Shown here: positions 1-64,000 of the stretch, piece after piece
How the letters are laid out: the number at the start of each line of letters is the position of its first letter
How positions within the stretch are numbered: the first letter of the stretch is position 1
DNA from: a candidate division BRC1 bacterium HGW-BRC1-1
GTDB lineage: Bacteria > Sumerlaeota > Sumerlaeia > Sumerlaeales > Sumerlaeaceae
Assembly (NCBI GenBank): GCA_002842095.1
Contig: PHCB01000001.1
Coordinates: 1 to 64,000, forward strand
Length of the DNA stretch: 64,000 bases
Direction of reading: 5' to 3'
Program-made: the position numbers and the translations under genes
Notes under the pieces: generated by a model
Told to the model about the DNA's origin: nothing
The model's input: only the letters and a program-made list of their open reading frames with translations
The model's database searches: none

Positions 1-189
<189 letters not shown>

Positions 190-210
190 CAGCCTGACAT
201 AAAACGAAAA

Positions 211-259
211 CGCCGGATTCCTTAGCCTTGTGAGGCGGAGGAATCCGGCGAATCTTTTT
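211..259. terminator. Bidirectional intrinsic terminator after adk
   Basis: A perfect 12-bp stem (211-222 with 239-250) encloses a 16-base loop that holds a small inner GCC/GGC stem. It is followed by AATCTTTTT on the plus strand. On the minus strand the same stem is followed by TTTTCGTTTT, so it can also end the small lipoprotein gene arriving from the right. Confidence 0.8.
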
Positions 260-288
260 GAGCCCGAACAATCGGGCTGCAAACATTC

Positions 289-429
289 TTACTTGTCGAG
301 TTGGACGTGAGTCATCGGCGCCGAAGCCATGGGGACCGGGCAAGCCGGGGCCTTGGCGGCGGGGCGATAAGCACAACCGGACAGAGCAACCAAGCTCAGG
401 GCGACCATAACGGCCATCAGTGTACGCAT
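289..429 (-). CDS. Small predicted lipoprotein (46 aa)
   Basis: This gene is short, but the signals are good. The minus strand has a GGAGGT ribosome-binding site at 441-446, then ATG at 429 and a 46-residue frame ending at TAA. The protein starts with MRT and a hydrophobic stretch, followed by the lipobox LSGC with Cys near residue 19, then about 27 Ala/Pro-rich residues. It should therefore be a lipidated envelope peptide cut by signal peptidase II. No family is recognised and its role is unknown. It runs into the shared terminator at 211-259. Confidence 0.6.
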   Translation of the reverse strand: MRTLMAVMVALSLVALSGCAYRPAAKAPACPVPMASAPMTHVQLDK

Positions 430-586
430 CTTCAATTTTCACCTCCGTTTCTACAAAAATGCAAAAGCTCTGAAACCTAACCTCAAAACTGATTAACACG
501 AGTAAACACAACACTCGCAATATCGTGGCAAAAATAGAGCGCCGGCGTGCGCAAATTCACAGCCAGCTGCTTGATTAACGCAGTAC

Positions 587-1276
587 TTACAAAAGATGAA
601 ACGTCCAACGAAGCATGTGAAGCACACCCACCACGATGAAAATGCCACCGGTGATGCGCCGTGCCCAGTATTCAAAGGCCGACAGGCGGTTGAAGGCTTT
701 GCCCAACGAGCCAGCTCCATAGGCGATAACAACAGCGAAGGCCATGACCGGCAGGGCCGTGGCAACACCGAAAGCGCCGGGTATGAAGAAGGTGGACTGA
801 TGCTGCAAGGCAAGGGCGAGCAGACTGCCGAAAAACAAACCCGCCGAAATGGGGCAAAACGCCATCGCAAACAGAAAGCCGAGAGCTGCCGGAGCAAACA
901 CACCGGTGCGCAACGCCCACTGTTGCAATCGTTCATTCCCTCCAATGGTCGGCATGGGAATTTTGATAATGCCCAGCAACACCACACCAACCAGAATGAG
1001 GATGGGACCGAGCCACAGGTTGGCGAATCGCTGCAATCCTTGCGCCACAAACCCCATGGACATCAGACCCTGGATAACAATGAACCCGAGGAAAACATAG
1101 GCGATCGTACGGCCCAATGCGTATAGCAACCCGTTGAGCACAGCCCTGCGCGGACTGCACACCTGTCGTCCAAGGAACGACATGGCGGCAATATTCGTGG
1201 CCAGCGGGCAGGGACTGATGGACAGCAAAATGCCCAGCCAGAAGGCCGACCCGAGAGCAATTAAGAACGGTGTCAT
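587..1276 (-). CDS. arsG: ArsG-like inner-membrane permease (CcdA/DsbD-type fold)
   Basis: This is a 229-residue integral membrane protein with about six hydrophobic segments and two conserved cysteine-proline motifs, SPCPLATN near residue 23 and FCPISAG in the middle. These are hallmarks of the CcdA/DsbD/SafE fold. In the known arsEFG cassette this protein exports aromatic aminoarsenicals formed by reduction of nitro-substituted phenylarsenicals. The assignment rests on the fold plus the neighbours: an ArsF-like protein, a small CxxC protein, an ArsP-type permease and ArsR lie upstream on the same strand. ATG at 1276 shares its A with the upstream TGA stop (TGATG), so translation is probably coupled. 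The exact substrate is inferred; a reductant-transfer or mercury/sulfur role is possible. Confidence 0.7.
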   Translation of the reverse strand: MTPFLIALGSAFWLGILLSISPCPLATNIAAMSFLGRQVCSPRRAVLNGLLYALGRTIAYVFLGFIVIQGLMSMGFVAQGLQRFANLWLGPILILVGVVLLGIIKIPMPTIGGNERLQQWALRTGVFAPAALGFLFAMAFCPISAGLFFGSLLALALQHQSTFFIPGAFGVATALPVMAFAVVIAYGAGSLGKAFNRLSAFEYWARRITGGIFIVVGVLHMLRWTFHLL

Positions 1277-1746
1277 CAACGCGCAGCGACGAAGGCGCGA
1301 GTTTCATCCTGCACATACTTAATGAAAGCGGCCTTGTCGTTCAAATGCTCCCACACTTTATCGAGCACCTTGAAACCGATCTGTCGCCCATCGCGGACCC
1401 GCACAAGCACGACCGACTTGGTATAAAGACCGTAATCTTTTACGTAGTGGGCGTTAGCCTTTTCGTCCGTGTTCACCATCGCCCATTGCATCGTGCCATC
1501 TTTAAGAGACGCCGCAAAGGCACTTTTCACAGCTTCGGTGGTGTACTGCTCAATCTTCAGACACGACGCGCACCGAGCCGTGCTGTAGAAATAGTAAACC
1601 ATGGTCTTATCGGCAACCGTCGCTGCCGGTTTTGCCATCGTGGTTGTCGGGTCGGCTGGCGTGGTGCGTGCACGGGCCGACCATCCGGCTGCGGCCCCTG
1701 CGAAAGTTACCAAAATTGCTGCGATTACCAGTGCTTGAATCTTCAT
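1276..1746 (-). CDS. arsF: ArsF-like nitrophenyl-compound reductase subunit
   Basis: The start at 1746 was chosen because GGAGAG sits five bases before it; a second ATG at 1758 lacks a good site. The protein has an N-terminal hydrophobic signal or anchor (about 25 residues), a Thr/Pro/Ala-rich linker, and a thioredoxin-like domain beginning with VYYFYSTARCASCLKIE. Its CxxC cysteines are a likely redox pair outside the membrane. This layout matches the ArsF family found with ArsG in organoarsenical (roxarsone-type) cassettes. The gene is translationally coupled to the permease below. Identification is by family memory and operon context, not by an alignment. Confidence 0.65.
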   Translation of the reverse strand: MKIQALVIAAILVTFAGAAAGWSARARTTPADPTTTMAKPAATVADKTMVYYFYSTARCASCLKIEQYTTEAVKSAFAASLKDGTMQWAMVNTDEKANAHYVKDYGLYTKSVVLVRVRDGRQIGFKVLDKVWEHLNDKAAFIKYVQDETRAFVAAR

Positions 1747-1770
1747 GAGGCTCTCCATTCTTTAGTGTGA

Positions 1771-2007
1771 TTATTCGCCCAGGAACTTCTTGATTTCATC
1801 CACCGATGCTACCCGGCCAGCCACCGTAACGCGGCCATCGACCACAAGGGCTGGCGTGGTCATCACGCCAAACTCGACGATCTTGGTAATGTCGGTGACC
1901 TTCTCCACTTCGTAGTCCACGCCCGCCGATTTCACGGCCTCCTCGGCGTTGGCCGTCAACTGCGCACACTTCGGGCAACCGGTGCCCAATACCTGTATCT
2001 TTTTCAT
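1771..2007 (-). CDS. Small thioredoxin/glutaredoxin-like redox protein (TM0996 type)
   Basis: This 78-residue cytoplasmic protein begins with KKIQVLGTGCPKCAQL; the CPKC pair is the redox-active disulfide. The conserved TPALVVDGRV segment supplies the cis-proline. The length and motifs match the TM0996/MTH895 family of minimal thioredoxin-fold proteins, which repeatedly sit between an ArsP-type permease and ArsF/ArsG; it may correspond to arsE. It probably passes electrons to the permease cysteines or to the ArsF-like partner, but which one is not shown by the sequence. Confidence 0.75.
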   Translation of the reverse strand: MKKIQVLGTGCPKCAQLTANAEEAVKSAGVDYEVEKVTDITKIVEFGVMTTPALVVDGRVTVAGRVASVDEIKKFLGE

Positions 2008-2031
2008 ATCTGTTTCATCCTTTCAGGTTTA

Positions 2032-3411
2032 TCAAACCGTTCCAAATATCAATCCTGCGATGGTGGAAAAAACCACCACGAGGCTCACAAAAACCGCCGT
2101 CTTGCGCCATCCCATGATGCTGCGCAAAACCAGCATGCTGGGCAGCGACAACGCCGGTCCCGCCAACAGCAAAGCCAGCGCCGGACCTTTCCCCATACCC
2201 GAGCCCATGAGACCCTGCATGATGGGTACTTCGGTCAGGGTGGCGAAGTACATGAACGCACCGGCGATGGAGGCGAAGAAGTTGGCCCCGAGGGAATTGC
2301 CGCCAAGAGATGCTGAAACCCAGGCTCCGGGAATGAGCCCTTCGTGACCGGGACGCCCCAGCAACAAGCCGGCTACCACAACACCGGCTAGCAGCAGGGG
2401 GAGAATTTGTTTGGCGTATCCCCACGTGAGCGATCCCCATTCGGCCAGTTCGCCATCCTTTTCCAAGACGACGAAAGCCAGACCAACGGATCCAACCATA
2501 AACGGCACAAGGGGCTGGAAAGGGAATGACAGCCCTGCGATAACCACGGCCGCGGCAGAAAGCAGCACCTTCCACAGGCGGGCCTGAAACCACGACAAAA
2601 GAGCCAGACTCATGACCACCGCACAAGCCGCCGTGAGCCACCACTTGACCGCGAAAACGCTTGCGAAAAATCCGCTGGCAGCCTCGCCCGGTGCGCCCCA
2701 GTTGGCGAAGACAAGGATGCCAACCATTGCGAAAAAATGAATGGCTGTTTGATACAGAGGACGCGTGGCTTCCGGTTCCGGCATTGCCATTTGAACCGTC
2801 GCCTTTTCCTTCTCCTCTTTACGATAAATGAACGCCATGGATAACCCCACGGCGAGGCTGAAAAGGATCGCGCCCACTGCCCGGCCCACACCCATTTCCA
2901 CCCCGAGAATGCGCGCCGTGAGGACAATGGCCAGCACGTTGATGGCCGGCCCCGCATAGAGAAACGCCGCCGCCGGACCAAGCCCCGCACCCATGCGATA
3001 GATGCCCGCAAACAACGGAAGAACGGTGCACGAACAAACGGCCAGCAGCGTGCCGGACACCGAGGCCACGCCATAGGCCAGGCCCTTGTGAGCGCGCGGC
3101 CCGAGGTAGCGCATCACCGAAGCCTGACTGACAAACGCACCAATGGCTCCCGCGATGAAAAACGCCGGCACGAGACACAACAGCACGTGCTCGCGGGCAT
3201 ACCATTTCACCAGGTGGAGCGATTCCATGACGGCGTTGTCGAAACGCCCGACGCCAACGGGCAGCCAATAGATAAGCGCAAAGATCGCCGCCATGAGCGA
3301 AAAAGCGCGCCATTGCAATCCGGCGATGAGACGCCACGGGGCGGCCAGTCGCGCCGAGAGGGGCGGGGTTGAAGGAGTTACGGCAGTGTCAGGGGTCGAT
3401 TCCACGCTCAT
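2032..3411 (-). CDS. ArsP-type permease (DUF318 family)
   Basis: The protein has 459 residues if started at the ATG at 3411, which overlaps the arsR stop as ATGA. A longer reading from 3465 would run inside arsR and is less likely. There are about ten membrane helices in two clusters, split by a charged loop (RKEEKEKATVQ). The family hallmark CSCTVLPLFAGIYRMGAG (Cys126, Cys128) is present, followed by an FLYAGPAIN helix. Such permeases export trivalent organoarsenicals (ArsP) or, in the SO_0444 branch, divalent metals. The arsR/arsF/arsG neighbours favour organoarsenical export. Confidence 0.8.
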   Translation of the reverse strand: MSVESTPDTAVTPSTPPLSARLAAPWRLIAGLQWRAFSLMAAIFALIYWLPVGVGRFDNAVMESLHLVKWYAREHVLLCLVPAFFIAGAIGAFVSQASVMRYLGPRAHKGLAYGVASVSGTLLAVCSCTVLPLFAGIYRMGAGLGPAAAFLYAGPAINVLAIVLTARILGVEMGVGRAVGAILFSLAVGLSMAFIYRKEEKEKATVQMAMPEPEATRPLYQTAIHFFAMVGILVFANWGAPGEAASGFFASVFAVKWWLTAACAVVMSLALLSWFQARLWKVLLSAAAVVIAGLSFPFQPLVPFMVGSVGLAFVVLEKDGELAEWGSLTWGYAKQILPLLLAGVVVAGLLLGRPGHEGLIPGAWVSASLGGNSLGANFFASIAGAFMYFATLTEVPIMQGLMGSGMGKGPALALLLAGPALSLPSMLVLRSIMGWRKTAVFVSLVVVFSTIAGLIFGTV

Positions 3412-3731
3412 TGAAGCGCCGCCATCCGCACGCGGATCGCCTCGCGGGCGGTGCTTTCCACACACGCCAGGAGGTTGTTAATGCACGGGCATTCGAGGTG
3501 ATAAAAAATCTGAGTCCCCTGTCGGCGGTCGGTGACCAGCCCCGCGTTTCTCAACACCGAGAGATGTTTCGAAACCGTGGACATGTCACCCCCAACGACT
3601 TCGTGAAGTTCGCACACGCAGCGGTCGCCTTCAGCGAGGACATCGAGGATAAGCAGCCGCGACGAATGGGCCAGAGCCTTCAGCAAATCTGCGCGGCCTT
3701 GAGCACGAGAAAGTTTTTTACGATCAGTCAT
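3408..3731 (-). CDS. arsR: ArsR/SmtB-family metalloid-sensing repressor
   Basis: This 107-residue winged-helix regulator leads the operon. It carries a CVCEL metal-binding box (Cys38, Cys40), which in ArsR proteins binds As(III)/Sb(III), followed by the recognition helix segment STVSKHLSVLRNAGLV and a wing ending in FYHL. Three further cysteines, ECPC and LLAC near residues 81-90, are typical of the branch that accompanies ArsP-type permeases and may add ligands. It should bind the palindrome just upstream of its own start and release it when metalloid is bound. Confidence 0.88.
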   Translation of the reverse strand: MTDRKKLSRAQGRADLLKALAHSSRLLILDVLAEGDRCVCELHEVVGGDMSTVSKHLSVLRNAGLVTDRRQGTQIFYHLECPCINNLLACVESTAREAIRVRMAALQ

Positions 3732-3749
3732 GCGAAAACCTTACATGGC

Positions 3750-3763
3750 TATTTGGCCAAATA
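3750..3763. promoter_or_regulatory. Probable ArsR operator
   Basis: A perfect 14-base palindrome, TATTTGGCCAAATA, lies 19 bases upstream of the arsR start. It sits where it would block transcription of the minus-strand operon. Its A+T-rich half sites resemble ArsR/SmtB-type operators. A possible TTGCAT -35 element overlaps its upstream side on the minus strand. No footprint is available, so the assignment is inferred from position and symmetry. Confidence 0.5.
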
Positions 3764-3831
3764 TGCAAGTACTAAATGGAGATTATTTCTGATCCCAAAT
3801 TTGCGCGGTTGACCCGACCAAATCCTGCGGA

Positions 3832-5961
3832 ATGATATTTCCCATGGCCATCAATGTTATCTCCAATCCGGGCGCCATTGCGGCCCTTCTTGTTCTTTGC
3901 GCACTCCCCCACTCGATTCAGGCGGCACCACCCACCGAACCCGGTCGCCACGAGGTTACCTTCACCAGTTCGTGGGACGCCACCACGCAACCTTATCAAC
4001 TCTATATTCCGAAGGCGGCGGCTCAGAAAAAAGGGGGCAAGGCAGGCCCGCTCCCGCTGGTCGTCGTCCTCCACGGGCGCGGGGTAGACCACCACGCGTG
4101 GTTCAATCTCACACCCATCCTCAAGAAAGCGGAGGAGCGAGGCTGGATCGTGGCCGCGCCTTACGCGCGGGGAAACGTCTGGTATCGCGCCGCCGCCGAA
4201 CGCGACGTGCTGGATGTAACCGCCCAGGTGGCGGCCAATCTTCCGGTTGATCCCTCGCGCATCTACCTCGCCGGCCACTCCATGGGCGGATGGGGAACAT
4301 CATGGATCGGCCTGCGCAACCCGCAGGTGTTCGCCGCGATGGCCTCCATGAGCGGATGGGCTCCGGCCGACCTGCTGCCCAACGCGCGACTGGTGCCGGC
4401 GCTCTATATCCACGACGAACACGACCCCATTGTGCCGGTGGCAAATTCCCGCTCCGCCGTCGCGGAATTGAGCCGCCTCGGCATCTCGCACCAATACCGC
4501 GAGGAAAGCGGCTACGGCCACGGCAGCGGACTCATCGGCGATAACTTCGACCGCATGTTCGACTGGTTCGACGCCCATCCACGCCAGCGCCATCCGAATC
4601 GCTTTGCCGTGGCGAGCCGCGGCGGAACCGGCCTGACCGGGGAAGTTCGCGTGATCGACTCCCCCGAGCCATGGCGCGCCGCCGTGGTGGATGTCGATCG
4701 CACCGAGACCGACACCCAGACCCTTACCGTGACCAACGCCACGCGGTTCGCGCTGGCTCCCAACGACCAGCCAACCACAACCATCCTGAACGGTGCGTTC
4801 ATCCCCACGCCGGCCCACGACGAATGGATTGTTTTCCTCGAGAAGTACGGAGCCTGGAGCATTGACGAATCGGGCGCTCTCCCCGATTCCAATCCGTTTG
4901 AATCACAACCCATGCGATGGAAAACCGATGCCACGGCGACCACCGAACCCGTTCGCATTCAGCAGCGGGTCGCCGACATACTGCGCCAGTCCACCGACGC
5001 CGACCTCTGCCTGATGAACAGCGACTGGCTGGTAGAACCCGACCTACCCCTGACGCCCGCGCGTGTAGCCAACATCTTCGTTTTCCCTGATGAACGCCTG
5101 GCAGTCGTTGAGGCGAACGGTGACCAGATCACTCAAACCCTCGCCGGGATGAAATCCAGTCCGCTGCGCATCCCCGAGCTCTTCCCAACGGATACGACGC
5201 TCACGTCGGAAACCCGTTACAGCATGGTGATGCCCGCCGCCATGGCAGGCGATTTCAAAACCAGCGACGTCAAGATTCTCGACCGCCCCATCGCCGCTTT
5301 CCTGCTCGACGCAATCGAATCCGGCGACGAGATCACCTCGCAGTCGGCCGCGCGCCAGCTTGAGCCATCGCCCCATCTCGTGCTGCAACGCCTCATGCCG
5401 CTCACCCACTCACGGCCCCGCGCCACCACGGCCTCGGTCGATACCATCATGCTCCACTTCAGCAGCGATCTGATCGCGGGGCCGGGGAATCCCTTCGATG
5501 TGGAAAGCATCATCGCCATCTATCAGAGGTACGGGGTCTCGGCCCACTACCTCATCGACCGCCAGGGCAACGTGCGGCAACTGGTGGATGAATCGCGCGA
5601 GGCGTTTCATGCAGGCAAAGGCACTGCCCCCTCCGGCGAGCCGCGCACGAACCGGATGAACGGCTACTCCATCGGCATCGAGATGCTGGCCGTGGGCGAC
5701 GTCGACGACATGAAGCCGTTCATGACCGCGGAGAAATACGCCGACTACCTGAAGTTCGTTCCGCACAATGTGGGCTACACCCCGCTGCAATACGGCGCGC
5801 TGCGGGCGCTCATCGCCGACATCCGCACCCGCCACCCGGCCATCGCCCTCGACCGCGCCCACATCATCGGCCACGAGGATTATGCCCCCGGTCGCAAAAC
5901 CGATCCGGGCGCGTTGTTCGACTGGTCGAAGATCGACCTCCCCCGCAAACCCAACGCGTAA
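3832..5961 (+). CDS. Secreted bifunctional protein: alpha/beta-hydrolase esterase + N-acetylmuramoyl-L-alanine amidase
   Basis: This 709-residue protein starts with a signal peptide ending near AQAA-type residues 28-32. Residues about 40-250 form an alpha/beta hydrolase of the PHB-depolymerase/feruloyl-esterase kind: VVVLHGRGVDHHAW, nucleophile GHSMGGWG (Ser150), DEHDPIVPV (Asp198) and GYGHGSG (His230). A middle segment of about 270 residues has no recognised motif. The last about 170 residues are an Amidase_2 (AmpD/T7-lysozyme) domain, with TIMLHF supplying one zinc His and GHEDYAPGRKTDPG supplying the second His and Asp. It probably acts outside the inner membrane on acylated glycans and peptidoglycan. 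The fusion is unusual. ATG at 3844 is an alternative start. Confidence 0.8.
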   Translation: MIFPMAINVISNPGAIAALLVLCALPHSIQAAPPTEPGRHEVTFTSSWDATTQPYQLYIPKAAAQKKGGKAGPLPLVVVLHGRGVDHHAWFNLTPILKKAEERGWIVAAPYARGNVWYRAAAERDVLDVTAQVAANLPVDPSRIYLAGHSMGGWGTSWIGLRNPQVFAAMASMSGWAPADLLPNARLVPALYIHDEHDPIVPVANSRSAVAELSRLGISHQYREESGYGHGSGLIGDNFDRMFDWFDAHPRQRHPNRFAVASRGGTGLTGEVRVIDSPEPWRAAVVDVDRTETDTQTLTVTNATRFALAPNDQPTTTILNGAFIPTPAHDEWIVFLEKYGAWSIDESGALPDSNPFESQPMRWKTDATATTEPVRIQQRVADILRQSTDADLCLMNSDWLVEPDLPLTPARVANIFVFPDERLAVVEANGDQITQTLAGMKSSPLRIPELFPTDTTLTSETRYSMVMPAAMAGDFKTSDVKILDRPIAAFLLDAIESGDEITSQSAARQLEPSPHLVLQRLMPLTHSRPRATTASVDTIMLHFSSDLIAGPGNPFDVESIIAIYQRYGVSAHYLIDRQGNVRQLVDESREAFHAGKGTAPSGEPRTNRMNGYSIGIEMLAVGDVDDMKPFMTAEKYADYLKFVPHNVGYTPLQYGALRALIADIRTRHPAIALDRAHIIGHEDYAPGRKTDPGALFDWSKIDLPRKPNA

Positions 5962-6064
5962 AGGTAGGGAAAGCAGAAGCTGGAAACCATAAACCGCGCA
6001 GACTCTGTTGAAACGATGAGGTCTCTCTCAGCGGCTGGAGGGCCTATGGTTAAGGATTACCACC

Positions 6065-9000
6065 TCATCCAATAATGACCTTCAAATCGTGAAGGTGTGT
6101 CTCTACAAAGCGAATGCTGGTTTCCTGATCACCGAGCGTAATTGGGACCTCGCAATCCCCCGTGCTGACCAATTTTGCTTTCAGGTCAGCCATGGCATCA
6201 TCAACGCTCTTTAAAAACTCCTCGTACATGGCTGCACACAAGGGGCAAAGGGCCAAATACTGCGCTTCATGTTCCTTAGGCAGATACTTTTTAGAGAGCA
6301 CTTCTTTTTTCTCGAAGTAGTGCGTTCCGTCGCGCTTTCGGAAGGGCATCTCCTCTTTGCATATCTGGCAGACCATTTGGTCCGCCTCGTTCGTGTATTG
6401 GCTCCGGAGCCATGTGATCGGGTCAATGGCACCATTGGTGGTCCGAACACTTCTTTCACGCTTCTCGTATACTTTATCGGGCGCGTCGTTTAGTTGCTCG
6501 CCAAGATGCTCTTGACGTCGTTCTGGATTGGCCACTGGCCTCGAAGGAAATGATGGTTGGATTTGCTCTAAATTTGGCCGATATTGGTCAAGCAAGCTAT
6601 CTAATGAATGACCACTGTCTCGAATTAATCGCGCTAATTGAGCCAATTTTAGTGCTTCATCTGCGGATTCAAAACCCATTTTTTTCGCTTCATAATTTTG
6701 TGAGATATATTCTTCAGAAAGTTCGTTCGCGCGCCCCCCAAAACCGATTGCGGTCAACAACCCATTACGATCGTCATAAGGGAAATCTGTACGCAAATCA
6801 TCTCTTGTCATATCCTTCGCTTTATAGAATGCTCCGGATTTATCAGGAATCCACTTGCAATTCTTCAGATGATATATTAGTTGAGAATCTATCTCTTGGG
6901 TTAAATACTCCTGATTGGGTCTGTACCGTGCCTTAGACACCCGTGAATCAGCTTCAACCAATGCTTGCCACACCAATCGGCTTGCAGAGATAGTTTGGAG
7001 TTTGAGGTATCTATCCAGATTGTCAATCGAATAGTCCTCGTTAATACAGGTAGAGGTTTTTCTGGTCCCACCAAGACCTTTCATGATCTCTTGACGCTGT
7101 GGGTTATACCATATAGGTGCTTGAGAGACATTGACTCTGTACATAACTCCTACTGCTCGCAAAAAACTTTTGAAATCGGCATATTGCTTTTCATTTAACT
7201 TGTCCTTATAACCACCCCACAAGACATCCTTTTTATGAATGGTCATCAACTCCTTAAGTCCTGTCTCCTCAAATGGCAAATCCATGCAAAGCTGCTCTGG
7301 CATACGCCAATACAGTTTACCATTGGACAACTCACCGAGCAGGAAAGTATGTTTCTTGAAAAGTTCTGTATCTTCATTCTTTTTCCAGTAGACCACAAAT
7401 TGCGCAATCTCTTTATAGTAGGCACCAACAATAGAATCGGGCGGGTAGAAGCCTAATCTCAACTCGATATCTGTCTTTTCATCAAATGTGCGCACTCCAA
7501 TATGTTCAAGAAATGCGACGGCAAAATCTCTTTGTGCTACAGAGCGTCCGGTGCTATAAACGGTTGGTTTCACAAACCGAATATCCCGTGTTGGGGCGAT
7601 CCCGTGTTCAGTTGGGAAAAATGCTTCCTGAGGCAACACATGTTCGATCGATTGATCCACCTCAATTCTGACAATACGCAAGTCATCTGCGTACAAATAT
7701 TCAGAGTGCTCTTCACATGCCTCTCCCAGCAGAGCATAAAAACGTAGGACCCAAGCATCATCTTTCTGAGCAATCCACGCCTCAATGGTCTCGCGCTCAT
7801 CGTCACCAGTTTGGCTAATTGTGCTTGAAAGTTCCGACCATCCCCAGCTGTCGATCTCAAGGCTATCTAGAAACCTATCCTCTCGTTGGTTCTGCTGAGG
7901 CGGATTAGCCGCCCACAACGGTGGCTCACATATCGTTAATAGCGACAAATCTTCATCGCTCAGAACTTCGGCAATTTTGGCTGGACCTCTGTAGAGCCCA
8001 TCAGCCGGGGCGTGCGTTCCGGACCGTGTTGGCGTGAAGCGTTCCGCTTTGAACGCGCCCACAACCGCCGCTCGAATAGGTTCATAAAACCCCGAGAGGC
8101 TATCTGTCTGGTTAGGCAATACAGCAAGGAACCCCATAGTCAGCATGCCCCTGTCTCGAATGTCGGTGAGCGAATCAACAACGAGTTCAGCAATACAATT
8201 ACGAAGTTGGCGGTTTGCTTCACAGTCTCGGACGCTGTCACGAGCTACAGTCGAGGCGAACGGCGCATGAATATGGAATCTCAGTTTGGATGTTTCTTTC
8301 TCAGCTGGAAAATAGATGGAGACCTGCGCGTGTTCTACAGGGATTATCTTCCATTTAGGGTGATCTTTCTTCTTGTCTTCTCGCTGAACACTATAGGCGA
8401 TGGCAATTCGACAGGTTTTGGTCTTACCATCTTCATCATCCACATCTACGTCTTTCTGATACCGCAACCAGTGGGTAACTGTTTTTTCACCACCAGGATG
8501 AGAAACCCGAATTTCCATATCCCCATTTTTACGTTTAATCCGCTCCAAAGACCCTAAAGACCCATCCGGAAGCGAATATTCAATGAGGTGGATGTGGTTA
8601 AGAAACAACAGTGTGTTGTCACCTAAATCTTGCAGCCCATTCTTAATCTCTTCTACGGCTTGGGGAGGTAGCTTTGTTGGATGGTCAAATGGAATGATAA
8701 TGCGTGTTTCTTTATTCACAAAAGAATTTATTTTCACGCCATTGGTTACAGGAACCACGAGGTCTTGAATACGGAAATGGAAATCTCCCGAGTGGATTTC
8801 TGGTGTGCTAGTATAGGCGAAGACTGCCTTAAACCCAACGCCGAATTTACCAATTAATGTTGGATCGTCACGTTTTGTGCTTGCACCAATACTGGTGATC
8901 GACTCTACATCGAGCAAATCAAATAGGCGTTCTCCGTTATGTTCAAACCCGATTTCTTCATTAGAGAGAGTAAAACGCACTGCACTGGCGCACGTATCTT

Positions 9001-9151
9001 CAGCATTTTGCAAAAGTTCGTAAATAAAATGAGCGTTATCTGGATATAGTTCAGTTAGAAGTCGTTTTATCCCTTCTTCAAAGTTATTTTCTTTATTGAC
9101 ATCAATCCACCGTTGACGTCTCTTTACAAGAGATTCGATTGTATGTGCCAC
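6065..9151 (-). CDS. Sacsin/Hsp90-like GHKL ATPase with C-terminal zinc cluster (putative defence protein)
   Basis: This 1028-residue protein starts at GTG at 9151, whose G is shared with the upstream TAG stop (TAGTG), after a GGGAGGG ribosome-binding site. The first about 200 residues are a Bergerat-fold ATPase of the sacsin N-terminal type: helix motif YELLQNAEDT (Asn49, Asp52), FEHNGE, and GKFGVGFKAVF near 101-111. The long middle has no recognised domain. Near residue 935 a CQIC pair, an HYFEKKEV segment and a CPLC pair form a treble-clef cluster like a degenerate HNH; the catalytic HH is not evident. The coding DNA is markedly A+T-rich against its neighbours (hand count 23/60 G+C at 6601-6660, 42/60 at 5341-5400), suggesting transfer. 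The function is unknown; a defence role is inferred from the partner gene. Confidence 0.75.
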   Translation of the reverse strand: MAHTIESLVKRRQRWIDVNKENNFEEGIKRLLTELYPDNAHFIYELLQNAEDTCASAVRFTLSNEEIGFEHNGERLFDLLDVESITSIGASTKRDDPTLIGKFGVGFKAVFAYTSTPEIHSGDFHFRIQDLVVPVTNGVKINSFVNKETRIIIPFDHPTKLPPQAVEEIKNGLQDLGDNTLLFLNHIHLIEYSLPDGSLGSLERIKRKNGDMEIRVSHPGGEKTVTHWLRYQKDVDVDDEDGKTKTCRIAIAYSVQREDKKKDHPKWKIIPVEHAQVSIYFPAEKETSKLRFHIHAPFASTVARDSVRDCEANRQLRNCIAELVVDSLTDIRDRGMLTMGFLAVLPNQTDSLSGFYEPIRAAVVGAFKAERFTPTRSGTHAPADGLYRGPAKIAEVLSDEDLSLLTICEPPLWAANPPQQNQREDRFLDSLEIDSWGWSELSSTISQTGDDERETIEAWIAQKDDAWVLRFYALLGEACEEHSEYLYADDLRIVRIEVDQSIEHVLPQEAFFPTEHGIAPTRDIRFVKPTVYSTGRSVAQRDFAVAFLEHIGVRTFDEKTDIELRLGFYPPDSIVGAYYKEIAQFVVYWKKNEDTELFKKHTFLLGELSNGKLYWRMPEQLCMDLPFEETGLKELMTIHKKDVLWGGYKDKLNEKQYADFKSFLRAVGVMYRVNVSQAPIWYNPQRQEIMKGLGGTRKTSTCINEDYSIDNLDRYLKLQTISASRLVWQALVEADSRVSKARYRPNQEYLTQEIDSQLIYHLKNCKWIPDKSGAFYKAKDMTRDDLRTDFPYDDRNGLLTAIGFGGRANELSEEYISQNYEAKKMGFESADEALKLAQLARLIRDSGHSLDSLLDQYRPNLEQIQPSFPSRPVANPERRQEHLGEQLNDAPDKVYEKRERSVRTTNGAIDPITWLRSQYTNEADQMVCQICKEEMPFRKRDGTHYFEKKEVLSKKYLPKEHEAQYLALCPLCAAMYEEFLKSVDDAMADLKAKLVSTGDCEVPITLGDQETSIRFVETHLHDLKVIIG

Positions 9152-12100
9152 TATAAAGCCCTCCCTGAAATATGAATCACACCATACGCAACCGGACCGG
9201 CGACAATATCCGCTCTCTCCAGAGCGATGTCCAGATCCTGGATTCGCCTTGCGTAGTCTTGCTCTGCGGCGGCAATTTGAGACCGGCGCATTTTCTGAAT
9301 TTTCTCGTTGGTCGCTTGGCTGAGCTGTTCATCTAGAAGAGCGATCCGCGCCCGTTGACTGGTTGACAGGCTCTCCCGCCGGTACTCGGCCATTTCCTGG
9401 GTTTTTTGTATGTGCCTGGTTCTGGCATCGTTCCACGAGCTGTAGTGCTGGGCGTCCAAGTTATCCCAGACCAAAGAGCCAAGCCCATCAGGCGTTACAT
9501 CGGGACAATCCGCAGCTCTCTCCAAGAGGCGACCAAGATGCTCGGTCACCAAAGCGGTGGAAGCTATAGGCTTAAGCACCAAGTCTTCCCTGATGCCGTG
9601 AAAACGCCACTGGTAAATAGCAAACTCATAACGCCCGGCAGGTATCTCATTTGACATGACGGACAGGCTACAGATGATTCTTTGCTTGTTATCTAATAAC
9701 TGAGCAGCCTGTTTCACCAATGGGTGGAGGGGCATGATGAAGGCGGCCTTGGGATGCTCCATGGCGCAATCAGATTCGAAGGTTATGGGTAAATGCTGGC
9801 TCCCACCCTTAAGCCAATTTTCCCACTCGCGATAGGCAGAAGTGGTCTGCCTGGGAAGTTGCTGAAAATCCCTTAAAAGGTGGGCACGGGATTCTTGGGC
9901 CAGTCGGAGGGTCTTGAGTTGCTTTTCGCCCAGGATAAACTCCTGGTCTTTACCGCAAACGTCCTGCAGGTATAGGGTCACCAACCTGCGGAGTGAATCT
10001 GGTGATAGCCAGAAACTTGACGCTTCGGCAATTTCGCGGTTCAGCTGATCTTGAGGAAGGCGAATGCCAAACAGTTCCGCCTGCTTCTGCTCCAAGTCTT
10101 CCTGCTCCTGAATGAGCCGGATTTTGTTATCGGATAGTTGCTGGAGCTTCCCCTTACGGTCCTCCTCACTCAGCTCATAGTTTTCTGCGATGTTTTTGAT
10201 CTCACGAGTGATTTCCCCAAGTATTTCCTCACCCCCTCCGAGGGAATTATTGAAGACCCCGATACGCACCAAGCACCGCTCATAAATATCCGCATCCACG
10301 GTTCCCGGCGTGATCAAGTTGACGATGGCGACGCTCTCGCTCTTCTGGCCGTTTCTGTCGATACGACCGATGCGCTGTTCTACCCGCATAGGATTCCACG
10401 GAAGGTCGTAGTTCACGATGCAGTCGCAGAACTGGTAATCAAGACCTTCACAGCCGATTTCGGAAAACAACAACAGATCGAGACAGTCTTCGTCATCCTT
10501 CGGTTTCTCAAAACGGGCGCGAAGGGTTACACGATCCTCATCCGGCGTTCCCCCATGGACCAACGCAACGCGAAAACCGTCCTTGCTGAGATGGTCGAAG
10601 AGATAGCTCAGGGTATGCCGGAAGCTGCTGAACAACATGACCTTGTTGTTTGGGAGGCTTTGCTTATCGCGGATGATGCTACGTAAAGCCTCGAGTTTGG
10701 GGTCGATCGCCTCCAGAGTAAGAGCCGCCTTCAGCAATCTCTGAATTTGGCTTTCGATGGGAATGATGGCCTCGTCCTGAAGGACGCCGGTGTCATCCGC
10801 TTCTTCCCAAGACAGTTCATCCATATGTCGATTGAGGATTGACTCAAGAAAGGGTGCAAGACCAAAGAGGCAACTGGCCGCTTGTCGCCTGATGGTGGTC
10901 ATCATGAACTTCACGTTAAGCCCGTTGTGAATCTGGCTGAAAATTTCAGCCTGTATTCTCAAAAGTTCGTCATGCAAAAGCTGCTGAGCCGGAGTGAATG
11001 GTACGACGACCGTCTCGGGCTTCCTGACCGTGAAATTCCCAATATCGCGGCGGCGCGTTCTATTGATGATACCGGCGAAGGTGTGCATTCCCTCCGTGTC
11101 GGAGATCATCCTTATGCGATTCTCGTGTGTAACCCCGCCCCCCAAGAGTTCAGACCGAACCCGAACAAAATCCGGATTGTGTCTGAGTATAGCCTGGCCC
11201 CAAGGCGTGGATGCCGCCTGATCGAGAGCTTCCATTGCCAGGTTTTGCCACTCCGGTGTTTGAGACCGCATCGCCGACACCGCCTGATTGATAAACGGGT
11301 TCGGCTCAGCCATGTGCGAGAAACTCTCCTGATCGATGATGAGATCGGGGCGAAGCGTATTGAGAAGAACAAATAGATCGTTGCTGCCCAGCTGGATCGG
11401 GGTGGCCGTCAAGAATACTACAGCGTCCGCATGATCGCAGAAAAACTTCACGGCCTTGTGGCTGTAAGTCTCCTGATTTCGGATGTGGTGAGCCTCATCG
11501 ACAATAACCAGATCGAAGCGGGGTGGCGGATCAAGGTCCAGAAGGCCTTTTTTTCGCTTCCGCTTTCCTTCGGGAGCCGAACCATACAGGAGTGCTTCAT
11601 CGAACAGGGAGAACGGGACGATGCTTTTCAGGTGTTGCTCCGGCCAGACACCATCCAGATCCATCTCGTTGATGCAATACCTCAAGGTGGAGCCATCAAG
11701 ATGGGTAAAACGCTCTTCGAAGCGTTTCATTTCGTTCATCCACTTTTTCTCAATAACCAGCGGGCGCGGGCAGACAATGAGTACGGAACGTATCTCACGC
11801 CTCGCCTGAAGCTCGCGCAGGATGAGACCTGCTTCGATGGTCTTACCTACTCCAACGCCATCGGCAATGAGCAAGCGTGGACGATCCGACCGGATAAACC
11901 GCAACACCGGCCTGAATTGATACGGGATGAAGTCAACACGGGCGGCGTTGAGAGAGTAGAGGGTGGACAGCCCCGGATACTTTATCTGTAGCGCGGTGAG
12001 ATAGGCATGGAAATGGTCGCGGGGTAAGCTTTTTTCTTTTTCCTCACTCCGGTCTTCGACTTGCAATTGCGACGCGTAAAACGTTTGGGTTGTCCCATCT

Positions 12101-12735
12101 ATGAAGACATTGAATCGATTCTCGGGCTTTCCGGGCAACACGGCAATCACAGCGCCACGGCTTGATGGGTTTGATTTAGCGAAGACGATCTGCCCGGGTT
12201 CAAATTCGGCCACATCGTTTTTCCTTTCCGGAAGCGCGGAAGGCGTCTCTGTGCCTGAGTCTGGTTGCGACTGTGTCTCCAACGCGCGGAGGGCGGCCTT
12301 TGTCTTTCGTAAATCTTGAACCAAATTGTCATCCGCACCGATAACAACCGCAAATCGCTGAAGGGTATCCAGATCCCGGTATATGTCGTCAACGGGGAAG
12401 CCCTCTGTGTTTGCGTGCGCCCAGTGATTGCGAACCGTTTGCATTTCCTTGACGAAGTGACGGGCTTCGGAGGTCAGGTTAAGGCTGTTAGAAATCTGAT
12501 ACCAATTCTGGTCCAGAACCCGAAGAAGTCCTGCGAGATCAAGGCCACTCATCGACGTAATATTGCATTGCTCCAACCGTCTCTTTTGATGCAATGACAG
12601 TGTATTTAAGACAGCCTTGTTCCACCAGTCGTCAAATAGCGGCGGTAAGACTCTTTCTATAAATATGGCGAGCTGCTCGGCCACGTCGCTAAGATGCTTC
12701 GCAACAGCACCATAAATTTGGGACTTTTCTTCCAT
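9151..12735 (-). CDS. HEPN (Swt1-type) + SNF2 helicase (putative defence protein)
   Basis: This 1194-residue protein has four parts. Residues 1-150 are a helical Swt1-like HEPN domain with the RNHWAH motif (Arg102, His107, an R-x4-H of the RNase-type HEPN fold). Residues about 178-225 form a small beta domain (PGQIVFAKSNP...). Residues about 270-840 are an SNF2 helicase with DGVGVGKT (292-299), DEAH (413-416), a TATPIQ motif III and RIGRIDRNGQ motif VI. A long coiled-coil tail contains two further helical stretches. It resembles the SNF2 proteins of defence islands such as DrmD of DISARM, but no DISARM partner genes are present. It is the first gene of the pair and overlaps the ATPase gene by one base. 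Confidence 0.8.
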   Translation of the reverse strand: MEEKSQIYGAVAKHLSDVAEQLAIFIERVLPPLFDDWWNKAVLNTLSLHQKRRLEQCNITSMSGLDLAGLLRVLDQNWYQISNSLNLTSEARHFVKEMQTVRNHWAHANTEGFPVDDIYRDLDTLQRFAVVIGADDNLVQDLRKTKAALRALETQSQPDSGTETPSALPERKNDVAEFEPGQIVFAKSNPSSRGAVIAVLPGKPENRFNVFIDGTTQTFYASQLQVEDRSEEKEKSLPRDHFHAYLTALQIKYPGLSTLYSLNAARVDFIPYQFRPVLRFIRSDRPRLLIADGVGVGKTIEAGLILRELQARREIRSVLIVCPRPLVIEKKWMNEMKRFEERFTHLDGSTLRYCINEMDLDGVWPEQHLKSIVPFSLFDEALLYGSAPEGKRKRKKGLLDLDPPPRFDLVIVDEAHHIRNQETYSHKAVKFFCDHADAVVFLTATPIQLGSNDLFVLLNTLRPDLIIDQESFSHMAEPNPFINQAVSAMRSQTPEWQNLAMEALDQAASTPWGQAILRHNPDFVRVRSELLGGGVTHENRIRMISDTEGMHTFAGIINRTRRRDIGNFTVRKPETVVVPFTPAQQLLHDELLRIQAEIFSQIHNGLNVKFMMTTIRRQAASCLFGLAPFLESILNRHMDELSWEEADDTGVLQDEAIIPIESQIQRLLKAALTLEAIDPKLEALRSIIRDKQSLPNNKVMLFSSFRHTLSYLFDHLSKDGFRVALVHGGTPDEDRVTLRARFEKPKDDEDCLDLLLFSEIGCEGLDYQFCDCIVNYDLPWNPMRVEQRIGRIDRNGQKSESVAIVNLITPGTVDADIYERCLVRIGVFNNSLGGGEEILGEITREIKNIAENYELSEEDRKGKLQQLSDNKIRLIQEQEDLEQKQAELFGIRLPQDQLNREIAEASSFWLSPDSLRRLVTLYLQDVCGKDQEFILGEKQLKTLRLAQESRAHLLRDFQQLPRQTTSAYREWENWLKGGSQHLPITFESDCAMEHPKAAFIMPLHPLVKQAAQLLDNKQRIICSLSVMSNEIPAGRYEFAIYQWRFHGIREDLVLKPIASTALVTEHLGRLLERAADCPDVTPDGLGSLVWDNLDAQHYSSWNDARTRHIQKTQEMAEYRRESLSTSQRARIALLDEQLSQATNEKIQKMRRSQIAAAEQDYARRIQDLDIALERADIVAGPVAYGVIHISGRAL

Positions 12736-13858
12736 TGTGAACCCCTCCCGACTTTCTTGTGTTTACGAAAGATCCAATGGAACCACGGAGCCCAACAGAT
12801 TGAAATGCTCCGAAATTCCTATGCGCTCGTTCTGAATCATAGTTCCTTGCCCAACCCAATTGCATTTGGTCGTTAGCAGAGAACTGGCGAATGGCAACAA
12901 AAAGTGCATCTTGTATTAATGGGACACGGATAGCTTTTGCAGATCTATTTGTGATTCGTGTGGTCAAAGCATCGGACCAATAAGTGTAACGCAAAAAAGG
13001 ATTGGCGACAACTCGGTAATCCACGTAAGTTGTGATTAGTGGCAGGCTCGGACCGCTGATTTTTTCCCTTCTCACATCTGGATGGGTCGAGCTAACGGAA
13101 ATATCAAGTGAAGTTTGGGCTACCGTCCGAGTGGAAATCGCTGGCACTGGCACCAGTCGACAATACTGCACCCAATGAGCTGGCTCGAGCGTTCCATTAC
13201 CAGGTGCGGCTTGTTCTGCCAATGCCGGCGACCGTTCGTGTTATTTCACCCGTCGGGCCATGGAGCGTTCCTCAAGCCGGTCATAAATATCCCGAAAACA
13301 CAATCGTCATAAGATGATCCGGGACTGCTGAAGAATCCCCGGTGCTTCCGGGATGATGTTAGAGTGGCTTGTTGGTTAGCCCCGCAGAGCAGGAAAGGTT
13401 TCCCATAAAGACACAGAGGAACGCAATCTCAGGGCGGGCGTTTTGGGGGCTTGCACACCGGTTGCACACCGGTTGCACACCGGTCACACCCCAGTTGCAA
13501 TTCGATGAAAAAGTGGGGCGAGGCGCCGACCTGGGGAGGACAAGGGAGTGCTGAAGAATCCACCACCGTTTCTGGCATGTTGTTTGCCTTGATTAACTGC
13601 ATAGGATGCCTTCCATGCATCCCATCACCTCGAATTGCACCGCGTTACCCGCGACTTGCGCTTGAAAAAACCGGCAGCAGGACGCGTCCCGTTGCGGAAA
13701 CAGAAAATTCAGCAGTCCCGATCCTTAGCCACAACCTCTGAGTTCGTTTTGCAGACAATCCGCTGTGCGACCCAGCCCCACCGGATTTGCCTTGCCCTGG
13801 GCGTTCTGTGGGGTAACTCCATCTGCGACCCATCAAAATTCTCCGGAGTAGACCGCCC
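12736..13858. other. Long spacer, mostly non-coding, with one orphan open frame
   Basis: This 1.1-kb stretch separates the two-gene island from the DUF3370 gene. On the minus strand a frame stays open from 13240 into the start of the helicase gene (about 177 codons from a TTG at 13222). It has protein-like composition in part, but no ATG, no good ribosome-binding site and no recognised family, so it may be a gene remnant. A 13-base word, TGCTGAAGAATCC, occurs at 13326 and again at 13549. An 11-bp triple tandem repeat lies at 13451-13483. No tRNA, terminator or transposase was found. The helicase promoter must lie near the left end. Confidence 0.5.
13451..13483. repeat. Three tandem 11-bp repeats
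   Basis: TTGCACACCGG is repeated three times without gaps and followed by a partial TCACACC copy. The 11-bp period places the units on the same face of the helix, as in iteron or activator-binding arrays. It lies about 375 bases upstream of the DUF3370 gene and about 715 bases upstream of the helicase start. Its function is unknown. Confidence 0.7.
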
Positions 13859-14992
13859 ATGACCGCACACGAACACACCCCCATTCCTGCCGAGGTTCAG
13901 CAGACGCTACGGTCAGCCGGCAGCGGCCAGACCATTCTGATTAACGACTTCGATATGAACGCGCTCCCCTGTCTGGATTGGTCGACGCAGGTGGCGGACG
14001 GGCCGCAGTATGTTTTCTCAGACGACCCCGAGTATTTCCGTGTGGAAGAGGCCGTGGGCATGCGCGAGCGGGTGCAGCCGGGCGTGGTGCGCATCTACAT
14101 TTACCATGTGAACGGCATGGAGAAGACGACCAAGAAGATCGCCACGATGATCGAGAACCTTGGGTCGGCTCCCATGACGGTGCGCCTGCTGCGCTATGCG
14201 AGCATGGGGCCGAGCCTCGAATATCACAACATCGGCAAGGGCGGGCTGGAGCAATTCTTCAACTCGGTGCCTGAAGAAACCGGACGCACCGTGGCACCCA
14301 ACGCGATGATTGCCATCGACGAAAAAATGGCGGCGGCGTCCGTGCAGTTCGACGAACTGGTGCATGGTTGGTACGAGGTGGAGATCGACCAGCCCGCCGA
14401 GATTTCGACCGTGATGACCGACCTCGATGTGCCCTTCGAGATGGCGGCCCGCCGCCAGCCGGTGCAGCCGTCGAAGCACATGGGCGAGGGCGCGGGTCGC
14501 GGAATCTTTACGACCTCGAACATGGACGTAACGGTGAACGCGGGCCAGGCCATCGACACCGCCAACGGCGCGGTGAGGCTGGTGCTGGCCGACGGCGAGA
14601 AAGACCCGTGGATTGAGGGAATGGATAACAGCCGCGGGGCAGTTGCCCGGCTGGCAGGAAATTACGGCGTGCTTTACAGCATTCGCATGAAGGTAAAAAG
14701 CACCGACGGCCGCGGCCTGGCCGTGGTGGTGTGGAACCCGCGTAGCCATGAGATGTACTGTGGCGGTCTGGCCGTTGTGGTTCGCATCAGCGACGGCGAA
14801 CTGCCCGGCGGCGTGGTGATCGCCCCCTCGGATCGCGAGCGCATTGCTCATGCCCCCGAGGCGGCGCTGGTCCAGCGTTTCGCCCCCGTGGCAGCCGGCG
14901 AGGAGCGCGAGATTGAAATCGTCTATTCGCCCCCCGGCGCCTCGTGCCTACCGATGCCCATCGTGTTTATCCCCTACACGCCGGCCTCGTAA
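13859..14992 (+). CDS. DUF3370-like protein, no signal peptide
   Basis: This 377-residue protein resembles DUF3370, a family of unknown function best known from cyanobacteria. Recognisable blocks are the YVFSDDPEYFRVEEAVGMRE segment, RIYIYHVNG, a GPSLEYHNIGKGG segment, GAGRGIF, NYGVLYSIRMKVKS and the terminal EIEIVYSPPGASCLP. GGAG at 13845-13848 supports the ATG at 13859, and an in-frame stop at 13814 rules out a longer form. Unlike its paralogue at 26541 it lacks a signal peptide, so as annotated it would be cytoplasmic or exported by other means. The next gene, a SurA-like chaperone, follows after 55 bases. Confidence 0.65.
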   Translation: MTAHEHTPIPAEVQQTLRSAGSGQTILINDFDMNALPCLDWSTQVADGPQYVFSDDPEYFRVEEAVGMRERVQPGVVRIYIYHVNGMEKTTKKIATMIENLGSAPMTVRLLRYASMGPSLEYHNIGKGGLEQFFNSVPEETGRTVAPNAMIAIDEKMAAASVQFDELVHGWYEVEIDQPAEISTVMTDLDVPFEMAARRQPVQPSKHMGEGAGRGIFTTSNMDVTVNAGQAIDTANGAVRLVLADGEKDPWIEGMDNSRGAVARLAGNYGVLYSIRMKVKSTDGRGLAVVVWNPRSHEMYCGGLAVVVRISDGELPGGVVIAPSDRERIAHAPEAALVQRFAPVAAGEEREIEIVYSPPGASCLPMPIVFIPYTPAS

Positions 14993-15047
14993 CCGCACAT
15001 CGCAGCAACGCCTCACAACGGACTTGAACCCAATAGAGAGAATCGGC

Positions 15048-16115
15048 ATGGTAGCCCTTAAGATGACTACGCCCATGTCCATTTCTCCGCGCCAGAGCAC
15101 CCTGCTGCACATGCTGATGATGTGCCTTTTCGCCATGATGTTTGTCACCACCTCGCCACAACCGGCACGCGCAGAGACGCTTCCGGTGGACCGGGTAATT
15201 GCGCGGCTGAACGAAGACATCCTGACCATCAGCGATGTGGCGGAAGCCGCCGCTCAAACCGGACGCCAGAGCCGCCTGTCGCCCGATCTGGTGGGCGCGC
15301 TGCTCGACCGTACGCTGCTGTTGCAGGCAGCGAAAAAAGCGATGGTCGAGGTGCCCGACGACGATATCAATCGTCAGGTGGAGGAGATGGTGACCGACCT
15401 GCAAAGCCATTACGATGGTGACGCCGGATTTCGTCAGGCGCTATTGGAGGAGCATCAAACCCTCGAGCGGTTGAAGGAAGAACTGCGACGCAAGGCCATC
15501 ATCGACTACAAGCTGTATCGTGTGGTCGCCGCGCGCATTTCACTGTCTGACACCGACGTGGCGCAGTACGAAAAATCGACCCTCGCCAACGAGGGGACGC
15601 CGCCCGAGGCATTTCATCTGCGGCAACTCTCGGTGCCCATCACCGGCGAGGGTGCGGCGGGGCGAAATCAGGCGCTGAGCCGCGTGGCGGAACAGCTCTC
15701 GCGCATGAACGCGGAGGGGTTGAGTTTTGTCGAGGGGATAAAGAAATACAGCACCGACGCACTGGCAAAGGCCAGCGGAGGCGACCTCGGTTTCATGCCC
15801 GCGGACAGTCTGGCACCCAAGGTGCTGCAGGCCGTGCGAGATCTGAAGCCCGGCGAAGTGACGCCGCCCATGATAACGGGGGCCAACGCCAGCATTTTTT
15901 ATCTCGATTCAAAGCGGGGTGCCCGCACCACGTTGTTTCAGCAGCGCTTCGGGGAGGAACGCACGAAGTTGCTGGATGAACTCCGGAAAAAAGCGCGGCT
16001 GCAGGTTTATGACGCCGAGTTTGCGAAGTACGTGCCGGAGTCGTATCGGAGTCTGATGGAAACGACCACGAGCGGTGCAACGTCTCCATCCACAAAGGTC
16101 AGCAGCAAACCATGA
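15048..16115 (+). CDS. SurA-like periplasmic peptidyl-prolyl isomerase/chaperone
   Basis: The start at 15048 (after AGAGAG) gives 355 residues with a signal peptide cut near ARAE. The helical SurA N-terminal domain follows (DRVIARLNEDILTISDV, then LLDRTLLLQAA), then a single parvulin domain of about 95 residues (FHLRQLSVPI, GGDLGFMPADSLAP, LKPGEVTPPM). It should help outer-membrane proteins fold in the periplasm. Only one parvulin domain is present, whereas E. coli SurA has two. The stop overlaps the pdxA start as ATGA, the same surA-pdxA order seen in many proteobacteria. Confidence 0.85.
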   Translation: MVALKMTTPMSISPRQSTLLHMLMMCLFAMMFVTTSPQPARAETLPVDRVIARLNEDILTISDVAEAAAQTGRQSRLSPDLVGALLDRTLLLQAAKKAMVEVPDDDINRQVEEMVTDLQSHYDGDAGFRQALLEEHQTLERLKEELRRKAIIDYKLYRVVAARISLSDTDVAQYEKSTLANEGTPPEAFHLRQLSVPITGEGAAGRNQALSRVAEQLSRMNAEGLSFVEGIKKYSTDALAKASGGDLGFMPADSLAPKVLQAVRDLKPGEVTPPMITGANASIFYLDSKRGARTTLFQQRFGEERTKLLDELRKKARLQVYDAEFAKYVPESYRSLMETTTSGATSPSTKVSSKP

Positions 16116-17140
16116 GCGGGAGTGTCGGTCCGCTGCCCCGCATAGCGATAAGCATGGGCGACCCGGGGGGCGTGGGCCCGGAGGTGACCGCACGCGCGCT
16201 GGCACGCGAGGATGTACGAGCCGCGCTGACTGCGGTGGTTGTGGGCGATGCCGACCTTCTGAATGCCGCCGCGAAGACGTGCTCGTTGCCGCTGTCGTTT
16301 CAGGCGGTGGAGGACCCTGCCGCTATCGCCACCGCCGAAACCCACCCTCACCAGATTCCTGTTTTTGAACCGTTCCCGCGCCCCGCGCAGGGTTACGCCA
16401 TGGGCCAGATTGCGGCCGACAACGGACGCGCCGCCCACGAGTGGATCACGTCTGCGGTGGGGCTGGTGCGCAACGGCACGGCCGACGCACTTGTCACCGC
16501 ACCCATTGCGAAGGAAGCGATGTTCGCCGCCGGTTTCACATTTCCGGGACACACAGAATTGCTCGCGCGATTGTGCGACGATTGCGACGTGCGGATGATG
16601 CTGGCCGGTGGCGGTCTGCGGGCTGTGCTGGAAACCATCCACATGGCACTGACCGATGTTCCCGCCACGATCACTCAAGAAAGCCTGCGCCGCACCCTCG
16701 ACATAACCGCCATCTGGGCCGAGCGCTACGTGGCACCACACCCGCGCATCGCCGTGTGCGGATTGAACCCCCACGCGGGTGAGGGCGGGCATTTCGGACG
16801 CGAAGAGATCGACGTCATCGCCCCCGCCGTGCAGGACGCACGCACGCGCGGTCTTGATGTCTCGGGGCCTTTCCCCGCCGACACCATCTTCCACCGCATG
16901 CGCGAGGGTGAGTTCGATTTTGTGGTGGCCATGTACCACGATCAGGCGCTCATCCCCGTGAAAACGCTCGATTTCCATGGCGGCGTAAACATCACGCTGG
17001 GCTTGCCGATCATTCGCGTCTCGCCCGATCACGGCACGGCGTTCAACATCGCCGGGCACGGTTGCGCGAACGAATCGAGCATGGCGTCGGCTCTGCTACA
17101 CGCCGCCAACTTTGCACGGCGTGCGGCAGAAACCGCCTGA
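16112..17140 (+). CDS. pdxA: 4-hydroxythreonine-4-phosphate dehydrogenase
   Basis: This 342-residue cytoplasmic enzyme belongs to the DXP-dependent vitamin B6 pathway. It oxidises 4-phosphohydroxy-L-threonine, which leads to 3-amino-2-oxopropyl phosphate for PdxJ. Family blocks are complete: ISMGDPGGVGPE at the N-terminus, TAPIAKEA, the metal-binding histidine in FPGHTELLA, CGLNPHAGEGG, MYHDQALIPVK and the C-terminal RVSPDHGTAFNIAG. Length is normal. It is translationally coupled to the SurA-like gene. The GH20 gene converges on it only two bases beyond the stop. Confidence 0.95.
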   Translation: MSGSVGPLPRIAISMGDPGGVGPEVTARALAREDVRAALTAVVVGDADLLNAAAKTCSLPLSFQAVEDPAAIATAETHPHQIPVFEPFPRPAQGYAMGQIAADNGRAAHEWITSAVGLVRNGTADALVTAPIAKEAMFAAGFTFPGHTELLARLCDDCDVRMMLAGGGLRAVLETIHMALTDVPATITQESLRRTLDITAIWAERYVAPHPRIAVCGLNPHAGEGGHFGREEIDVIAPAVQDARTRGLDVSGPFPADTIFHRMREGEFDFVVAMYHDQALIPVKTLDFHGGVNITLGLPIIRVSPDHGTAFNIAGHGCANESSMASALLHAANFARRAAETA

Positions 17141-17142
17141 TA

Positions 17143-20040
17143 TCAGCGCACGCCGGTCACCGCGAATAATACCGGCGCCGACGCGCCATTGCGCGACCGC
17201 ACTTCAATCGCCTTCAGCGTGGCTGCCTGCTGGTCGGCGGGTACTCTCCACACGACATCCCACAACGCCACGGGGTGATCCGCACCATTGCGACCGGTCC
17301 ATGCGAACCAGGTTCCATGACCCATGCGATAATCTTGCGGGGCGAACATGTTGACGCCATAAACCAGCGGCACGGTTTGAGACCCGGTCTCGGTCTCAAC
17401 AACGATTTCGCCCAGCGCCTCGCCGTTCAATACGGGAACCGTTGCGGACATCAGGAAGTGCAACTCGCAAGTGGCTCCGAAAGAATCTCCCTTCGGTTCC
17501 AACTTCACACTTTGCGGCCACTCGCCCGCTGGATTCAGCGCGCCGGCCAGCATCACCGCAACATTGCCTTGCGCATCCGGCTTGGTGTCAAACATCCGTC
17601 CGCCGAGCTTCGCCATGCCCGGCTTGAATGTGGACAGGTCGAACTTCTCACCCAGTTCCATCCACCCTTCGCCCTTGTCGTTCTTGCCCAGCGAGCGGTT
17701 CCGCAGACCATCGAGAGACACCGTATATCCGGCGCGGGATTCCTTCACCGGTTCACGCCCAAACCATGTGTCCATGAATGCTTCTATTGGGTTCCACGCA
17801 GGAAGATTGTTGGCCGCCCGGTTGTCATCCTTACCACCCCAGGCGTGCTCGGCGGCCAGCAGATAAGCGGCGTATTGCTTCCAGTTTTCAGGGCTGCCGT
17901 CTATGTCGAAATTGAACCCGGCCCAGGTGGTTTGCAGGTAGCCCCGCACATCCTGAATGTCGCACTGCGCCGCGAGATTGCGGATGTTATTTGGAACCCA
18001 CCAACCTGCGCCGATGACGTCGAAACCCGCCTCCTTGAAAATCTCAACGGAGCGATAAGCTTCCGGTGGCGCCACCGCGTAATGCCAGTCGGCAATGGTG
18101 ATGTCCTTCGGCAGCGCATCGCGACGGCGCTGCGCTTCGGCCTGGGAGGGCGCGGTGCAAGCGTCGGGGCTCTCTCCCTTGTAGAGCAGTAGGTCGCCCC
18201 AAATCATCAAACGAATACCACGTTCTTTGAAAAACGCGTGATGCTTGAGGATGTCATAAATAAACAAATCGCCTGTGTCGCCCAAGCTTTTGCTGCGATA
18301 GGGCACGCGGCCACGCATGTCGAATTCGTCGTGGCCAATGTGAAACTCACGGGGATTCACCGGTTTGAAAAACTCCAGCGCCTCGTTATAAACTTTTTGG
18401 ATGAACTCGTAAGCGCGCGGGTTCGCGGCCATGTAGGCGTAAGGCCGATCGGGATCCTCGGCGATGTCGAGATTGTGACCGTTGGTGAAAATCCATTCAG
18501 AGTGTCCGAGGGAATGCACCAGCGGTTGCACTTCCACGAGCGACTCCTGGGCAGCGTCCAGAACCTTCACCGCGTCAGCCTTGTCCATGCCGGACCATCC
18601 GTGATGAATGTCAGGTTGGCTGTCCCATTTCAGGTACTGCGTTTCCCACACGAGGTTGTTCAGCTTGTAGCGCGAGAGCAGGTCTTTGACTGCACGCGAA
18701 ATTTGCGCACCGGCATTTTTTCCGCTAAGCAGGTGCACGCCGCGATAATCCATGGCGGGATAATCTGCAACTTCCGCTCCCTTCAGGTACGCGCCTGCTT
18801 CATCAATGTGGAGCAACTGAACCAGTGTGGTGGCACCGTTGTAAAAACCACGTCCGGCTGCGTTGGCCCGGATGACGGTCTTCTTCGGGCCGACGGAAAC
18901 CTCGTAACCTTCAAGGTGTTGCATGGCGGAAGTCTTGCCATCGCGGCTGCTCAGTTCAATCACACTCAGCGCATCATCGGGTGACTGAGCCACCGTCGAA
19001 ACACGTTTGCCGGTCAGGCGTTCGATTTCTGTGACCAGAAATTCCACCGCCCGCTTCGTCTTCGCGTCGGGATTCTTTCCGACAGCGATGACCGTCGCGG
19101 TTGTAACGGCAAACTTGTTGTCGGTGAATCGAATCTGGCGAGGCGCGGGAATAATCACATCGCTCCCCCACTCGGGAGTCTGAATCTCCGCCGATTCTTT
19201 AACATCGACCTTGACGGACTTCGCGGCAGAACCCTTCGCACTATCGCCCCTCAGGCTCTTCGGAAATCGATAGGTAATCTCGAAGGTCATCACGATGTCT
19301 TTGGGTAGCTTTGGTCCTTTGACCATCGTGAGATAGAGGTTGCGCGGACCGAACTCCACCCATCGGTCGCGGCGATATTCCAAAGCAAGATCCTGTTCCG
19401 CAGGAGTGACCTCAATGCGCACCGGACCGAATCGCGAATCCAATTCCACGCTTGTGAAAGCGCTCGCCAGCTTACGGTGCACACTTTCGTAAGGCCACAT
19501 CTCCGTTGGCACCGAAGTGATTTCGCTCGCAGAGGCCGGTTCAAACTTAACCGGCCGACCGATGAAAGCGTCTCCATATATGCGCGCAGCTTCCCATCGA
19601 ATTTCCGCCGGTGAGTCAGCATGGTAGGCCATTTCCATGCGTTCGGTGAAGGAATTGTCGGTACGCAAAGTCAGTGTCTGCGTGGCCTCGAAGGGCCCCT
19701 GGCGCTGACCGGTCAGAGCATGGCGGATAGAAAAGGAACTTCCTCCGTCGGGCAATTTCTGGATTTTGGTTTTCGCCGCAAAGTCATACAGGTCTTCCTG
19801 CATGTAGTGATAATTTGACCCACCGGGGAAGGTCACGTTGATCGAGCTGTCGCGGATGACCGGAATGCCGAACACCGACAAGCTGGTGCCCAAACCGTTA
19901 TACTCGAGTTGCAAATCGCCGACGCTCGTAACTACGCGGTCGCCCGAACCGGGCTTGGCCAACGTACTCCCGGCCATGGCCACCATCAATGTCGTTGCCA
20001 CAATCAAAAAACCTGTTCGTTTCGCAAAAACGCTCTTCAT
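17143..20040 (-). CDS. Secreted GH20 beta-N-acetylhexosaminidase
   Basis: The start at 20040 is preceded by AAGGAG and gives 965 residues. A signal peptide ends near STLAKP. An N-terminal beta-sandwich region of about 280 residues leads to a GH20b-type domain (IIPAPRQIRF...), then the (beta/alpha)8 catalytic domain starting MDYRGVHLLSG, with the catalytic Asp-Glu pair in FHIGHDEFD near residue 570. The last about 250 residues are a non-catalytic extension. It should remove terminal N-acetylglucosamine or N-acetylgalactosamine from glycans, consistent with chitin or glycoprotein use. At 965 residues it is longer than a minimal GH20. Confidence 0.82.
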   Translation of the reverse strand: MKSVFAKRTGFLIVATTLMVAMAGSTLAKPGSGDRVVTSVGDLQLEYNGLGTSLSVFGIPVIRDSSINVTFPGGSNYHYMQEDLYDFAAKTKIQKLPDGGSSFSIRHALTGQRQGPFEATQTLTLRTDNSFTERMEMAYHADSPAEIRWEAARIYGDAFIGRPVKFEPASASEITSVPTEMWPYESVHRKLASAFTSVELDSRFGPVRIEVTPAEQDLALEYRRDRWVEFGPRNLYLTMVKGPKLPKDIVMTFEITYRFPKSLRGDSAKGSAAKSVKVDVKESAEIQTPEWGSDVIIPAPRQIRFTDNKFAVTTATVIAVGKNPDAKTKRAVEFLVTEIERLTGKRVSTVAQSPDDALSVIELSSRDGKTSAMQHLEGYEVSVGPKKTVIRANAAGRGFYNGATTLVQLLHIDEAGAYLKGAEVADYPAMDYRGVHLLSGKNAGAQISRAVKDLLSRYKLNNLVWETQYLKWDSQPDIHHGWSGMDKADAVKVLDAAQESLVEVQPLVHSLGHSEWIFTNGHNLDIAEDPDRPYAYMAANPRAYEFIQKVYNEALEFFKPVNPREFHIGHDEFDMRGRVPYRSKSLGDTGDLFIYDILKHHAFFKERGIRLMIWGDLLLYKGESPDACTAPSQAEAQRRRDALPKDITIADWHYAVAPPEAYRSVEIFKEAGFDVIGAGWWVPNNIRNLAAQCDIQDVRGYLQTTWAGFNFDIDGSPENWKQYAAYLLAAEHAWGGKDDNRAANNLPAWNPIEAFMDTWFGREPVKESRAGYTVSLDGLRNRSLGKNDKGEGWMELGEKFDLSTFKPGMAKLGGRMFDTKPDAQGNVAVMLAGALNPAGEWPQSVKLEPKGDSFGATCELHFLMSATVPVLNGEALGEIVVETETGSQTVPLVYGVNMFAPQDYRMGHGTWFAWTGRNGADHPVALWDVVWRVPADQQAATLKAIEVRSRNGASAPVLFAVTGVR

Positions 20041-20247
20041 CGAAAACTCCTTCATCCTCAGCTTTGCCATCTGATTTAAGAAGGGAGCGCGGCTTGGCAA
20101 CCGCAATCGGATGGATCAATTGAATAGGCAACGTACGCCCGACAACACACCTCATCGGGCATGGAAATCGCTTTGACTCTGATCGCCGCTCATGATGACA
20201 TTATTATTTCAGCGCAACCATCTCTCAACCAGCCCCGGAGGAAACCG

Positions 20248-20631
20248 ATGAAAGACGATACCCGCCAACTGATGAAGCTCCTCAACCTGACCCCCGACGA
20301 GATATATCACGTCTTTTGCCTGACCCTCTGCATGGCTACCGCTGACGGCGTCATTACCGATCAAGAGGGCGAAATGCTCACCCGTATAGGCTTTGCGCTG
20401 GGGCTAATGCCTCAGGATATATCCGCCCTTGCTGGCAATGCGAAGGACGCCATCGAGGAAACCAGCCGCACCGACGTGGTCAACCATTCCCTCACGGCCC
20501 TCAAGGAGCGTCTCAACAAGGAACAATTGTCGGGCGTGAAACAGATCATCTCATTCATCGCAGGAGCCGATAAGCACATCGATAATTCGGAAAAAACCAT
20601 GCTCCAGATGATGAACGAAGTCTGGTCCTGA
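20248..20631 (+). CDS. TerB-like helical protein
   Basis: ATG at 20248 follows a GGAGG site by six bases and gives 127 residues. The protein is all-helical and contains ATADGVITDQEGEML and, later, ADKHIDNSEKTML, two acidic loops of the kind that bind metal in the TerB/DjlA N-terminal family. Such proteins are linked to tellurite resistance or envelope stress, but many family members stand alone with no known role. No other ter genes are nearby. A hairpin downstream ends the unit. Confidence 0.6.
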   Translation: MKDDTRQLMKLLNLTPDEIYHVFCLTLCMATADGVITDQEGEMLTRIGFALGLMPQDISALAGNAKDAIEETSRTDVVNHSLTALKERLNKEQLSGVKQIISFIAGADKHIDNSEKTMLQMMNEVWS

Positions 20632-20712
20632 TCTGTTCGGACGCAACTAACGCCAGAGAACGCCGGCAGCACGATGCGACAATCTGTCCCATCTGACGAA
20701 TTCCAAATAAGA

Positions 20713-20752
20713 GAAGCGGCGCATTCACCTCAGCGAGGGATTGCGCCGCTTC
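20713..20752. terminator. Hairpin terminator between convergent genes
   Basis: An 11-bp perfect stem (20713-20723 with 20742-20752, GAAGCGGCGCA) lies between the TerB-like gene and the 3' end of gpmA. The flanks are A+T-rich but lack a long T run, so termination may be moderate in both directions. Confidence 0.6.
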
Positions 20753-20790
20753 AAATTTCACATCCACCAAACCTGTGAACGAAAAAACGG

Positions 20791-21537
20791 TTACTTCGCT
20801 TTTCCTTGAGCCGCCACAGCTGCGGCTGCGGCCGCGATGGCTTCCGCATCGCCCAGATAGTAATGCTTCAAGGGCTTCAGATCTTCATCAAGCTCATACA
20901 CCAGCGGCACGCCCGTGGGGATGTTGAGTTCCAGAATTTCTTTTTCCGACATTCCGTCGAGATGCTTTACCAGCGCACGAAGGCTGTTGCCGTGGGCCAC
21001 GATAATCACGCTTTTGCCGGCCTTCACATCGGGAGAAATCGTCTCCTCCCAATAAGGGATGAAGCGCGCCACAGTCTCTTTCAGGCTTTCAGTCAAAGGG
21101 AGATCTTCCTTGGCCAGACCCGCATACCGGCGGTCAAGGCCGGGGTAGCGCTCATCCTCCGGCGTCAGGGGGGGCGGCGGCGTTGAATACGAACGGCGCC
21201 AAATTTTCACCTGATCGTCGCCGAACTTCTTTGCGGTCTCGCCCTTGTCCAGCCCTTGCAGGTCGCCGTAGTGACGTTCGTTCAAACGCCAGTTGCGAAT
21301 GACCGGGACCCACATCTGGTCCAGTTCATCCATCACGATTTGCATCGTGCGGATGGCACGCTTCAGCACCGACGTATATATAACGTCAAATTCGAAACCG
21401 CCCTCCAGCAACACGCGGCCAGCTTCCTTCGCTTCCTTGCGGCCCTGATCGCTCAGGTCCACGTCTTTCCAACCAGTGAAACGATTTTCCAGATTCCAGG
21501 TGCTCTGACCGTGGCGTAGCAGTACAAGTTTATGCAT
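20791..21537 (-). CDS. gpmA: 2,3-bisphosphoglycerate-dependent phosphoglycerate mutase
   Basis: This 248-residue glycolytic enzyme interconverts 3- and 2-phosphoglycerate. The N-terminal [12 protein letters not shown] carries the phospho-histidine (His9), [12 protein letters not shown] follows, and [13 protein letters not shown] is the acid-base and substrate region. [16 protein letters not shown] holds the second catalytic His. The C-terminal tail is unusually rich in alanine ([14 protein letters not shown]). It is the last gene of the minus-strand sugar cluster galT-galK-mutarotase-gpmA. Confidence 0.95.
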
Positions 21538-21619
21538 CGGTGTTTTTACTCCATTGGGATGATTTTGAGGATAGCTTCAGTGGAAACTGAAGGCACGCAA
21601 CCGAGATTTATTCGGCGCG

Positions 21620-22552
21620 TCAATCCTCGTCATTGGCTCCATGCGTCTTGAACAGGTGCAACAACGCGTGATCGATGTCGTCTTCCATGCGGCTCACCGG
21701 CTCCTTACCCAACGTCCAGGTTTCCAGGTGCTCGATTGTCTGGTCGGGGTTTACAAGCGTGAGCGGGCCCAGTGAGCTGATCTCCACCTTGCGTCCATCC
21801 GTGAAGGCCTCGCAGTTGCATCCGAGGTCAGGATACAAAACGCCCTTCTGGCATGCAAACTGCTTCACGAAAAACTTTCCGCCCACCGCATAGCCCATCC
21901 AGCCGAGGGTGTTGTAGGCACCGATTTTCTGCGGCATGGGGCGCCCGTCGTCCTGCTGAAGCTGCACATACCGCGTGCCCCAGGTCCAACGCAGATCAGA
22001 CATATCCGTAAAAGGCCATAACACCATGGGACGCGCCGGCGGCGGGGTCAACTTCGCCGTCACAAAGGGCTCCTGAGGCAGGAGAACCCGCCCTCCGCGA
22101 GCCATGGCCGTAATGCCGACGGGCGCGAAATCAATCTCCCACACGTTGCGATTCGTAAACCGATGCACCAGATGAACCCGCGATGACTTGTCATCCATAC
22201 GGATGAGCAACTGCCGTTCGAGACCCGTGTCTTTCTCCCTTGGAGGGGTTAATGTTAGAATGCCCCGGTCGTCGTCCCAAGCCCATTCCACCGTTTCGTT
22301 ATCGGCGATGAACGAGCGTTCTTTTTCCTCGGGTGCATGGGCCATGCGATGCCCCCCGTAACAACGCCATTCATCTCCACCCACCAACCCCAATTCCGAT
22401 TCCTCCTCAGCGAGGAGATTATTGCCCTTCAGGAAACCATATCGCAGAATCCGGGGACCCACATCGGTCGTCACGATCAGTTCCACATTCCCGTTCGTCA
22501 TGCGCACGCAGTGCGACCAGCGTCCATATTCCACGATTCCACACTTCACCAT
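21620..22552 (-). CDS. Galactose-mutarotase-like fold protein (DUF4380 type)
   Basis: This 310-residue cytoplasmic protein lacks a signal peptide. It is rich in beta strands and contains TTDVGPRILRYGF near its N-terminus and WRCYGGHRMAHAPE, both typical of aldose-1-epimerase-like or DUF4380 proteins. ATG at 22552 (GGAGG eight bases upstream) is preferred to the GTG at 22555. It lies 44 bases after galK on the same strand, which fits a role in converting or binding galactose anomers, although canonical GalM motifs are not all evident. The function is inferred from fold and context. Confidence 0.6.
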   Translation of the reverse strand: MVKCGIVEYGRWSHCVRMTNGNVELIVTTDVGPRILRYGFLKGNNLLAEEESELGLVGGDEWRCYGGHRMAHAPEEKERSFIADNETVEWAWDDDRGILTLTPPREKDTGLERQLLIRMDDKSSRVHLVHRFTNRNVWEIDFAPVGITAMARGGRVLLPQEPFVTAKLTPPPARPMVLWPFTDMSDLRWTWGTRYVQLQQDDGRPMPQKIGAYNTLGWMGYAVGGKFFVKQFACQKGVLYPDLGCNCEAFTDGRKVEISSLGPLTLVNPDQTIEHLETWTLGKEPVSRMEDDIDHALLHLFKTHGANDED

Positions 22553-22596
22553 CACGCACGCCTCCGCCTCGGGGGGGATGTTTGTTCACCAAACCA

Positions 22597-23772
22597 TCAA
22601 GTGAACATCCGCACTCTTGCACCTTCTTCAGCCTTCGTCACATAGAAAATGGGTTCCTGACCGAGTTCTTTTTTGAGAAGGGTTTGCATCTGGTGAATGA
22701 AATTTTCGCTCTGGGTCGGGCGCACCATTGCCACTGCGCATCCACCAAAACCGGCTCCTGTCATGCGACAGCCAAGTACGCCGGGAACCTTGGCGGCGGC
22801 ATCGACAATTGCATCCAGTTCGACGCACGACACCTCGAAGTCGTCACGCAGACTTGCATGGGACTCATAAAGCAATCGCCCGGCTTCTTCCCAATTCCCC
22901 TCGCGCGCCAGTTCCGCGAAGCGCACGACTCGTTCGTTTTCAGAGATGTTGTGCCTCACCCTCTTGCAGATATTTTCCGGCAGGCTGGCTTTGCAGGATT
23001 CGAAAACTTCCCGCGGAACATGTCGTAGAGAAGGATACTCAACGCCTGATTTTTTGCGGAGAATTTCCAATCCCTGCTCACACGCCTCTCGCCTTTCGTT
23101 GTAGGCGGAATCAACCAACCCACGCCGTTTCATCGAGTCGATAATCACGATCTCGAACGCGCCGCCACCCAAAGGCACACCCTCGAATTCGTGCGTGTGG
23201 CAGTCGAGCAGGATCGCTTGATCTTCACTCCCCAGCGCGCTGGCAAACTGGTCCATAATTCCGCAACGCACGCCGACGAAAGGACTATGCTCAGCCGCCT
23301 GGGCCAGCAGCGCCACTTCCACAGACGACAAGCCGGCACCGAGGATATGGTTCAGCAGCGTGGCCATGGCCACCTCCAAGGCCGCCGATGAGGAAAGCCC
23401 GGAGCCCAACGGGACGTCGCCCTCGATGGCGACCTCGAGACCCGGAAGTTCAAAACCCCGCTCCACAAACTGCGCCGCTGTGGCCAGCAGATACGAATAC
23501 CATCCGCGCCGTTTGGGAAGTGCGAGGGGCTGGGTAAGATCAACGTCGAAACGTTCACCATAATTCAAAGAGTATAGCCGGAGCACGTGGTCTTCGCGTG
23601 GGGCCGCCGCCAGAACAATATCGCGATTGATGGCGCAGGGCAGAACGAAACCGCCGTTGTAGTCGGTGTGCTCCCCGATGATGTTTACACGGCCGGGCGC
23701 ACGGGCGATCCAAACCGGTGCCCGCGAGAACTGCTCCGCGAAGACCCTGGCCACATTTTCTGACGAAATCAT
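22597..23772 (-). CDS. galK: Galactokinase
   Basis: This 391-residue GHMP-family kinase phosphorylates galactose at C1. The galactokinase signature [18 protein letters not shown] is at residues 24-41, the ATP-binding loop is in [15 protein letters not shown], and the C-terminal GHMP motif is in [16 protein letters not shown]. Length is standard. Its ATG overlaps the galT stop as ATGA, so the two Leloir enzymes are coupled. No galE lies in the window. Confidence 0.95.
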
Positions 23773-24827
23773 TTTGAGACACCCCCGGTTTTCCCGGCAC
23801 TATAGTGAATCCCTGAAACCTCACGCAGGCGAGCCGCGGCAGTCTCGGGGGTAATGTCGCGTTGAGGCCAACCCAGCATCTCGAATCCGACCATGAATTT
23901 CTGCACCGTGGCCGATCGCAGAAGCGGCGGGTAGAAATGCGCGTGCATGTGCCAGTGGGAATAATTTCCACCATCGGTGGGTGCCTGATGAAAGCCCATG
24001 GAATAAGGAAACGAGATGCGGAAAAGGTTGTCGTATCGGATCGTCAGTTGTTGCAGAACATCCGCCAACGCACCGCGTTCTTCCGACGACAATTGATTCA
24101 TGTCCGCTACGGGTCTTGCGGGAATCACAATAGTTTCAAAGGGCCATTTTGCCCAGAAGGGCACGAGGGCAACCCAATGGGCATTGCGACAGACCAACCG
24201 CTCGCCCGCTGCAAGCTCACGCTCGAGGTAATCGCCGAGCATTGTGGAACTGTTTTTTTTGTACCATTCACGCTGCGCGCGGTCTTCCTTTTCTGCTTCG
24301 GTCGGCACGGTCTGGGTTGCCCATATCTGGCCGTGGGGATGCGGGTTGCTGCATCCCATAAGAGCGCCACGGTTTTCAAAAATCTGCACGTAGCGGATTT
24401 CGGGCCTTGCCCCCAATTCGGCAAACTGTTCCGTCCAGGCATCCACCACCCCTTCAACGGCCTCCAAATCCATACGCGCCAATGTCAGATCATGGCGGGG
24501 TGAAAAGCAAATCACCCGACAGATTCCACGCTCTGTGCGAGCAACAAGAAGGTCATCCTGATTAAACTCTCCGTCCTCACCCTCCGGCAGAAGCGCCGCA
24601 AAGTCGTTGTCGAAGACGAACGTTTCTTCATAAGCCGGATTCACATGGCCGCCGGCCCGCACGTTTCCGGGGCACAGGTAGCAGGTGGGGTCGTGGGCCG
24701 GACGGGTTTCCTCGGGAAGGTCCTCAACCTTGCCCTGCCAGGGCCGCTTCAAGCGATGAGGACTGACAAGCACCCATTCGTTAATTAAAGGATTGAGACG
24801 CTTGTGCGGTCGTTCTTCCCATTGCAT
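23769..24827 (-). CDS. galT: Galactose-1-phosphate uridylyltransferase
   Basis: ATG at 24827 gives 352 residues; a longer open frame upstream to 24953 is arginine-rich and not conserved-looking. The enzyme exchanges UMP between UDP-glucose and galactose-1-phosphate. The active-site [10 protein letters not shown] carries the nucleophilic histidine. Zinc-binding residues are expected at the CYLCPGN pair near the N-terminus and in the later [11 protein letters not shown] segment. It is the first Leloir gene of the cluster and overlaps galK. Confidence 0.93.
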
Positions 24828-24956
24828 ATCCAGCCACTCCTGCCTGTTCGATTGCGTGCCATGGCGCGACCTGCCCCCGGTTATCCTTCGCGCCAATTCA
24901 GACCGAGCGTTGAAAGGTTCGGTGCACGCTGCAAGACCAAACCGTTGGGGCATCCG

Positions 24957-26386
24957 TTATGGAGAATCCTCGGTTACCACACCCACTTCTGCATAACCAA
25001 CCTCGCTGCCGGCGCGTGCAATAACCTCATGGGGTAGCATGACGAAACCATTGTCGCCACCCAGTTGCACGGAGGATGAAGTCAGATAGTCTGTGCAAAT
25101 GACACCGGGGCGATTCTTGCGATCAAAAGCCACGGCAGCGATTAGCCTGCCCTCATGGCGACGCAGGGCCGGGCCGAGGTACCATTTCCATTGGGGCAAT
25201 GTGCGCCACCCGGCTGATGCGAGGGTGATACTATCCGGGGGCATGGCGACCAGTTGGGGGGCCGCGTCCTCGGCGGCTTTTCGAAACGGAGAGAAATCGT
25301 CTCGCAAATGATTGGTGCAGAGGAGAAATCCGGGGAAAGTCAGAACGCCGACCAGCGCCAGAGCCACTCTATGTGGCCGACTGAAACGACGAATGATTTG
25401 GTCCACCACCAACCCAGTCGCCGCGCAAACACCGGGGGCCACAGCCACAAAGCTGCGCTCAACTTTCCATGGGTATAACACCCAGAAAGCTAACGGGATA
25501 AACGCCCAGCAGACTACAAACCGGCTCACCCGCTGGCGCGGTGAAAGAGCTCCCAACGCCAGAGGTCCCGCCACGGCAAACCCAACCAGCAGTGCCTTGC
25601 CCAGATAAACCCAAGCATCGCTGCCATACCCCCGCACCCCATCGCCGGTGGGGCCGATGGCCATTTGGTTGGAGGAAAACGCATGGCGCAGTTCGCCGAA
25701 ATAGGACATGAAATCGGCATAAGACCCCCGAATTACCAGAGCAGCAGCCCATGTGATGAACTGCGTTGCGAGGGCTGCAGCGATAAATATGAGCAGAGCG
25801 ATCAACCACCGTTTGAGATCCCGGCGGACGATCAATCCCAGCATCAGCCCTCCGAGCAGAATGATGGAATTGTAGTGGCAGGCGAACGATGCAACATGAA
25901 CCAAGCCGCAAGGAGCGCGAAAACCAGGGAAGTGCTCAACCCCAACGCGCTGCGCGATGCAGACATCAGGATGGGCGACGTGCCCGCAAACAGCGCGGCT
26001 GTCAGAGCAGCGCGGATGGAGCCATCTACGCCATCTCGAACCAGACGATAAACCAGCGCGACCACTCCCAGCCCCGCCAGAAGCGACAACCACAGCGACG
26101 GCGTTTCCCGCACACCGCCGGTGAGTAAACCCAAACCCGCCAACAAAGCCACGTGGCCGGGCTTGGCGGTAAAGTAAAGAGTCCCTCCCAAACGGCGAAT
26201 TTCACGAGCGGCCTCGCTTACCGGTTCGCCCTTCCCGACCGCCCGAATCCCCTCCACGAGCGTGTTTGCACCCAGAAGATAATGAGCCTCATCGTGGATA
26301 TAGACCCCACGCTCGCTCAGATGCCACGACCAAAAGATCGCGACAAAAAGTAACATCGCGGGAAAGAGAAGAGATCGCTTAATCAT
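24957..26386 (-). pseudogene. GT-C (GT39-like) membrane glycosyltransferase, frameshifted
   Basis: Two overlapping minus-strand frames together make one polytopic membrane protein of about 475 residues. The upstream frame (from ATG 26386) holds a first helix, the GT39-type acidic loop VYIHDEAHYLLG and further helices, then stops at 25844. The hydrophobic pattern continues in another frame from ASFACHYNSIILLGG to the stop at 24957. The switch must lie near 25890-25910. Either one base is missing or extra in the assembly, or the gene is broken in this organism. If intact it would move a sugar from a lipid carrier at the outer face of the inner membrane. Confidence 0.6.
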
Positions 26387-26540
26387 CCGCCAAAGAGAAT
26401 TCAGAGCGAAAACTACCGGCAATGAATTTCGAATGGGCGACCAGATAGCCGGGGCATTTGCGGTCGACCGATTGCGGTTGATTTCCTCCGGGTTCAACGG
26501 CGTGTTTTCGAGTATACCTCACAAAGGATTCCCCTCCCAA

Positions 26541-27854
26541 ATGACCCATAACTTGGTTGTGCTCCTGATGTCTGCCGCCATAATGATCGCTTCAACTTTG
26601 CCCATTCAGGCCCAGCCGACAACCAATTCGGCCCTCACACAAGTCGGGGTTGTTGAATCCGAAATGTTTAGGGGCACCACGCTTGAAAGCGATGTGGAGA
26701 GGGTTTTGCACAAGTCAGCCAAACCAAACCCGCAACCACTTCCCGCCTCCTTCGAGAAAGCGATCTCCGAAGCCAAGCAAGGCGATACGATCAGTTCCGA
26801 TGGCTGGGACCTCGAAAGCCCTCCCATCATCCCGTTTCAACAAACAGCCGGTGGGCCGCCGTTTCTTTTTGCGGATGATCCCGAATACATCCGGCAGCCC
26901 GAAGGCGCGGTGCTCCGCGAGCAGGTGAACCCCGGCCCTACACGCCTCTATCTCTATCACTGCAACGGCACCACGGGTACTCTCCGGCGCATCACCGCCG
27001 TGATTCGTAACACGTCTAACAAGCCGATGAAGTTCCGGCTCACGCGACGCGCCTTCCCCGGTGTCAGCTTGGATTATGGTAAGCTCGGTCGTTTTGGCAT
27101 CCGTGATTTTTTCGCCCAAGAAGGGATGCCGACCGCGTGGCGTACCATCCCACCCGGGGCCACCGAGGCGATTGATCCGGAGATTGAAAATTCTACCGTC
27201 AAATTCGAGCACCTTTTACACGCATGGCTTGAGTTCGAAACCGACCAACCTGGCGAAGTTACTGTCCTGCAAACGGACCCCGATACACCGGGCCCCGTTG
27301 CGTCAGATCGCATCACAGATCTGATCCCTCCAAAAGGACGAAGCGGCGCAGGACGTGGCATGTTCAAATACAGCGAATACGACATGAAACTCGGCCAGGG
27401 CGAGGTCATCGACACCGCTGATGGACCGCGTCAGCTCTTCATGGCCGACGGCAAACACGACACGTGGATGACCGGTTTCCACTCAATGTCCACGACCGAA
27501 CCCGCAATCTTGCGGGGTAACTATGGCATAATCTACCGCATAAAAATGCGCAGAACTTCCAGCGACAATCGCTCCCTTGCCCTCCTCATTTACAATTGCC
27601 GCACTGTGAAAGGTTGCCAGGGTATGAGCGGCTGCGTTCAGGTGTCCTCCGGCGAGTTCGCCGCCGGACCGGTCATTGTGCCGTCCGACACTGCCGTCCT
27701 GAGGGGCAACGGCAAAGCTGTACTGCTACAGGTTTTCCCGCCTCTTGAGCCGGGAAAAACGGAAGACATTGAAATTGTTTATACCCCCCCGGGTGCTTCA
27801 TGCCTCCCCACGCCAATGCTCCTTGTGCCGTTCAGTCAAGTGAGGTCGCAATGA
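26541..27854 (+). CDS. DUF3370-like protein with signal peptide
   Basis: Translation from ATG 26541 gives 437 residues beginning with a clear signal peptide (hydrophobic core LVVLLMSAAIMIASTL, cut near IQAQ). The C-terminal about 330 residues match the protein at 13859 block by block: FADDPEYIRQPEGAVLREQV, RLYLYHCNG, GVSLDYGKLGRFG, GAGRGMF, NYGIIYRIKMRRTSSDNR and EIVYTPPGASCLPTP. This is therefore an exported paralogue. The role is unknown; the fold is probably beta-rich. It is divergent from the broken GT-C gene and overlaps the dehydrogenase start as ATGA. Confidence 0.68.
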   Translation: MTHNLVVLLMSAAIMIASTLPIQAQPTTNSALTQVGVVESEMFRGTTLESDVERVLHKSAKPNPQPLPASFEKAISEAKQGDTISSDGWDLESPPIIPFQQTAGGPPFLFADDPEYIRQPEGAVLREQVNPGPTRLYLYHCNGTTGTLRRITAVIRNTSNKPMKFRLTRRAFPGVSLDYGKLGRFGIRDFFAQEGMPTAWRTIPPGATEAIDPEIENSTVKFEHLLHAWLEFETDQPGEVTVLQTDPDTPGPVASDRITDLIPPKGRSGAGRGMFKYSEYDMKLGQGEVIDTADGPRQLFMADGKHDTWMTGFHSMSTTEPAILRGNYGIIYRIKMRRTSSDNRSLALLIYNCRTVKGCQGMSGCVQVSSGEFAAGPVIVPSDTAVLRGNGKAVLLQVFPPLEPGKTEDIEIVYTPPGASCLPTPMLLVPFSQVRSQ

Positions 27855-28750
27855 CATTGTCGAGCCAACGCATCGCATGGATCGGCACCGGTATCATGGG
27901 TTCGAGCATGTGCGCTCATCTGCTCAAAGCAGGTTACCCCGTCACGGTTCATACGCGCACACGCTCCAGGGCTGCGGGTTTGGAAAAGGCGGGCGCAGCC
28001 TGGGCCGACACACCCGCAGACGCCGTGAAAGATGCAGAATTCGTTTTCTCCATCGTCGGATACCCGGACGATGTTCGCGAAGTTTACTTCGGGGAAAAAG
28101 GGATTTTTGCCGGGCAGCCAAAGACCAACGCCGTGCTCATCGACATGACCACCACCGAACCCACACTTGCGGTCGAGATTGAGGCCCGAGCCAGCGAGCT
28201 TGGCCTGCGCGCCCTCGACGCCCCAGTGTCCGGCGGTGATACCGGAGCCCGTGCGGCAACACTCTCCATTATGGTGGGAGGCGACTCAGGCGCGTTCGAG
28301 GCCGCACTTCCTTTGCTGGAGCTTCTCGGCAAAAACATCAGTCACCAGGGTACGGCTGGCACAGGTCAGCACGCAAAGATGTGTAACCAGATCGTGATTG
28401 CGGGAACCATGATCGGCGTCTGCGAAAGTCTGCTTTATGCCCAAGCCGCCGGCCTGAATTCCGAGGCGATGCTCAAAGCAATTTCCGGTGGGGCCGCCAG
28501 TTGCTGGACGCTCAATAATCTGGCTCCCCGCGCCCTGCAAGGCGATTTCGCACCCGGATTTCTCATCGACCATTTCATCAAAGATATGGGCATCGCGCTG
28601 AAAGAATCGCGTCGGATGAAAATCGCCCTGCCGGGGCTGGCTTTGGTGGAGCAAATTTACCGCGTGGCGGCTAATCTCGGACACGGACGCGACGGGACCC
28701 ACGCGCTGCTGCTGGCTCTCGAAGAAATCAACGGGCAACACCGGGCTTAA
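27851..28750 (+). CDS. NAD(P)-dependent beta-hydroxyacid dehydrogenase (3-hydroxyisobutyrate dehydrogenase family)
   Basis: This 299-residue oxidoreductase starts at the ATG that overlaps the preceding stop. The Rossmann motif is IAWIGTGIMGSSMCAHLLKAG, the substrate loop is DAPVSGGDTGARAATLSIMVGG, and the catalytic lysine lies in GQHAKMCNQ. Members reduce or oxidise short beta-hydroxyacids such as tartronate semialdehyde, 3-hydroxyisobutyrate or succinic semialdehyde; which one cannot be read from the sequence. The sequence is complete with family-typical length. Confidence 0.85.
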   Translation: MTLSSQRIAWIGTGIMGSSMCAHLLKAGYPVTVHTRTRSRAAGLEKAGAAWADTPADAVKDAEFVFSIVGYPDDVREVYFGEKGIFAGQPKTNAVLIDMTTTEPTLAVEIEARASELGLRALDAPVSGGDTGARAATLSIMVGGDSGAFEAALPLLELLGKNISHQGTAGTGQHAKMCNQIVIAGTMIGVCESLLYAQAAGLNSEAMLKAISGGAASCWTLNNLAPRALQGDFAPGFLIDHFIKDMGIALKESRRMKIALPGLALVEQIYRVAANLGHGRDGTHALLLALEEINGQHRA

Positions 28751-28761
28751 TTTACGGCCCT

Positions 28762-29895
28762 TTAATCACCCTGCCGCTTTGCCGCCATGCGGTTCCAAAA
28801 AATTGTCTGGTTAATTTTTTCCACATCAAGGAACGCCTCGTCAGACTGCCGCGCCAACATCCGCCCCCGAAGGGCCTTCAGTCGCGCTTCATCGCTGACC
28901 CGGCTCTGCTGATCAAGTATGCTGAAGTCCCCCTCCTTACCGTAACTTTCCCACAGTTTCGCATACTCGCGTTCCCAGGCGCCATGATTGGCGGTTTCGC
29001 GTCGCCCACGCTCTTCTGCCATCTGACGCAACTTGGGAAGGCTGGCCAGCGTTTCCTTCGCAAATTTCAAGACCGCCTCGTCCTGCTCTCCACGGGTGGC
29101 TTCGAGGAAAAAGACCTGCGTCTGGTCGAAATCAGCACTCACCTTTTCCAAGCCGCTGAGTAAAAGCCCACGCAACAAAGCGACCTTCTCCTCATGGTAA
29201 CGCCTCCGAAAAGCCTCCGCCGCTTCAGGAGCCAGAAGCCACGTGCCCAACAATGCGATCGCGTTACGGCGCGCGTTCACGTCTTCATCATCAAGCTGCT
29301 TCAATAAAAAAGGAACGGCCATATCCCCAAATTGACCGAAGACGAAAACAGGCTGCCAGAAATACTGGCTGGGGTCCACATGGAGAATCTCCCCGCTCTT
29401 TTCCAACGCCGGGGGGTACTTCATCTGCGCGAGCAGGTTCAAGATACTGAAGCGTTTCATGGGCTCTGTTTCGCGAGCGAGTTCCTTCATGAGAAACTCC
29501 CCTGCCTGCGGACCTCCGATGTAAGCCAATGCCCGCCGCGCATGATGGCGGAGAGGACCCGATTTCAAACCTTGCGCCTCGGCGAGAATGACTTCGATTG
29601 CGTCTGGCGATCCCGTCAGACCCAGCGCCCACATGTAACCGGCGCGTGCCTCTTCGGGCAACTGCTTGTTCTGAACGTAGGGAAGCAGTTGCTCCATGGC
29701 CGCCGTGGTGTTCTCAGATATTCTGGAGGTAATCCGCTCCGTAAGCTCCTGGGGGACATTCTCGCCCAGAGCCGTCATTTGCTCCATGTCTGCCAGCAAA
29801 CCCACAGTTGCCGTGGTCTGGCTCCATCCTTCGGAAGCCAGGGCCAGCACTATAGCAAACACGGCAATTCGTATCATCCGGATTCTAAATTTCAT
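28762..29895 (-). CDS. Secreted HEAT-repeat protein
   Basis: ATG at 29895 with AGAGGAG upstream gives 377 residues. A signal peptide (RMIRIAVFAIVLALASEG) is followed by helical repeats of about 35 residues recognisable as HEAT/PBS-lyase-like units, such as RHHARRALAYIGGPQAGEFL and NARRNAIALLGTWLLAPEA. The C-terminal region is helical and charged. It probably acts as a periplasmic protein-binding scaffold; no catalytic residues are seen. The partner is unknown. It converges with the dehydrogenase gene only 11 bases away. Confidence 0.7.
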   Translation of the reverse strand: MKFRIRMIRIAVFAIVLALASEGWSQTTATVGLLADMEQMTALGENVPQELTERITSRISENTTAAMEQLLPYVQNKQLPEEARAGYMWALGLTGSPDAIEVILAEAQGLKSGPLRHHARRALAYIGGPQAGEFLMKELARETEPMKRFSILNLLAQMKYPPALEKSGEILHVDPSQYFWQPVFVFGQFGDMAVPFLLKQLDDEDVNARRNAIALLGTWLLAPEAAEAFRRRYHEEKVALLRGLLLSGLEKVSADFDQTQVFFLEATRGEQDEAVLKFAKETLASLPKLRQMAEERGRRETANHGAWEREYAKLWESYGKEGDFSILDQQSRVSDEARLKALRGRMLARQSDEAFLDVEKINQTIFWNRMAAKRQGD

Positions 29896-30183
29896 GTTGC
29901 TCCTCTGGTCATAAAAGAGATGACAGGCAATCAGAAATCCTGACAATCCGCCCACTCGGTACAGGTAATGTTCTATGGTTTTGACACGAAAAAGCGGGAG
30001 CATTTGGAAATAGTCGGGCGAGCCTCGTAAAACCAACAAAAACAGTCGTGCACGACTCAAAAAGAAGCCGCGCTTTTTGAATAAACCGGCTTCCAAATTG
30101 CTTATGTTATGGGTTTGCCCGTTGTCTGATATTAGGCTCGGTCATGCCCAAAAATTTGCACCAAAGGCTACCCTTCAAACCTC

Positions 30184-32784
30184 ATGCAGGATTCTCGAGA
30201 GAACATTGTTCCGTTAAACATCGAAGATGAGATGAAAAATTCGTACATCGATTACGCCATGAGCGTGATCGTGGGCCGCGCGCTACCCGATGTACGCGAT
30301 GGACTGAAACCCGTGCACCGCCGCGTTATCTACGCCATGCACGAGTTGGGGTTCGGCCCCACTCACAAGACTGAGAAGAGCGCCAAGAGCGTCGGTGCCG
30401 TCATGGGTAACTATCACCCCCACGGCGACTCCGCCATTTACGACACCCTCGTGCGCATGGCTCAGGATTTCTCGCTACGCTACCCGCTCATCGACGGTCA
30501 GGGCAACTTCGGCTCCGTTGACGGCGACCCCGCAGCGGCCATGCGATATACCGAGTCGCGCCTCTCGCGCTTCGCAGAACTCCTGCTTCAGGACCTCGAC
30601 AAAAGAACCGTCGATTTCGGCCCGAACTACGATGGCTCGCTTATGGAGCCCCTCGTTCTTCCGAGTGCATTCCCGAACCTTCTCGTAAATGGCAGTGGTG
30701 GTATCGCCGTGGGTATGGCGACCAACATTCCTCCTCATAACCTCGTGGAAGTTATCGATGCCTGCATCGAGATGATCGAACATCCCCACGCAACCGTGGC
30801 CGACCTGATGAAGCACATCAAGGGCCCCGACTTCCCCACCGGCGCTTACATCCACGGCCGACAGGGCATCGTGGACGCTTACACCAAGGGGCGCGGACGC
30901 GTGATCATGCGCGCCCGGATTTCCACCGAGCAGATGAAGGCGGGGCGCGATGCGATCATCATCAGCGAGTTGCCCTATCAGTTGAACAAGGCGAACCTCA
31001 TCGAGAACATCGCCCACCTCGTACGCGACAAGCGACTCACGGGCATCAGCGACCTGCGCGATGAAAGCGATCGCGACGGTATGCGCATCGTCATCGAACT
31101 GAAGAAGGGCGAGGTGCCCGAGGTCATCATCAATAACCTCTACAAGCACACCGCGCTTCAATCCACCTTCGGCGTCATCATGCTGGCCCTGGTGGATGGG
31201 CGTCCCCGCTACCTGAGCCTTCCCAAGATGATCCACCTGTACCTGGCTCACCGTCGCGATGTCGTCGTCCGACGCACACGTTTCGAACTCGACCGCGCCG
31301 AGCGCCGCCTTCACATCGTGCAGGGCCTCATGGTCGTGCAGGACAACATCGACCGCGTCGTGAAGATTATCCGCGAAGCGAGCAATGTCGAGGAAGCCAG
31401 GGCGAAGTTGATGAGCACCTTCAAGGTGCCCCTCGAACAGGTCCAGATCGTCAATCCCTTGGTCAAAACCGCCGTGCCCCTCAGCGAAGAGCAGGCCCAG
31501 GCGATTCTGGATATGCGCCTCGCCCGCCTCACCCAGCTTGAGAAGCACAAGCTGTTGGAGGAGCAGGACGAACTGGCGAAGACTATCGGCCACTATCGCA
31601 TCGTCCTTGGGGACATCGGAGAAGTCTGGAAAATCATCCGTCGCGAGTTGACCGAGATTAAAACCAAATTCGGTGACGCACGCAGAACCACCATTCTCGA
31701 CGAAACCGGCGACCTCTCCATCGAGGATCTCATTGCAGACGAGAATATGGTCATCTCCATATCCCACGCGGGTTACATCAAGCGCACACCCACGAGCCTC
31801 TATCGCCGCCAGAAGCGCGGCGGCAAGGGTGTGACCGGGGCGGAGACCAAGGAAGAAGATTGGGTGGAGCAGCTCTTCATCGGCAGCACCCACAATCATC
31901 TCATGTTCTTCACCAACCGTGGCCAGGCCCATTGGCTGAAGGTTCACGAACTGGTGCAGGGCGGGCGGGCCACCAAGGGACGCCCCATCGTCAACATGTT
32001 GCAGCTTGAACCCAACGAGTCCATTCAGACGGTCGTTCCCGTGACCCGGTTCGAGGAGAACACGTTCCTGGTCTTCGCCACGGCAAAAGGTCAGGTTTGT
32101 CGCCAGTCCCTCAGCCTGTACAGCAACCCGCGCAAAATGGGCATCAAAGCCATCAAGGTGGAAGAGGATGACGAACTGGTGTCGGTGAAACTCACCACCG
32201 GCCAGAACGAGCTGATTCTTGCCACATCCCAGGGCATGGCCGTTCGCTTCAACGAGAACGACGTCCGCGGCATGGGCCGTTTCACAGGCGGTGTGCGAGG
32301 CATCAGGCTGAACAAAGACGACCGCGTCATTGGCATGGAATCCCCCCGTCCAGGCGCCACCCTTCTCACCGTTTGCGAGCAGGGTTTCGGCAAACGGTCC
32401 AACGTGGAGGATTATCGCCTCATTGGTCGCGGTGGCAAGGGTGTCATCAACATCAAGGCCAACGACCGCAACGGCCTCGTGGTTGCCGTAAAGGAAGTGA
32501 TCGATGACGACGAACTCATCATCATGACCCGCGACGGCATGACGATCCGCTCCCGTGTCTCCGACATGCGCATCATCTCGCGCAACACGCAGGGCGTCAC
32601 CGTGATCAACCTCTACGAGGGTGATCGCGTGGTTGGCGTAGCGCGTCTTGCAGAAAAAGACGATGCAGAAATCACGGACGAACTCGCCGAAGTTGACGAA
32701 AATGGCGAAATCATCCTGATCGACGATGCGACCGAAGACGGTGATACGGTGGAACCTGCCGAGAACACCGACACAGAAGATTAA
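30184..32784 (+). CDS. gyrA: DNA gyrase subunit A
   Basis: This 866-residue type II topoisomerase subunit introduces negative supercoils with GyrB. The catalytic tyrosine is Tyr122 in [11 protein letters not shown]. The quinolone-determining region reads [10 protein letters not shown], with the serine and aspartate found in quinolone-sensitive enzymes. The GyrA box [10 protein letters not shown] near residue 540 distinguishes it from topoisomerase IV ParC. Six beta-pinwheel repeats follow, then an acidic tail of about 40 residues. gyrB is not in the window. A strong terminator follows. Confidence 0.97.
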
Positions 32785-32806
32785 CAACCAAGCCGGAAAA
32801 AAGAAG

Positions 32807-32847
32807 GCCGCGGAGGGTTCTCTCAGAGAACTTCCGCGGCTTTTTTT
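32807..32847. terminator. Intrinsic terminator after gyrA
   Basis: A long stem pairs GCCGCGGA...GTTCTC with GAGAAC...TTCCGCGGC and is followed by seven T. The left flank is GGAAAAAAGAAG, so the minus strand also carries a T run and the structure can end the zapA transcript from the right. Confidence 0.88.
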
Positions 32848-32946
32848 ATCCAATGGTTAACGTAATTGGGAATGCGACAGACAAACAAACATCCTGCTCC
32901 ATCGCAAGGTGCTGTCGAGATGCTGGCCACGCCTGGAGCCGCGGGG

Positions 32947-33264
32947 CTAGAGCTTCTTCAGCGATTCCTCGAGTCGGCGGTTCAGGTCTTCCACGCGACG
33001 ACGAACCTCGTTGGTCATGCCGTTTTCCATCGCGATGTCATCCATGAGTTTCATGTGTTCCATCGTAATGACAAAGGCAGACTGAATGGCTAACCGGGCG
33101 GTGTCGGGAGTTCCCATGTTCTGGGCCAGGTCCGTCATCACCGTATCCACATGGTGCGCAGCGCGGGTGAGGCGTTCATGCTCCTCTTCAGGTGCGCGCA
33201 TGCGAAACACCATGCCGTAAACCGTCAGTTCAAGCCGCGCCGGGTCATGTGGTTTTTCGCTCAT
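32947..33264 (-). CDS. zapA: ZapA-like cell-division protein
   Basis: This 105-residue cytoplasmic protein has the ZapA plan: a short N-terminal beta hairpin (LELTVYGMVFRMRAPEEE) and a long C-terminal helix that dimerises as a coiled coil and bundles FtsZ filaments at the Z-ring. The middle segment AARLAIQSAFVI-like helix (TARLAIQSAFVITMEH) fits. Its ATG overlaps the stop of a coiled-coil gene as ATGA. Sequence similarity in this family is low, so the assignment rests on length, architecture and partner. Confidence 0.7.
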   Translation of the reverse strand: MSEKPHDPARLELTVYGMVFRMRAPEEEHERLTRAAHHVDTVMTDLAQNMGTPDTARLAIQSAFVITMEHMKLMDDIAMENGMTNEVRRRVEDLNRRLEESLKKL

Positions 33265-33566
33265 TCGCCTTGCGATTCATCCAACTCCGTAATTTCAGAC
33301 TCCAACGTGTCGATGCGGTTCAGAATCGTTTTCAGACGATCCTTCACGGTCGCTTCCTTGTCATCTCGTCCGTTCAATTCGGTTTCGAGATCACTGATGC
33401 GGCTCTGCAACGTGACGTTGTCCTGATCGGTGGTTTTCTTCTGTTCTGCAATTTGAAACAGTTCGCGATTTTGACGCTCAAGATTCGAAATGTGATGCTT
33501 CAAGTCTCTGATCTTGTCGACGAGGGCTGCGATCTTTTCTTCGAGCGCATCAATCCGGTCGATCAT
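33261..33566 (-). CDS. Small coiled-coil protein (ZapB-like)
   Basis: ATG 33566 with a GGAG site gives 101 residues of almost uninterrupted heptad pattern, beginning MIDRIDALEEKIAALVDKI. Charged and leucine-rich throughout, it has no globular domain. It is coupled to zapA by an ATGA overlap, and ZapB in E. coli is also a short pure coiled coil that works with ZapA at the Z-ring. The ZapB-like role is inferred from architecture and neighbour. Confidence 0.6.
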   Translation of the reverse strand: MIDRIDALEEKIAALVDKIRDLKHHISNLERQNRELFQIAEQKKTTDQDNVTLQSRISDLETELNGRDDKEATVKDRLKTILNRIDTLESEITELDESQGE

Positions 33567-33659
33567 GTGGGGGGTCTCCGGGGAATAAACTGCTTGGGAA
33601 TGCGTGAAGACTGGGGAAATCATCGCATCGGTTCAAGATAAATCGCGGAAAGAAATGGC

Positions 33660-34292
33660 GTGGCTGAAAAACTCCCGGACCCTCTCGAAAGACTGATTCA
33701 CGAACTATCGCGACTGCCGACCATCGGCAAGAAAAGCGCCCAACGGCTCGCCTTCCATCTGCTCAAGGCGCCCGACCAGCGCGCCCGCGAATTGGCGTCT
33801 GCACTGGTAGATGTGCGCGAGCGCCTGCGTTTCTGCCGCCAATGCGGCTTCATTGCCGAGGGCGACCTGTGCTCAATCTGCACCGATGAACGCAGAGACT
33901 CCACCCTCTTTTCTGTGGTGGAGGAACCGTTCGACGTGCTGGCTCTCGAGCGGGGTGGTGCATTCAAGGGCCTTTATCATGTTCTGATGGGTCGCCTCTC
34001 GCCCCTGCAGGGCATTACCCCCGACGACCTGCAAATAGCGTCGCTGCTTGCCCGCATCGATGCTTCGAAAACCACCGAATCACCGGTGCGCGAAGTGATC
34101 CTCGCCACCAACCCCAATGTGGATGGCGACGCGACGGCGCTGTACCTTTCGCGCCTCATAACCTCACGCGGGATTTCGTGCACACGCCTGGGCCTTGGTC
34201 TTGCTGTGGGAAGCTCGCTGGAGTTTGCCGACGAGTTGACCTTGCGACAGGCCCTTGATAGCCGGAGGGCATTGGAAAAACCTATGCCTTGA
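33660..34292 (+). CDS. recR: Recombination mediator protein RecR
   Basis: This 210-residue protein of the RecFOR pathway loads RecA on gapped DNA. Starting from GTG at 33660, the helix-hairpin-helix LSRLPTIGKKSAQRLAFHLL comes first, then the four-cysteine zinc finger FCRQCGFIAEGDLCSIC, then a Toprim domain (SVVEEPFDVLALERGG, ATNPNVDGDATALYL). Length is standard. The dnaX gene often next to recR is absent here. The last 11 bases overlap the convergent ACT-protein gene. Confidence 0.95.
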   Translation: MAEKLPDPLERLIHELSRLPTIGKKSAQRLAFHLLKAPDQRARELASALVDVRERLRFCRQCGFIAEGDLCSICTDERRDSTLFSVVEEPFDVLALERGGAFKGLYHVLMGRLSPLQGITPDDLQIASLLARIDASKTTESPVREVILATNPNVDGDATALYLSRLITSRGISCTRLGLGLAVGSSLEFADELTLRQALDSRRALEKPMP

Positions 34293-34701
34293 TGTCAACC
34301 ACCTCGAAGCCCTCGGCTTTGAGCAGCTTTTCCACCTTGGAAGGTGACTGAACACCGAGCACCGTTACGGCCTCCGGTGCATCCCGTTCCCAAATATTAT
34401 AGATGTAATCCACATTGATTTTTTCATCCGAAAGAATGCGGAGGGCACGATCAATCGATCCAGCCTCATCCCCCAGTTGCACCGCCACGGCCTCACCCAA
34501 TTCCACCGTGAATCCGTAGTCGTCCAGTGCTTCGAGGGCAAACTTGGAATTATCGACAATAACCCGTACCCACCCAACCTTTCCGGTGGCCAAAGCCGTC
34601 ATGCCCAGAATACTCAAACCCGAGTCGGCAAGGACCGTGGTAACGCGAACCAGTTGACCGGGAACATTCTTGATCTGAACACAAATCTCGGGGACCGACA
34701 T
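34282..34701 (-). CDS. Tandem ACT-domain protein
   Basis: The second ATG at 34701 (AGAGAG nine bases upstream) is preferred to 34710, giving 139 residues. Two ACT-like beta-alpha-beta-beta-alpha-beta units can be seen, starting with CVQIKNVPGQLVRVTTVLAD and, in the second half, VQLGDEAGSIDRALRILSDE. Stand-alone ACT proteins bind amino acids and act as regulators or subunits; the ligand is not known. It overlaps the recR 3' end by 11 bases in opposite orientation. Confidence 0.75.
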   Translation of the reverse strand: MSVPEICVQIKNVPGQLVRVTTVLADSGLSILGMTALATGKVGWVRVIVDNSKFALEALDDYGFTVELGEAVAVQLGDEAGSIDRALRILSDEKINVDYIYNIWERDAPEAVTVLGVQSPSKVEKLLKAEGFEVVDIKA

Positions 34702-34941
34702 GGATGACATCTCTCTTCATGGATTTTTGCAAAAGCCAGTGTGACCGGATGAACCTGTTTGTCGACAACCAAAATCAGCTCCCGGAGAATTGGTTGCGTC
34801 CCCGGGGGCGGTAAGTTTGCGGCTGCGTTCGGAGGGGCTGATCAGTCCACCAGAAGGCAAAACTCACAGAGAGATTTTACTTGTCTCGGCAAGACTACTC
34901 TAAAACCATCCACGCCATTTAGCAGGTTTATGTCATTTTCT

Positions 34942-34971
34942 TTGTTGTAATTTGCATTAAGACAATATAAC
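34942..34971 (+). promoter_or_regulatory. Possible sigma-70-type promoter
   Basis: TTGTTG and TATAAC are separated by 18 bases within an A+T-rich patch, 58 bases upstream of the small histone-like gene. This patch is the most A+T-rich part of the 34702-35028 spacer, which otherwise holds only the divergent start region of the ACT gene. Confidence 0.4.
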
Positions 34972-35028
34972 TTATGTATCAGCATGATAAGAGTTCTATC
35001 AAAACACACCCTGCATGAGGAGAACAAT

Positions 35029-35310
35029 ATGAAAGTCGCTCTGGAAATAGGCGAGACTCTCGAAGTTGCAATTCTTGAAGAAAACCGCGTGGTCAGCACA
35101 TTAAGTCTTACCCTCCGCGCGCCCGGCGTTACCCGTCGTGTTGTAAGTGATGCCCCCGCAAAGAGCAGTGCTTCTGCCCCAGCTTCGAAGGGCGGACGTA
35201 AACGGCGCGCCATTTCACCCGAAGGCCGTGCCCGTATGGCCGCAGCCCAGAAAGCCCGTTGGGCCGCCAGAAAAGCCAAAGCCGATCAATCGAATGAGAA
35301 CCAAGGCTAA
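35029..35310 (+). CDS. Small basic histone-like protein
   Basis: ATG 35029 with GAGGAG six bases upstream gives 93 residues. The N-terminal half is a small beta-rich piece (MKVALEIGETLEVAILEE). An Ala/Ser linker leads to a strongly basic tail with GRKRRAISPEGRARMAAAQ and KARWAARKAKA, the kind of C-terminal nucleic-acid-binding module seen on many small bacterial proteins. It may bind DNA or RNA without strong sequence preference. No close family is recognised. Confidence 0.65.
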   Translation: MKVALEIGETLEVAILEENRVVSTLSLTLRAPGVTRRVVSDAPAKSSASAPASKGGRKRRAISPEGRARMAAAQKARWAARKAKADQSNENQG

Positions 35311-35417
35311 GGGTTTAAATACCCCCCGCTGGTCTGCGCAAGAGTCTCGAAGGGAATTTTATAAAGGCGTGCAGCTTTTGTAAAGTTTCACTTTAATACC
35401 TGCGATCCAAAATACGA

Positions 35418-35457
35418 AGCCCCCGTCCGCGTGTCGAGCGGTCGGGGGCTTTCTTTG
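35418..35457. terminator. Intrinsic terminator
   Basis: AGCCCCCG (35418-35425) pairs with CGGGGGCT (35443-35450) and is followed by TTCTTTGTTT on the plus strand. It sits between the convergent ends of the histone-like gene and the transporter gene. Confidence 0.75.
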
Positions 35458-35480
35458 TTTCAGATCAAGTTCTGAGGAAC

Positions 35481-37304
35481 TTAAAGTGCCGGTGCGGCCG
35501 AGGGCCCGAAGGCAAACCAGGCCGATAGAACAAGGCCGATAAACACCAACACCAGACTGTAGAAGAACAGTTTGAACAGAAGCGCGTTGATGTCGAGTTT
35601 CAAAAAACCACACACCCATACGTTTTGCGTGGTTGTCGGATCCTGCAACATACCCACCGACCGGATGGCGCCCATGGTAGCAAGGGGTGGGAGGAACGTT
35701 TGCAACAAGTTGGCCACGCCCGCGCCCAGTCCGAACTCATTGAGCGGCCCGCGATAGAGGGCCAGCGGCGACACAATGAGAAAAAACAAGACGTAGGGAA
35801 TTGCTGTCGTAGGTACGAAATTAGCCATGATGGGCGTCAAGACAGCCTTGGTGGTGTCATGCATGGCGGCATTGACTAACATACCGATTCCAATCATCAA
35901 GACGATGGGAGCGCCCACGTCGGCAACGCCGTCCATGATCGACTTGCCCAACTTCTGCATGCCCCGCTCGCGGGGTGTTGTAAAATAGCCATAAGCAAGA
36001 CTGGCCAGAAACGCCGGGACAACGAGCACAAGAGAGCCCTGGTCAAGCGGACGCGTGAAGCCCAGTATCAAGATAAGGAAAATGGGCATTGCCGGGGTGA
36101 GCATGTTCCATTCGGAAGTCACTTTACCACGAACCCAATATTGCCACTGAGTATGAACAATGCCAACCGCAATGGCGATGCCGAGGATCCACTGCATAGC
36201 CACCCAGGCGTAGCCCCTACCAACAACCAGCGTGTCGATAACCCCGTAATATTGGGGCTGAACCCATGGCAGCGCCTTGAAACCCTCCATATAACCAATG
36301 GCCAGAAACACCGCGCCCAACACGAGGATCGTAGCAATGCTGCGCATGACACCGGACAACTTCACTGTGGTGCGTTTCATGCGCAGGAACTCAATGGACA
36401 GGAAGGCGAACAGAATAATGATCTGTGCCGCAGACCAACGGATAAAATATCCCATGGCCGCTTCCGTATCAACCGAATAGATCGTTGTGGCGATAACCCA
36501 GTTGGCCGGATTAAGCGTGGCCCCGATGGGGAAGGCGAGCAACAACATGCCACCGCAAACCACCGGAGGAACTCCCAAGGAAAGCAAAACCGGGAACATC
36601 ACCGTACCCACCATAATGATGGCCGGCAAGCCACCGATGGAGGTGAAAATCATGATGATAATAACACTCATCAACAAACTGAGCAAAAACGGATCTTCAC
36701 CACCGAACTCAGCCGCGTATTTGATGACACGCTCGGCTATCTTCGAGTCGCTGATAAAACGCGCAAACATACCGCCCAACATGGTATAAATGATGGCATC
36801 ATAAAGCTTGAAGCTACCCTGCGGGCTTGCCGCATTCCCCGGCTTTAACCCTTCAATTACAGTGGCCAGCAGGCCCTTCAACTCCTTGCCGGGCGTACCC
36901 GGTTCATCAAAAAGAGGAATGCCCGCAATAAGCCCAATGCCGAAGGCCATGATGGGCAGGGCAACCATGGCCGGTATTTTTCGAGTGGCAATGAGCGCCG
37001 CTATAATGAGGAAAAGAACCACGATGCCAATGGCCCGCGCGGAAGAGGTAAATGACACCGGCGGATACTTGGCCAGTAATTCATCAACACTTGGCTTGGC
37101 CGCAACCTTGGATGGAATTTGGGCGGTGGCAGTGGTCGGCTGAACGTTTTCCGCCACTTTACCAGCAGCGGCAGCCACCGGTGCGGATGTCTCTCCACCC
37201 ACCTGAGCGTTCGCCTTCTGCGAAATAAACCACCCCGACGCGAGAAAAAAACCAAGCACCAACAATCCGCCAAAGCGGGGAATCTTAACTCCGAAAAATG
37301 TCAT
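35481..37304 (-). CDS. Ion-transporter-superfamily membrane permease (GntP/DctM-like)
   Basis: This 607-residue protein has a cleavable-looking signal (LLVLGFFLASGWFISQKANAQ), about 60 residues of Ala/Thr/Pro-rich sequence, then roughly twelve membrane helices arranged as two inverted halves. Helix-loop motifs such as TSIGGLPAIIMVGTVMFPV and YRGPLNEFGLGAGV resemble the hairpin segments of the ion transporter superfamily, which carries organic anions. The substrate is unknown. It is the last gene of a four-gene minus-strand operon and starts seven bases after DUF4416. The N-terminal extension before the first transport helix is unusual. Confidence 0.65.
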   Translation of the reverse strand: MTFFGVKIPRFGGLLVLGFFLASGWFISQKANAQVGGETSAPVAAAAGKVAENVQPTTATAQIPSKVAAKPSVDELLAKYPPVSFTSSARAIGIVVLFLIIAALIATRKIPAMVALPIMAFGIGLIAGIPLFDEPGTPGKELKGLLATVIEGLKPGNAASPQGSFKLYDAIIYTMLGGMFARFISDSKIAERVIKYAAEFGGEDPFLLSLLMSVIIIMIFTSIGGLPAIIMVGTVMFPVLLSLGVPPVVCGGMLLLAFPIGATLNPANWVIATTIYSVDTEAAMGYFIRWSAAQIIILFAFLSIEFLRMKRTTVKLSGVMRSIATILVLGAVFLAIGYMEGFKALPWVQPQYYGVIDTLVVGRGYAWVAMQWILGIAIAVGIVHTQWQYWVRGKVTSEWNMLTPAMPIFLILILGFTRPLDQGSLVLVVPAFLASLAYGYFTTPRERGMQKLGKSIMDGVADVGAPIVLMIGIGMLVNAAMHDTTKAVLTPIMANFVPTTAIPYVLFFLIVSPLALYRGPLNEFGLGAGVANLLQTFLPPLATMGAIRSVGMLQDPTTTQNVWVCGFLKLDINALLFKLFFYSLVLVFIGLVLSAWFAFGPSAAPAL

Positions 37305-37311
37305 TCTGGTT

Positions 37312-37854
37312 TTATCTCTCCGTTTGTGTGGCGCTCAGATCGCGACGCACATTCATAAAAAAGTCATTCGCTTCGGCAGTGCAATAATCGGGATAAGTCC
37401 ACGGCCAGGGTTCAAAACGATCGGACGCACGTTGATAGTGCAACGTGACTTCTTCGTAAATGCCATTCCCCACGTAAATGCGGTGGGAGAAATCTTTTGT
37501 CGAAGCGAGCACCACCTTTGCCAAGGACACATATCCGGGATCAATGTTAACCTGGCGAGCGCCACTGTCGTCCACCCAAAGCTTTTCCAGGCGGTTGGTG
37601 TGAATCTTGATGCCGTCTAACTCGCCCATCAAAACCGGCTTTTCCAGCGCGACCCACTGACGCAAAAGGTATTGTCCCATCTCTTCTTCGTAATAATCCG
37701 ACTGCTGGGAAAGAAAAGGTTTGGTCGCGTGCGCAATGGGCGAAAAGTAACGAGTCAGCCTTTCGGTCACATCGCACAAAACAGATTCATCGCGCGCGAG
37801 GAGGCCGAAAAACAATTTTACCGGTGTGAGATTTTTGGAATGTTTGCTCATCAT
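37312..37854 (-). CDS. DUF4416 protein
   Basis: This 180-residue cytoplasmic protein shows DUF4416 blocks: LFFGLLARDES near the N-terminus, the DYYEEEMG segment, NIDPGYVSLAKVVLASTKDFSHRIY and the C-terminal WPWTYPDY. The family is widespread in deep-branching Gram-negative phyla and has no known function. It starts 20 bases after the GT-C membrane protein and is followed directly by the transporter. Either of two adjacent ATGs could be the start. Confidence 0.82.
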   Translation of the reverse strand: MMSKHSKNLTPVKLFFGLLARDESVLCDVTERLTRYFSPIAHATKPFLSQQSDYYEEEMGQYLLRQWVALEKPVLMGELDGIKIHTNRLEKLWVDDSGARQVNIDPGYVSLAKVVLASTKDFSHRIYVGNGIYEEVTLHYQRASDRFEPWPWTYPDYCTAEANDFFMNVRRDLSATQTER

Positions 37855-37874
37855 TTACCCTTCACCGCAAACAC

Positions 37875-39272
37875 TTAGAGGGAAAGCAGCTGGCCCGTTG
37901 CAAACAGAAACAACGCAAAATACCAGATGGCGAGCCATCGGGCGGGTCGGCCCACGGTCCATCCCACTCCCGCATAGCAGAAAAGAAATGGCTCCAGATA
38001 AAGTCGCTGGCGCATGGCCAGACCGCCATAAGAGACCAGGAAAAGCATCGCCGCCACCGCGATGCAAATGACTGGCACGATACTTCGCAGGTGGTTGGTT
38101 CGCATGGCGTACCATAGCCCCGCAGCAGCCGGTGCGTACACCACCAGATAGAGCATCCACATGCCGGGATAGAGGCCGTAAAGCGGATTAAGCATTTCCT
38201 CGGGACGAAGCGCCAACACCCACGCATAGGGCCCGAGAAGTAAGCGGGGTACTCCTGCAACCATGGCTTTAAGCGATGCAACCGTGGAGGTGGAACCCTC
38301 GGGCAACAGATAGATGGCGCTGCTCCACAGCTGCGAAAGGGTTGCCCCCAGGGAGCCGGTATAGCTGACGAGGCCCACAAGAATTACAACCCAGGCAGTT
38401 GCGAGAAAAACCCATCGCCGGGGTATAAGCGCCACGCCATAAACACCCGCAGCGACAGCAAGCGAAAGGCCGGCGTAGGCTCGCACACTGGTGCAGAACA
38501 GAGCCAGACAGAGAAAAACCGCGACATCCAAAACCGACCGCCGTCGCAAGGCCCGCAATAAAACCCACGCCGCAGTTACAAAAAGCGAGGTGAGCAGCAC
38601 ATCCTTCAAAACGAATCGGCCCCAGTAAAAGAGGGTCGGGTAAACCGCCGTCAAGGCAGCCGCCACATGAGGTGCGTGTTGTGTTCTGTCTTTGGGTTTC
38701 GGAGTTTCAGATTTTGCGAATACCCCCCACCACAACTCACGCGCCAACAGCAAAACCGCCACCGGCATCCAGACGAGACAGACACCGTTCAGAAAAATAG
38801 CAGCGCCAGGGTGGGGCCCACCCGTGGCGAGAAACAACAATGCGAGCAACCGCTGGTAGCCCGTATGCAATGTTCCCATGTAGGGCAGCGAACCCTTCTG
38901 GGAGATGGCCGGATACCATCCGTTTTGCCAGGCATCTGACAGCGTAGCCCCCTGAGCCATGAAAAGGCTTGGGTCCAGGGAGGCTGGATAATCATAGCCA
39001 AAAACGCCGAGAGTCACCGCGAACATGAACGCGGAAACTAAGGCACAGAGCAAAGCCCAGCGTCGATCTTCCCGCGACATTTCCCGAACAGCAGTAACCA
39101 GCAACGACCCGCAAACAGCAGACCCCACACCCCAAGCCAAACCGGGAATCCACCGATGGATGAGCAAGGCCACAACAATAAATCCAAGTTGGACCGCTTC
39201 CCATCGGGATGGAAAAGCCCGGCTCAGCACAGGTCGTTGTCCGAGGAATGACTCATTTGCAGCTTTGTTCAA
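37875..39272 (-). CDS. Polytopic membrane protein (GT-C glycosyltransferase-like)
   Basis: This 465-residue protein has about eleven hydrophobic helices and an extracytoplasmic first loop containing an acidic residue pattern (FGYDYPASLDPSLFMAQG) followed by an SLPYMGTLHTGYQRLL segment, as in GT-C glycosyltransferases acting on lipid-linked sugars. No closer family is recognised. Its ATG overlaps the stop of the golvesin-amidase gene (ATGA), which suggests that the two proteins are made together for envelope work. Confidence 0.55.
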   Translation of the reverse strand: MNKAANESFLGQRPVLSRAFPSRWEAVQLGFIVVALLIHRWIPGLAWGVGSAVCGSLLVTAVREMSREDRRWALLCALVSAFMFAVTLGVFGYDYPASLDPSLFMAQGATLSDAWQNGWYPAISQKGSLPYMGTLHTGYQRLLALLFLATGGPHPGAAIFLNGVCLVWMPVAVLLLARELWWGVFAKSETPKPKDRTQHAPHVAAALTAVYPTLFYWGRFVLKDVLLTSLFVTAAWVLLRALRRRSVLDVAVFLCLALFCTSVRAYAGLSLAVAAGVYGVALIPRRWVFLATAWVVILVGLVSYTGSLGATLSQLWSSAIYLLPEGSTSTVASLKAMVAGVPRLLLGPYAWVLALRPEEMLNPLYGLYPGMWMLYLVVYAPAAAGLWYAMRTNHLRSIVPVICIAVAAMLFLVSYGGLAMRQRLYLEPFLFCYAGVGWTVGRPARWLAIWYFALFLFATGQLLSL

Positions 39273-42133
39273 CGCCGTCCTCGCGCCCTTCCGTTTCGCG
39301 CTGCACGTTTGGGGGCGGACTTGCTGTTACTCGATGTTCCGGGCGCAGCCGTTTTCATGGTTTGCTGACTCATGGGCTCAACTCCTAAACCTTTCAGCAG
39401 AGAGCCAAGAAGATCGGTGCGAGGTCCATCTCCCGCGACATGCTCCAACCCGAAACCGAACGTGGCTACCGCTCCGCCGCCATCTGGCGATTGATAGAGA
39501 ACCGCAGCAAATTTCTCGGCGTCAGCCTGTTCTGAAGAGAAACTCAAAAGCGGTTTGGCCCCAGCTTGAGCGGTCAAAGCATCTGCCGCGTAGTTCGTCT
39601 CAAAGGGCGCTGTACCGGCATCAATCTCAACCGTCGCGCTGGATAGCAGTTCCCCTTCGACGGGCTTCACCGCCAGAGTTTCCGAATCCGTGGAGGCCAG
39701 CCCTACACCCAGCACGACCCGCGAAAATGCACGGCTCTCGGGCAATGATCGGGAAGTCGGGCCATCAAGCGCCGAGACCAGATCCGTTCCGCTCACGACC
39801 AATGCTCCCCCACCTTGCACGCGTTTCGTCAGGCGTTCCAAAAGAGCCGTTGAAAACTGAACTTCTCCCGCCGGCTGGCGTCCCGTCATTATAAAAACAA
39901 CCGAGGGTTCGGGCTTACCAGATCGTTGTTTGCGCGATTCGTAGTCAGCCATGGCGCAACTTTCGAAGGCATATCCCGATTTGGCGAGAGCCCTCCCCAC
40001 CTCGGCAATCTGGTTGCCCGGATTCATCAACCGGGGAACAACGCGCACAAGAGCCCCGCCCCGCCCATAAATAGATCCGAGATACGCGTCCGCTTTCTGG
40101 TTCAGCGCCAGGCTTTCATCCAGAACCGTGAAACCCCCGACTAACAAGGCCACGGACGTGCCTTCAACGGCGGGAGTGGCAACGCCCATGACACCGCTGG
40201 GGCGACTGACGCCCCCCTTATTATAAGCCGACACCTGGAAGAAGTTGGACTCTCCGGCCACAAGACCGTCCCACCTCACCCGCGTGCCTGTGGTAATTTC
40301 CACACCACCGTCGAAGGCGAGTCCGTCGACGGAATGATGCACGCGGAAACCACGGGGTTCGCCTCCAGCCAGGGGCGAAGTTGTGGGCGCATCCCATCGC
40401 ACCATCACCGATGACGATGACACAACATCCACCGCCAACAGTCGGGGCGAAGCCGGCTGCAAAACGAACGTGGGTTTGGCTGGATCATGCTCCATAAAGA
40501 AATCTCCCACCGCCCGATAGACCGCTCTGGCAAAAGCCATGCGAACCTTCGGCGATCGGAGCAAACGCGCATCTTCGGCGTTATCATGAAAGGCCACTTC
40601 CGAGATCGTAGCCGCCATCTCATTGTTGAGATAGTCACGGCGGATTTCCCCGAAGTTAATGTGAGAATCGGTCAGTTTGCGCCGCTCCGTCCAGGTCATG
40701 CCTTCGGTTAACAGGCCCGGATCGGTCATCTCGCGATTAATAGCCCGGGCAACTTTTTCCGCCCACTGGACCTGCAAATCGGTTTGAAACTCCGCATCGT
40801 GATTAAACAGACCAACCACGCCTCGCCCCCCCGACGCGTTGGAATGGAAACCATGATAGATCCGATCAAAGAACGTTCCGGATGTCTCGCGGTTCATGTG
40901 CGCGCTCATGCGCGGCGGAGTCCCCACGTTGTTCGACTGATCTTCTGCTCCATCCACAGCATCAAATAAGGGAGCCGTACCCTGCCCCATGGCACGCTCG
41001 GCCCAGTAGGAAGCCGGCTCTTGTTCGCGAGGCCAGCCCGACGCCCCACCACCCCGATTAACATCGCCCATGCCATTGCCAAAACGTACAGCATCGGCCA
41101 CAACCACACGATGCCCGTCTGCCAGAGCAGGGTCATCGACACGACTTGTCACTTCCACGAATCCACCTCGTCCGCGGTTAAAGTAATATTCTCCAATGTA
41201 AACCCATCCCCTGCCCACCATGCGATGATCCACCTGCACCTCGGTCACTCCACCAGCATGGGCCACGCGATAAGTCTGCAACACGCGATCAGCCCCATCC
41301 CGTGCCCAGACATAAACCGGATATATGTCTGACTTCGGAAAGGTCGGAGCAAATCTGGCTGTTGCTGAATCGTCGAGCGAGGCGATGGCAAAACGGTAAG
41401 GCACCGAGTCATAAGACCTGCCAAAGTACAGCGTGGACGTGGAGTCGTACCAGGGCCCCTGGAATCGAACGAGTGGTGAACTGTTGTCCAGCACTCTCTC
41501 CGCAGATTGCACACCGACCGGCCGCAGCGGAACCACGGTTGCCCCGGCGCGGAAAACGTCATCCACAAACAGACTATTCTGATCGAGATTGCCCATATCC
41601 TCCACCATGCCATGGGTCAAAGGACGCTGTGTATACCAGAGCGATGTGGTGGTGTGCCAGGTCCAGCCGTGACCACCGGAGGCGAAGACAATCCGTCCCG
41701 TCAAACTTCCCTCGGGACGGCGCGACACCCTGCCATACGCGCCGGATTGAACGGTCTGGGTCGTATTCCCATCGCTCTCGATCTCACGAAACAATGTCGG
41801 GCTGGATGTGAGATCCTCGGGTTCATCGTCAGCGAATCTGCTGAGTGCAACACCCTTGCGCCAGGTGGCTTCTGCCTCGGCAGTGGCAGACAGCGCCGGT
41901 TGCGTGGAAATTTCATCAGGCGATGTCGTGGCAGTGACGCTGGTTTCGATCGCCACTTCCGAGGCCAAAACAGACGAGGTCATTGTATCGGCCAACGACT
42001 GAGTCGTTTCCCCCGTGGCAATCAACGGCACACAAAACAGCGCCAACCAAAGCCCTCTCAACAAAGAGCTTTCCGACCGCTTCCCCTCCCTCGATCGAAA
42101 ATCTTCAATTTGAGTGAAAAGATTTATGAGCAT
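39269..42133 (-). CDS. Secreted N-acetylmuramoyl-L-alanine amidase with golvesin-like and fibronectin-III domains
   Basis: About 950 residues; ATG 42133 was chosen although the ribosome-binding site is weak and other starts up to 42172 exist. A signal-like helix (LWLALFCVPLIATGE) is followed by a long low-complexity stretch. The Amidase_3 zinc fold is split: IVFASGGHGW carries the first His, then a golvesin C-terminal-like domain of about 130 residues is inserted (IYPVYVWARDG, GWVYIGEYYFNRG, VVVADAVRFG), and the amidase resumes at SAHMNRETSGTFF and ISEVAFHDNAEDARLL. A fibronectin-III domain (SVMVRWDAP...) and a beta/alpha C-terminal region follow. It should cut peptidoglycan side chains. Confidence 0.72.
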   Translation of the reverse strand: MLINLFTQIEDFRSREGKRSESSLLRGLWLALFCVPLIATGETTQSLADTMTSSVLASEVAIETSVTATTSPDEISTQPALSATAEAEATWRKGVALSRFADDEPEDLTSSPTLFREIESDGNTTQTVQSGAYGRVSRRPEGSLTGRIVFASGGHGWTWHTTTSLWYTQRPLTHGMVEDMGNLDQNSLFVDDVFRAGATVVPLRPVGVQSAERVLDNSSPLVRFQGPWYDSTSTLYFGRSYDSVPYRFAIASLDDSATARFAPTFPKSDIYPVYVWARDGADRVLQTYRVAHAGGVTEVQVDHRMVGRGWVYIGEYYFNRGRGGFVEVTSRVDDPALADGHRVVVADAVRFGNGMGDVNRGGGASGWPREQEPASYWAERAMGQGTAPLFDAVDGAEDQSNNVGTPPRMSAHMNRETSGTFFDRIYHGFHSNASGGRGVVGLFNHDAEFQTDLQVQWAEKVARAINREMTDPGLLTEGMTWTERRKLTDSHINFGEIRRDYLNNEMAATISEVAFHDNAEDARLLRSPKVRMAFARAVYRAVGDFFMEHDPAKPTFVLQPASPRLLAVDVVSSSSVMVRWDAPTTSPLAGGEPRGFRVHHSVDGLAFDGGVEITTGTRVRWDGLVAGESNFFQVSAYNKGGVSRPSGVMGVATPAVEGTSVALLVGGFTVLDESLALNQKADAYLGSIYGRGGALVRVVPRLMNPGNQIAEVGRALAKSGYAFESCAMADYESRKQRSGKPEPSVVFIMTGRQPAGEVQFSTALLERLTKRVQGGGALVVSGTDLVSALDGPTSRSLPESRAFSRVVLGVGLASTDSETLAVKPVEGELLSSATVEIDAGTAPFETNYAADALTAQAGAKPLLSFSSEQADAEKFAAVLYQSPDGGGAVATFGFGLEHVAGDGPRTDLLGSLLKGLGVEPMSQQTMKTAAPGTSSNSKSAPKRAARNGRARGRR

Positions 42134-42214
42134 GGGAAAGAGGCCTTTGTCTGGAGAGATGAGGTAAACCAAAACGGCCCTGTCATCCTTGAATTCCCGA
42201 TGCCTTGCCCGCTA

Positions 42215-42268
42215 CAAAAAAAGCCGCCGGACCCTGATTCTCTTGGAAGAGAACGGGCCCGACGGCTT
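42215..42268 (-). terminator. Intrinsic terminator of the coiled-coil protein gene
   Basis: A two-part stem (AAGCCGCCGG with the CCCGACGGCTT side, plus inner TTCTCTT with AAGAGAA) lies 60 bases past the stop of the 42328 gene. On the minus strand it is followed by a TTTTTTT run. Confidence 0.8.
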
Positions 42269-42327
42269 CTTATCGCACGTCCGGCGCGAGCTGAGCGGGC
42301 TTCCCCACTCGCTGCCCGACCGTTAAG

Positions 42328-44772
42328 TTACGAGACGTACGAGTACTGGAAATGCCCGGGAACCCACTGATACCGAGTTACGTCGTGGCAATCCGTGTAA
42401 CCATAGTCGCGGAAGTACCCACCGTCAACCTGCACGGTTTCCCAGCAGCATCCGTTCCAAATGGTTTCATAAACCGGCTCAATCCAGACCGGAACGTTGT
42501 TGCACTCGCGCACGCTGTAAGGGGCCCAGAAACCCGGCACCCAAATGCGGGCGCCGCCGTAGTCGATGCAGCCGTCGATCCATCCGTAGCCGTAGCTATA
42601 ATAGCGGCCCGATACAGACACACCGTCGAAACCGCCGTAGCGCACGTGGCCGATATTCAGGAAAGCGGTCGTTGCGTAGCTGTGGTCATAGTACCGGCGA
42701 CCATCCCAGTAGTTCCACTGGAACGAACCGTAGTTGGGATAATAGCCGGGGTTAACCACTGGCGGGAGGAACGCGCCACCAATGTTGATGGAGATGTTGA
42801 ACACGTCGCGGTCATTGCGGTCGTCGAAGCGGTCCCAATAGTCTTTGCGAGACCAACGATTATCCCAGTTTTTGTTATCACGGTGCCAATCTCTGTCATA
42901 ATTGGATCCCCAATACCGAAGCTCATCGCGCAAAGGGCGACCCATACGATCCGAGTCACGGGGACCAGAAATACCATCCGGGACGCGCCCCTTGCGGAAT
43001 GCATCAAGCTGGTTCTCGGTCAGTTCCACACGAGGGCTGACCTTCACATCACCCAGGCGATTGGAGAGGTCACGCCGTGAGAGCTCACGGGTCTTCAACG
43101 AAAGGTCGAAACCCTTCGCCGCCTGAGGAACGTTCGCACCCACCATGGCCACCCTACGATCAGGCTGCAATGAGGACAGAGCGGTGCTGACGTCTCCACC
43201 CGACCGTCGTGATTCCAGGTAAGTACGCTTGATTTGTTCCTTGGAAACGCCGTCCGCACGGAGACCGGACACTGTTTCCTTGAGGGCTTGTTTATCTGTG
43301 GTTTGACGCAAGCGCTGAAGGTTGGCATCATCACGACGCCCTTCACGCAAGGCACTGATTGCCTTGGTGCGTTCGTCTACAGACACTTTCTGTTCTTCGA
43401 CGCGAGCTTCCCGGGATTTCTTGATTTCTTCAACGCGTTGATCTTGTTGCTTTACCACGTCCTCGCGCTTGGTACGAATCTCTCTGGTCTTCGCCACCTC
43501 AGCTTCACGGCGTCCTTCAAGCCTCTTCTCGAGGTCGTTGCGCTGAACTTCACGCTCCGCCCGGATCTTTTCGAGACGTTGTTGCGCGGCTGCCGCCTTA
43601 TCACTCGTGGGCGTTTCGCCGGGCTTGGGCCTGACATTCTGATCGGATGCCTCGCCGGCCTGTTGCTGACCGCCGTTATCGCGTTGCTTGCGCAGTTCTT
43701 CAACACGCGCCTTCTGCTCGTCCCGCTGCGTCTCAGCCTGGCTTTTACGCTCATCGAGCTTGTTCTGCTGATCGGCACGCTTCTGCTCCTGAGCCTTGCG
43801 GAGTTCATCAATTTTTTGCTGGCGATCGTTTGCCGGCTGCGCGGAATCGGAAGGAGTGGCGCCTGGTTCTGATGGACTGCGCCCCTGTTTGGCCTCCTCA
43901 GCACTCTTCCTTGCATCCTCTATACGTGCTTGCTGCTCATTTCGCTTGGTTTCCTGCGCTTTGCGCAACTCATCAATCTTTTGCTGCCTTTGATCCCGGG
44001 AGTTAACTGGCTCAACCGACGGCTTTTCGTCCGCAAGCTTTTGAGATGATGAATCAATCGAAGGCTTATCACGGTCTGCCCTAGCTTCATCCGCGCGCTT
44101 TCTGGCCTCTTCTACACGAGCCTGTTGCTCAGTACGCTTGTCTTCCTGCTGTTTGCGTACCTGTTCCAGGCGGCCCTCGCGTATCTGCTGAGCCTTGTCC
44201 CGCTGCGACTGAACATCGTCTGCACTCTGCGTTTCGTTCTCCTGCGCTTGCTGGCGGCGATCCGTCACGTTTGAACGTTCGACTTTCGTGTCAGTTTGAC
44301 CACGATTGTCATCCCTGGACTTACGCGCCTCTTCCAACCGGGCACGCTCTGCATTGGAGCGAGATTGTTGCTGCTCGCGCATATCTTCTATGCGTTTCTT
44401 CATATCCTGTTGGCGCTGCTCATCCTGAGAGGCTTTTGCCTGAATGGCGTCCTGCCGCTGCTTAGCCGCCTGAGCCGCACCTGGGTCAACTTTTTGTACG
44501 GCCGCCTGCGGCGTGTTGCTACGCGGGTCACTCTGTCGAGGATCGGGTGATGACCGTTGGGCCTGCGGCTGAGTCTCACGGGAGCGCTGTTGCGTAGCGC
44601 GGTCGCGCAAGGCTTGCTCACGCTGAGCGCGCTGTTGCTGGATCTGTTCTATCCGTTGCGAGGCAGCCTCGCTACGCGGATCCTGACCCCGATTATCCTG
44701 GGCCATAAGGGGTGTTGCTGAAAGAGCAAAAGCGGTCCCAAAGACCGCCAACCATCCGCCCGATAGTTTCAT
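42328..44772 (-). CDS. Secreted long coiled-coil protein with Tyr/Gly/Trp-rich C-terminus
   Basis: This 814-residue protein starts at ATG 44772 after GGAGAA. A signal peptide (AVFGTAFALSATPLMAQ) leads to about 500 residues dominated by Gln, Arg, Glu, Lys and Ala, with repeated units like QQKIDELRKAQETKRNEQQ and RVEEARKRADEARADR, a rod-like helix. The last about 150 residues change completely to Tyr, Gly, Asp and Trp: RDWHRDNKNWDNRW, then YYSYGYGWIDG and paired WVPGFW / WVPGHF motifs seen at the ends of some outer-membrane-associated proteins. It could be a periplasm-spanning or surface stalk. No enzyme motif is seen and no family name can be given. Confidence 0.65.
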   Translation of the reverse strand: MKLSGGWLAVFGTAFALSATPLMAQDNRGQDPRSEAASQRIEQIQQQRAQREQALRDRATQQRSRETQPQAQRSSPDPRQSDPRSNTPQAAVQKVDPGAAQAAKQRQDAIQAKASQDEQRQQDMKKRIEDMREQQQSRSNAERARLEEARKSRDDNRGQTDTKVERSNVTDRRQQAQENETQSADDVQSQRDKAQQIREGRLEQVRKQQEDKRTEQQARVEEARKRADEARADRDKPSIDSSSQKLADEKPSVEPVNSRDQRQQKIDELRKAQETKRNEQQARIEDARKSAEEAKQGRSPSEPGATPSDSAQPANDRQQKIDELRKAQEQKRADQQNKLDERKSQAETQRDEQKARVEELRKQRDNGGQQQAGEASDQNVRPKPGETPTSDKAAAAQQRLEKIRAEREVQRNDLEKRLEGRREAEVAKTREIRTKREDVVKQQDQRVEEIKKSREARVEEQKVSVDERTKAISALREGRRDDANLQRLRQTTDKQALKETVSGLRADGVSKEQIKRTYLESRRSGGDVSTALSSLQPDRRVAMVGANVPQAAKGFDLSLKTRELSRRDLSNRLGDVKVSPRVELTENQLDAFRKGRVPDGISGPRDSDRMGRPLRDELRYWGSNYDRDWHRDNKNWDNRWSRKDYWDRFDDRNDRDVFNISINIGGAFLPPVVNPGYYPNYGSFQWNYWDGRRYYDHSYATTAFLNIGHVRYGGFDGVSVSGRYYSYGYGWIDGCIDYGGARIWVPGFWAPYSVRECNNVPVWIEPVYETIWNGCCWETVQVDGGYFRDYGYTDCHDVTRYQWVPGHFQYSYVS

Positions 44773-45093
44773 GGTATAAAGTTCTCCTTATTTTCGTGGA
44801 GAGCGGAAGTGCTCCCCTCCGAACCTCTGCATTTCAATTTTACGGCACAATGCTTCGGACATAATGACGCAATGTTAATGCCGAAATCTTTTTTCTGACC
44901 AGTTGGAGCTTAAGGATAATAATCCCAACGTTCCATCCGTCGAAGGCTGCCAGAATATTAAGAATCCTGACCAGCCTGTCATCTTTCTGTACATCCCCTT
45001 GTTACCCATTACCATAAATAATTCCAACTTCCTTACGCTCCCACATTTTTGCATTGCTCACCTCTCGCTGGAATGCGACCCCTCCAAGCAATT
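44773..45093. other. Divergent promoter spacer
   Basis: This 321-base spacer lies between the minus-strand coiled-coil gene and the plus-strand MFS gene. It must hold both promoters. I see A+T-rich patches near 44870-44890 and 45005-45030, but no convincing -35/-10 pair, hairpin or RNA gene. Confidence 0.5.
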
Positions 45094-46338
45094 ATGTCTG
45101 ACAATCGCCGCTACCTGATTTTTCGTCTGGTTTTTTTCTTCATCCAGATGCCCGTCGCGGTATTGATGCCCTACTTTTTTCTCCACCTGCGCGAGGTGGC
45201 GGGCATGACCATTCCCCAGATCAGCTACGTTTCCATGGTGACGGGGGTCGCGATCCTTCTCACGCAGCAGGGCTGGGGATATCTCGCCGACGTTCACATT
45301 TCCAAGCGCCGCCTCATCTGGATAAACTCGCTTCTCGCAAGTCTGGTGTTTCTGGCCATCGCTCCGTTCCGATCCTTTGGCGCGATCCTTGTCGGGTTTT
45401 TCATCTATCAGATTCTCAACACCCCCATCGTGCAGCTTTTGCATGGGTTTCTCTTCATACATCCCAACAGCCACCACCGATTCGGGCTGTTGCGTGCCTG
45501 GGGGTCCCTTGGATTCGTTGTCGCCAACATTGGCATTGGCTTTGCAGCCGATAAAATAACCGGCGGCAACATCGGCTTCATTTTCCCGCTCATGGCAATT
45601 CTATCCATGACGGGAGCGTCGTTACTCATGCTCCTGCCGGAGCTTCCCCCGATGACGGGAACTCGCCCGACTTTTATGCAGGTTCAGTCTTTCTTCTTCC
45701 GTCGACCCGAGGTAGCCGCTTTTCTCGGCGTAGTGCTCCTTTATCAGGCAGCCCATTCCTTCAGCTATACGGTTCAAAGTTTCCTCATGCGCGACATGGG
45801 CGCCGACAAGGGAATCGTGGGCATGAGCTACAGCCTTGCCGCCCTTATGGAATTACCATTTTTCTTCGCGGCAAACCGCATTCTCCGTCGCTTCGGCGAG
45901 TTGCGTGTCATCGCGTTCGCCGCCGTTGTTCAAGCCATACGCTGGATGCTTGTGTGGAATGCCACGGGACCCGGCGAAGTGGTCCTCATCTCGTCGCTGC
46001 ATGGCATCACCTTCGGGTGCTTTTACGTGAGTGCTGTCAGCTACATGAACCGCCACGCCGGGCCTCAATATAAAGCCAGCGCCCAGACGCTGGTCGCCCT
46101 GGCATATTTTGGTGTCGCTCAATTGGCCGGGAATTTTCTTGGAGGAATGGTCGCGGGTGACGGGTGGGTCGCCCGCGTAGTGGCAGGCATGGTGACTTTC
46201 ATCGGGCTTGCCGACCGGGGTCCGCTACGAAACCTGTACATCTTCAGCGCAGCCCTGGCTCTTTTGGCCGCGGTGTTCGCCATGCTCCTCCTGCGCCACG
46301 AGAATCGCGCAAACGCTCGCCTTTCAACTTGCACCTGA
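45094..46338 (+). CDS. Major facilitator superfamily transporter
   Basis: This 414-residue protein has twelve predicted membrane helices. The first-loop region QQGWGYLADVHISKRRLIW corresponds to the MFS loop 2-3 signature (G-x-L-D-R-x-x-R-R type), and RFGLLRAWGSLGFVVANIG recalls the sugar/nucleoside-type MFS branch (LacY/NupG-like). The substrate is unknown. Start 45094 is preferred over 45049 because the protein proper begins at SDNRRYLIFRLVFF; the ribosome-binding site is weak. Confidence 0.8.
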   Translation: MSDNRRYLIFRLVFFFIQMPVAVLMPYFFLHLREVAGMTIPQISYVSMVTGVAILLTQQGWGYLADVHISKRRLIWINSLLASLVFLAIAPFRSFGAILVGFFIYQILNTPIVQLLHGFLFIHPNSHHRFGLLRAWGSLGFVVANIGIGFAADKITGGNIGFIFPLMAILSMTGASLLMLLPELPPMTGTRPTFMQVQSFFFRRPEVAAFLGVVLLYQAAHSFSYTVQSFLMRDMGADKGIVGMSYSLAALMELPFFFAANRILRRFGELRVIAFAAVVQAIRWMLVWNATGPGEVVLISSLHGITFGCFYVSAVSYMNRHAGPQYKASAQTLVALAYFGVAQLAGNFLGGMVAGDGWVARVVAGMVTFIGLADRGPLRNLYIFSAALALLAAVFAMLLLRHENRANARLSTCT

Positions 46339-46404
46339 GGGGCTTCATCGCCACAACAAGAGGCGACAATAACGCCCTTCAGTCAGGGAGAGCATTCGAA
46401 AACC

Positions 46405-46935
46405 ATGGGTCTTTTTCATACTAATCGCAATTGGGCAGCTTTCTTTTGCCGTGTCGCCATCGCCGCCATTTTCATCCCGCACGGCATGGATAAATTAATG
46501 CGGCTGGACATGTTGGGCTGGGAAGGTCCCGAGGTGTGGGCCGCAACTTGTTCGCGGCTTCTTGATTTTGCATTCATTCCGGTGGCCTATCGCCCGATCC
46601 TCGCACAGATAAGCGCCTGGATTGAAATCGTGGCGGCGGCCAGTTGCGTGTTGGGGCTGCTGGTTCGCATCTGCATCATCCCGCTAATCTTCAACATGGC
46701 CGGAGCGCTCGCTCTGATTCACTGGACGAATGGTTTCTGGAGTAATCACACGCTGAACGGCATTCCTGCTCCGGGGTTTGAGTATCCTCTCGTAATCATC
46801 CTCATCTGCGTAGGCCTCTTCTTCAGCGGAGCCGGTTCTCTGTCCATCGACAAGTTGGTGTCCGGTGATCCCGACTTTGAGTACGAGGAAGAATACGAAT
46901 ACGATTATGATTACGAACCGACACCCCGCCGCTGA
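46405..46935 (+). CDS. DoxX-family membrane protein
   Basis: This 176-residue protein has four membrane helices. RVAIAAIFIPHGMDKLMRL is the typical first DoxX segment and EIVAAASCVLGLLVRI the second. The C-terminus ends with an acidic, tyrosine-rich tail (EYEEEYEYDYDYE) not usual for the family. DoxX proteins are associated with redox or thiosulfate metabolism in some species, but most are uncharacterised. It follows the MFS gene by 66 bases. Confidence 0.78.
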   Translation: MGLFHTNRNWAAFFCRVAIAAIFIPHGMDKLMRLDMLGWEGPEVWAATCSRLLDFAFIPVAYRPILAQISAWIEIVAAASCVLGLLVRICIIPLIFNMAGALALIHWTNGFWSNHTLNGIPAPGFEYPLVIILICVGLFFSGAGSLSIDKLVSGDPDFEYEEEYEYDYDYEPTPRR

Positions 46936-46957
46936 TTAAACACATCGGCTCGTGCGG

Positions 46958-47932
46958 TTACAACAGCCCGATCCAGAAGGGCATTGTTAGAAGCGAGACT
47001 ATGTAAGTGGCGAACAAGATCAGCGCCACCAGGCTCGTATTTCCGCCGTAACGCTTGGCCGCCAGAGTGTTGTTGGTTGCGGGGGGAGCTGCCGCTTCGA
47101 TGAGGATGATCAGGTTGTAAACCGGGTCCCAACCTCCGCGCCACTTCAGCCACAGCAATGCCCCCAAGGGTAGCAGAACCATTTTCACGAGGATAACCAA
47201 TACCACCGCTCGAGGATCAAAATCCCGCGACCAATGTGCCCCGGCCAACGCCCCCCCGAGCACGATCATGGCCAGAGGTATAGTGGCATCTCCAATGGTA
47301 CGAGTAACGTTGAGTACGAACGGGGTCATCGTCCAGCCGTAGTGCAACGCCACCGCTTTCAAAATGACTCCCACAAAACAAGCCATGACGGGGGGCGAGG
47401 GAATGCGCTTTATCAAGTCGATCGCCCGCACCCTGTTTCCACCGCCAGCGGCCAGCAAAAACGCTCCCACCGTCCATAACAGTGGGTTGAAAAACATAAC
47501 GAAACTTCCAATGTAGAACTGCGCCTTTTCCCCATCGGCCTTGCTGAGCAGAGCCAGCGCCAGCGGCAGGGGGAGATAAACGTTGTTCTGTAATCCACTG
47601 AGGGCCATGACGGTTCCACGGTGACTTCGTACACGGAAGAGACGGTGGCCGACAAATGCCAGCAGGGCACCAAAAGCGAACAGCACCACCTGCACCCCGC
47701 CCGACCGCGCAATGTACACGAACCGATCGGGCGAATACTGGGTGTACATGGCATAGAAAAGGGTGCAGGGAAGGATGAAATCCACCAACACACGGGTCAG
47801 TTCCCCCATCCCCGAATCGGTCAGCAGGTTGCGTTTACGACTCGCAAAACCAATGACCCCCATGATGAAAACGGCGCCAATGGCAGGCACGGCTGCACCT
47901 ATATCAATACCCTGCACGGGCGAAGCTCCCAT
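46958..47932 (-). CDS. AEC-family (auxin efflux carrier type) transporter
   Basis: This 324-residue protein has ten hydrophobic helices in two five-helix halves. The first half contains LVDFILPCTLFYAMY and GLQNNVYLPLPLALAL with the family NN pair, and the second half contains TIPLAMIVLGGALAG and EAAAPPATNNTLAAKRYGG, the paired crossover motifs. Bacterial members carry malate, malonate or amino-acid derivatives; the substrate is unknown. It converges with the DoxX gene. Confidence 0.88.
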   Translation of the reverse strand: MGASPVQGIDIGAAVPAIGAVFIMGVIGFASRKRNLLTDSGMGELTRVLVDFILPCTLFYAMYTQYSPDRFVYIARSGGVQVVLFAFGALLAFVGHRLFRVRSHRGTVMALSGLQNNVYLPLPLALALLSKADGEKAQFYIGSFVMFFNPLLWTVGAFLLAAGGGNRVRAIDLIKRIPSPPVMACFVGVILKAVALHYGWTMTPFVLNVTRTIGDATIPLAMIVLGGALAGAHWSRDFDPRAVVLVILVKMVLLPLGALLWLKWRGGWDPVYNLIILIEAAAPPATNNTLAAKRYGGNTSLVALILFATYIVSLLTMPFWIGLL

Positions 47933-48087
47933 CGATCAGATTACTAAAAACCAACTGCAGATTCAGCTATCCTTCAAAGCCGCGTCAAGAACGCTCTCCG
48001 GGCTTTGTCATCGCCCTCGTTACTTTAATCTTGTGAAAAAACCATCAATCCCCCCTGCTTAAACCTTGGGAGGACGAAGACGACAAC

Positions 48088-50697
48088 GTGCCTGTGGATC
48101 CACCTAACTTAAAGCATCAAGACGAACGCACAATCGTCGTGCCCCGCCACGGAACCGTGATCCTCGTGCATCCCGGTAGCCGGGATAATGTTGCGTTTCA
48201 CTCCCTCGACGACATGCGCCAGGATTGCGACGTGCGACCAGTGGAAAAACTTCATGACATCCATTCACTGGCAGCATCTTATAACCATGCAATTCTGTTC
48301 CTGACCGATCCGTTTCCCATCCGCCAATGGCCGCTGCGCGTTTTGCGCTCAACTTTTGATTATATTCCGATCACCTTTTCCACAAGCCATCCTGAGCAGG
48401 CGGCCATACTGCTCGAAGAAGGTTTGATCGACGCCCTCTTCACTCCCGAGACGTTACCGCTGTTGCGCCGGGCGATGATCCTCAACCTCATCGAGCGAGC
48501 GGCCTGGCATGCCTACACCCGACGCCGAAACTCTGAGTTAAATCTTCTCTCCATCAGCGACTCGCTTACTCGACTATATAATCACGGTCATCTTCTTGAA
48601 ATCCTTGAGCGCGAGTTTCGCAGGGCCGATCGAAGCCATGAACCATTAGCCTGTCTGATGATCGACATCGACCATTTCAAAACCGTCAACGATACCTACG
48701 GCCATCGTTTCGGTGATTTCATTCTGTCGGGCATGGCCAATCTGCTTCGGTCGAACCTCCGCCAAAGTGATATTGTCGGGCGTTATGGTGGCGAGGAATT
48801 CATGATTATCCTCCCCGGCACTGACGTGCCCGCCGCCTCTAATCTGGCAGAAAAGTTGCGCAGCATGATTGAAAACTTTCGCTTTCATGACGCGCAACAC
48901 GCGGCATCCATAACGGCCAGTTTCGGTGTGGCTTCCAATACAGATCAGAACGTTTTCAACCCCGAACACCTCCTGCAGCTCTCCGATCGCGCGCTCTACT
49001 TTGCCAAGGAGAGCGGACGTAACAGGGTCTGCACAGCGCAGGAATTTGAGACGATCACCGATTTCGATATTTTCCGGCATCGATTAACAGATGATCAACA
49101 CCACGCCCCGCTTCTCGTGCTTCTCACCGGCAATCCTCAACTTCGTGAGAACATGTCCGATGCGGCCGACGGGGAGAAATGTCAGTTAATCAGCTTCGAT
49201 GATCCCGCCCTTTTTGCAGCAGAGTTTCAAGCCCTGACCCCCAATCTTATTTTTATCGACACGACGGGTGACTATCTCGAAACCAATTTTTTGAACCAAA
49301 CAACAAGTGTCGCCCGCGAAGCAGCTCTTCCCGTGGCAGGCATAATCGACGAGAAGCAGAACCCCTCCTCCTCAAAAGAGAATTATCTATTCGACGACTT
49401 TCTGACCTCGGACCTTTCGTCCCTTCAATTGCGCCACGGCATCCGGCGGCTCCTGAATCTGGCCAACCTCCGGCGCGAACACCGCCATCTCAGCAACGAA
49501 CTTCGTCTTGCTCAACGACACCTTATCCGCAATGAACGAATGCGTTCCATTGGCGAGATTGCCATGGGCATGGCCCACGAAATCAACAACACCCTCAGTG
49601 CCGTCATGGGGGCGGCGCATCTGTTGGCGAGGCGCGGAGACCTGGCCGATGACGCCCGCCGTCTCGCGGTGCAAATTGAACATTCCTCTCATGACGGAGC
49701 GACCTCGGTGGAACGCCTCCAGTCGTTCCTGTCTCCCGAACAGGCCCGCGAACAAGAGCGCCATCGGCTGGCTCGACTGATCGACGAGGCCATTGAATTC
49801 ACCCGGGGCCGGTGGCGCGACGAAGCCCAGTCGATGCAAATCCGCTACGAAATGATCAACCGGGTTGATTCACGGCTTAACATCATGGGCAACGCTGCAG
49901 AAATAAAAGAAGCTCTGATCAAGCTGATCCTAAATGCCCTGGATGCCATGCCCAGCGGAGGAAGCGTTGCTTTCGACGCCACCACATCTCCGAGTAATGT
50001 CGTCCTCACCATCGCCGACGAAGGCATCGGGATGGATGAACAAACCCAGCGCCATGCCTTCGATCCATTTTTCTCCACGAAGCAGGACAAGAGTAGCGGC
50101 CTCGGATTATACGTCGTTTTCAGCACCATGAAACGTCACGGGGGGCGGGTTGATATGGAATCGCAACCCGGCCGCGGCACGCAGATTCGTCTCACATTTC
50201 CACGCCTGACACCCTTCGACACCCCGCCACCCCACACGGCCGAACCATCGCCTGCGGAATCAAACGATACGCCGGTCTTCGGCCTCTCCACGGGGAACAA
50301 ACTGAAGATTCTGGTGATCGACGACGAACCCATGGTGCGCGATGTTCACAGCAAACTCCTCAAACGCTTGGGCCACGACGTCGACACGGCCAGTGGCGGA
50401 AACGAAGCTTTGGAGCACGCATCCAAAATCTCTTATGATGTCATATTCACCGACCTCTCCATGCCGCAGATTTCCGGCTGGGAGACGGCGCGACGCTTAC
50501 GCGAGCTTTGTCCGAATTCCGTGGTGGTGCTTCTCAGTGGGTGGGGTCGGCATCACAGCGATGAGATGTTACAGACCTGCGGCATTTCCCATGTGCTCGC
50601 AAAACCGGTTACCACCAGACAACTGAAGGACTTGTTGTCCCGAATCAAAATCCCGCCGGCGAGACCACCGGACCCTACTGGTTCGGTGATGGAATGA
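48088..50697 (+). CDS. Hybrid signalling protein: diguanylate cyclase + histidine kinase + receiver
   Basis: This 869-residue soluble protein starts at GTG 48088. Residues 1-140 look like a degenerate receiver fold. Residues 150-320 form a GGDEF domain with GGEEF at 234-238 and the inhibitory c-di-GMP site RQSD (225-228) exactly five residues before it, so it should be an active, feedback-controlled cyclase. Residues 340-460 form a second receiver-like fold (LIFIDTTGDY). HisKA follows with MAHEINN (His497), then HATPase (NALDAMPSGG, DEGIGMD, GLGLYVV), and a C-terminal receiver with phospho-acceptor in IFTDLSMP. No membrane segment or sensor domain is evident. Confidence 0.87.
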   Translation: MPVDPPNLKHQDERTIVVPRHGTVILVHPGSRDNVAFHSLDDMRQDCDVRPVEKLHDIHSLAASYNHAILFLTDPFPIRQWPLRVLRSTFDYIPITFSTSHPEQAAILLEEGLIDALFTPETLPLLRRAMILNLIERAAWHAYTRRRNSELNLLSISDSLTRLYNHGHLLEILEREFRRADRSHEPLACLMIDIDHFKTVNDTYGHRFGDFILSGMANLLRSNLRQSDIVGRYGGEEFMIILPGTDVPAASNLAEKLRSMIENFRFHDAQHAASITASFGVASNTDQNVFNPEHLLQLSDRALYFAKESGRNRVCTAQEFETITDFDIFRHRLTDDQHHAPLLVLLTGNPQLRENMSDAADGEKCQLISFDDPALFAAEFQALTPNLIFIDTTGDYLETNFLNQTTSVAREAALPVAGIIDEKQNPSSSKENYLFDDFLTSDLSSLQLRHGIRRLLNLANLRREHRHLSNELRLAQRHLIRNERMRSIGEIAMGMAHEINNTLSAVMGAAHLLARRGDLADDARRLAVQIEHSSHDGATSVERLQSFLSPEQAREQERHRLARLIDEAIEFTRGRWRDEAQSMQIRYEMINRVDSRLNIMGNAAEIKEALIKLILNALDAMPSGGSVAFDATTSPSNVVLTIADEGIGMDEQTQRHAFDPFFSTKQDKSSGLGLYVVFSTMKRHGGRVDMESQPGRGTQIRLTFPRLTPFDTPPPHTAEPSPAESNDTPVFGLSTGNKLKILVIDDEPMVRDVHSKLLKRLGHDVDTASGGNEALEHASKISYDVIFTDLSMPQISGWETARRLRELCPNSVVVLLSGWGRHHSDEMLQTCGISHVLAKPVTTRQLKDLLSRIKIPPARPPDPTGSVME

Positions 50698-50802
50698 GTC
50701 AAACAGACCCATTCAACCGAATGAGAGCCTCTCTTCGATTGTAATTGAAATCGCTTTCATGTCGTGTTTCATTGCATTGGAGGTTCACCCTGTACCGTGG
50801 CG

Positions 50803-51360
50803 ATGCGCCCTTCGTTTGACGCACTGACTCAATTTGCACAGGCAAACCTCGATAAACGCCGATTCCTTCATACGTTGGGCGTGGCACATGTGGCTCTGGT
50901 GCTTGCCGAACTGAACGGCGTGAACCGCGAGAAAGCAGCAACTGCTGCTCTGCTCCATGATTGTGCTAAACAGATGAACAGGGAAGCCCTGCACCATTTG
51001 CTCGCAAGCAATGGTGACAGGGTGGAAGCATTGGAATTTGATTTTCCGAGCGTATTACACGCGCCCGCAGGGGCAATGATCGCCCGGTCGAAGTTTGGAA
51101 TAACTGACGTTGAAGTTTTAGAAACAATTGCGCATCATCCGACAGGCAAGGGCAATTCATCGCCCCTGTTGATGGTGTTAATGGCGGCCGACTATACGGA
51201 ACCCGGACGCTGCCACGATGGTGTTGAGGCGATTCGAGTTCTCGTGCGCAAGAACCTGCGTGAGGGACTGAGACTCATCTTAACCAAAAAGATAGAGCAC
51301 GTGCAAAGCCGGGGAAACAAGATTCACCCTCGCGCCGCAGACATGTTGGCCGACCTTTAA
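50803..51360 (+). CDS. YqeK-like HD-domain hydrolase
   Basis: This 185-residue protein of the HD family carries RFLHTLGVAHVA (first metal His), ALLHDCAKQM (HD pair) and TIAHHPTGK. This matches YqeK, which splits Ap4A symmetrically. As in many bacteria it sits directly upstream of rsfS, though nadD is missing. The start is uncertain: GTG 50797 and ATG 50803 are in frame, 13 and 19 bases after a GGAGG site. Confidence 0.75.
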   Translation: MRPSFDALTQFAQANLDKRRFLHTLGVAHVALVLAELNGVNREKAATAALLHDCAKQMNREALHHLLASNGDRVEALEFDFPSVLHAPAGAMIARSKFGITDVEVLETIAHHPTGKGNSSPLLMVLMAADYTEPGRCHDGVEAIRVLVRKNLREGLRLILTKKIEHVQSRGNKIHPRAADMLADL

Positions 51361-51404
51361 GGGCCGGTCTCAGCGCGTATTTTTCAGAATGGAGGCATCC
51401 GAAC

Positions 51405-51755
51405 ATAGAACCGACGCAAAAGGCCATTTATGCCGCCCAGGCCGCCAGTGATGGCAAGGCAGAGAATGTAGTCGTGTTGGATGTCGATGACATCTCCAAC
51501 GTGACACATTATTATGTCATTTTTACCGGACTGAGCACCACGCATCTTCGTGCATTAGCCAAGCAACTGGAAGATAAAATGCGAGAAGGTGGCGACAAAC
51601 CGACTCGGATAGACGGAACCCACTCTGCCAACTGGGTTGTTTACGATTACGGCTCCGTGGTGATCCATGGCATGTTGGAAGAAACGCGCAAGCATTACGA
51701 TCTGGAGCGTTTATGGGGAGATGCCCCTCGCGTCGATTGGGAAAATATAGCCTGA
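51405..51755 (+). CDS. rsfS: Ribosome silencing factor RsfS (apparent ATA start)
   Basis: The RsfS core is clear: ENVVVLDVDDISNVTHYYVI, then THLRALAKQLEDKM and NWVVYDYGSVVIHGM near the end. RsfS binds ribosomal protein uL14 and blocks subunit joining in starvation. The expected N-terminal helix (QKAIYAAQAASDGKAEN) is encoded upstream of the first usual start codon in frame, GTG 51474. No ATG, GTG or TTG lies between there and the yqeK stop in this frame. GGAGG at 51391-51395 stands nine bases before an in-frame ATA at 51405, which gives a normal 116-residue protein. Either ATA is used or one base is wrong. Confidence 0.8.
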   Translation: MEPTQKAIYAAQAASDGKAENVVVLDVDDISNVTHYYVIFTGLSTTHLRALAKQLEDKMREGGDKPTRIDGTHSANWVVYDYGSVVIHGMLEETRKHYDLERLWGDAPRVDWENIA

Positions 51756-51814
51756 AGACACGGCAACACAGTTTCAAAAAGAGTTTATTACTGAAAGGTT
51801 CTGGTTAAAAAGTT

Positions 51815-52357
51815 ATGCAATTCAAAATTGGTGATACAGTGGTTGAGCCCAGCATTGGTATCTGCGAAGTTCAGGGCATACGAGTGATGACGGTCGACGG
51901 TCAGTCGGCGGAGTATTATGTGTTTCATGCCGTAAACAACACGACCGTTCTGGTACCCAAGTCACAGGTGGAAAAGCGCGGTGTGCGCAAGCCGATGACC
52001 AAGGACGAAACGAAAAAGGTGCTGGCCGAACTAAAGTCGCCCACCTCGCCCAATCGCAACGACGCCAAGATGCAGTACACGGCTTACCGCGAAATTCTCA
52101 ACAGCGGCGATCCGCGCAAGATTTCGAAACTACTGCGCGACTTGCATACCCTGGACCAGTCCAACGAGTTGAAGGGCAAAGAACGCGAGATCATGGAACT
52201 TGCACGGAAATTCCTGATCGATGAAATCAGCCACGTCCGCGAGGAAAGCAAAGTGAAGGTGACCGAGGACATCACGGAATCCCTCAAGCAGATGTACAAA
52301 AAGAAAGTTCAGAAAGACCGCGAAAACCGCAAGAAGAACGCTCCCCCTCCCCTGTGA
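51815..52357 (+). CDS. carD: CarD-family transcription regulator
   Basis: This 180-residue protein has the N-terminal Tudor-like RNA-polymerase-interacting domain (MQFKIGDTVVEPSIGICEV, then VLVPKSQVEKRGVR) and a helical C-terminal domain (YREILNSGDPRKISKLLRDL, MELARKFLIDEISHV). The extended charged tail is lysine-rich. CarD/CdnL proteins bind the polymerase beta subunit and stabilise open complexes at rRNA and other promoters. It follows rsfS by 59 bases, has a GAAAGG site, and ends at a strong terminator. Confidence 0.92.
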   Translation: MQFKIGDTVVEPSIGICEVQGIRVMTVDGQSAEYYVFHAVNNTTVLVPKSQVEKRGVRKPMTKDETKKVLAELKSPTSPNRNDAKMQYTAYREILNSGDPRKISKLLRDLHTLDQSNELKGKEREIMELARKFLIDEISHVREESKVKVTEDITESLKQMYKKKVQKDRENRKKNAPPPL

Positions 52358-52404
52358 GGTTTGCGCAAAAATTGGGTTAACGAAGTTCGCGTAAAAAAAG
52401 ATAA

Positions 52405-52448
52405 AGGGCCGTTTGGAGATTCAATATCCAGACGGCCCTATCTTTTTT
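52405..52448. terminator. Bidirectional terminator between carD and the epimerase gene
   Basis: AGGGCCGTTTGGA pairs with TCCAGACGGCCCT around a short loop. TATCTTTTTT follows on the plus strand and TTATCTTTTTTT on the minus strand. Confidence 0.88.
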
Positions 52449-52469
52449 CAAAACATTGAATCCACATCG

Positions 52470-53363
52470 TCATTCACCCAGCATGGAACCCAAAGCATTC
52501 GAAAGATTCCTGTGCTGAAATTCAAAGCCTGCGGTAATCAATCGATCCGGTATTACGCGGGCGCTGGCCAGCAGCAATTCATCGGCGGCCTGCCGGCCCA
52601 ACGCCAGATGCAGGGCGAAAGTCGGAACCGCAAAAAATGCAGGCCGGTGAAGTTGGCGTGCAAGCAGGCGGGTAAAGTCTTCGTTGCGCGCCGGTTCGGG
52701 TGCTGTCACATTCAGAGCCCCCCGCACCCCCTGCGTATCTATGGCGTACAGGATGGCTCCAACGGCATCGTCCAGCGTAACCCAACTCCACCACTGCCTG
52801 CCACCTCCCAGGCGTCCGCCCACACCCAGCCGAAAGGCCGGAAGCATGGACTTCAACGCACCGCCCTCACCGCTCAGAACAATTCCGAAACGTGTGTTCA
52901 CCACGCGAATGCCGGCTTCTTCCGCAGCTTTGCAAGACTCCTCCCATTCGCGCGAGACCCCGCCCAGAAAACCGGTTCCCGCCGGCGAATCCTCGGTCAG
53001 GATCTCGTCTCCCCGGTCTCCATACCAACCGATGGCACTCGCACAAACCAACACCCGCGGGGGCGATGAGAGTTGCGCCAGCGCTGCGGCGAGATGCGTG
53101 GTGCCGTGGACCCGACTATCACGGATGCGCTCACGTTTTTGCTGGTCCCACCGCCCCATGATACTTTCTCCTGCGAGATGAACCACTGCATCGAAATTTT
53201 CGAAGGGTTGCCGGTCGCGGATTGGGACCGAAAGATCCCGCTCGATTTCGTTCGCCCCGCCGGACTTCCGCCTAAGGGCGGTCACGCTGTCGCCGCGCTC
53301 GCGCAGTCGGGCGCTCAACGCCCTGCCTATCAAACCACCAGCACCGCTCACCAACACTTTCAT
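52470..53363 (-). CDS. TIGR01777-family NAD-dependent epimerase
   Basis: This 297-residue SDR-fold protein starts at MKVLVSGAGGLIGRAL, the NAD-binding glycine motif. VVHLAGESIMGRWDQQKRERIRDSR is the family-specific strand-helix, and SAIGWYGDRGDEILTED gives the YxxxK-region equivalent of this branch. The C-terminal FAVPTFALHLALG helix is typical. These SulA/YfcH-type proteins are uncharacterised epimerases. A small leading extension to 53375 is not needed. Confidence 0.88.
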   Translation of the reverse strand: MKVLVSGAGGLIGRALSARLRERGDSVTALRRKSGGANEIERDLSVPIRDRQPFENFDAVVHLAGESIMGRWDQQKRERIRDSRVHGTTHLAAALAQLSSPPRVLVCASAIGWYGDRGDEILTEDSPAGTGFLGGVSREWEESCKAAEEAGIRVVNTRFGIVLSGEGGALKSMLPAFRLGVGGRLGGGRQWWSWVTLDDAVGAILYAIDTQGVRGALNVTAPEPARNEDFTRLLARQLHRPAFFAVPTFALHLALGRQAADELLLASARVIPDRLITAGFEFQHRNLSNALGSMLGE

Positions 53364-53557
53364 CGTGCACCTCACCTTGCCACGTCCGCCACCGGACGGG
53401 CCGATCCCCCATGCTGGGTTTTACCGTGCCACAACCAATTTGTGCAGAAGCGATAAGATCCTTGAAAACTTTTGACAGGCTCATTCACACCGCAGCATTC
53501 TGTTCCCAAGCATCATCCACTCAACACCCTTCATGACGGGGGAATAACGGGCTCATC

Positions 53558-54475
<918 letters not shown>

Positions 54476-54999
54476 TGATGACAACAAGGTTCTCAGCTTC
54501 AAAGACGTTCAGGCCATCCTTGCCGCCGAAGGGGCCGACTCTGCGGCCTCAGACGCTATAAACCTGAACGAGGAAGAGGAGAACGAAGACCGCGCTGATG
54601 AGGAAAACGAACTTCTGGAAGCAGCGGCAGAAACGAATCCATCCCCTGCGACGAACGAAAAATCGGGCGGACAAAAAACCGGGAAGCGCCGTAACAAGCG
54701 GGATAAAAACCGCAAGGATCGCAGCGTTGATTCTTCCCCATCGTCCGAACCGCAGGCCAGTGTTAACGCGCAGGAACCTGATGCCAAACCCAGGGAACAA
54801 TTGAGCACTCCGCCTTCTCCTGCCCCCGAGGAAAATCCGGAGATTTCAGTCTCTGAAGAATCGGGCCCTTCCACCGAACAACATCCATCGGTAACCGTAG
54901 AAAAAGAGATCAAGCTTTGGGAAGCCGCGTTGGACAATCGCAGCGCTGCCATCCGTAAACAGGCGGTCGCGAGGTTGAAAAAATTGACGGGAAAAGATT

Positions 55000-55749
55000 A
55001 TGCAAATTGAGGGTGTAGCCCCTCGGCGCGTTGGCGTCTTTTCCGACCTCCACGGAAACCTCCCCGCACTGCTTCAGGTGTTGGCCGATCTCGATAGAAT
55101 GAATCTGGACGCCCTGTTTTGTTGCGGCGATGTGGTTGGCTACGGCGCGCATCCCAATGAGTGCGTGGAAATCCTGCGAGAGAGGAAAATCCCCACCATC
55201 GCGGGCAATCACGATTTTGCCGCGCTGGAACGGATCGACATTACCTATTTCAATGAGACCGCAAAGCGTTCCATATTGTGGACGCGGCAGGTTCTGACCC
55301 AGGAGAATCGTGATTTCCTGCAGAAGCTGCCGCTGACGCTGGAAACGAAGGACATGTTTTTCGTCCATGCATCACCCCGCAGCCCCGATGCGTGGCATTA
55401 CGTGATCACAAACGGTGACGCGCGACAAAGCTTTCGCCATTTTGAGCAACAGCTTTGTTTCATCGGCCACAGCCACACGCCTTTCATCGTGGAGAAACAC
55501 GACAACAACCTTTCTCACCATGTTTTCCCGCAGGTCGATCTGCTCCCCGACCGCCAGTATCTGGTGAACGTGGGAAGTGTCGGCCAGCCCCGCGACCGGA
55601 ACCCCGATGCTTGTTACGCGGTTGCCGATCTCGACAATAAAACCATCGAGATTAAGCGCGTCGAGTACGACCTCGTAAAAGCCCAGGAAGCCATCCGTAA
55701 GCAAAACCTGCCCCCGGAACTGGCCGAGCGCCTCGCCTACGGCATGTAA
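55000..55749 (+). CDS. Metallophosphoesterase (YfcE/MJ0936-like)
   Basis: This 249-residue calcineurin-fold phosphoesterase has the metal ligands in FSDLHGNLPAL (D-x-H), CCGDVVGYGAHP (GD), IAGNHDF (GNHD), FVHASPRSP and FIGHSHTP (GHSH). The set is complete, so it should be active as a bimetal phosphodiesterase or phosphatase. The substrate is unknown. It overlaps the FHA gene, suggesting that the two are read together, possibly for protein-phosphate signalling. Confidence 0.88.
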   Translation: MQIEGVAPRRVGVFSDLHGNLPALLQVLADLDRMNLDALFCCGDVVGYGAHPNECVEILRERKIPTIAGNHDFAALERIDITYFNETAKRSILWTRQVLTQENRDFLQKLPLTLETKDMFFVHASPRSPDAWHYVITNGDARQSFRHFEQQLCFIGHSHTPFIVEKHDNNLSHHVFPQVDLLPDRQYLVNVGSVGQPRDRNPDACYAVADLDNKTIEIKRVEYDLVKAQEAIRKQNLPPELAERLAYGM

Positions 55750-55833
55750 GAAGCATTGTTGAGCTTTCTAATGTCTTCCGTAACTTTGCAGGTTCACACC
55801 GCCCCCATTTAAAATCTTCCCCTAAAAAGAAAT

Positions 55834-55872
55834 CCGCCCGCTCCCCGGTGATGAGGAGCGGGCGGTTTTTTT
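55834..55872. terminator. Bidirectional intrinsic terminator
   Basis: CCGCCCGCTCC (55834-55844) pairs perfectly with 55855-55865, followed by seven T. The left flank, read on the minus strand, is ATTTCTTTTTAGG, so it also serves the subtilase gene. Confidence 0.9.
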
Positions 55873-55902
55873 GTAATTTCTGTTAACTGACCTTCAGACT
55901 GA

Positions 55903-58900
55903 TCAGTTACCCGGAATACGGGTCAGCCTCAGATCGAAGTAGCCAGCATCCCAGTTCACGCCGGGACGACCGGGAATAGTTGCAGGGAACAGGATTGCCT
56001 CGCGACCGGTTTGATCCACTCGCTTACCATCCACTGCGATGAAGTAGGTCTGACCTGGGAAGACAACGACGCGGAACCGTGCATCCACCGTAACGTCCTC
56101 ATCCGTAAAGGCATAGGGCGTCCCGTCTGCCCGATAAATTCCGAGGACGATATCGAACGTCAGATCAGGGCAGGGCACTTCCAGAGCATCCGGTGCGTTG
56201 AATGCTTCCACTACAAGAACGTGAGGGTCGTCGTTGGCTGGCACAATATACTTATACCAGACAGACTTCCGACCATAGATACCGGCGTGGATCTGTTCAC
56301 CATCTGACCGGGTGGCTCCGAGGTTGGATTGAGCAGGAAGAGTCTGCACCGTCGGCGAGGTGTCGTTGAGTGCCCCACCAACCTGCACAGCGTCGATTTG
56401 GAAATCATTCAACTGGGGAAGATCAGCACCCCACGTCAGGAAAACCTCCCCTGAAGTATGCACCGCTCCAACTTTGCCATCCACGGCCACGTAGTAATCG
56501 CGTCCGCTCGATGCATAGAAGGTAATCTGGCTTGCCGTGGTGACGGTCCCGTCAATATTATTGTTAGCGGCAATGAGAGACAAATTGGCGAAGGGCGGCG
56601 GCGCCGGCGGTGAGGGCGGGGGTGGGTCTGAGGGATTGGGAGTCACCGTCAGATCGGTGTAAACAGCAAGCACCGTATCAAAGGAACTGCCAGCCGTATC
56701 AAAGGTGACAATCGTGTTACTGGCAGCCGTCCACTTGTACCAGACAGACTTCCCAACGCCAAGGCCTCCATGCGTGGGTTCATTGGGTTGCTTGGTGGCG
56801 TAAGTCGTAATGCCCGTCGTCTCTCCGACGCAGAACGAAGCTTCCTGGGCAAATGCCAGATCGTCGTTTTGCAGGCCGATGACGCCCCAGTGGAGGACGC
56901 CCGGGCCACCCACAGGATCGGCGGCATCGATGCATACCATCAGAGGAGTTCCGGGAGTTCCGGTGACAACGACTTCACCCGAAGAACTCTCGGCAATCTT
57001 ACCCGGTGCAATGGATCCAAGGCCAGCTGCCGGGTAGTTGTAAACACCAATGACTGTGGGGAAGGAACTGTTTTTTGTATCGATAAACATCGATCCCTGT
57101 TGGGCTGGCCACAATGTGTACCACAGCGTCTTGCCTGCGGCACTGGTCATCAGTGACTCACCCACTTCGAGGGTTGCACAATGGTTATCGAAATCAACCT
57201 GGCCGCTCATGCCGGAGATCGTACGGCTGTAGCCGAACTGGTCGTAGCGGGGGGTGTACCAGTTGAGAACAAAGTTGCCCTGCGCCGCATCGGTTGATGC
57301 GACCATGACGCGGTAAGTGCTACCGGCCGCAGCGTCGAACTCAACCTGAGCGCCATTTCCCATTCCCCAGGCATCGTTGTTCTCGGACACTACAACATTA
57401 GCGGAGTCAAAGGCACGCAGCATGGGATCAAAATCCGAACTGGTGGCAGTAAGAGCCATGCGAGCGGAAATGGGAGCAACGAAGCTGTACCAGACGGTCG
57501 ACTGAGGTGTGATGCTATCGATGGGTCCGCCATCGCCAGGTTCAACAGTTGCCGAAACGTTGGATCCCAACAACGAAGAACTCGGGCAGGCTGGGAAAGC
57601 TAACGGATTGGCCTTCAGATCATTCGGAGGTACCGGTGCGGGGTCGACGCGGAACACGCGACTGTAACCATTATCCGATTCGTTGCTTTCGAAGACGACA
57701 TCAGCGGTATCTACGGCCACTGTAAGTGTGTGATCCCCAACGGGAAGAACGCCCATGGGAATGTCGTAGATGGTGTAAGATCCATTCGGGGGAAGTGAGG
57801 TAATTGGTTCCGACCTGACGAGATTGCCATCCACGGCTACGTTGACATTGAATGGGACGACGCCCATGGCGGCCTCATCGCCTGCATTCAATATGCGCAC
57901 ATCAGCGTACGCTGATTCTCCGAATATGTAAGGAGTGTCGTCAGTGGAAGTGCCGGGTTGGGTAGAGATGACAACGTCTGGCACCCGGAGGTTCGCGCCC
58001 GGAGCCACCACACGGAACACGCGACTGTACTCGTTGTCTGTTTCGTTGGCTTCATAAATGCTGTTGGAAGGATCCACCACGACCCGCAAGGTGTGATAGC
58101 CTACGGGAAGAATTCCGAGGGGAAGATCGGTGATATCAAACCTGCCACCAGCCGGAAGGGAGGAGAGGGTTTCCGACCGGAGAAGGAAACCATCGAGGAA
58201 AACCTCAACGGTGAAGGGGTAACGGCTCGAAGCGGTACGATCGCCGATATTCGCGATCTGAACATCCGCAAAGCCCGGGTTATTAATCAGATATGGGGTG
58301 TTGTTAATGGCGGTGTTTTCCACGGTCGAAATAATCACATTCGACACCGTGAGGTTTGAACCGCCGGGGGCTACGCGCGCCACTGCGGCTTCGGCGTTAA
58401 TAAGACCTGCACCGGAGACATCATCCGTACCCGGCGCTGCGCGCTGGCCGGTAACGTCGATGGCCGTCTGGGTCAGGTAGCTTGTAATTTCACTGGTGCG
58501 AAGACGGGTCTTCTTTTGTTTCATCAATGCCGCCACAGCCGCCGCGTTGGGCGCGGCCGCCGAGGTTCCGAAGAAGTTCGGATAGATGTCAGGCTCGCCA
58601 TCGATCGAGGGCTGGCCAAAGGTAGTGTTAGCATCAGCGCTGGAGACACCAAAGAAGCTCGTGTTGTTGCCATCAACAGCCGACAGCGTCGGGCCAAAGG
58701 CGCTGCGGGCGTAACGCGATGCGCGGCCGGAAACATCGAACTGAATCGAATGCACTCCGCCGCGGCTGGTGAAGGACTCAGGATCAATGTTACCGGTCGG
58801 CGGGCCGCCGGGAATGAATGCGGGTGCTTCCCACCACGGTACGGCTGCAACCGAAACGGCACCGTTTGCAAGGCAATGGCCCCACATGGTACTGCTGTTA

Positions 58901-60324
58901 AAGGTATTACCTGGTGTGGGAACACTTTGATACTCAATGGCATCTTCGTTTGTGAACACGAGGCGGAACTCAAGCGGTACACGGCGGTTTTGGGGAATGT
59001 TCGTTTTGTTTCCGACATGATGGTTTACGGCGAGGAAAACGGTCTGGGTCGTTCCAGCGATATAGTTCATGCTTTCATAAGCGTCGCCCATGGGGAAATT
59101 TGTAGTACCCTGACCGTTTTTACTGAAAGTCAGAGGCGCGGATGGGTTGGGGGATGAGAATAGATAAAGATCGAGGTCCACCTGCGAACCGACCAGCGGA
59201 TTGAGACTGGCAAAGGGCTGGTTCCACTGCATAACAACCGATAATGTGGTACCTTCTGGCATGTATATGGGAAGGTAACCATTACCACCGCCCCAATCAT
59301 GGAAGTCATTACCCGTGGGGGGGTCGACTGTGGGAGAATTCTGAGGGTTACAGTCGCGATAGTTTGCACGAAGGCCGTGATCACCAAAGTTGCCCGCAGC
59401 TGAGAAATATGGCACACCGGCAGCGACGGCTGCGGCGGCCTCTCTGGCAACGATGCCATCCTGATACATGGGTTCGGCGAAATAGATAATGTCATCTACG
59501 ATGACAGAGGCTTTAGCCTCGTTGCGCAGCCGCTTGATACCTGCGGCAAAACCTGCTTCGCCACCAGCGGCTGTATGGAAGGCAATCTTGGCACCGGGAG
59601 CGACGTCATGGACCAATTCTGCCATGGCCGCGCCTTCGTCGGATCCATTCAGATCATCACGAACGATTTGGACCTGATAGGGCAAATTTTCTGAATCTTG
59701 AGGAAGGCTTCCAGTGAGGGTGCCGGCCAGGCCCTGGGCTGGCGCGGTGTTGGCATCGCGCACACCGGAAGTCCATGCAAAGCTATCTGAAAGGATACCC
59801 ACCGTCTGACCAAGACCGCTCAAGCCGTCACCAAAAACGGGGCCGACGTTCAGGGCGCGGGGTGCGCGGCTGTCCACGGTTCCCTGAGAGGTTATGGGTG
59901 TTTCGAGGGCACGAACCATGGCGACTTCGGGGACGCCAGCGATGGCCTCCAGAACGGAGAGGTCGGTCACGGCCAATGTGGCGCGGCGATATTCGGGGTA
60001 TGAATCTTCGACGGTTACGCCGGGTCGAGTGATTTTTTGAAGAACCGTTGCGTTGAGAGTGGTGAAGATGACTTCCACCTTCACGGCTTTTGCGTCAGCC
60101 GTTCGGGCGACACCGCGGGCGGCGGGGATGGAGGAAAGATCGGCTCCGGGAGACTTGAGCTGCTTCCGCATTTCAAACAGGCTGATCCCCACTTTGTTGG
60201 CATTGGGGCTCTTGCTGTAGGCCTTGACCTTGGCATACTCCGGCTGAGCTCCGGCCAGGCCGGCGGCCATAATTATCGCAAAGGCCGAAGCCAGAGTGCG
60301 TGATCCAAAATGGGAAGAAAACAT
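55903..60324 (-). CDS. Secreted subtilase-like protease with two CARDB domains and four C-terminal beta modules
   Basis: This 1473-residue exported protein has a signal peptide ending near GLAGAQ. The S8-fold domain runs from about 160 to 650: GILSDSF supplies the Asp (D180) and NFFGTSAAAPNAAAVAAL the Ser (near 588). The usual HGTHVAG histidine motif is absent; its place is taken by GSDEGAAMAELVHDVAPGA (Glu230). A prepeptide-like region precedes it. Two tandem CARDB repeats of about 115 residues follow (HTLRVVVDPSNSIYEANETDN, then HTLTVAVDTADVVFESNESDN), then four beta-sandwich repeats with VWYSFVAP, LWYTLWPA, VWYKWTAA and VWYKYIVP. It is probably a surface or extracellular protein. Confidence 0.78.
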   Translation of the reverse strand: MFSSHFGSRTLASAFAIIMAAGLAGAQPEYAKVKAYSKSPNANKVGISLFEMRKQLKSPGADLSSIPAARGVARTADAKAVKVEVIFTTLNATVLQKITRPGVTVEDSYPEYRRATLAVTDLSVLEAIAGVPEVAMVRALETPITSQGTVDSRAPRALNVGPVFGDGLSGLGQTVGILSDSFAWTSGVRDANTAPAQGLAGTLTGSLPQDSENLPYQVQIVRDDLNGSDEGAAMAELVHDVAPGAKIAFHTAAGGEAGFAAGIKRLRNEAKASVIVDDIIYFAEPMYQDGIVAREAAAAVAAGVPYFSAAGNFGDHGLRANYRDCNPQNSPTVDPPTGNDFHDWGGGNGYLPIYMPEGTTLSVVMQWNQPFASLNPLVGSQVDLDLYLFSSPNPSAPLTFSKNGQGTTNFPMGDAYESMNYIAGTTQTVFLAVNHHVGNKTNIPQNRRVPLEFRLVFTNEDAIEYQSVPTPGNTFNSSTMWGHCLANGAVSVAAVPWWEAPAFIPGGPPTGNIDPESFTSRGGVHSIQFDVSGRASRYARSAFGPTLSAVDGNNTSFFGVSSADANTTFGQPSIDGEPDIYPNFFGTSAAAPNAAAVAALMKQKKTRLRTSEITSYLTQTAIDVTGQRAAPGTDDVSGAGLINAEAAVARVAPGGSNLTVSNVIISTVENTAINNTPYLINNPGFADVQIANIGDRTASSRYPFTVEVFLDGFLLRSETLSSLPAGGRFDITDLPLGILPVGYHTLRVVVDPSNSIYEANETDNEYSRVFRVVAPGANLRVPDVVISTQPGTSTDDTPYIFGESAYADVRILNAGDEAAMGVVPFNVNVAVDGNLVRSEPITSLPPNGSYTIYDIPMGVLPVGDHTLTVAVDTADVVFESNESDNGYSRVFRVDPAPVPPNDLKANPLAFPACPSSSLLGSNVSATVEPGDGGPIDSITPQSTVWYSFVAPISARMALTATSSDFDPMLRAFDSANVVVSENNDAWGMGNGAQVEFDAAAGSTYRVMVASTDAAQGNFVLNWYTPRYDQFGYSRTISGMSGQVDFDNHCATLEVGESLMTSAAGKTLWYTLWPAQQGSMFIDTKNSSFPTVIGVYNYPAAGLGSIAPGKIAESSSGEVVVTGTPGTPLMVCIDAADPVGGPGVLHWGVIGLQNDDLAFAQEASFCVGETTGITTYATKQPNEPTHGGLGVGKSVWYKWTAASNTIVTFDTAGSSFDTVLAVYTDLTVTPNPSDPPPPSPPAPPPFANLSLIAANNNIDGTVTTASQITFYASSGRDYYVAVDGKVGAVHTSGEVFLTWGADLPQLNDFQIDAVQVGGALNDTSPTVQTLPAQSNLGATRSDGEQIHAGIYGRKSVWYKYIVPANDDPHVLVVEAFNAPDALEVPCPDLTFDIVLGIYRADGTPYAFTDEDVTVDARFRVVVFPGQTYFIAVDGKRVDQTGREAILFPATIPGRPGVNWDAGYFDLRLTRIPGN

Positions 60325-60488
60325 GAAAGGTTACCCCTGTTTGAGGATGAGAGTAAAATCTTAAAAAAACCCACTCAACTAAGTGGGATTGGTGCTATGG
60401 CGACAGCGGTGGAGAGAAATCCCCCCATCAGCATGTCGGCGCCGTAGGCGCGGTGCTTTGGTTCCTGCCACATGGTTAAACGCGAAGG

Positions 60489-60525
60489 AAGGGTTCCCGT
60501 CCCGGCAGGCGGGACGGAAACCCTT
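60489..60525. other. Long inverted repeat downstream of pilQ
   Basis: A 16-bp stem with one mismatch (AAGGGTTCCCGTCCCG against its partner) and a five-base loop lies 37 bases beyond the pilQ stop. No T run follows on either strand, so it is either a factor-aided terminator, an mRNA-end stabiliser or a repeated palindrome. The rest of the 60325-60561 spacer holds the subtilase promoter region and a small CCCACT/AGTGGG hairpin near 60370. Confidence 0.55.
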
Positions 60526-60561
60526 GAGGTCATGATGTATTCTCGTGATGAACTTGGTCAA

Positions 60562-62649
60562 TCACTCGCCCGCAGGAGTCGGGAACTCTTCGGCCATGGA
60601 CCCGGGGGGGCATGGTTGCGAAAGAGGCGGCAGGTTCAGGGAGTTTTTGTAGTAGCTTTGAGCATTGTGATCGATATCGCCACGGTGGCGCGATTCGCGC
60701 GCCTCGACGGAATCGTCGAAGAAGTAATCTGGCAGATCCCAGTGAGTGTCGATGCGACTGACCTTGTAGGCCTCGGCCGGAGTCAGCTCGGGGGCTTTGA
60801 TGATATGCGGAGTCACAAACATCATGAGATCGTTTTTGCGATGACCCTTCACGCTATTCTTAAAGAACTGGCCAAGAATAGGTGCCTGAGCAAGCCAGGG
60901 GAACTGACGTTTTTGTTCGCTGGAGGTGATTTCGCGCAAGCCACCGAGGACAACCGTATCTTCGTCTTTAACGATGACATTAGTCACCGCACGACGACGA
61001 TCGATAATCGGGATGGCGTTTCCAACGGGGTCAATAAACTGACCCGCGAGGATTTTCTGCTCGGGCAAAAGCCTCATGCGAACAAACCCATTGTTGGTGA
61101 TCGTGGGAAGAACCGTCAGCATAATGCCGGCGTCTTTGAATTTCACGGAGGCCGTGACCACACCCTGCGACACACCCTGCTGCGCTTCGAGATAAGGAAT
61201 CTCGCGTTGGATGTCGATGACCGCTTCCTGGTTGTTGAGCGTGATCACCCGGGGATTTGCCAGGACATTAGCCACACGACGGGTTTCGAGAGCGTCAAGC
61301 GTTGCGGCGATATCGAATTCCTTGCCGAAGATGCTGACCACTCCACCGAAATCGATGGAACCGGCAGCCGTGGGACCGACCAGAAGGCTGGTCGCCAACG
61401 CATCCACTGCTTTTGCAGGAATGGCAGTCACGACGCTTTCATATCCAGTCACCACCCCACCTTCGATGACCGGCTGCATAGTAGTCTCGCTGCCGGCTTT
61501 ATTGCCCGACAGAGTACCAATCGCACGGCTGTTGCCGCTGCTGTCACGTCTCTCGACCTGAAGATCCGACCCAAGGGAGCGTCCGTTGTCGATGAACATT
61601 TCGACCATGCGGGCTTCGATCATCACCTGCTTTTCGGGCACGTCGAGCTGGGCCACGATGTCGCGCAACAAGGCCACGTTCGTGGGCGTGTCGGTGATTA
61701 TCAGTGTGTTGGATTCTTTGCTGGATTTGACGGAGTTGACGTTTGTCGAACCACCGCCTTGTCCGAAATCCTTCAGGGTTTCCTCGAGGGACTGGGCGGT
61801 TACCCAGTTGAGTTTGATGTAAATGGTGCGTGTTTCAATGGTGCTCTGTTGAATGTCCTTGCGTCTCACAATGCGGAAGACGTTTGAGCCTTCGCGCACG
61901 AGGGCGAGGTCCTGAGAAGCCAGAATACTCTGGAGCGCCACACCCAGGGGAACGTCCCGCAGGTTCAGCGTCACTTTCTCGGTAATGACTCCGGCACCAT
62001 ACACGAAGTTAATCCGGGCGCGTTCGGCCAACAGGCGAATCACCTCGGCAACATCCGTGTCGGGGGGCGTGGAAACATTGACCTGCATGTTGAAGATTTC
62101 GCCCCCAAGAACGCCCATCAACTGAGCACCCTCTTCACGGGCTTTTTCTTCCTGGGTCTTCTCTTTCGAACTGGTGGGCGGCACATACGCGCGCATGCCG
62201 GCATTCGTCCCTCCGCCGATACCCGACTCCTGCACGCCCACGTTGATGTATGGGTTGGTGCTGCCATCGAGTTCTCCAGGCAGAGCGTCATCGCCGATGG
62301 ATGGCTGTGACGCATTCATATCAGGTTCCGGAGCGGTAAACAAATCCTCGCTCACCGATTCATCGGCGGGCGGATTGGTTGAAGCCGCATCACTTGTTTC
62401 CGGAATGGAGTCAGGGGTCACGGGCGTTGCATCGCTCGTACTCGTGACTCCTGTTGTCACGGAAATATCATCCATGACAGCGGAACCGGGTCTTCCGAGG
62501 GCGGGGGCGGCGGCAGCCACTTCCCTCCCTGATATACCACGAGGCTCGGCGGCGGTGGCCGCAGCCCCCGTCCGCGGAAGTTGGGTCATAATAACCAAAG
62601 TGGCGGCTGCAGCCAGCACTCCGATAGAACGTGACCAATCGTTACGCAT
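60562..62649 (-). CDS. pilQ: Type IV pilus secretin PilQ
   Basis: ATG 62649 with AGGGAG upstream gives 695 residues; an ATGA-overlapping start at 62667 is also possible. A signal peptide leads to a Pro/Thr/Ser-rich region, then an STN/secretin N0 domain (VIRLLAERARINFVYG, VTLNLRDVPLGVALQSIL), an N1 domain (LNWVTAQSLEETLKDFG, NTLIITDTPTNVALLRDIV) and the secretin barrel (VVLGGLREITSSEQ, FPWLAQAPILGQFFK, DLMMFVTPHII). It forms the outer-membrane pore for the pilus. The order pilO-pilP-pilQ upstream decides PilQ over GspD. Confidence 0.9.
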   Translation of the reverse strand: MRNDWSRSIGVLAAAATLVIMTQLPRTGAAATAAEPRGISGREVAAAAPALGRPGSAVMDDISVTTGVTSTSDATPVTPDSIPETSDAASTNPPADESVSEDLFTAPEPDMNASQPSIGDDALPGELDGSTNPYINVGVQESGIGGGTNAGMRAYVPPTSSKEKTQEEKAREEGAQLMGVLGGEIFNMQVNVSTPPDTDVAEVIRLLAERARINFVYGAGVITEKVTLNLRDVPLGVALQSILASQDLALVREGSNVFRIVRRKDIQQSTIETRTIYIKLNWVTAQSLEETLKDFGQGGGSTNVNSVKSSKESNTLIITDTPTNVALLRDIVAQLDVPEKQVMIEARMVEMFIDNGRSLGSDLQVERRDSSGNSRAIGTLSGNKAGSETTMQPVIEGGVVTGYESVVTAIPAKAVDALATSLLVGPTAAGSIDFGGVVSIFGKEFDIAATLDALETRRVANVLANPRVITLNNQEAVIDIQREIPYLEAQQGVSQGVVTASVKFKDAGIMLTVLPTITNNGFVRMRLLPEQKILAGQFIDPVGNAIPIIDRRRAVTNVIVKDEDTVVLGGLREITSSEQKRQFPWLAQAPILGQFFKNSVKGHRKNDLMMFVTPHIIKAPELTPAEAYKVSRIDTHWDLPDYFFDDSVEARESRHRGDIDHNAQSYYKNSLNLPPLSQPCPPGSMAEEFPTPAGE

Positions 62650-62663
62650 CGATAAGCTCCCTA

Positions 62664-63659
62664 TCATCGTTTAGCACTCGGCGGGCCGACCGGCAATGTG
62701 AACAGTTTGGTTTTACCCGCAACCGTCACTTCGACCTCAACCGATTCTTCAGAAACGTTCATAATCTTGTGATTGGAGAATCCGCGCGGAGTGTCTCCAA
62801 TGCTATAGCTTCTGCCACCGATCATCACCAAGCTCCCGCTGGGATCAGATGGATTCACAAGGATTGACCCAATGGAAAGGTTAGGGTCAACAACAATGTC
62901 GATGGTCTGCTCGGTTGTCGGTGTGGCCACCAACTGCCCGATCTCCTGGGGTGTTTGCAGTTCATCGATCTTCTTCACCAGTTCACGCGCTTGGGTGGCG
63001 TAATCGGTGTCGGGGAATTCGGTTACGATGGACTGTAACATTTCACGCCCCTGCGACACACGGCCACGGCCCACAAGGTCCACGGCTTCATCGAACCGTT
63101 CCCGCAAGACTGCCACGTTGCGAACCCACGGCACCACCATGGGGTCGGGAATCGGCTCGTCGCGATAAACCACCTGATAAACTACCGTGGGTTTCTCACC
63201 AAGCAGAGCTCTCACCTGGGCGTCATCGAAAAGTTGGGTGGGCGTGGTTTCATCAACCTCCCGCGAACCAACCGGTGCAGCCTTTACGACATTCAGTTGC
63301 TTGATGAGTTGGGCCATGCTTTCCACGGCGGCTGCCTCGGCGTCGTTCTCTCCCACTACAACCTTGCCTTCGACAACGCGGAGCCCCGGACCCGAAGCGG
63401 TAGTCTCTTCCGTTTCACCGGCCACATTTAACGTCGTACCGGTGGGGGCCACACGCTTGCGGGCTTCGATATCCGCACTGGGGTCAACCGTTTCAGGCGA
63501 AACGTCCTCGGTTACACTGGTGGCAACAAAGGTCGACACGGGGTCTTGGGGAGATGTAACAGCCGGTGCGGTTGTTTCCTGGGCGCCGACGGAATTGATG
63601 AAACAGACGGCGACGGCAGCGGCCATGGCCGTGCTTGTGAATTTTTTACTTAAAGTCAT
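62664..63659 (-). CDS. PilP-like pilus assembly protein
   Basis: This 331-residue protein has a signal peptide (TSTAMAAAVAVCFINSVGAQ), a Thr/Ala-rich linker, a short helical TPR-like section (AVDLVGRGRVSQGREMLQSI) and a C-terminal beta domain (IDIVVDPNLSIGSILVNP, GGRSYSIGDTPRGFSNHKI) that resembles the HR/PilP domain connecting PilO/PilN with the secretin. Its position between pilO and pilQ supports this. It lacks a lipobox, unlike proteobacterial PilP, and the middle is not recognised. Confidence 0.65.
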   Translation of the reverse strand: MTLSKKFTSTAMAAAVAVCFINSVGAQETTAPAVTSPQDPVSTFVATSVTEDVSPETVDPSADIEARKRVAPTGTTLNVAGETEETTASGPGLRVVEGKVVVGENDAEAAAVESMAQLIKQLNVVKAAPVGSREVDETTPTQLFDDAQVRALLGEKPTVVYQVVYRDEPIPDPMVVPWVRNVAVLRERFDEAVDLVGRGRVSQGREMLQSIVTEFPDTDYATQARELVKKIDELQTPQEIGQLVATPTTEQTIDIVVDPNLSIGSILVNPSDPSGSLVMIGGRSYSIGDTPRGFSNHKIMNVSEESVEVEVTVAGKTKLFTLPVGPPSAKR

Positions 63660-63667
63660 CGTCCGCC

Positions 63668-64000
63668 TTATCCCTTCGAGTTAAACATGAACGTACCGAT
63701 GTCAACCTTGATGGGGTGGACGGACGGTCGTGCATCATCGTTGTCTATGGTGAAGGTTTTCACCCGCATGAATCGGTCTGGGTTTTCCTCAATGAGATTG
63801 AGGAACTGGCCAAAATCGTGGAACCTTGCCCGGCAGATCACCTGGTACGGAATCTCGGTGTAAACGCTGCGGACTTCCTGATTCTTGGGCACCAGTTCAC
63901 TGTAGGAAACATTGGTCACCTCAAGGATCTTGGTCAGTGCCTGATAGAAGCCCCGGCTGTCGGCCCGATCGGGAAGCTTGCGCTCGATCAACTTGAGGTA
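63668..64000 (-). CDS. pilO: Type IV pilus inner-membrane protein PilO, C-terminal part (partial)
   Basis: The gene runs off the right edge of the window; about 110 residues are visible and the reading frame is open to base 64000 (an apparent TTG start at 63991 is only internal). The PilO ferredoxin-like domain is recognisable in IPYQVICRARFHDFGQFLNLIE, PDRFMRVKTFTID and VDIGTFMFN. PilO pairs with PilN in the inner membrane to align the pilus machine. The stop is eight bases before the PilP-like start. Confidence 0.8.
   Translation of the reverse strand, partial: YLKLIERKLPDRADSRGFYQALTKILEVTNVSYSELVPKNQEVRSVYTEIPYQVICRARFHDFGQFLNLIEENPDRFMRVKTFTIDNDDARPSVHPIKVDIGTFMFNSKG

What the first reader, a model, noticed from the sequence alone, without database searches (positions are those of the whole stretch)
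6065..12735. Two-gene HEPN-SNF2 helicase plus sacsin/Hsp90-type ATPase module, possible new defence system
A Swt1-type HEPN domain with an intact R-x4-H motif is fused to a full SNF2 helicase. The gene shares one base with the start (GTG) of a 1028-residue GHKL ATPase that ends in a CxxC...CPLC cluster. Foreign-looking base composition in the ATPase gene, translational coupling and an isolated position between housekeeping genes fit an accessory immune cassette. An RNase-type HEPN could act as the toxic effector, the helicase as sensor or motor, and the GHKL protein as switch. I know of no described system with exactly these two proteins, but I could not search.
Basis: partly seen in the sequence, partly recalled or inferred. 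Interest (0 to 1): 0.8.

Follow-up and report, generated by a model that had tools for sequence, protein, structure and literature searches.

The report
Modular toxin-helicase plus swappable sensor pair
Two neighbouring bacterial genes form a widely transferred, probable anti-virus system in which a conserved DNA motor carries an exchangeable RNA-cutting toxin at one end and works with an Hsp90-like partner whose main body is repeatedly swapped like a cartridge, probably to recognise different invaders.

Summary
In detail: an intact HEPN–SNF2 helicase (1194 aa) overlaps by one base (TAGTG) an intact sacsin-type GHKL ATPase (1028 aa). Among 80 helicase relatives from many phyla (up to 89% identical), 73 of 76 with downstream DNA have the GHKL gene next to or near it. 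In 297 Desulfobacterota genomes, the 7 with the helicase are the same 7 with an intact copy of the GHKL C-terminal domain. (1) The GHKL body (aa 1–~865) is an exchangeable cassette: helicases 89–93% identical in DNA sit next to bodies with no DNA similarity, then similarity resumes in the C-terminal zinc domain. (2) The HEPN active site is invariant (39/39), but the domain has come and gone; in close relatives its slot holds a BrnT RNase toxin with a likely BrnA-type antitoxin fused to the helicase, or a DUF6883/DUF4926 pair. (3) The zinc domain is McrA-like HNH without catalytic histidines. Best reading: a horizontally transferred defence module, with a fixed RapA/DrmD-like motor, a variable Hsp90-like sensor and an interchangeable toxin. 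Defence activity is inferred, not shown. I found no description of the pair in the papers I could search.

The parts
9151..12735 (-). Helicase gene: HEPN(Swt1)-TUDOR/SH3-like-SNF2-RapA-like C-terminal region, 1194 aa, ATG start
   Evidence: fold closest to RapA; SNF2 motifs GVGKT, DEAH, TATP, QRIGR near-invariant in 72 aligned sequences
12337..12687 (-). HEPN (Swt1-like) domain, aa 17-133, R102-x4-H107 active-site motif; occupies the exchangeable effector slot
   Evidence: Pfam, placed; R and H invariant in 39/39 sequences; absent, or replaced by BrnT/CopG-type or DUF6883/DUF4926 modules, in relatives
12055..12204 (-). TUDOR/SH3-like domain (about aa 178-227), the N-terminus of HEPN-less relatives
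   Evidence: five predicted strands E183-226; HEPN-less relatives start here; TUDOR naming by analogy with RapA/BrxHII (PMC12839542)
6065..9151 (-). Sacsin-type GHKL ATPase gene, 1028 aa, GTG start overlapping the helicase stop by 1 nt
   Evidence: AF2 model pLDDT 86.7, folds like TRAP1/Hsp90 and sacsin SR1
6557..9151 (-). Variable GHKL body cassette (aa 1-~865): ATPase plus middle region; no DNA similarity to the 88.8%-identical system of Desulfofustis
   Evidence: nt break points at 9163 and 6556; GC3 41.4% against 60.8% in the helicase; identity matrices
6557..6601 (-). Low-confidence linker (aa ~851-865) between body and tail, coincident with the swap break point
   Evidence: pLDDT <50 at residues 852-863
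6065..6556 (-). Conserved C-terminal zinc domain of GHKL (aa ~866-1028): degenerate McrA-like HNH, zinc Cys kept, catalytic His lost
   Evidence: profile match to EcoKMcrA HNH, E 3.6e-6; 87.3% nt identity to Desulfofustis although the body differs

Best explanation
This is a horizontally transferred, modular defence system built on a fixed motor. Shown by sequence: a RapA/DrmD-like TUDOR-SNF2 helicase is almost always paired with a sacsin/Hsp90-type GHKL protein; the GHKL body is swapped as a cassette between otherwise near-identical systems; the helicase N-terminus is a slot that holds a HEPN RNase, or in close relatives a toxin-antitoxin-like module (BrnT with an antitoxin-like fusion, DUF6883 with DUF4926), or nothing. 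Inferred: the GHKL body recognises an invader feature (a phage protein or nucleic-acid structure) and, on ATP-dependent closure of its Hsp90-like clamp, signals through its conserved inactive McrA-like zinc tail to the helicase. The SNF2 motor, acting on DNA or on RNA polymerase like RapA, then blocks the invader and/or changes shape so that the N-terminal toxin is released. The HEPN RNase cuts cellular RNA and stops growth (abortive infection). HEPN-less members would work by the motor alone, or by a toxin supplied in trans.
For: Pairing: GHKL downstream in 73/76 loci; two of the three exceptions are cut by contig ends. In 297 Desulfobacterota genomes the helicase occurs in 7 and the GHKL tail at E<1e-30 in the same 7 plus one remnant with a stop; hypergeometric p about 2e-13, ignoring relatedness. 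Sensor swap: window vs L005, 88.8% nt identity through the helicase, none over the 2.6-kb body, 87.3% over the last 487 bp. L115 vs L005, 93.4% over 4.56 kb, then the same break. Three body types scattered over helicases 77-95% identical. Of 23 sequence pairs with helicase at least 85% aa identical, 12 have bodies <45%. GC3 shift. Several loci carry two GHKL genes with one helicase. Effector slot: R102/H107 invariant; HEPN gained or lost at least 5 times (one scored absence is a contig-edge cut); L070 BrnT (40.2 bits, cutoff 34.5) overlapping by ATGA a helicase with a CopG-antitoxin-like N-terminus; L036/037/040 DUF6883 plus DUF4926-fused helicase, L070 and L037 helicases 91% nt identical. DUF6883/DUF4926 is a small two-gene module elsewhere. 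Defence context: flanks match 358 PADLOC families vs 64 for an equal number of control genes from the same genomes; 10 families hit 3 or more flank genes, none hit more than one control gene. Copies on a conjugative plasmid and a viral contig.
Against: No experiment shows phage defence, RNase activity or a physical complex. About half of the relatives lack any HEPN or obvious toxin (Poribacteria, Latescibacteria), sit beside ordinary genes and yet keep the pair, so the toxin is not essential to the core function. The antitoxin-like match in L070 is below Pfam's cutoff (21.5 vs 28 bits). The tail is also occasionally exchanged (L032 vs L054, L036 vs L070), so tail and helicase are not strictly co-inherited. 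Body variability could reflect escape from phage inhibitors rather than recognition. The window copy itself has no defence genes next to it.
Confidence: 0.6

Rival explanations
1. A restriction-like system: the GHKL protein works as a MORC/MutL-type DNA clamp or looping factor whose variable body reads DNA sequence or modification, the SNF2 motor translocates, and killing of invader DNA is done by an associated nuclease (e.g. the Mrr-type gene next door in some loci). HEPN is only a back-up effector.
For: Known pattern of GHKL (MORC/paraMORC) plus SWI2/SNF2 operons predicted as restriction systems (PMC2292703); HEPN as back-up co-effector in BREX-related systems (PMC12839542); HARE-HTH-Mrr gene directly upstream in L005, L006, L017; the McrA-like tail hints at a nuclease ancestry.
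Against: No methylase or nuclease is conserved with the pair; most loci, the window included, have only the two genes. The HNH tail has lost its catalytic histidines. The GHKL is of the sacsin type, with sacsin SR1 the strongest sequence match in the PDB by far.
Confidence: 0.2
2. A housekeeping or stress module: a RapA-like RNA-polymerase or chromatin remodeller coupled to a sacsin-like chaperone, with HEPN limiting translation when proteins misfold, as proposed for animal sacsin.
For: RapA is the closest solved fold; sacsin itself has Hsp90-like modules and a HEPN domain (PMC3710099); Poribacterial copies lie beside ordinary genes.
Against: Very patchy: only the window's own genome in its phylum sample of 40 and 7 of 297 in another; near-identical copies across phyla; plasmid and viral-contig copies; body cassette swapping and toxin replacement are not expected of a housekeeping chaperone.
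Confidence: 0.08
3. An addiction (toxin-antitoxin) module in which the GHKL or helicase simply restrains the HEPN toxin and the system stabilises mobile elements.
For: BrnT/BrnA-like and DUF6883/DUF4926 modules can replace HEPN; copies on plasmids.
Against: The pair persists without any toxin domain in about half the relatives; two proteins over 1000 aa are far more than an antitoxin needs; the variable part is the partner, not the toxin.
Confidence: 0.07
4. A divergent piece of DISARM or of the Tiamat system rather than a system of its own.
For: Best PADLOC matches are DrmD (helicase) and TmtA (GHKL).
Against: NCBIfam DrmD score 310.8 against a cutoff of 610; no other DISARM gene is recurrent around the pair; TmtA is matched only over positions 6-804 of 1302, and the tail here is a different domain.
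Confidence: 0.05

Closest known systems
DISARM DrmD (SNF2 helicase)
   Same: Same SNF2 subfamily; PADLOC E 7e-115 over aa 178-1055.
   Different: Below NCBIfam's DrmD cutoff; carries an N-terminal HEPN; no DrmA/B/C or methylase partner; partner is a sacsin-type GHKL.
Tiamat (TmtA)
   Same: Homologous sacsin/GHKL body, PADLOC E 4e-64.
   Different: TmtA profiles are 1063-1782 positions long and the best one is matched over its first 60% only; here the GHKL ends in a McrA-like zinc tail and has a helicase partner.
HEPN-SWI2/SNF2 fusion WQE_15321 (Anantharaman et al. 2013, PMC3710099)
   Same: Swt1-type HEPN with active motif fused to SWI2/SNF2.
   Different: Listed as a single fusion in a table; no sacsin-type GHKL partner, cassette exchange or effector slot described in the text I could search.
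DUF499-centred BREX-related systems / Hma (PMC12839542)
   Same: TUDOR-SNF2-RapA-like helicase; HEPN attached to a core subunit as an effector; hypervariable recognition domains.
   Different: There HEPN sits on the DUF499 AAA+ ATPase and a methylase is part of the core; here HEPN sits on the helicase, the ATPase is Hsp90-like and there is no methylase.
Prokaryotic MORC/paraMORC-SNF2 operons (PMC2292703)
   Same: GHKL ATPase in an operon with a SWI2/SNF2 helicase.
   Different: MORC/paraMORC GHKLs differ from the sacsin family; those operons usually carry separate DNases and methylases.
Sacsin (animals)
   Same: SACS/SR1 ATPase module, best sequence match in the PDB (5v47, E 3.5e-20); HEPN also present in the same protein.
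   Different: Eukaryotic single giant chaperone; no helicase.

Membership tests
DISARM (class 1, DrmD) | Helicase scores above the curated DrmD cutoff | tested here: not met
   310.8 bits vs 610 (NF038317)
DISARM (class 1, DrmD) | DrmA, DrmB, DrmC and a methylase in the operon | tested here: not met
   Window locus has only the two genes; no such genes recur around relatives
Tiamat (TmtA) | Homology to the TmtA ATPase body | tested here: met
   PDLC03972 E 3.9e-64 over 3-780
Tiamat (TmtA) | Full-length match to TmtA, including its C-terminal part | tested here: not met
   Profile matched 6-804 of 1302 only; C-terminus is McrA-like
Tiamat (TmtA) | Acts as a single-gene system (from memory) | tested here: not met
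   Helicase partner in 73/76 loci and in the same 7/297 genomes
HEPN RNase (Swt1-like) | Pfam HEPN_Swt1 above cutoff and R-x4-6-H motif | tested here: met
   77.9 bits; R102/H107 invariant in 39/39
HEPN RNase (Swt1-like) | RNA cleavage | not testable with these tools
   needs an assay
Sacsin-type GHKL ATPase | SACS domain above cutoff and Hsp90-like fold | tested here: met
   67.5 bits; NF047352 85.9 bits, cutoff 50; TRAP1 fold E 1.4e-9; E45/N49/D52 and the GxxGxGFK motif 96-98% conserved
Active HNH nuclease (McrA) | Catalytic His of the HNH motif | tested here: not met
   McrA YLEVHHV aligns with YFEAVEL/YFEAVEA; Cys pairs kept
Anti-phage defence system | Enrichment near defence genes | tested here: met
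   358 vs 64 PADLOC families in 119 flank vs 119 control genes; counts of families, not of genes, so the fold difference is approximate
Anti-phage defence system | Demonstrated protection against phage or plasmid | not testable with these tools
   needs an experiment

The most novel reading that the evidence does not exclude
A new class of modular immune system in which a conserved SNF2 translocase is the constant chassis between two exchangeable ends: a toxin slot (HEPN, BrnT/BrnA-like, DUF6883/DUF4926) on its own N-terminus and a cartridge-like Hsp90/sacsin sensor body docked through an inactivated McrA-type zinc tail, so that recognition and killing modules are swapped independently, as in NLR/STAND proteins but with an Hsp90-type ATPase as the sensor.
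Probability: 0.4. Interest if true: 0.85.

Novelty: new variant of a known kind. Interest (0 to 1): 0.7.

Why it matters
It would place a sacsin/Hsp90-type ATPase, a protein class with a poorly understood role in bacterial immunity, in the position of a variable invader sensor, and show that the toxin of an SNF2-based defence system can be replaced wholesale. The natural swaps are ready-made experiments: pairs of systems with the same helicase but different bodies, or with a different toxin on the same helicase, would let one map recognition and killing to separate parts directly.

Tried and rejected
Insertion scars, flanking repeats and tRNA at the locus: none convincing. Promoter/terminator scan: no better than shuffled sequence. 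Empty-site comparison with family members: the flanking genes are not neighbours there (in a one-contig relative they lie about 64 kb apart), so insertion could not be shown that way. Active HNH nuclease in the GHKL tail: rejected, catalytic His missing. Membership in DISARM: rejected on cutoff and gene content. HEPN as obligatory effector: rejected, many relatives lack it. DUF4926/DUF6883 literature: nothing useful. A 'TmtA/Tiamat' literature search on those words alone returned unrelated papers.
Full report
WHAT IS THERE. The window carries two intact overlapping genes on the minus strand. The first (9151–12735) encodes 1194 aa: Swt1-type HEPN (aa 17–133), a short beta-rich TUDOR/SH3-like domain (about 178–227), an SNF2 motor (287–477 and 680–796) and a long C-terminal region. 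The second (6065–9151, GTG) encodes 1028 aa with a sacsin-type GHKL ATPase at its N-terminus and a Cys-rich tail.

CONSERVED PAIR. A scan of one genome per species with the helicase returned 80 loci from Thermodesulfobacteriota, Chlorobiota, Acidobacteriota, Planctomycetota, Chloroflexota, Poribacteria, Latescibacterota and others, up to 89% identical. In 73 of the 76 with downstream DNA a sacsin-GHKL gene follows, usually overlapping or within a few bases; two of the three exceptions are cut by contig ends. In an even sample of 297 Desulfobacterota genomes the helicase occurs in 7 and the GHKL tail, at E below 1e-30, in exactly those 7 plus one broken remnant. The window's own phylum has no other copy in 40 genomes. 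One copy lies on a conjugative plasmid (Ensifer), one on a large Rhizobium plasmid, and one 91% identical to the window lies on a viral contig. The module is therefore rare, mobile and kept together.

SENSOR CASSETTE. The helicase is strikingly conserved (mean pairwise aa identity 66%), the GHKL is not (34%), and the difference is local. Against Desulfofustis glycolicus the DNA is 88.8% identical from 12711 to 9163, a few codons before the helicase ends, then has no detectable similarity for 2.6 kb, then is 87.3% identical from 6556 to 6070. The viral-contig copy L115 is 93.4% identical to Desulfofustis over 4.56 kb of Mrr gene plus helicase, then breaks at the same place and recovers only in the last 330 bp. 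Among seven close systems (helicase 77–95% aa identity) there are three body types (within type 59–66%, between types 23–32%) that do not follow the helicase: the window shares its body with L132 and L006, not with its closer helicase relatives L005 and L115. Of 23 sequence pairs with helicases at least 85% identical, 12 have bodies under 45% identical. In the window the body alone has foreign third-position GC (41% against 56% in the tail and 61% in the helicase). The AF2 model has a low-confidence linker at 852–863, where the swap ends. Several loci carry two GHKL genes with one helicase. This is what one expects of an exchangeable specificity subunit. An alternative, escape from phage inhibitors, is not excluded.

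THE TAIL. The profile of the last ~166 residues matches the HNH domain of EcoKMcrA (E 3.6e-6), with the Cys pairs kept and the catalytic HH changed to VE in the main type. It is thus a zinc-binding, probably non-cleaving domain that mostly travels with the helicase. It too is sometimes exchanged (L032/L054, L036/L070).

EFFECTOR SLOT. R102 and H107 of the HEPN motif are invariant in all 39 aligned HEPN-bearing sequences, so the site is under selection. On the helicase tree HEPN changes state 6 times, at least 5 supported; one of the scored absences (L038) is a contig-edge cut. HEPN-less helicases begin at the TUDOR-like domain. In four closely related HEPN-less systems the slot is refilled: L070 has a BrnT RNase toxin gene (40.2 bits, cutoff 34.5) overlapping by ATGA a helicase whose N-terminus resembles the CopG/BrnA antitoxin (21.5 bits, below the cutoff of 28); L036, L037 and L040 have a DUF6883 gene overlapping a helicase fused to DUF4926. 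The L070 and L037 helicases are 91% identical in DNA. DUF6883 and DUF4926 are adjacent as a small two-gene unit in most other places where they occur in that family, like a toxin–antitoxin pair (inference). That RNase toxins and toxin–antitoxin-like units take the HEPN position is the best evidence that HEPN is the effector.

SURROUNDINGS. For 37 HEPN-type loci I scanned the nearest genes (119) and 119 genes from other parts of contigs in ten of the same genomes against PADLOC at E 1e-10. The flanks match 358 families, the control 64; ten families are hit by at least three flank genes (PDC-S68, PDC-S02, type IV RecD, mREase_IV and others), none by more than one control gene. Type I and III R-M genes and a HARE-HTH–Mrr gene lie next door in several. 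The tool counts families rather than genes, so this is a semi-quantitative test. The window copy stands alone.

STRUCTURE. The GHKL model (mean pLDDT 86.7) is closest to TRAP1/Hsp90 and sacsin SR1. The helicase model (73.4) is closest to RapA over most of its length.

MECHANISM. The best-supported order is: the GHKL body senses, the tail couples, the SNF2 motor acts and/or releases, the N-terminal RNase kills. Pairing, swaps and slot exchange are shown by sequence; sensing, coupling and killing are inferred. Known relatives by part are DrmD, TmtA and the HEPN–SNF2 fusion listed in 2013; the pair and its two-ended modularity were not found in the papers I could search. The library lacks most subscription papers, and neither DefenseFinder nor HHpred was available.

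Noticed in passing
L007:13525-14241 (also in L027, L031, L036, L039, L053, L070): A ~215-aa third gene without a confident Pfam match sits between helicase and GHKL in 7 loci, with and without HEPN; it may be an accessory subunit.
   Followed up: partly
L006:9747-13490, L012, L071, L115: A RecD-like helicase of PADLOC's phage-defence-candidate family PDC-S68 directly follows the GHKL gene; in L115 vs L006 it is conserved together with the GHKL tail while the body is swapped.
   Followed up: partly
L005:8962-9996, L006:2243-3046, L017:8861-9964: A HARE-HTH plus Mrr-type restriction endonuclease gene directly precedes the helicase gene, so some systems look like three- or four-gene operons.
   Followed up: partly
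L135: A degenerate copy in a Desulfobacterota genome: HEPN as a separate ORF split from the helicase by transposase-like genes, and another transposase-like gene before the GHKL gene.
   Followed up: no
window 3832-5961 (+): An unusual fusion of an esterase-like domain with an N-acetylmuramoyl-L-alanine amidase domain, 709 aa; in relatives the two halves mostly match separate proteins.
   Followed up: no
window 13451-13494: Short tandem repeat of an 11-bp unit (TTGCACACCGG) in the long non-coding stretch upstream of the helicase gene.
   Followed up: no
L117:7426-7956 and L118:7352-7906: In the Rhizobium/Ensifer plasmid versions a 176-184-aa ORF of unknown family overlaps the start of the HEPN-less helicase and may be another slot occupant.
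   Followed up: no
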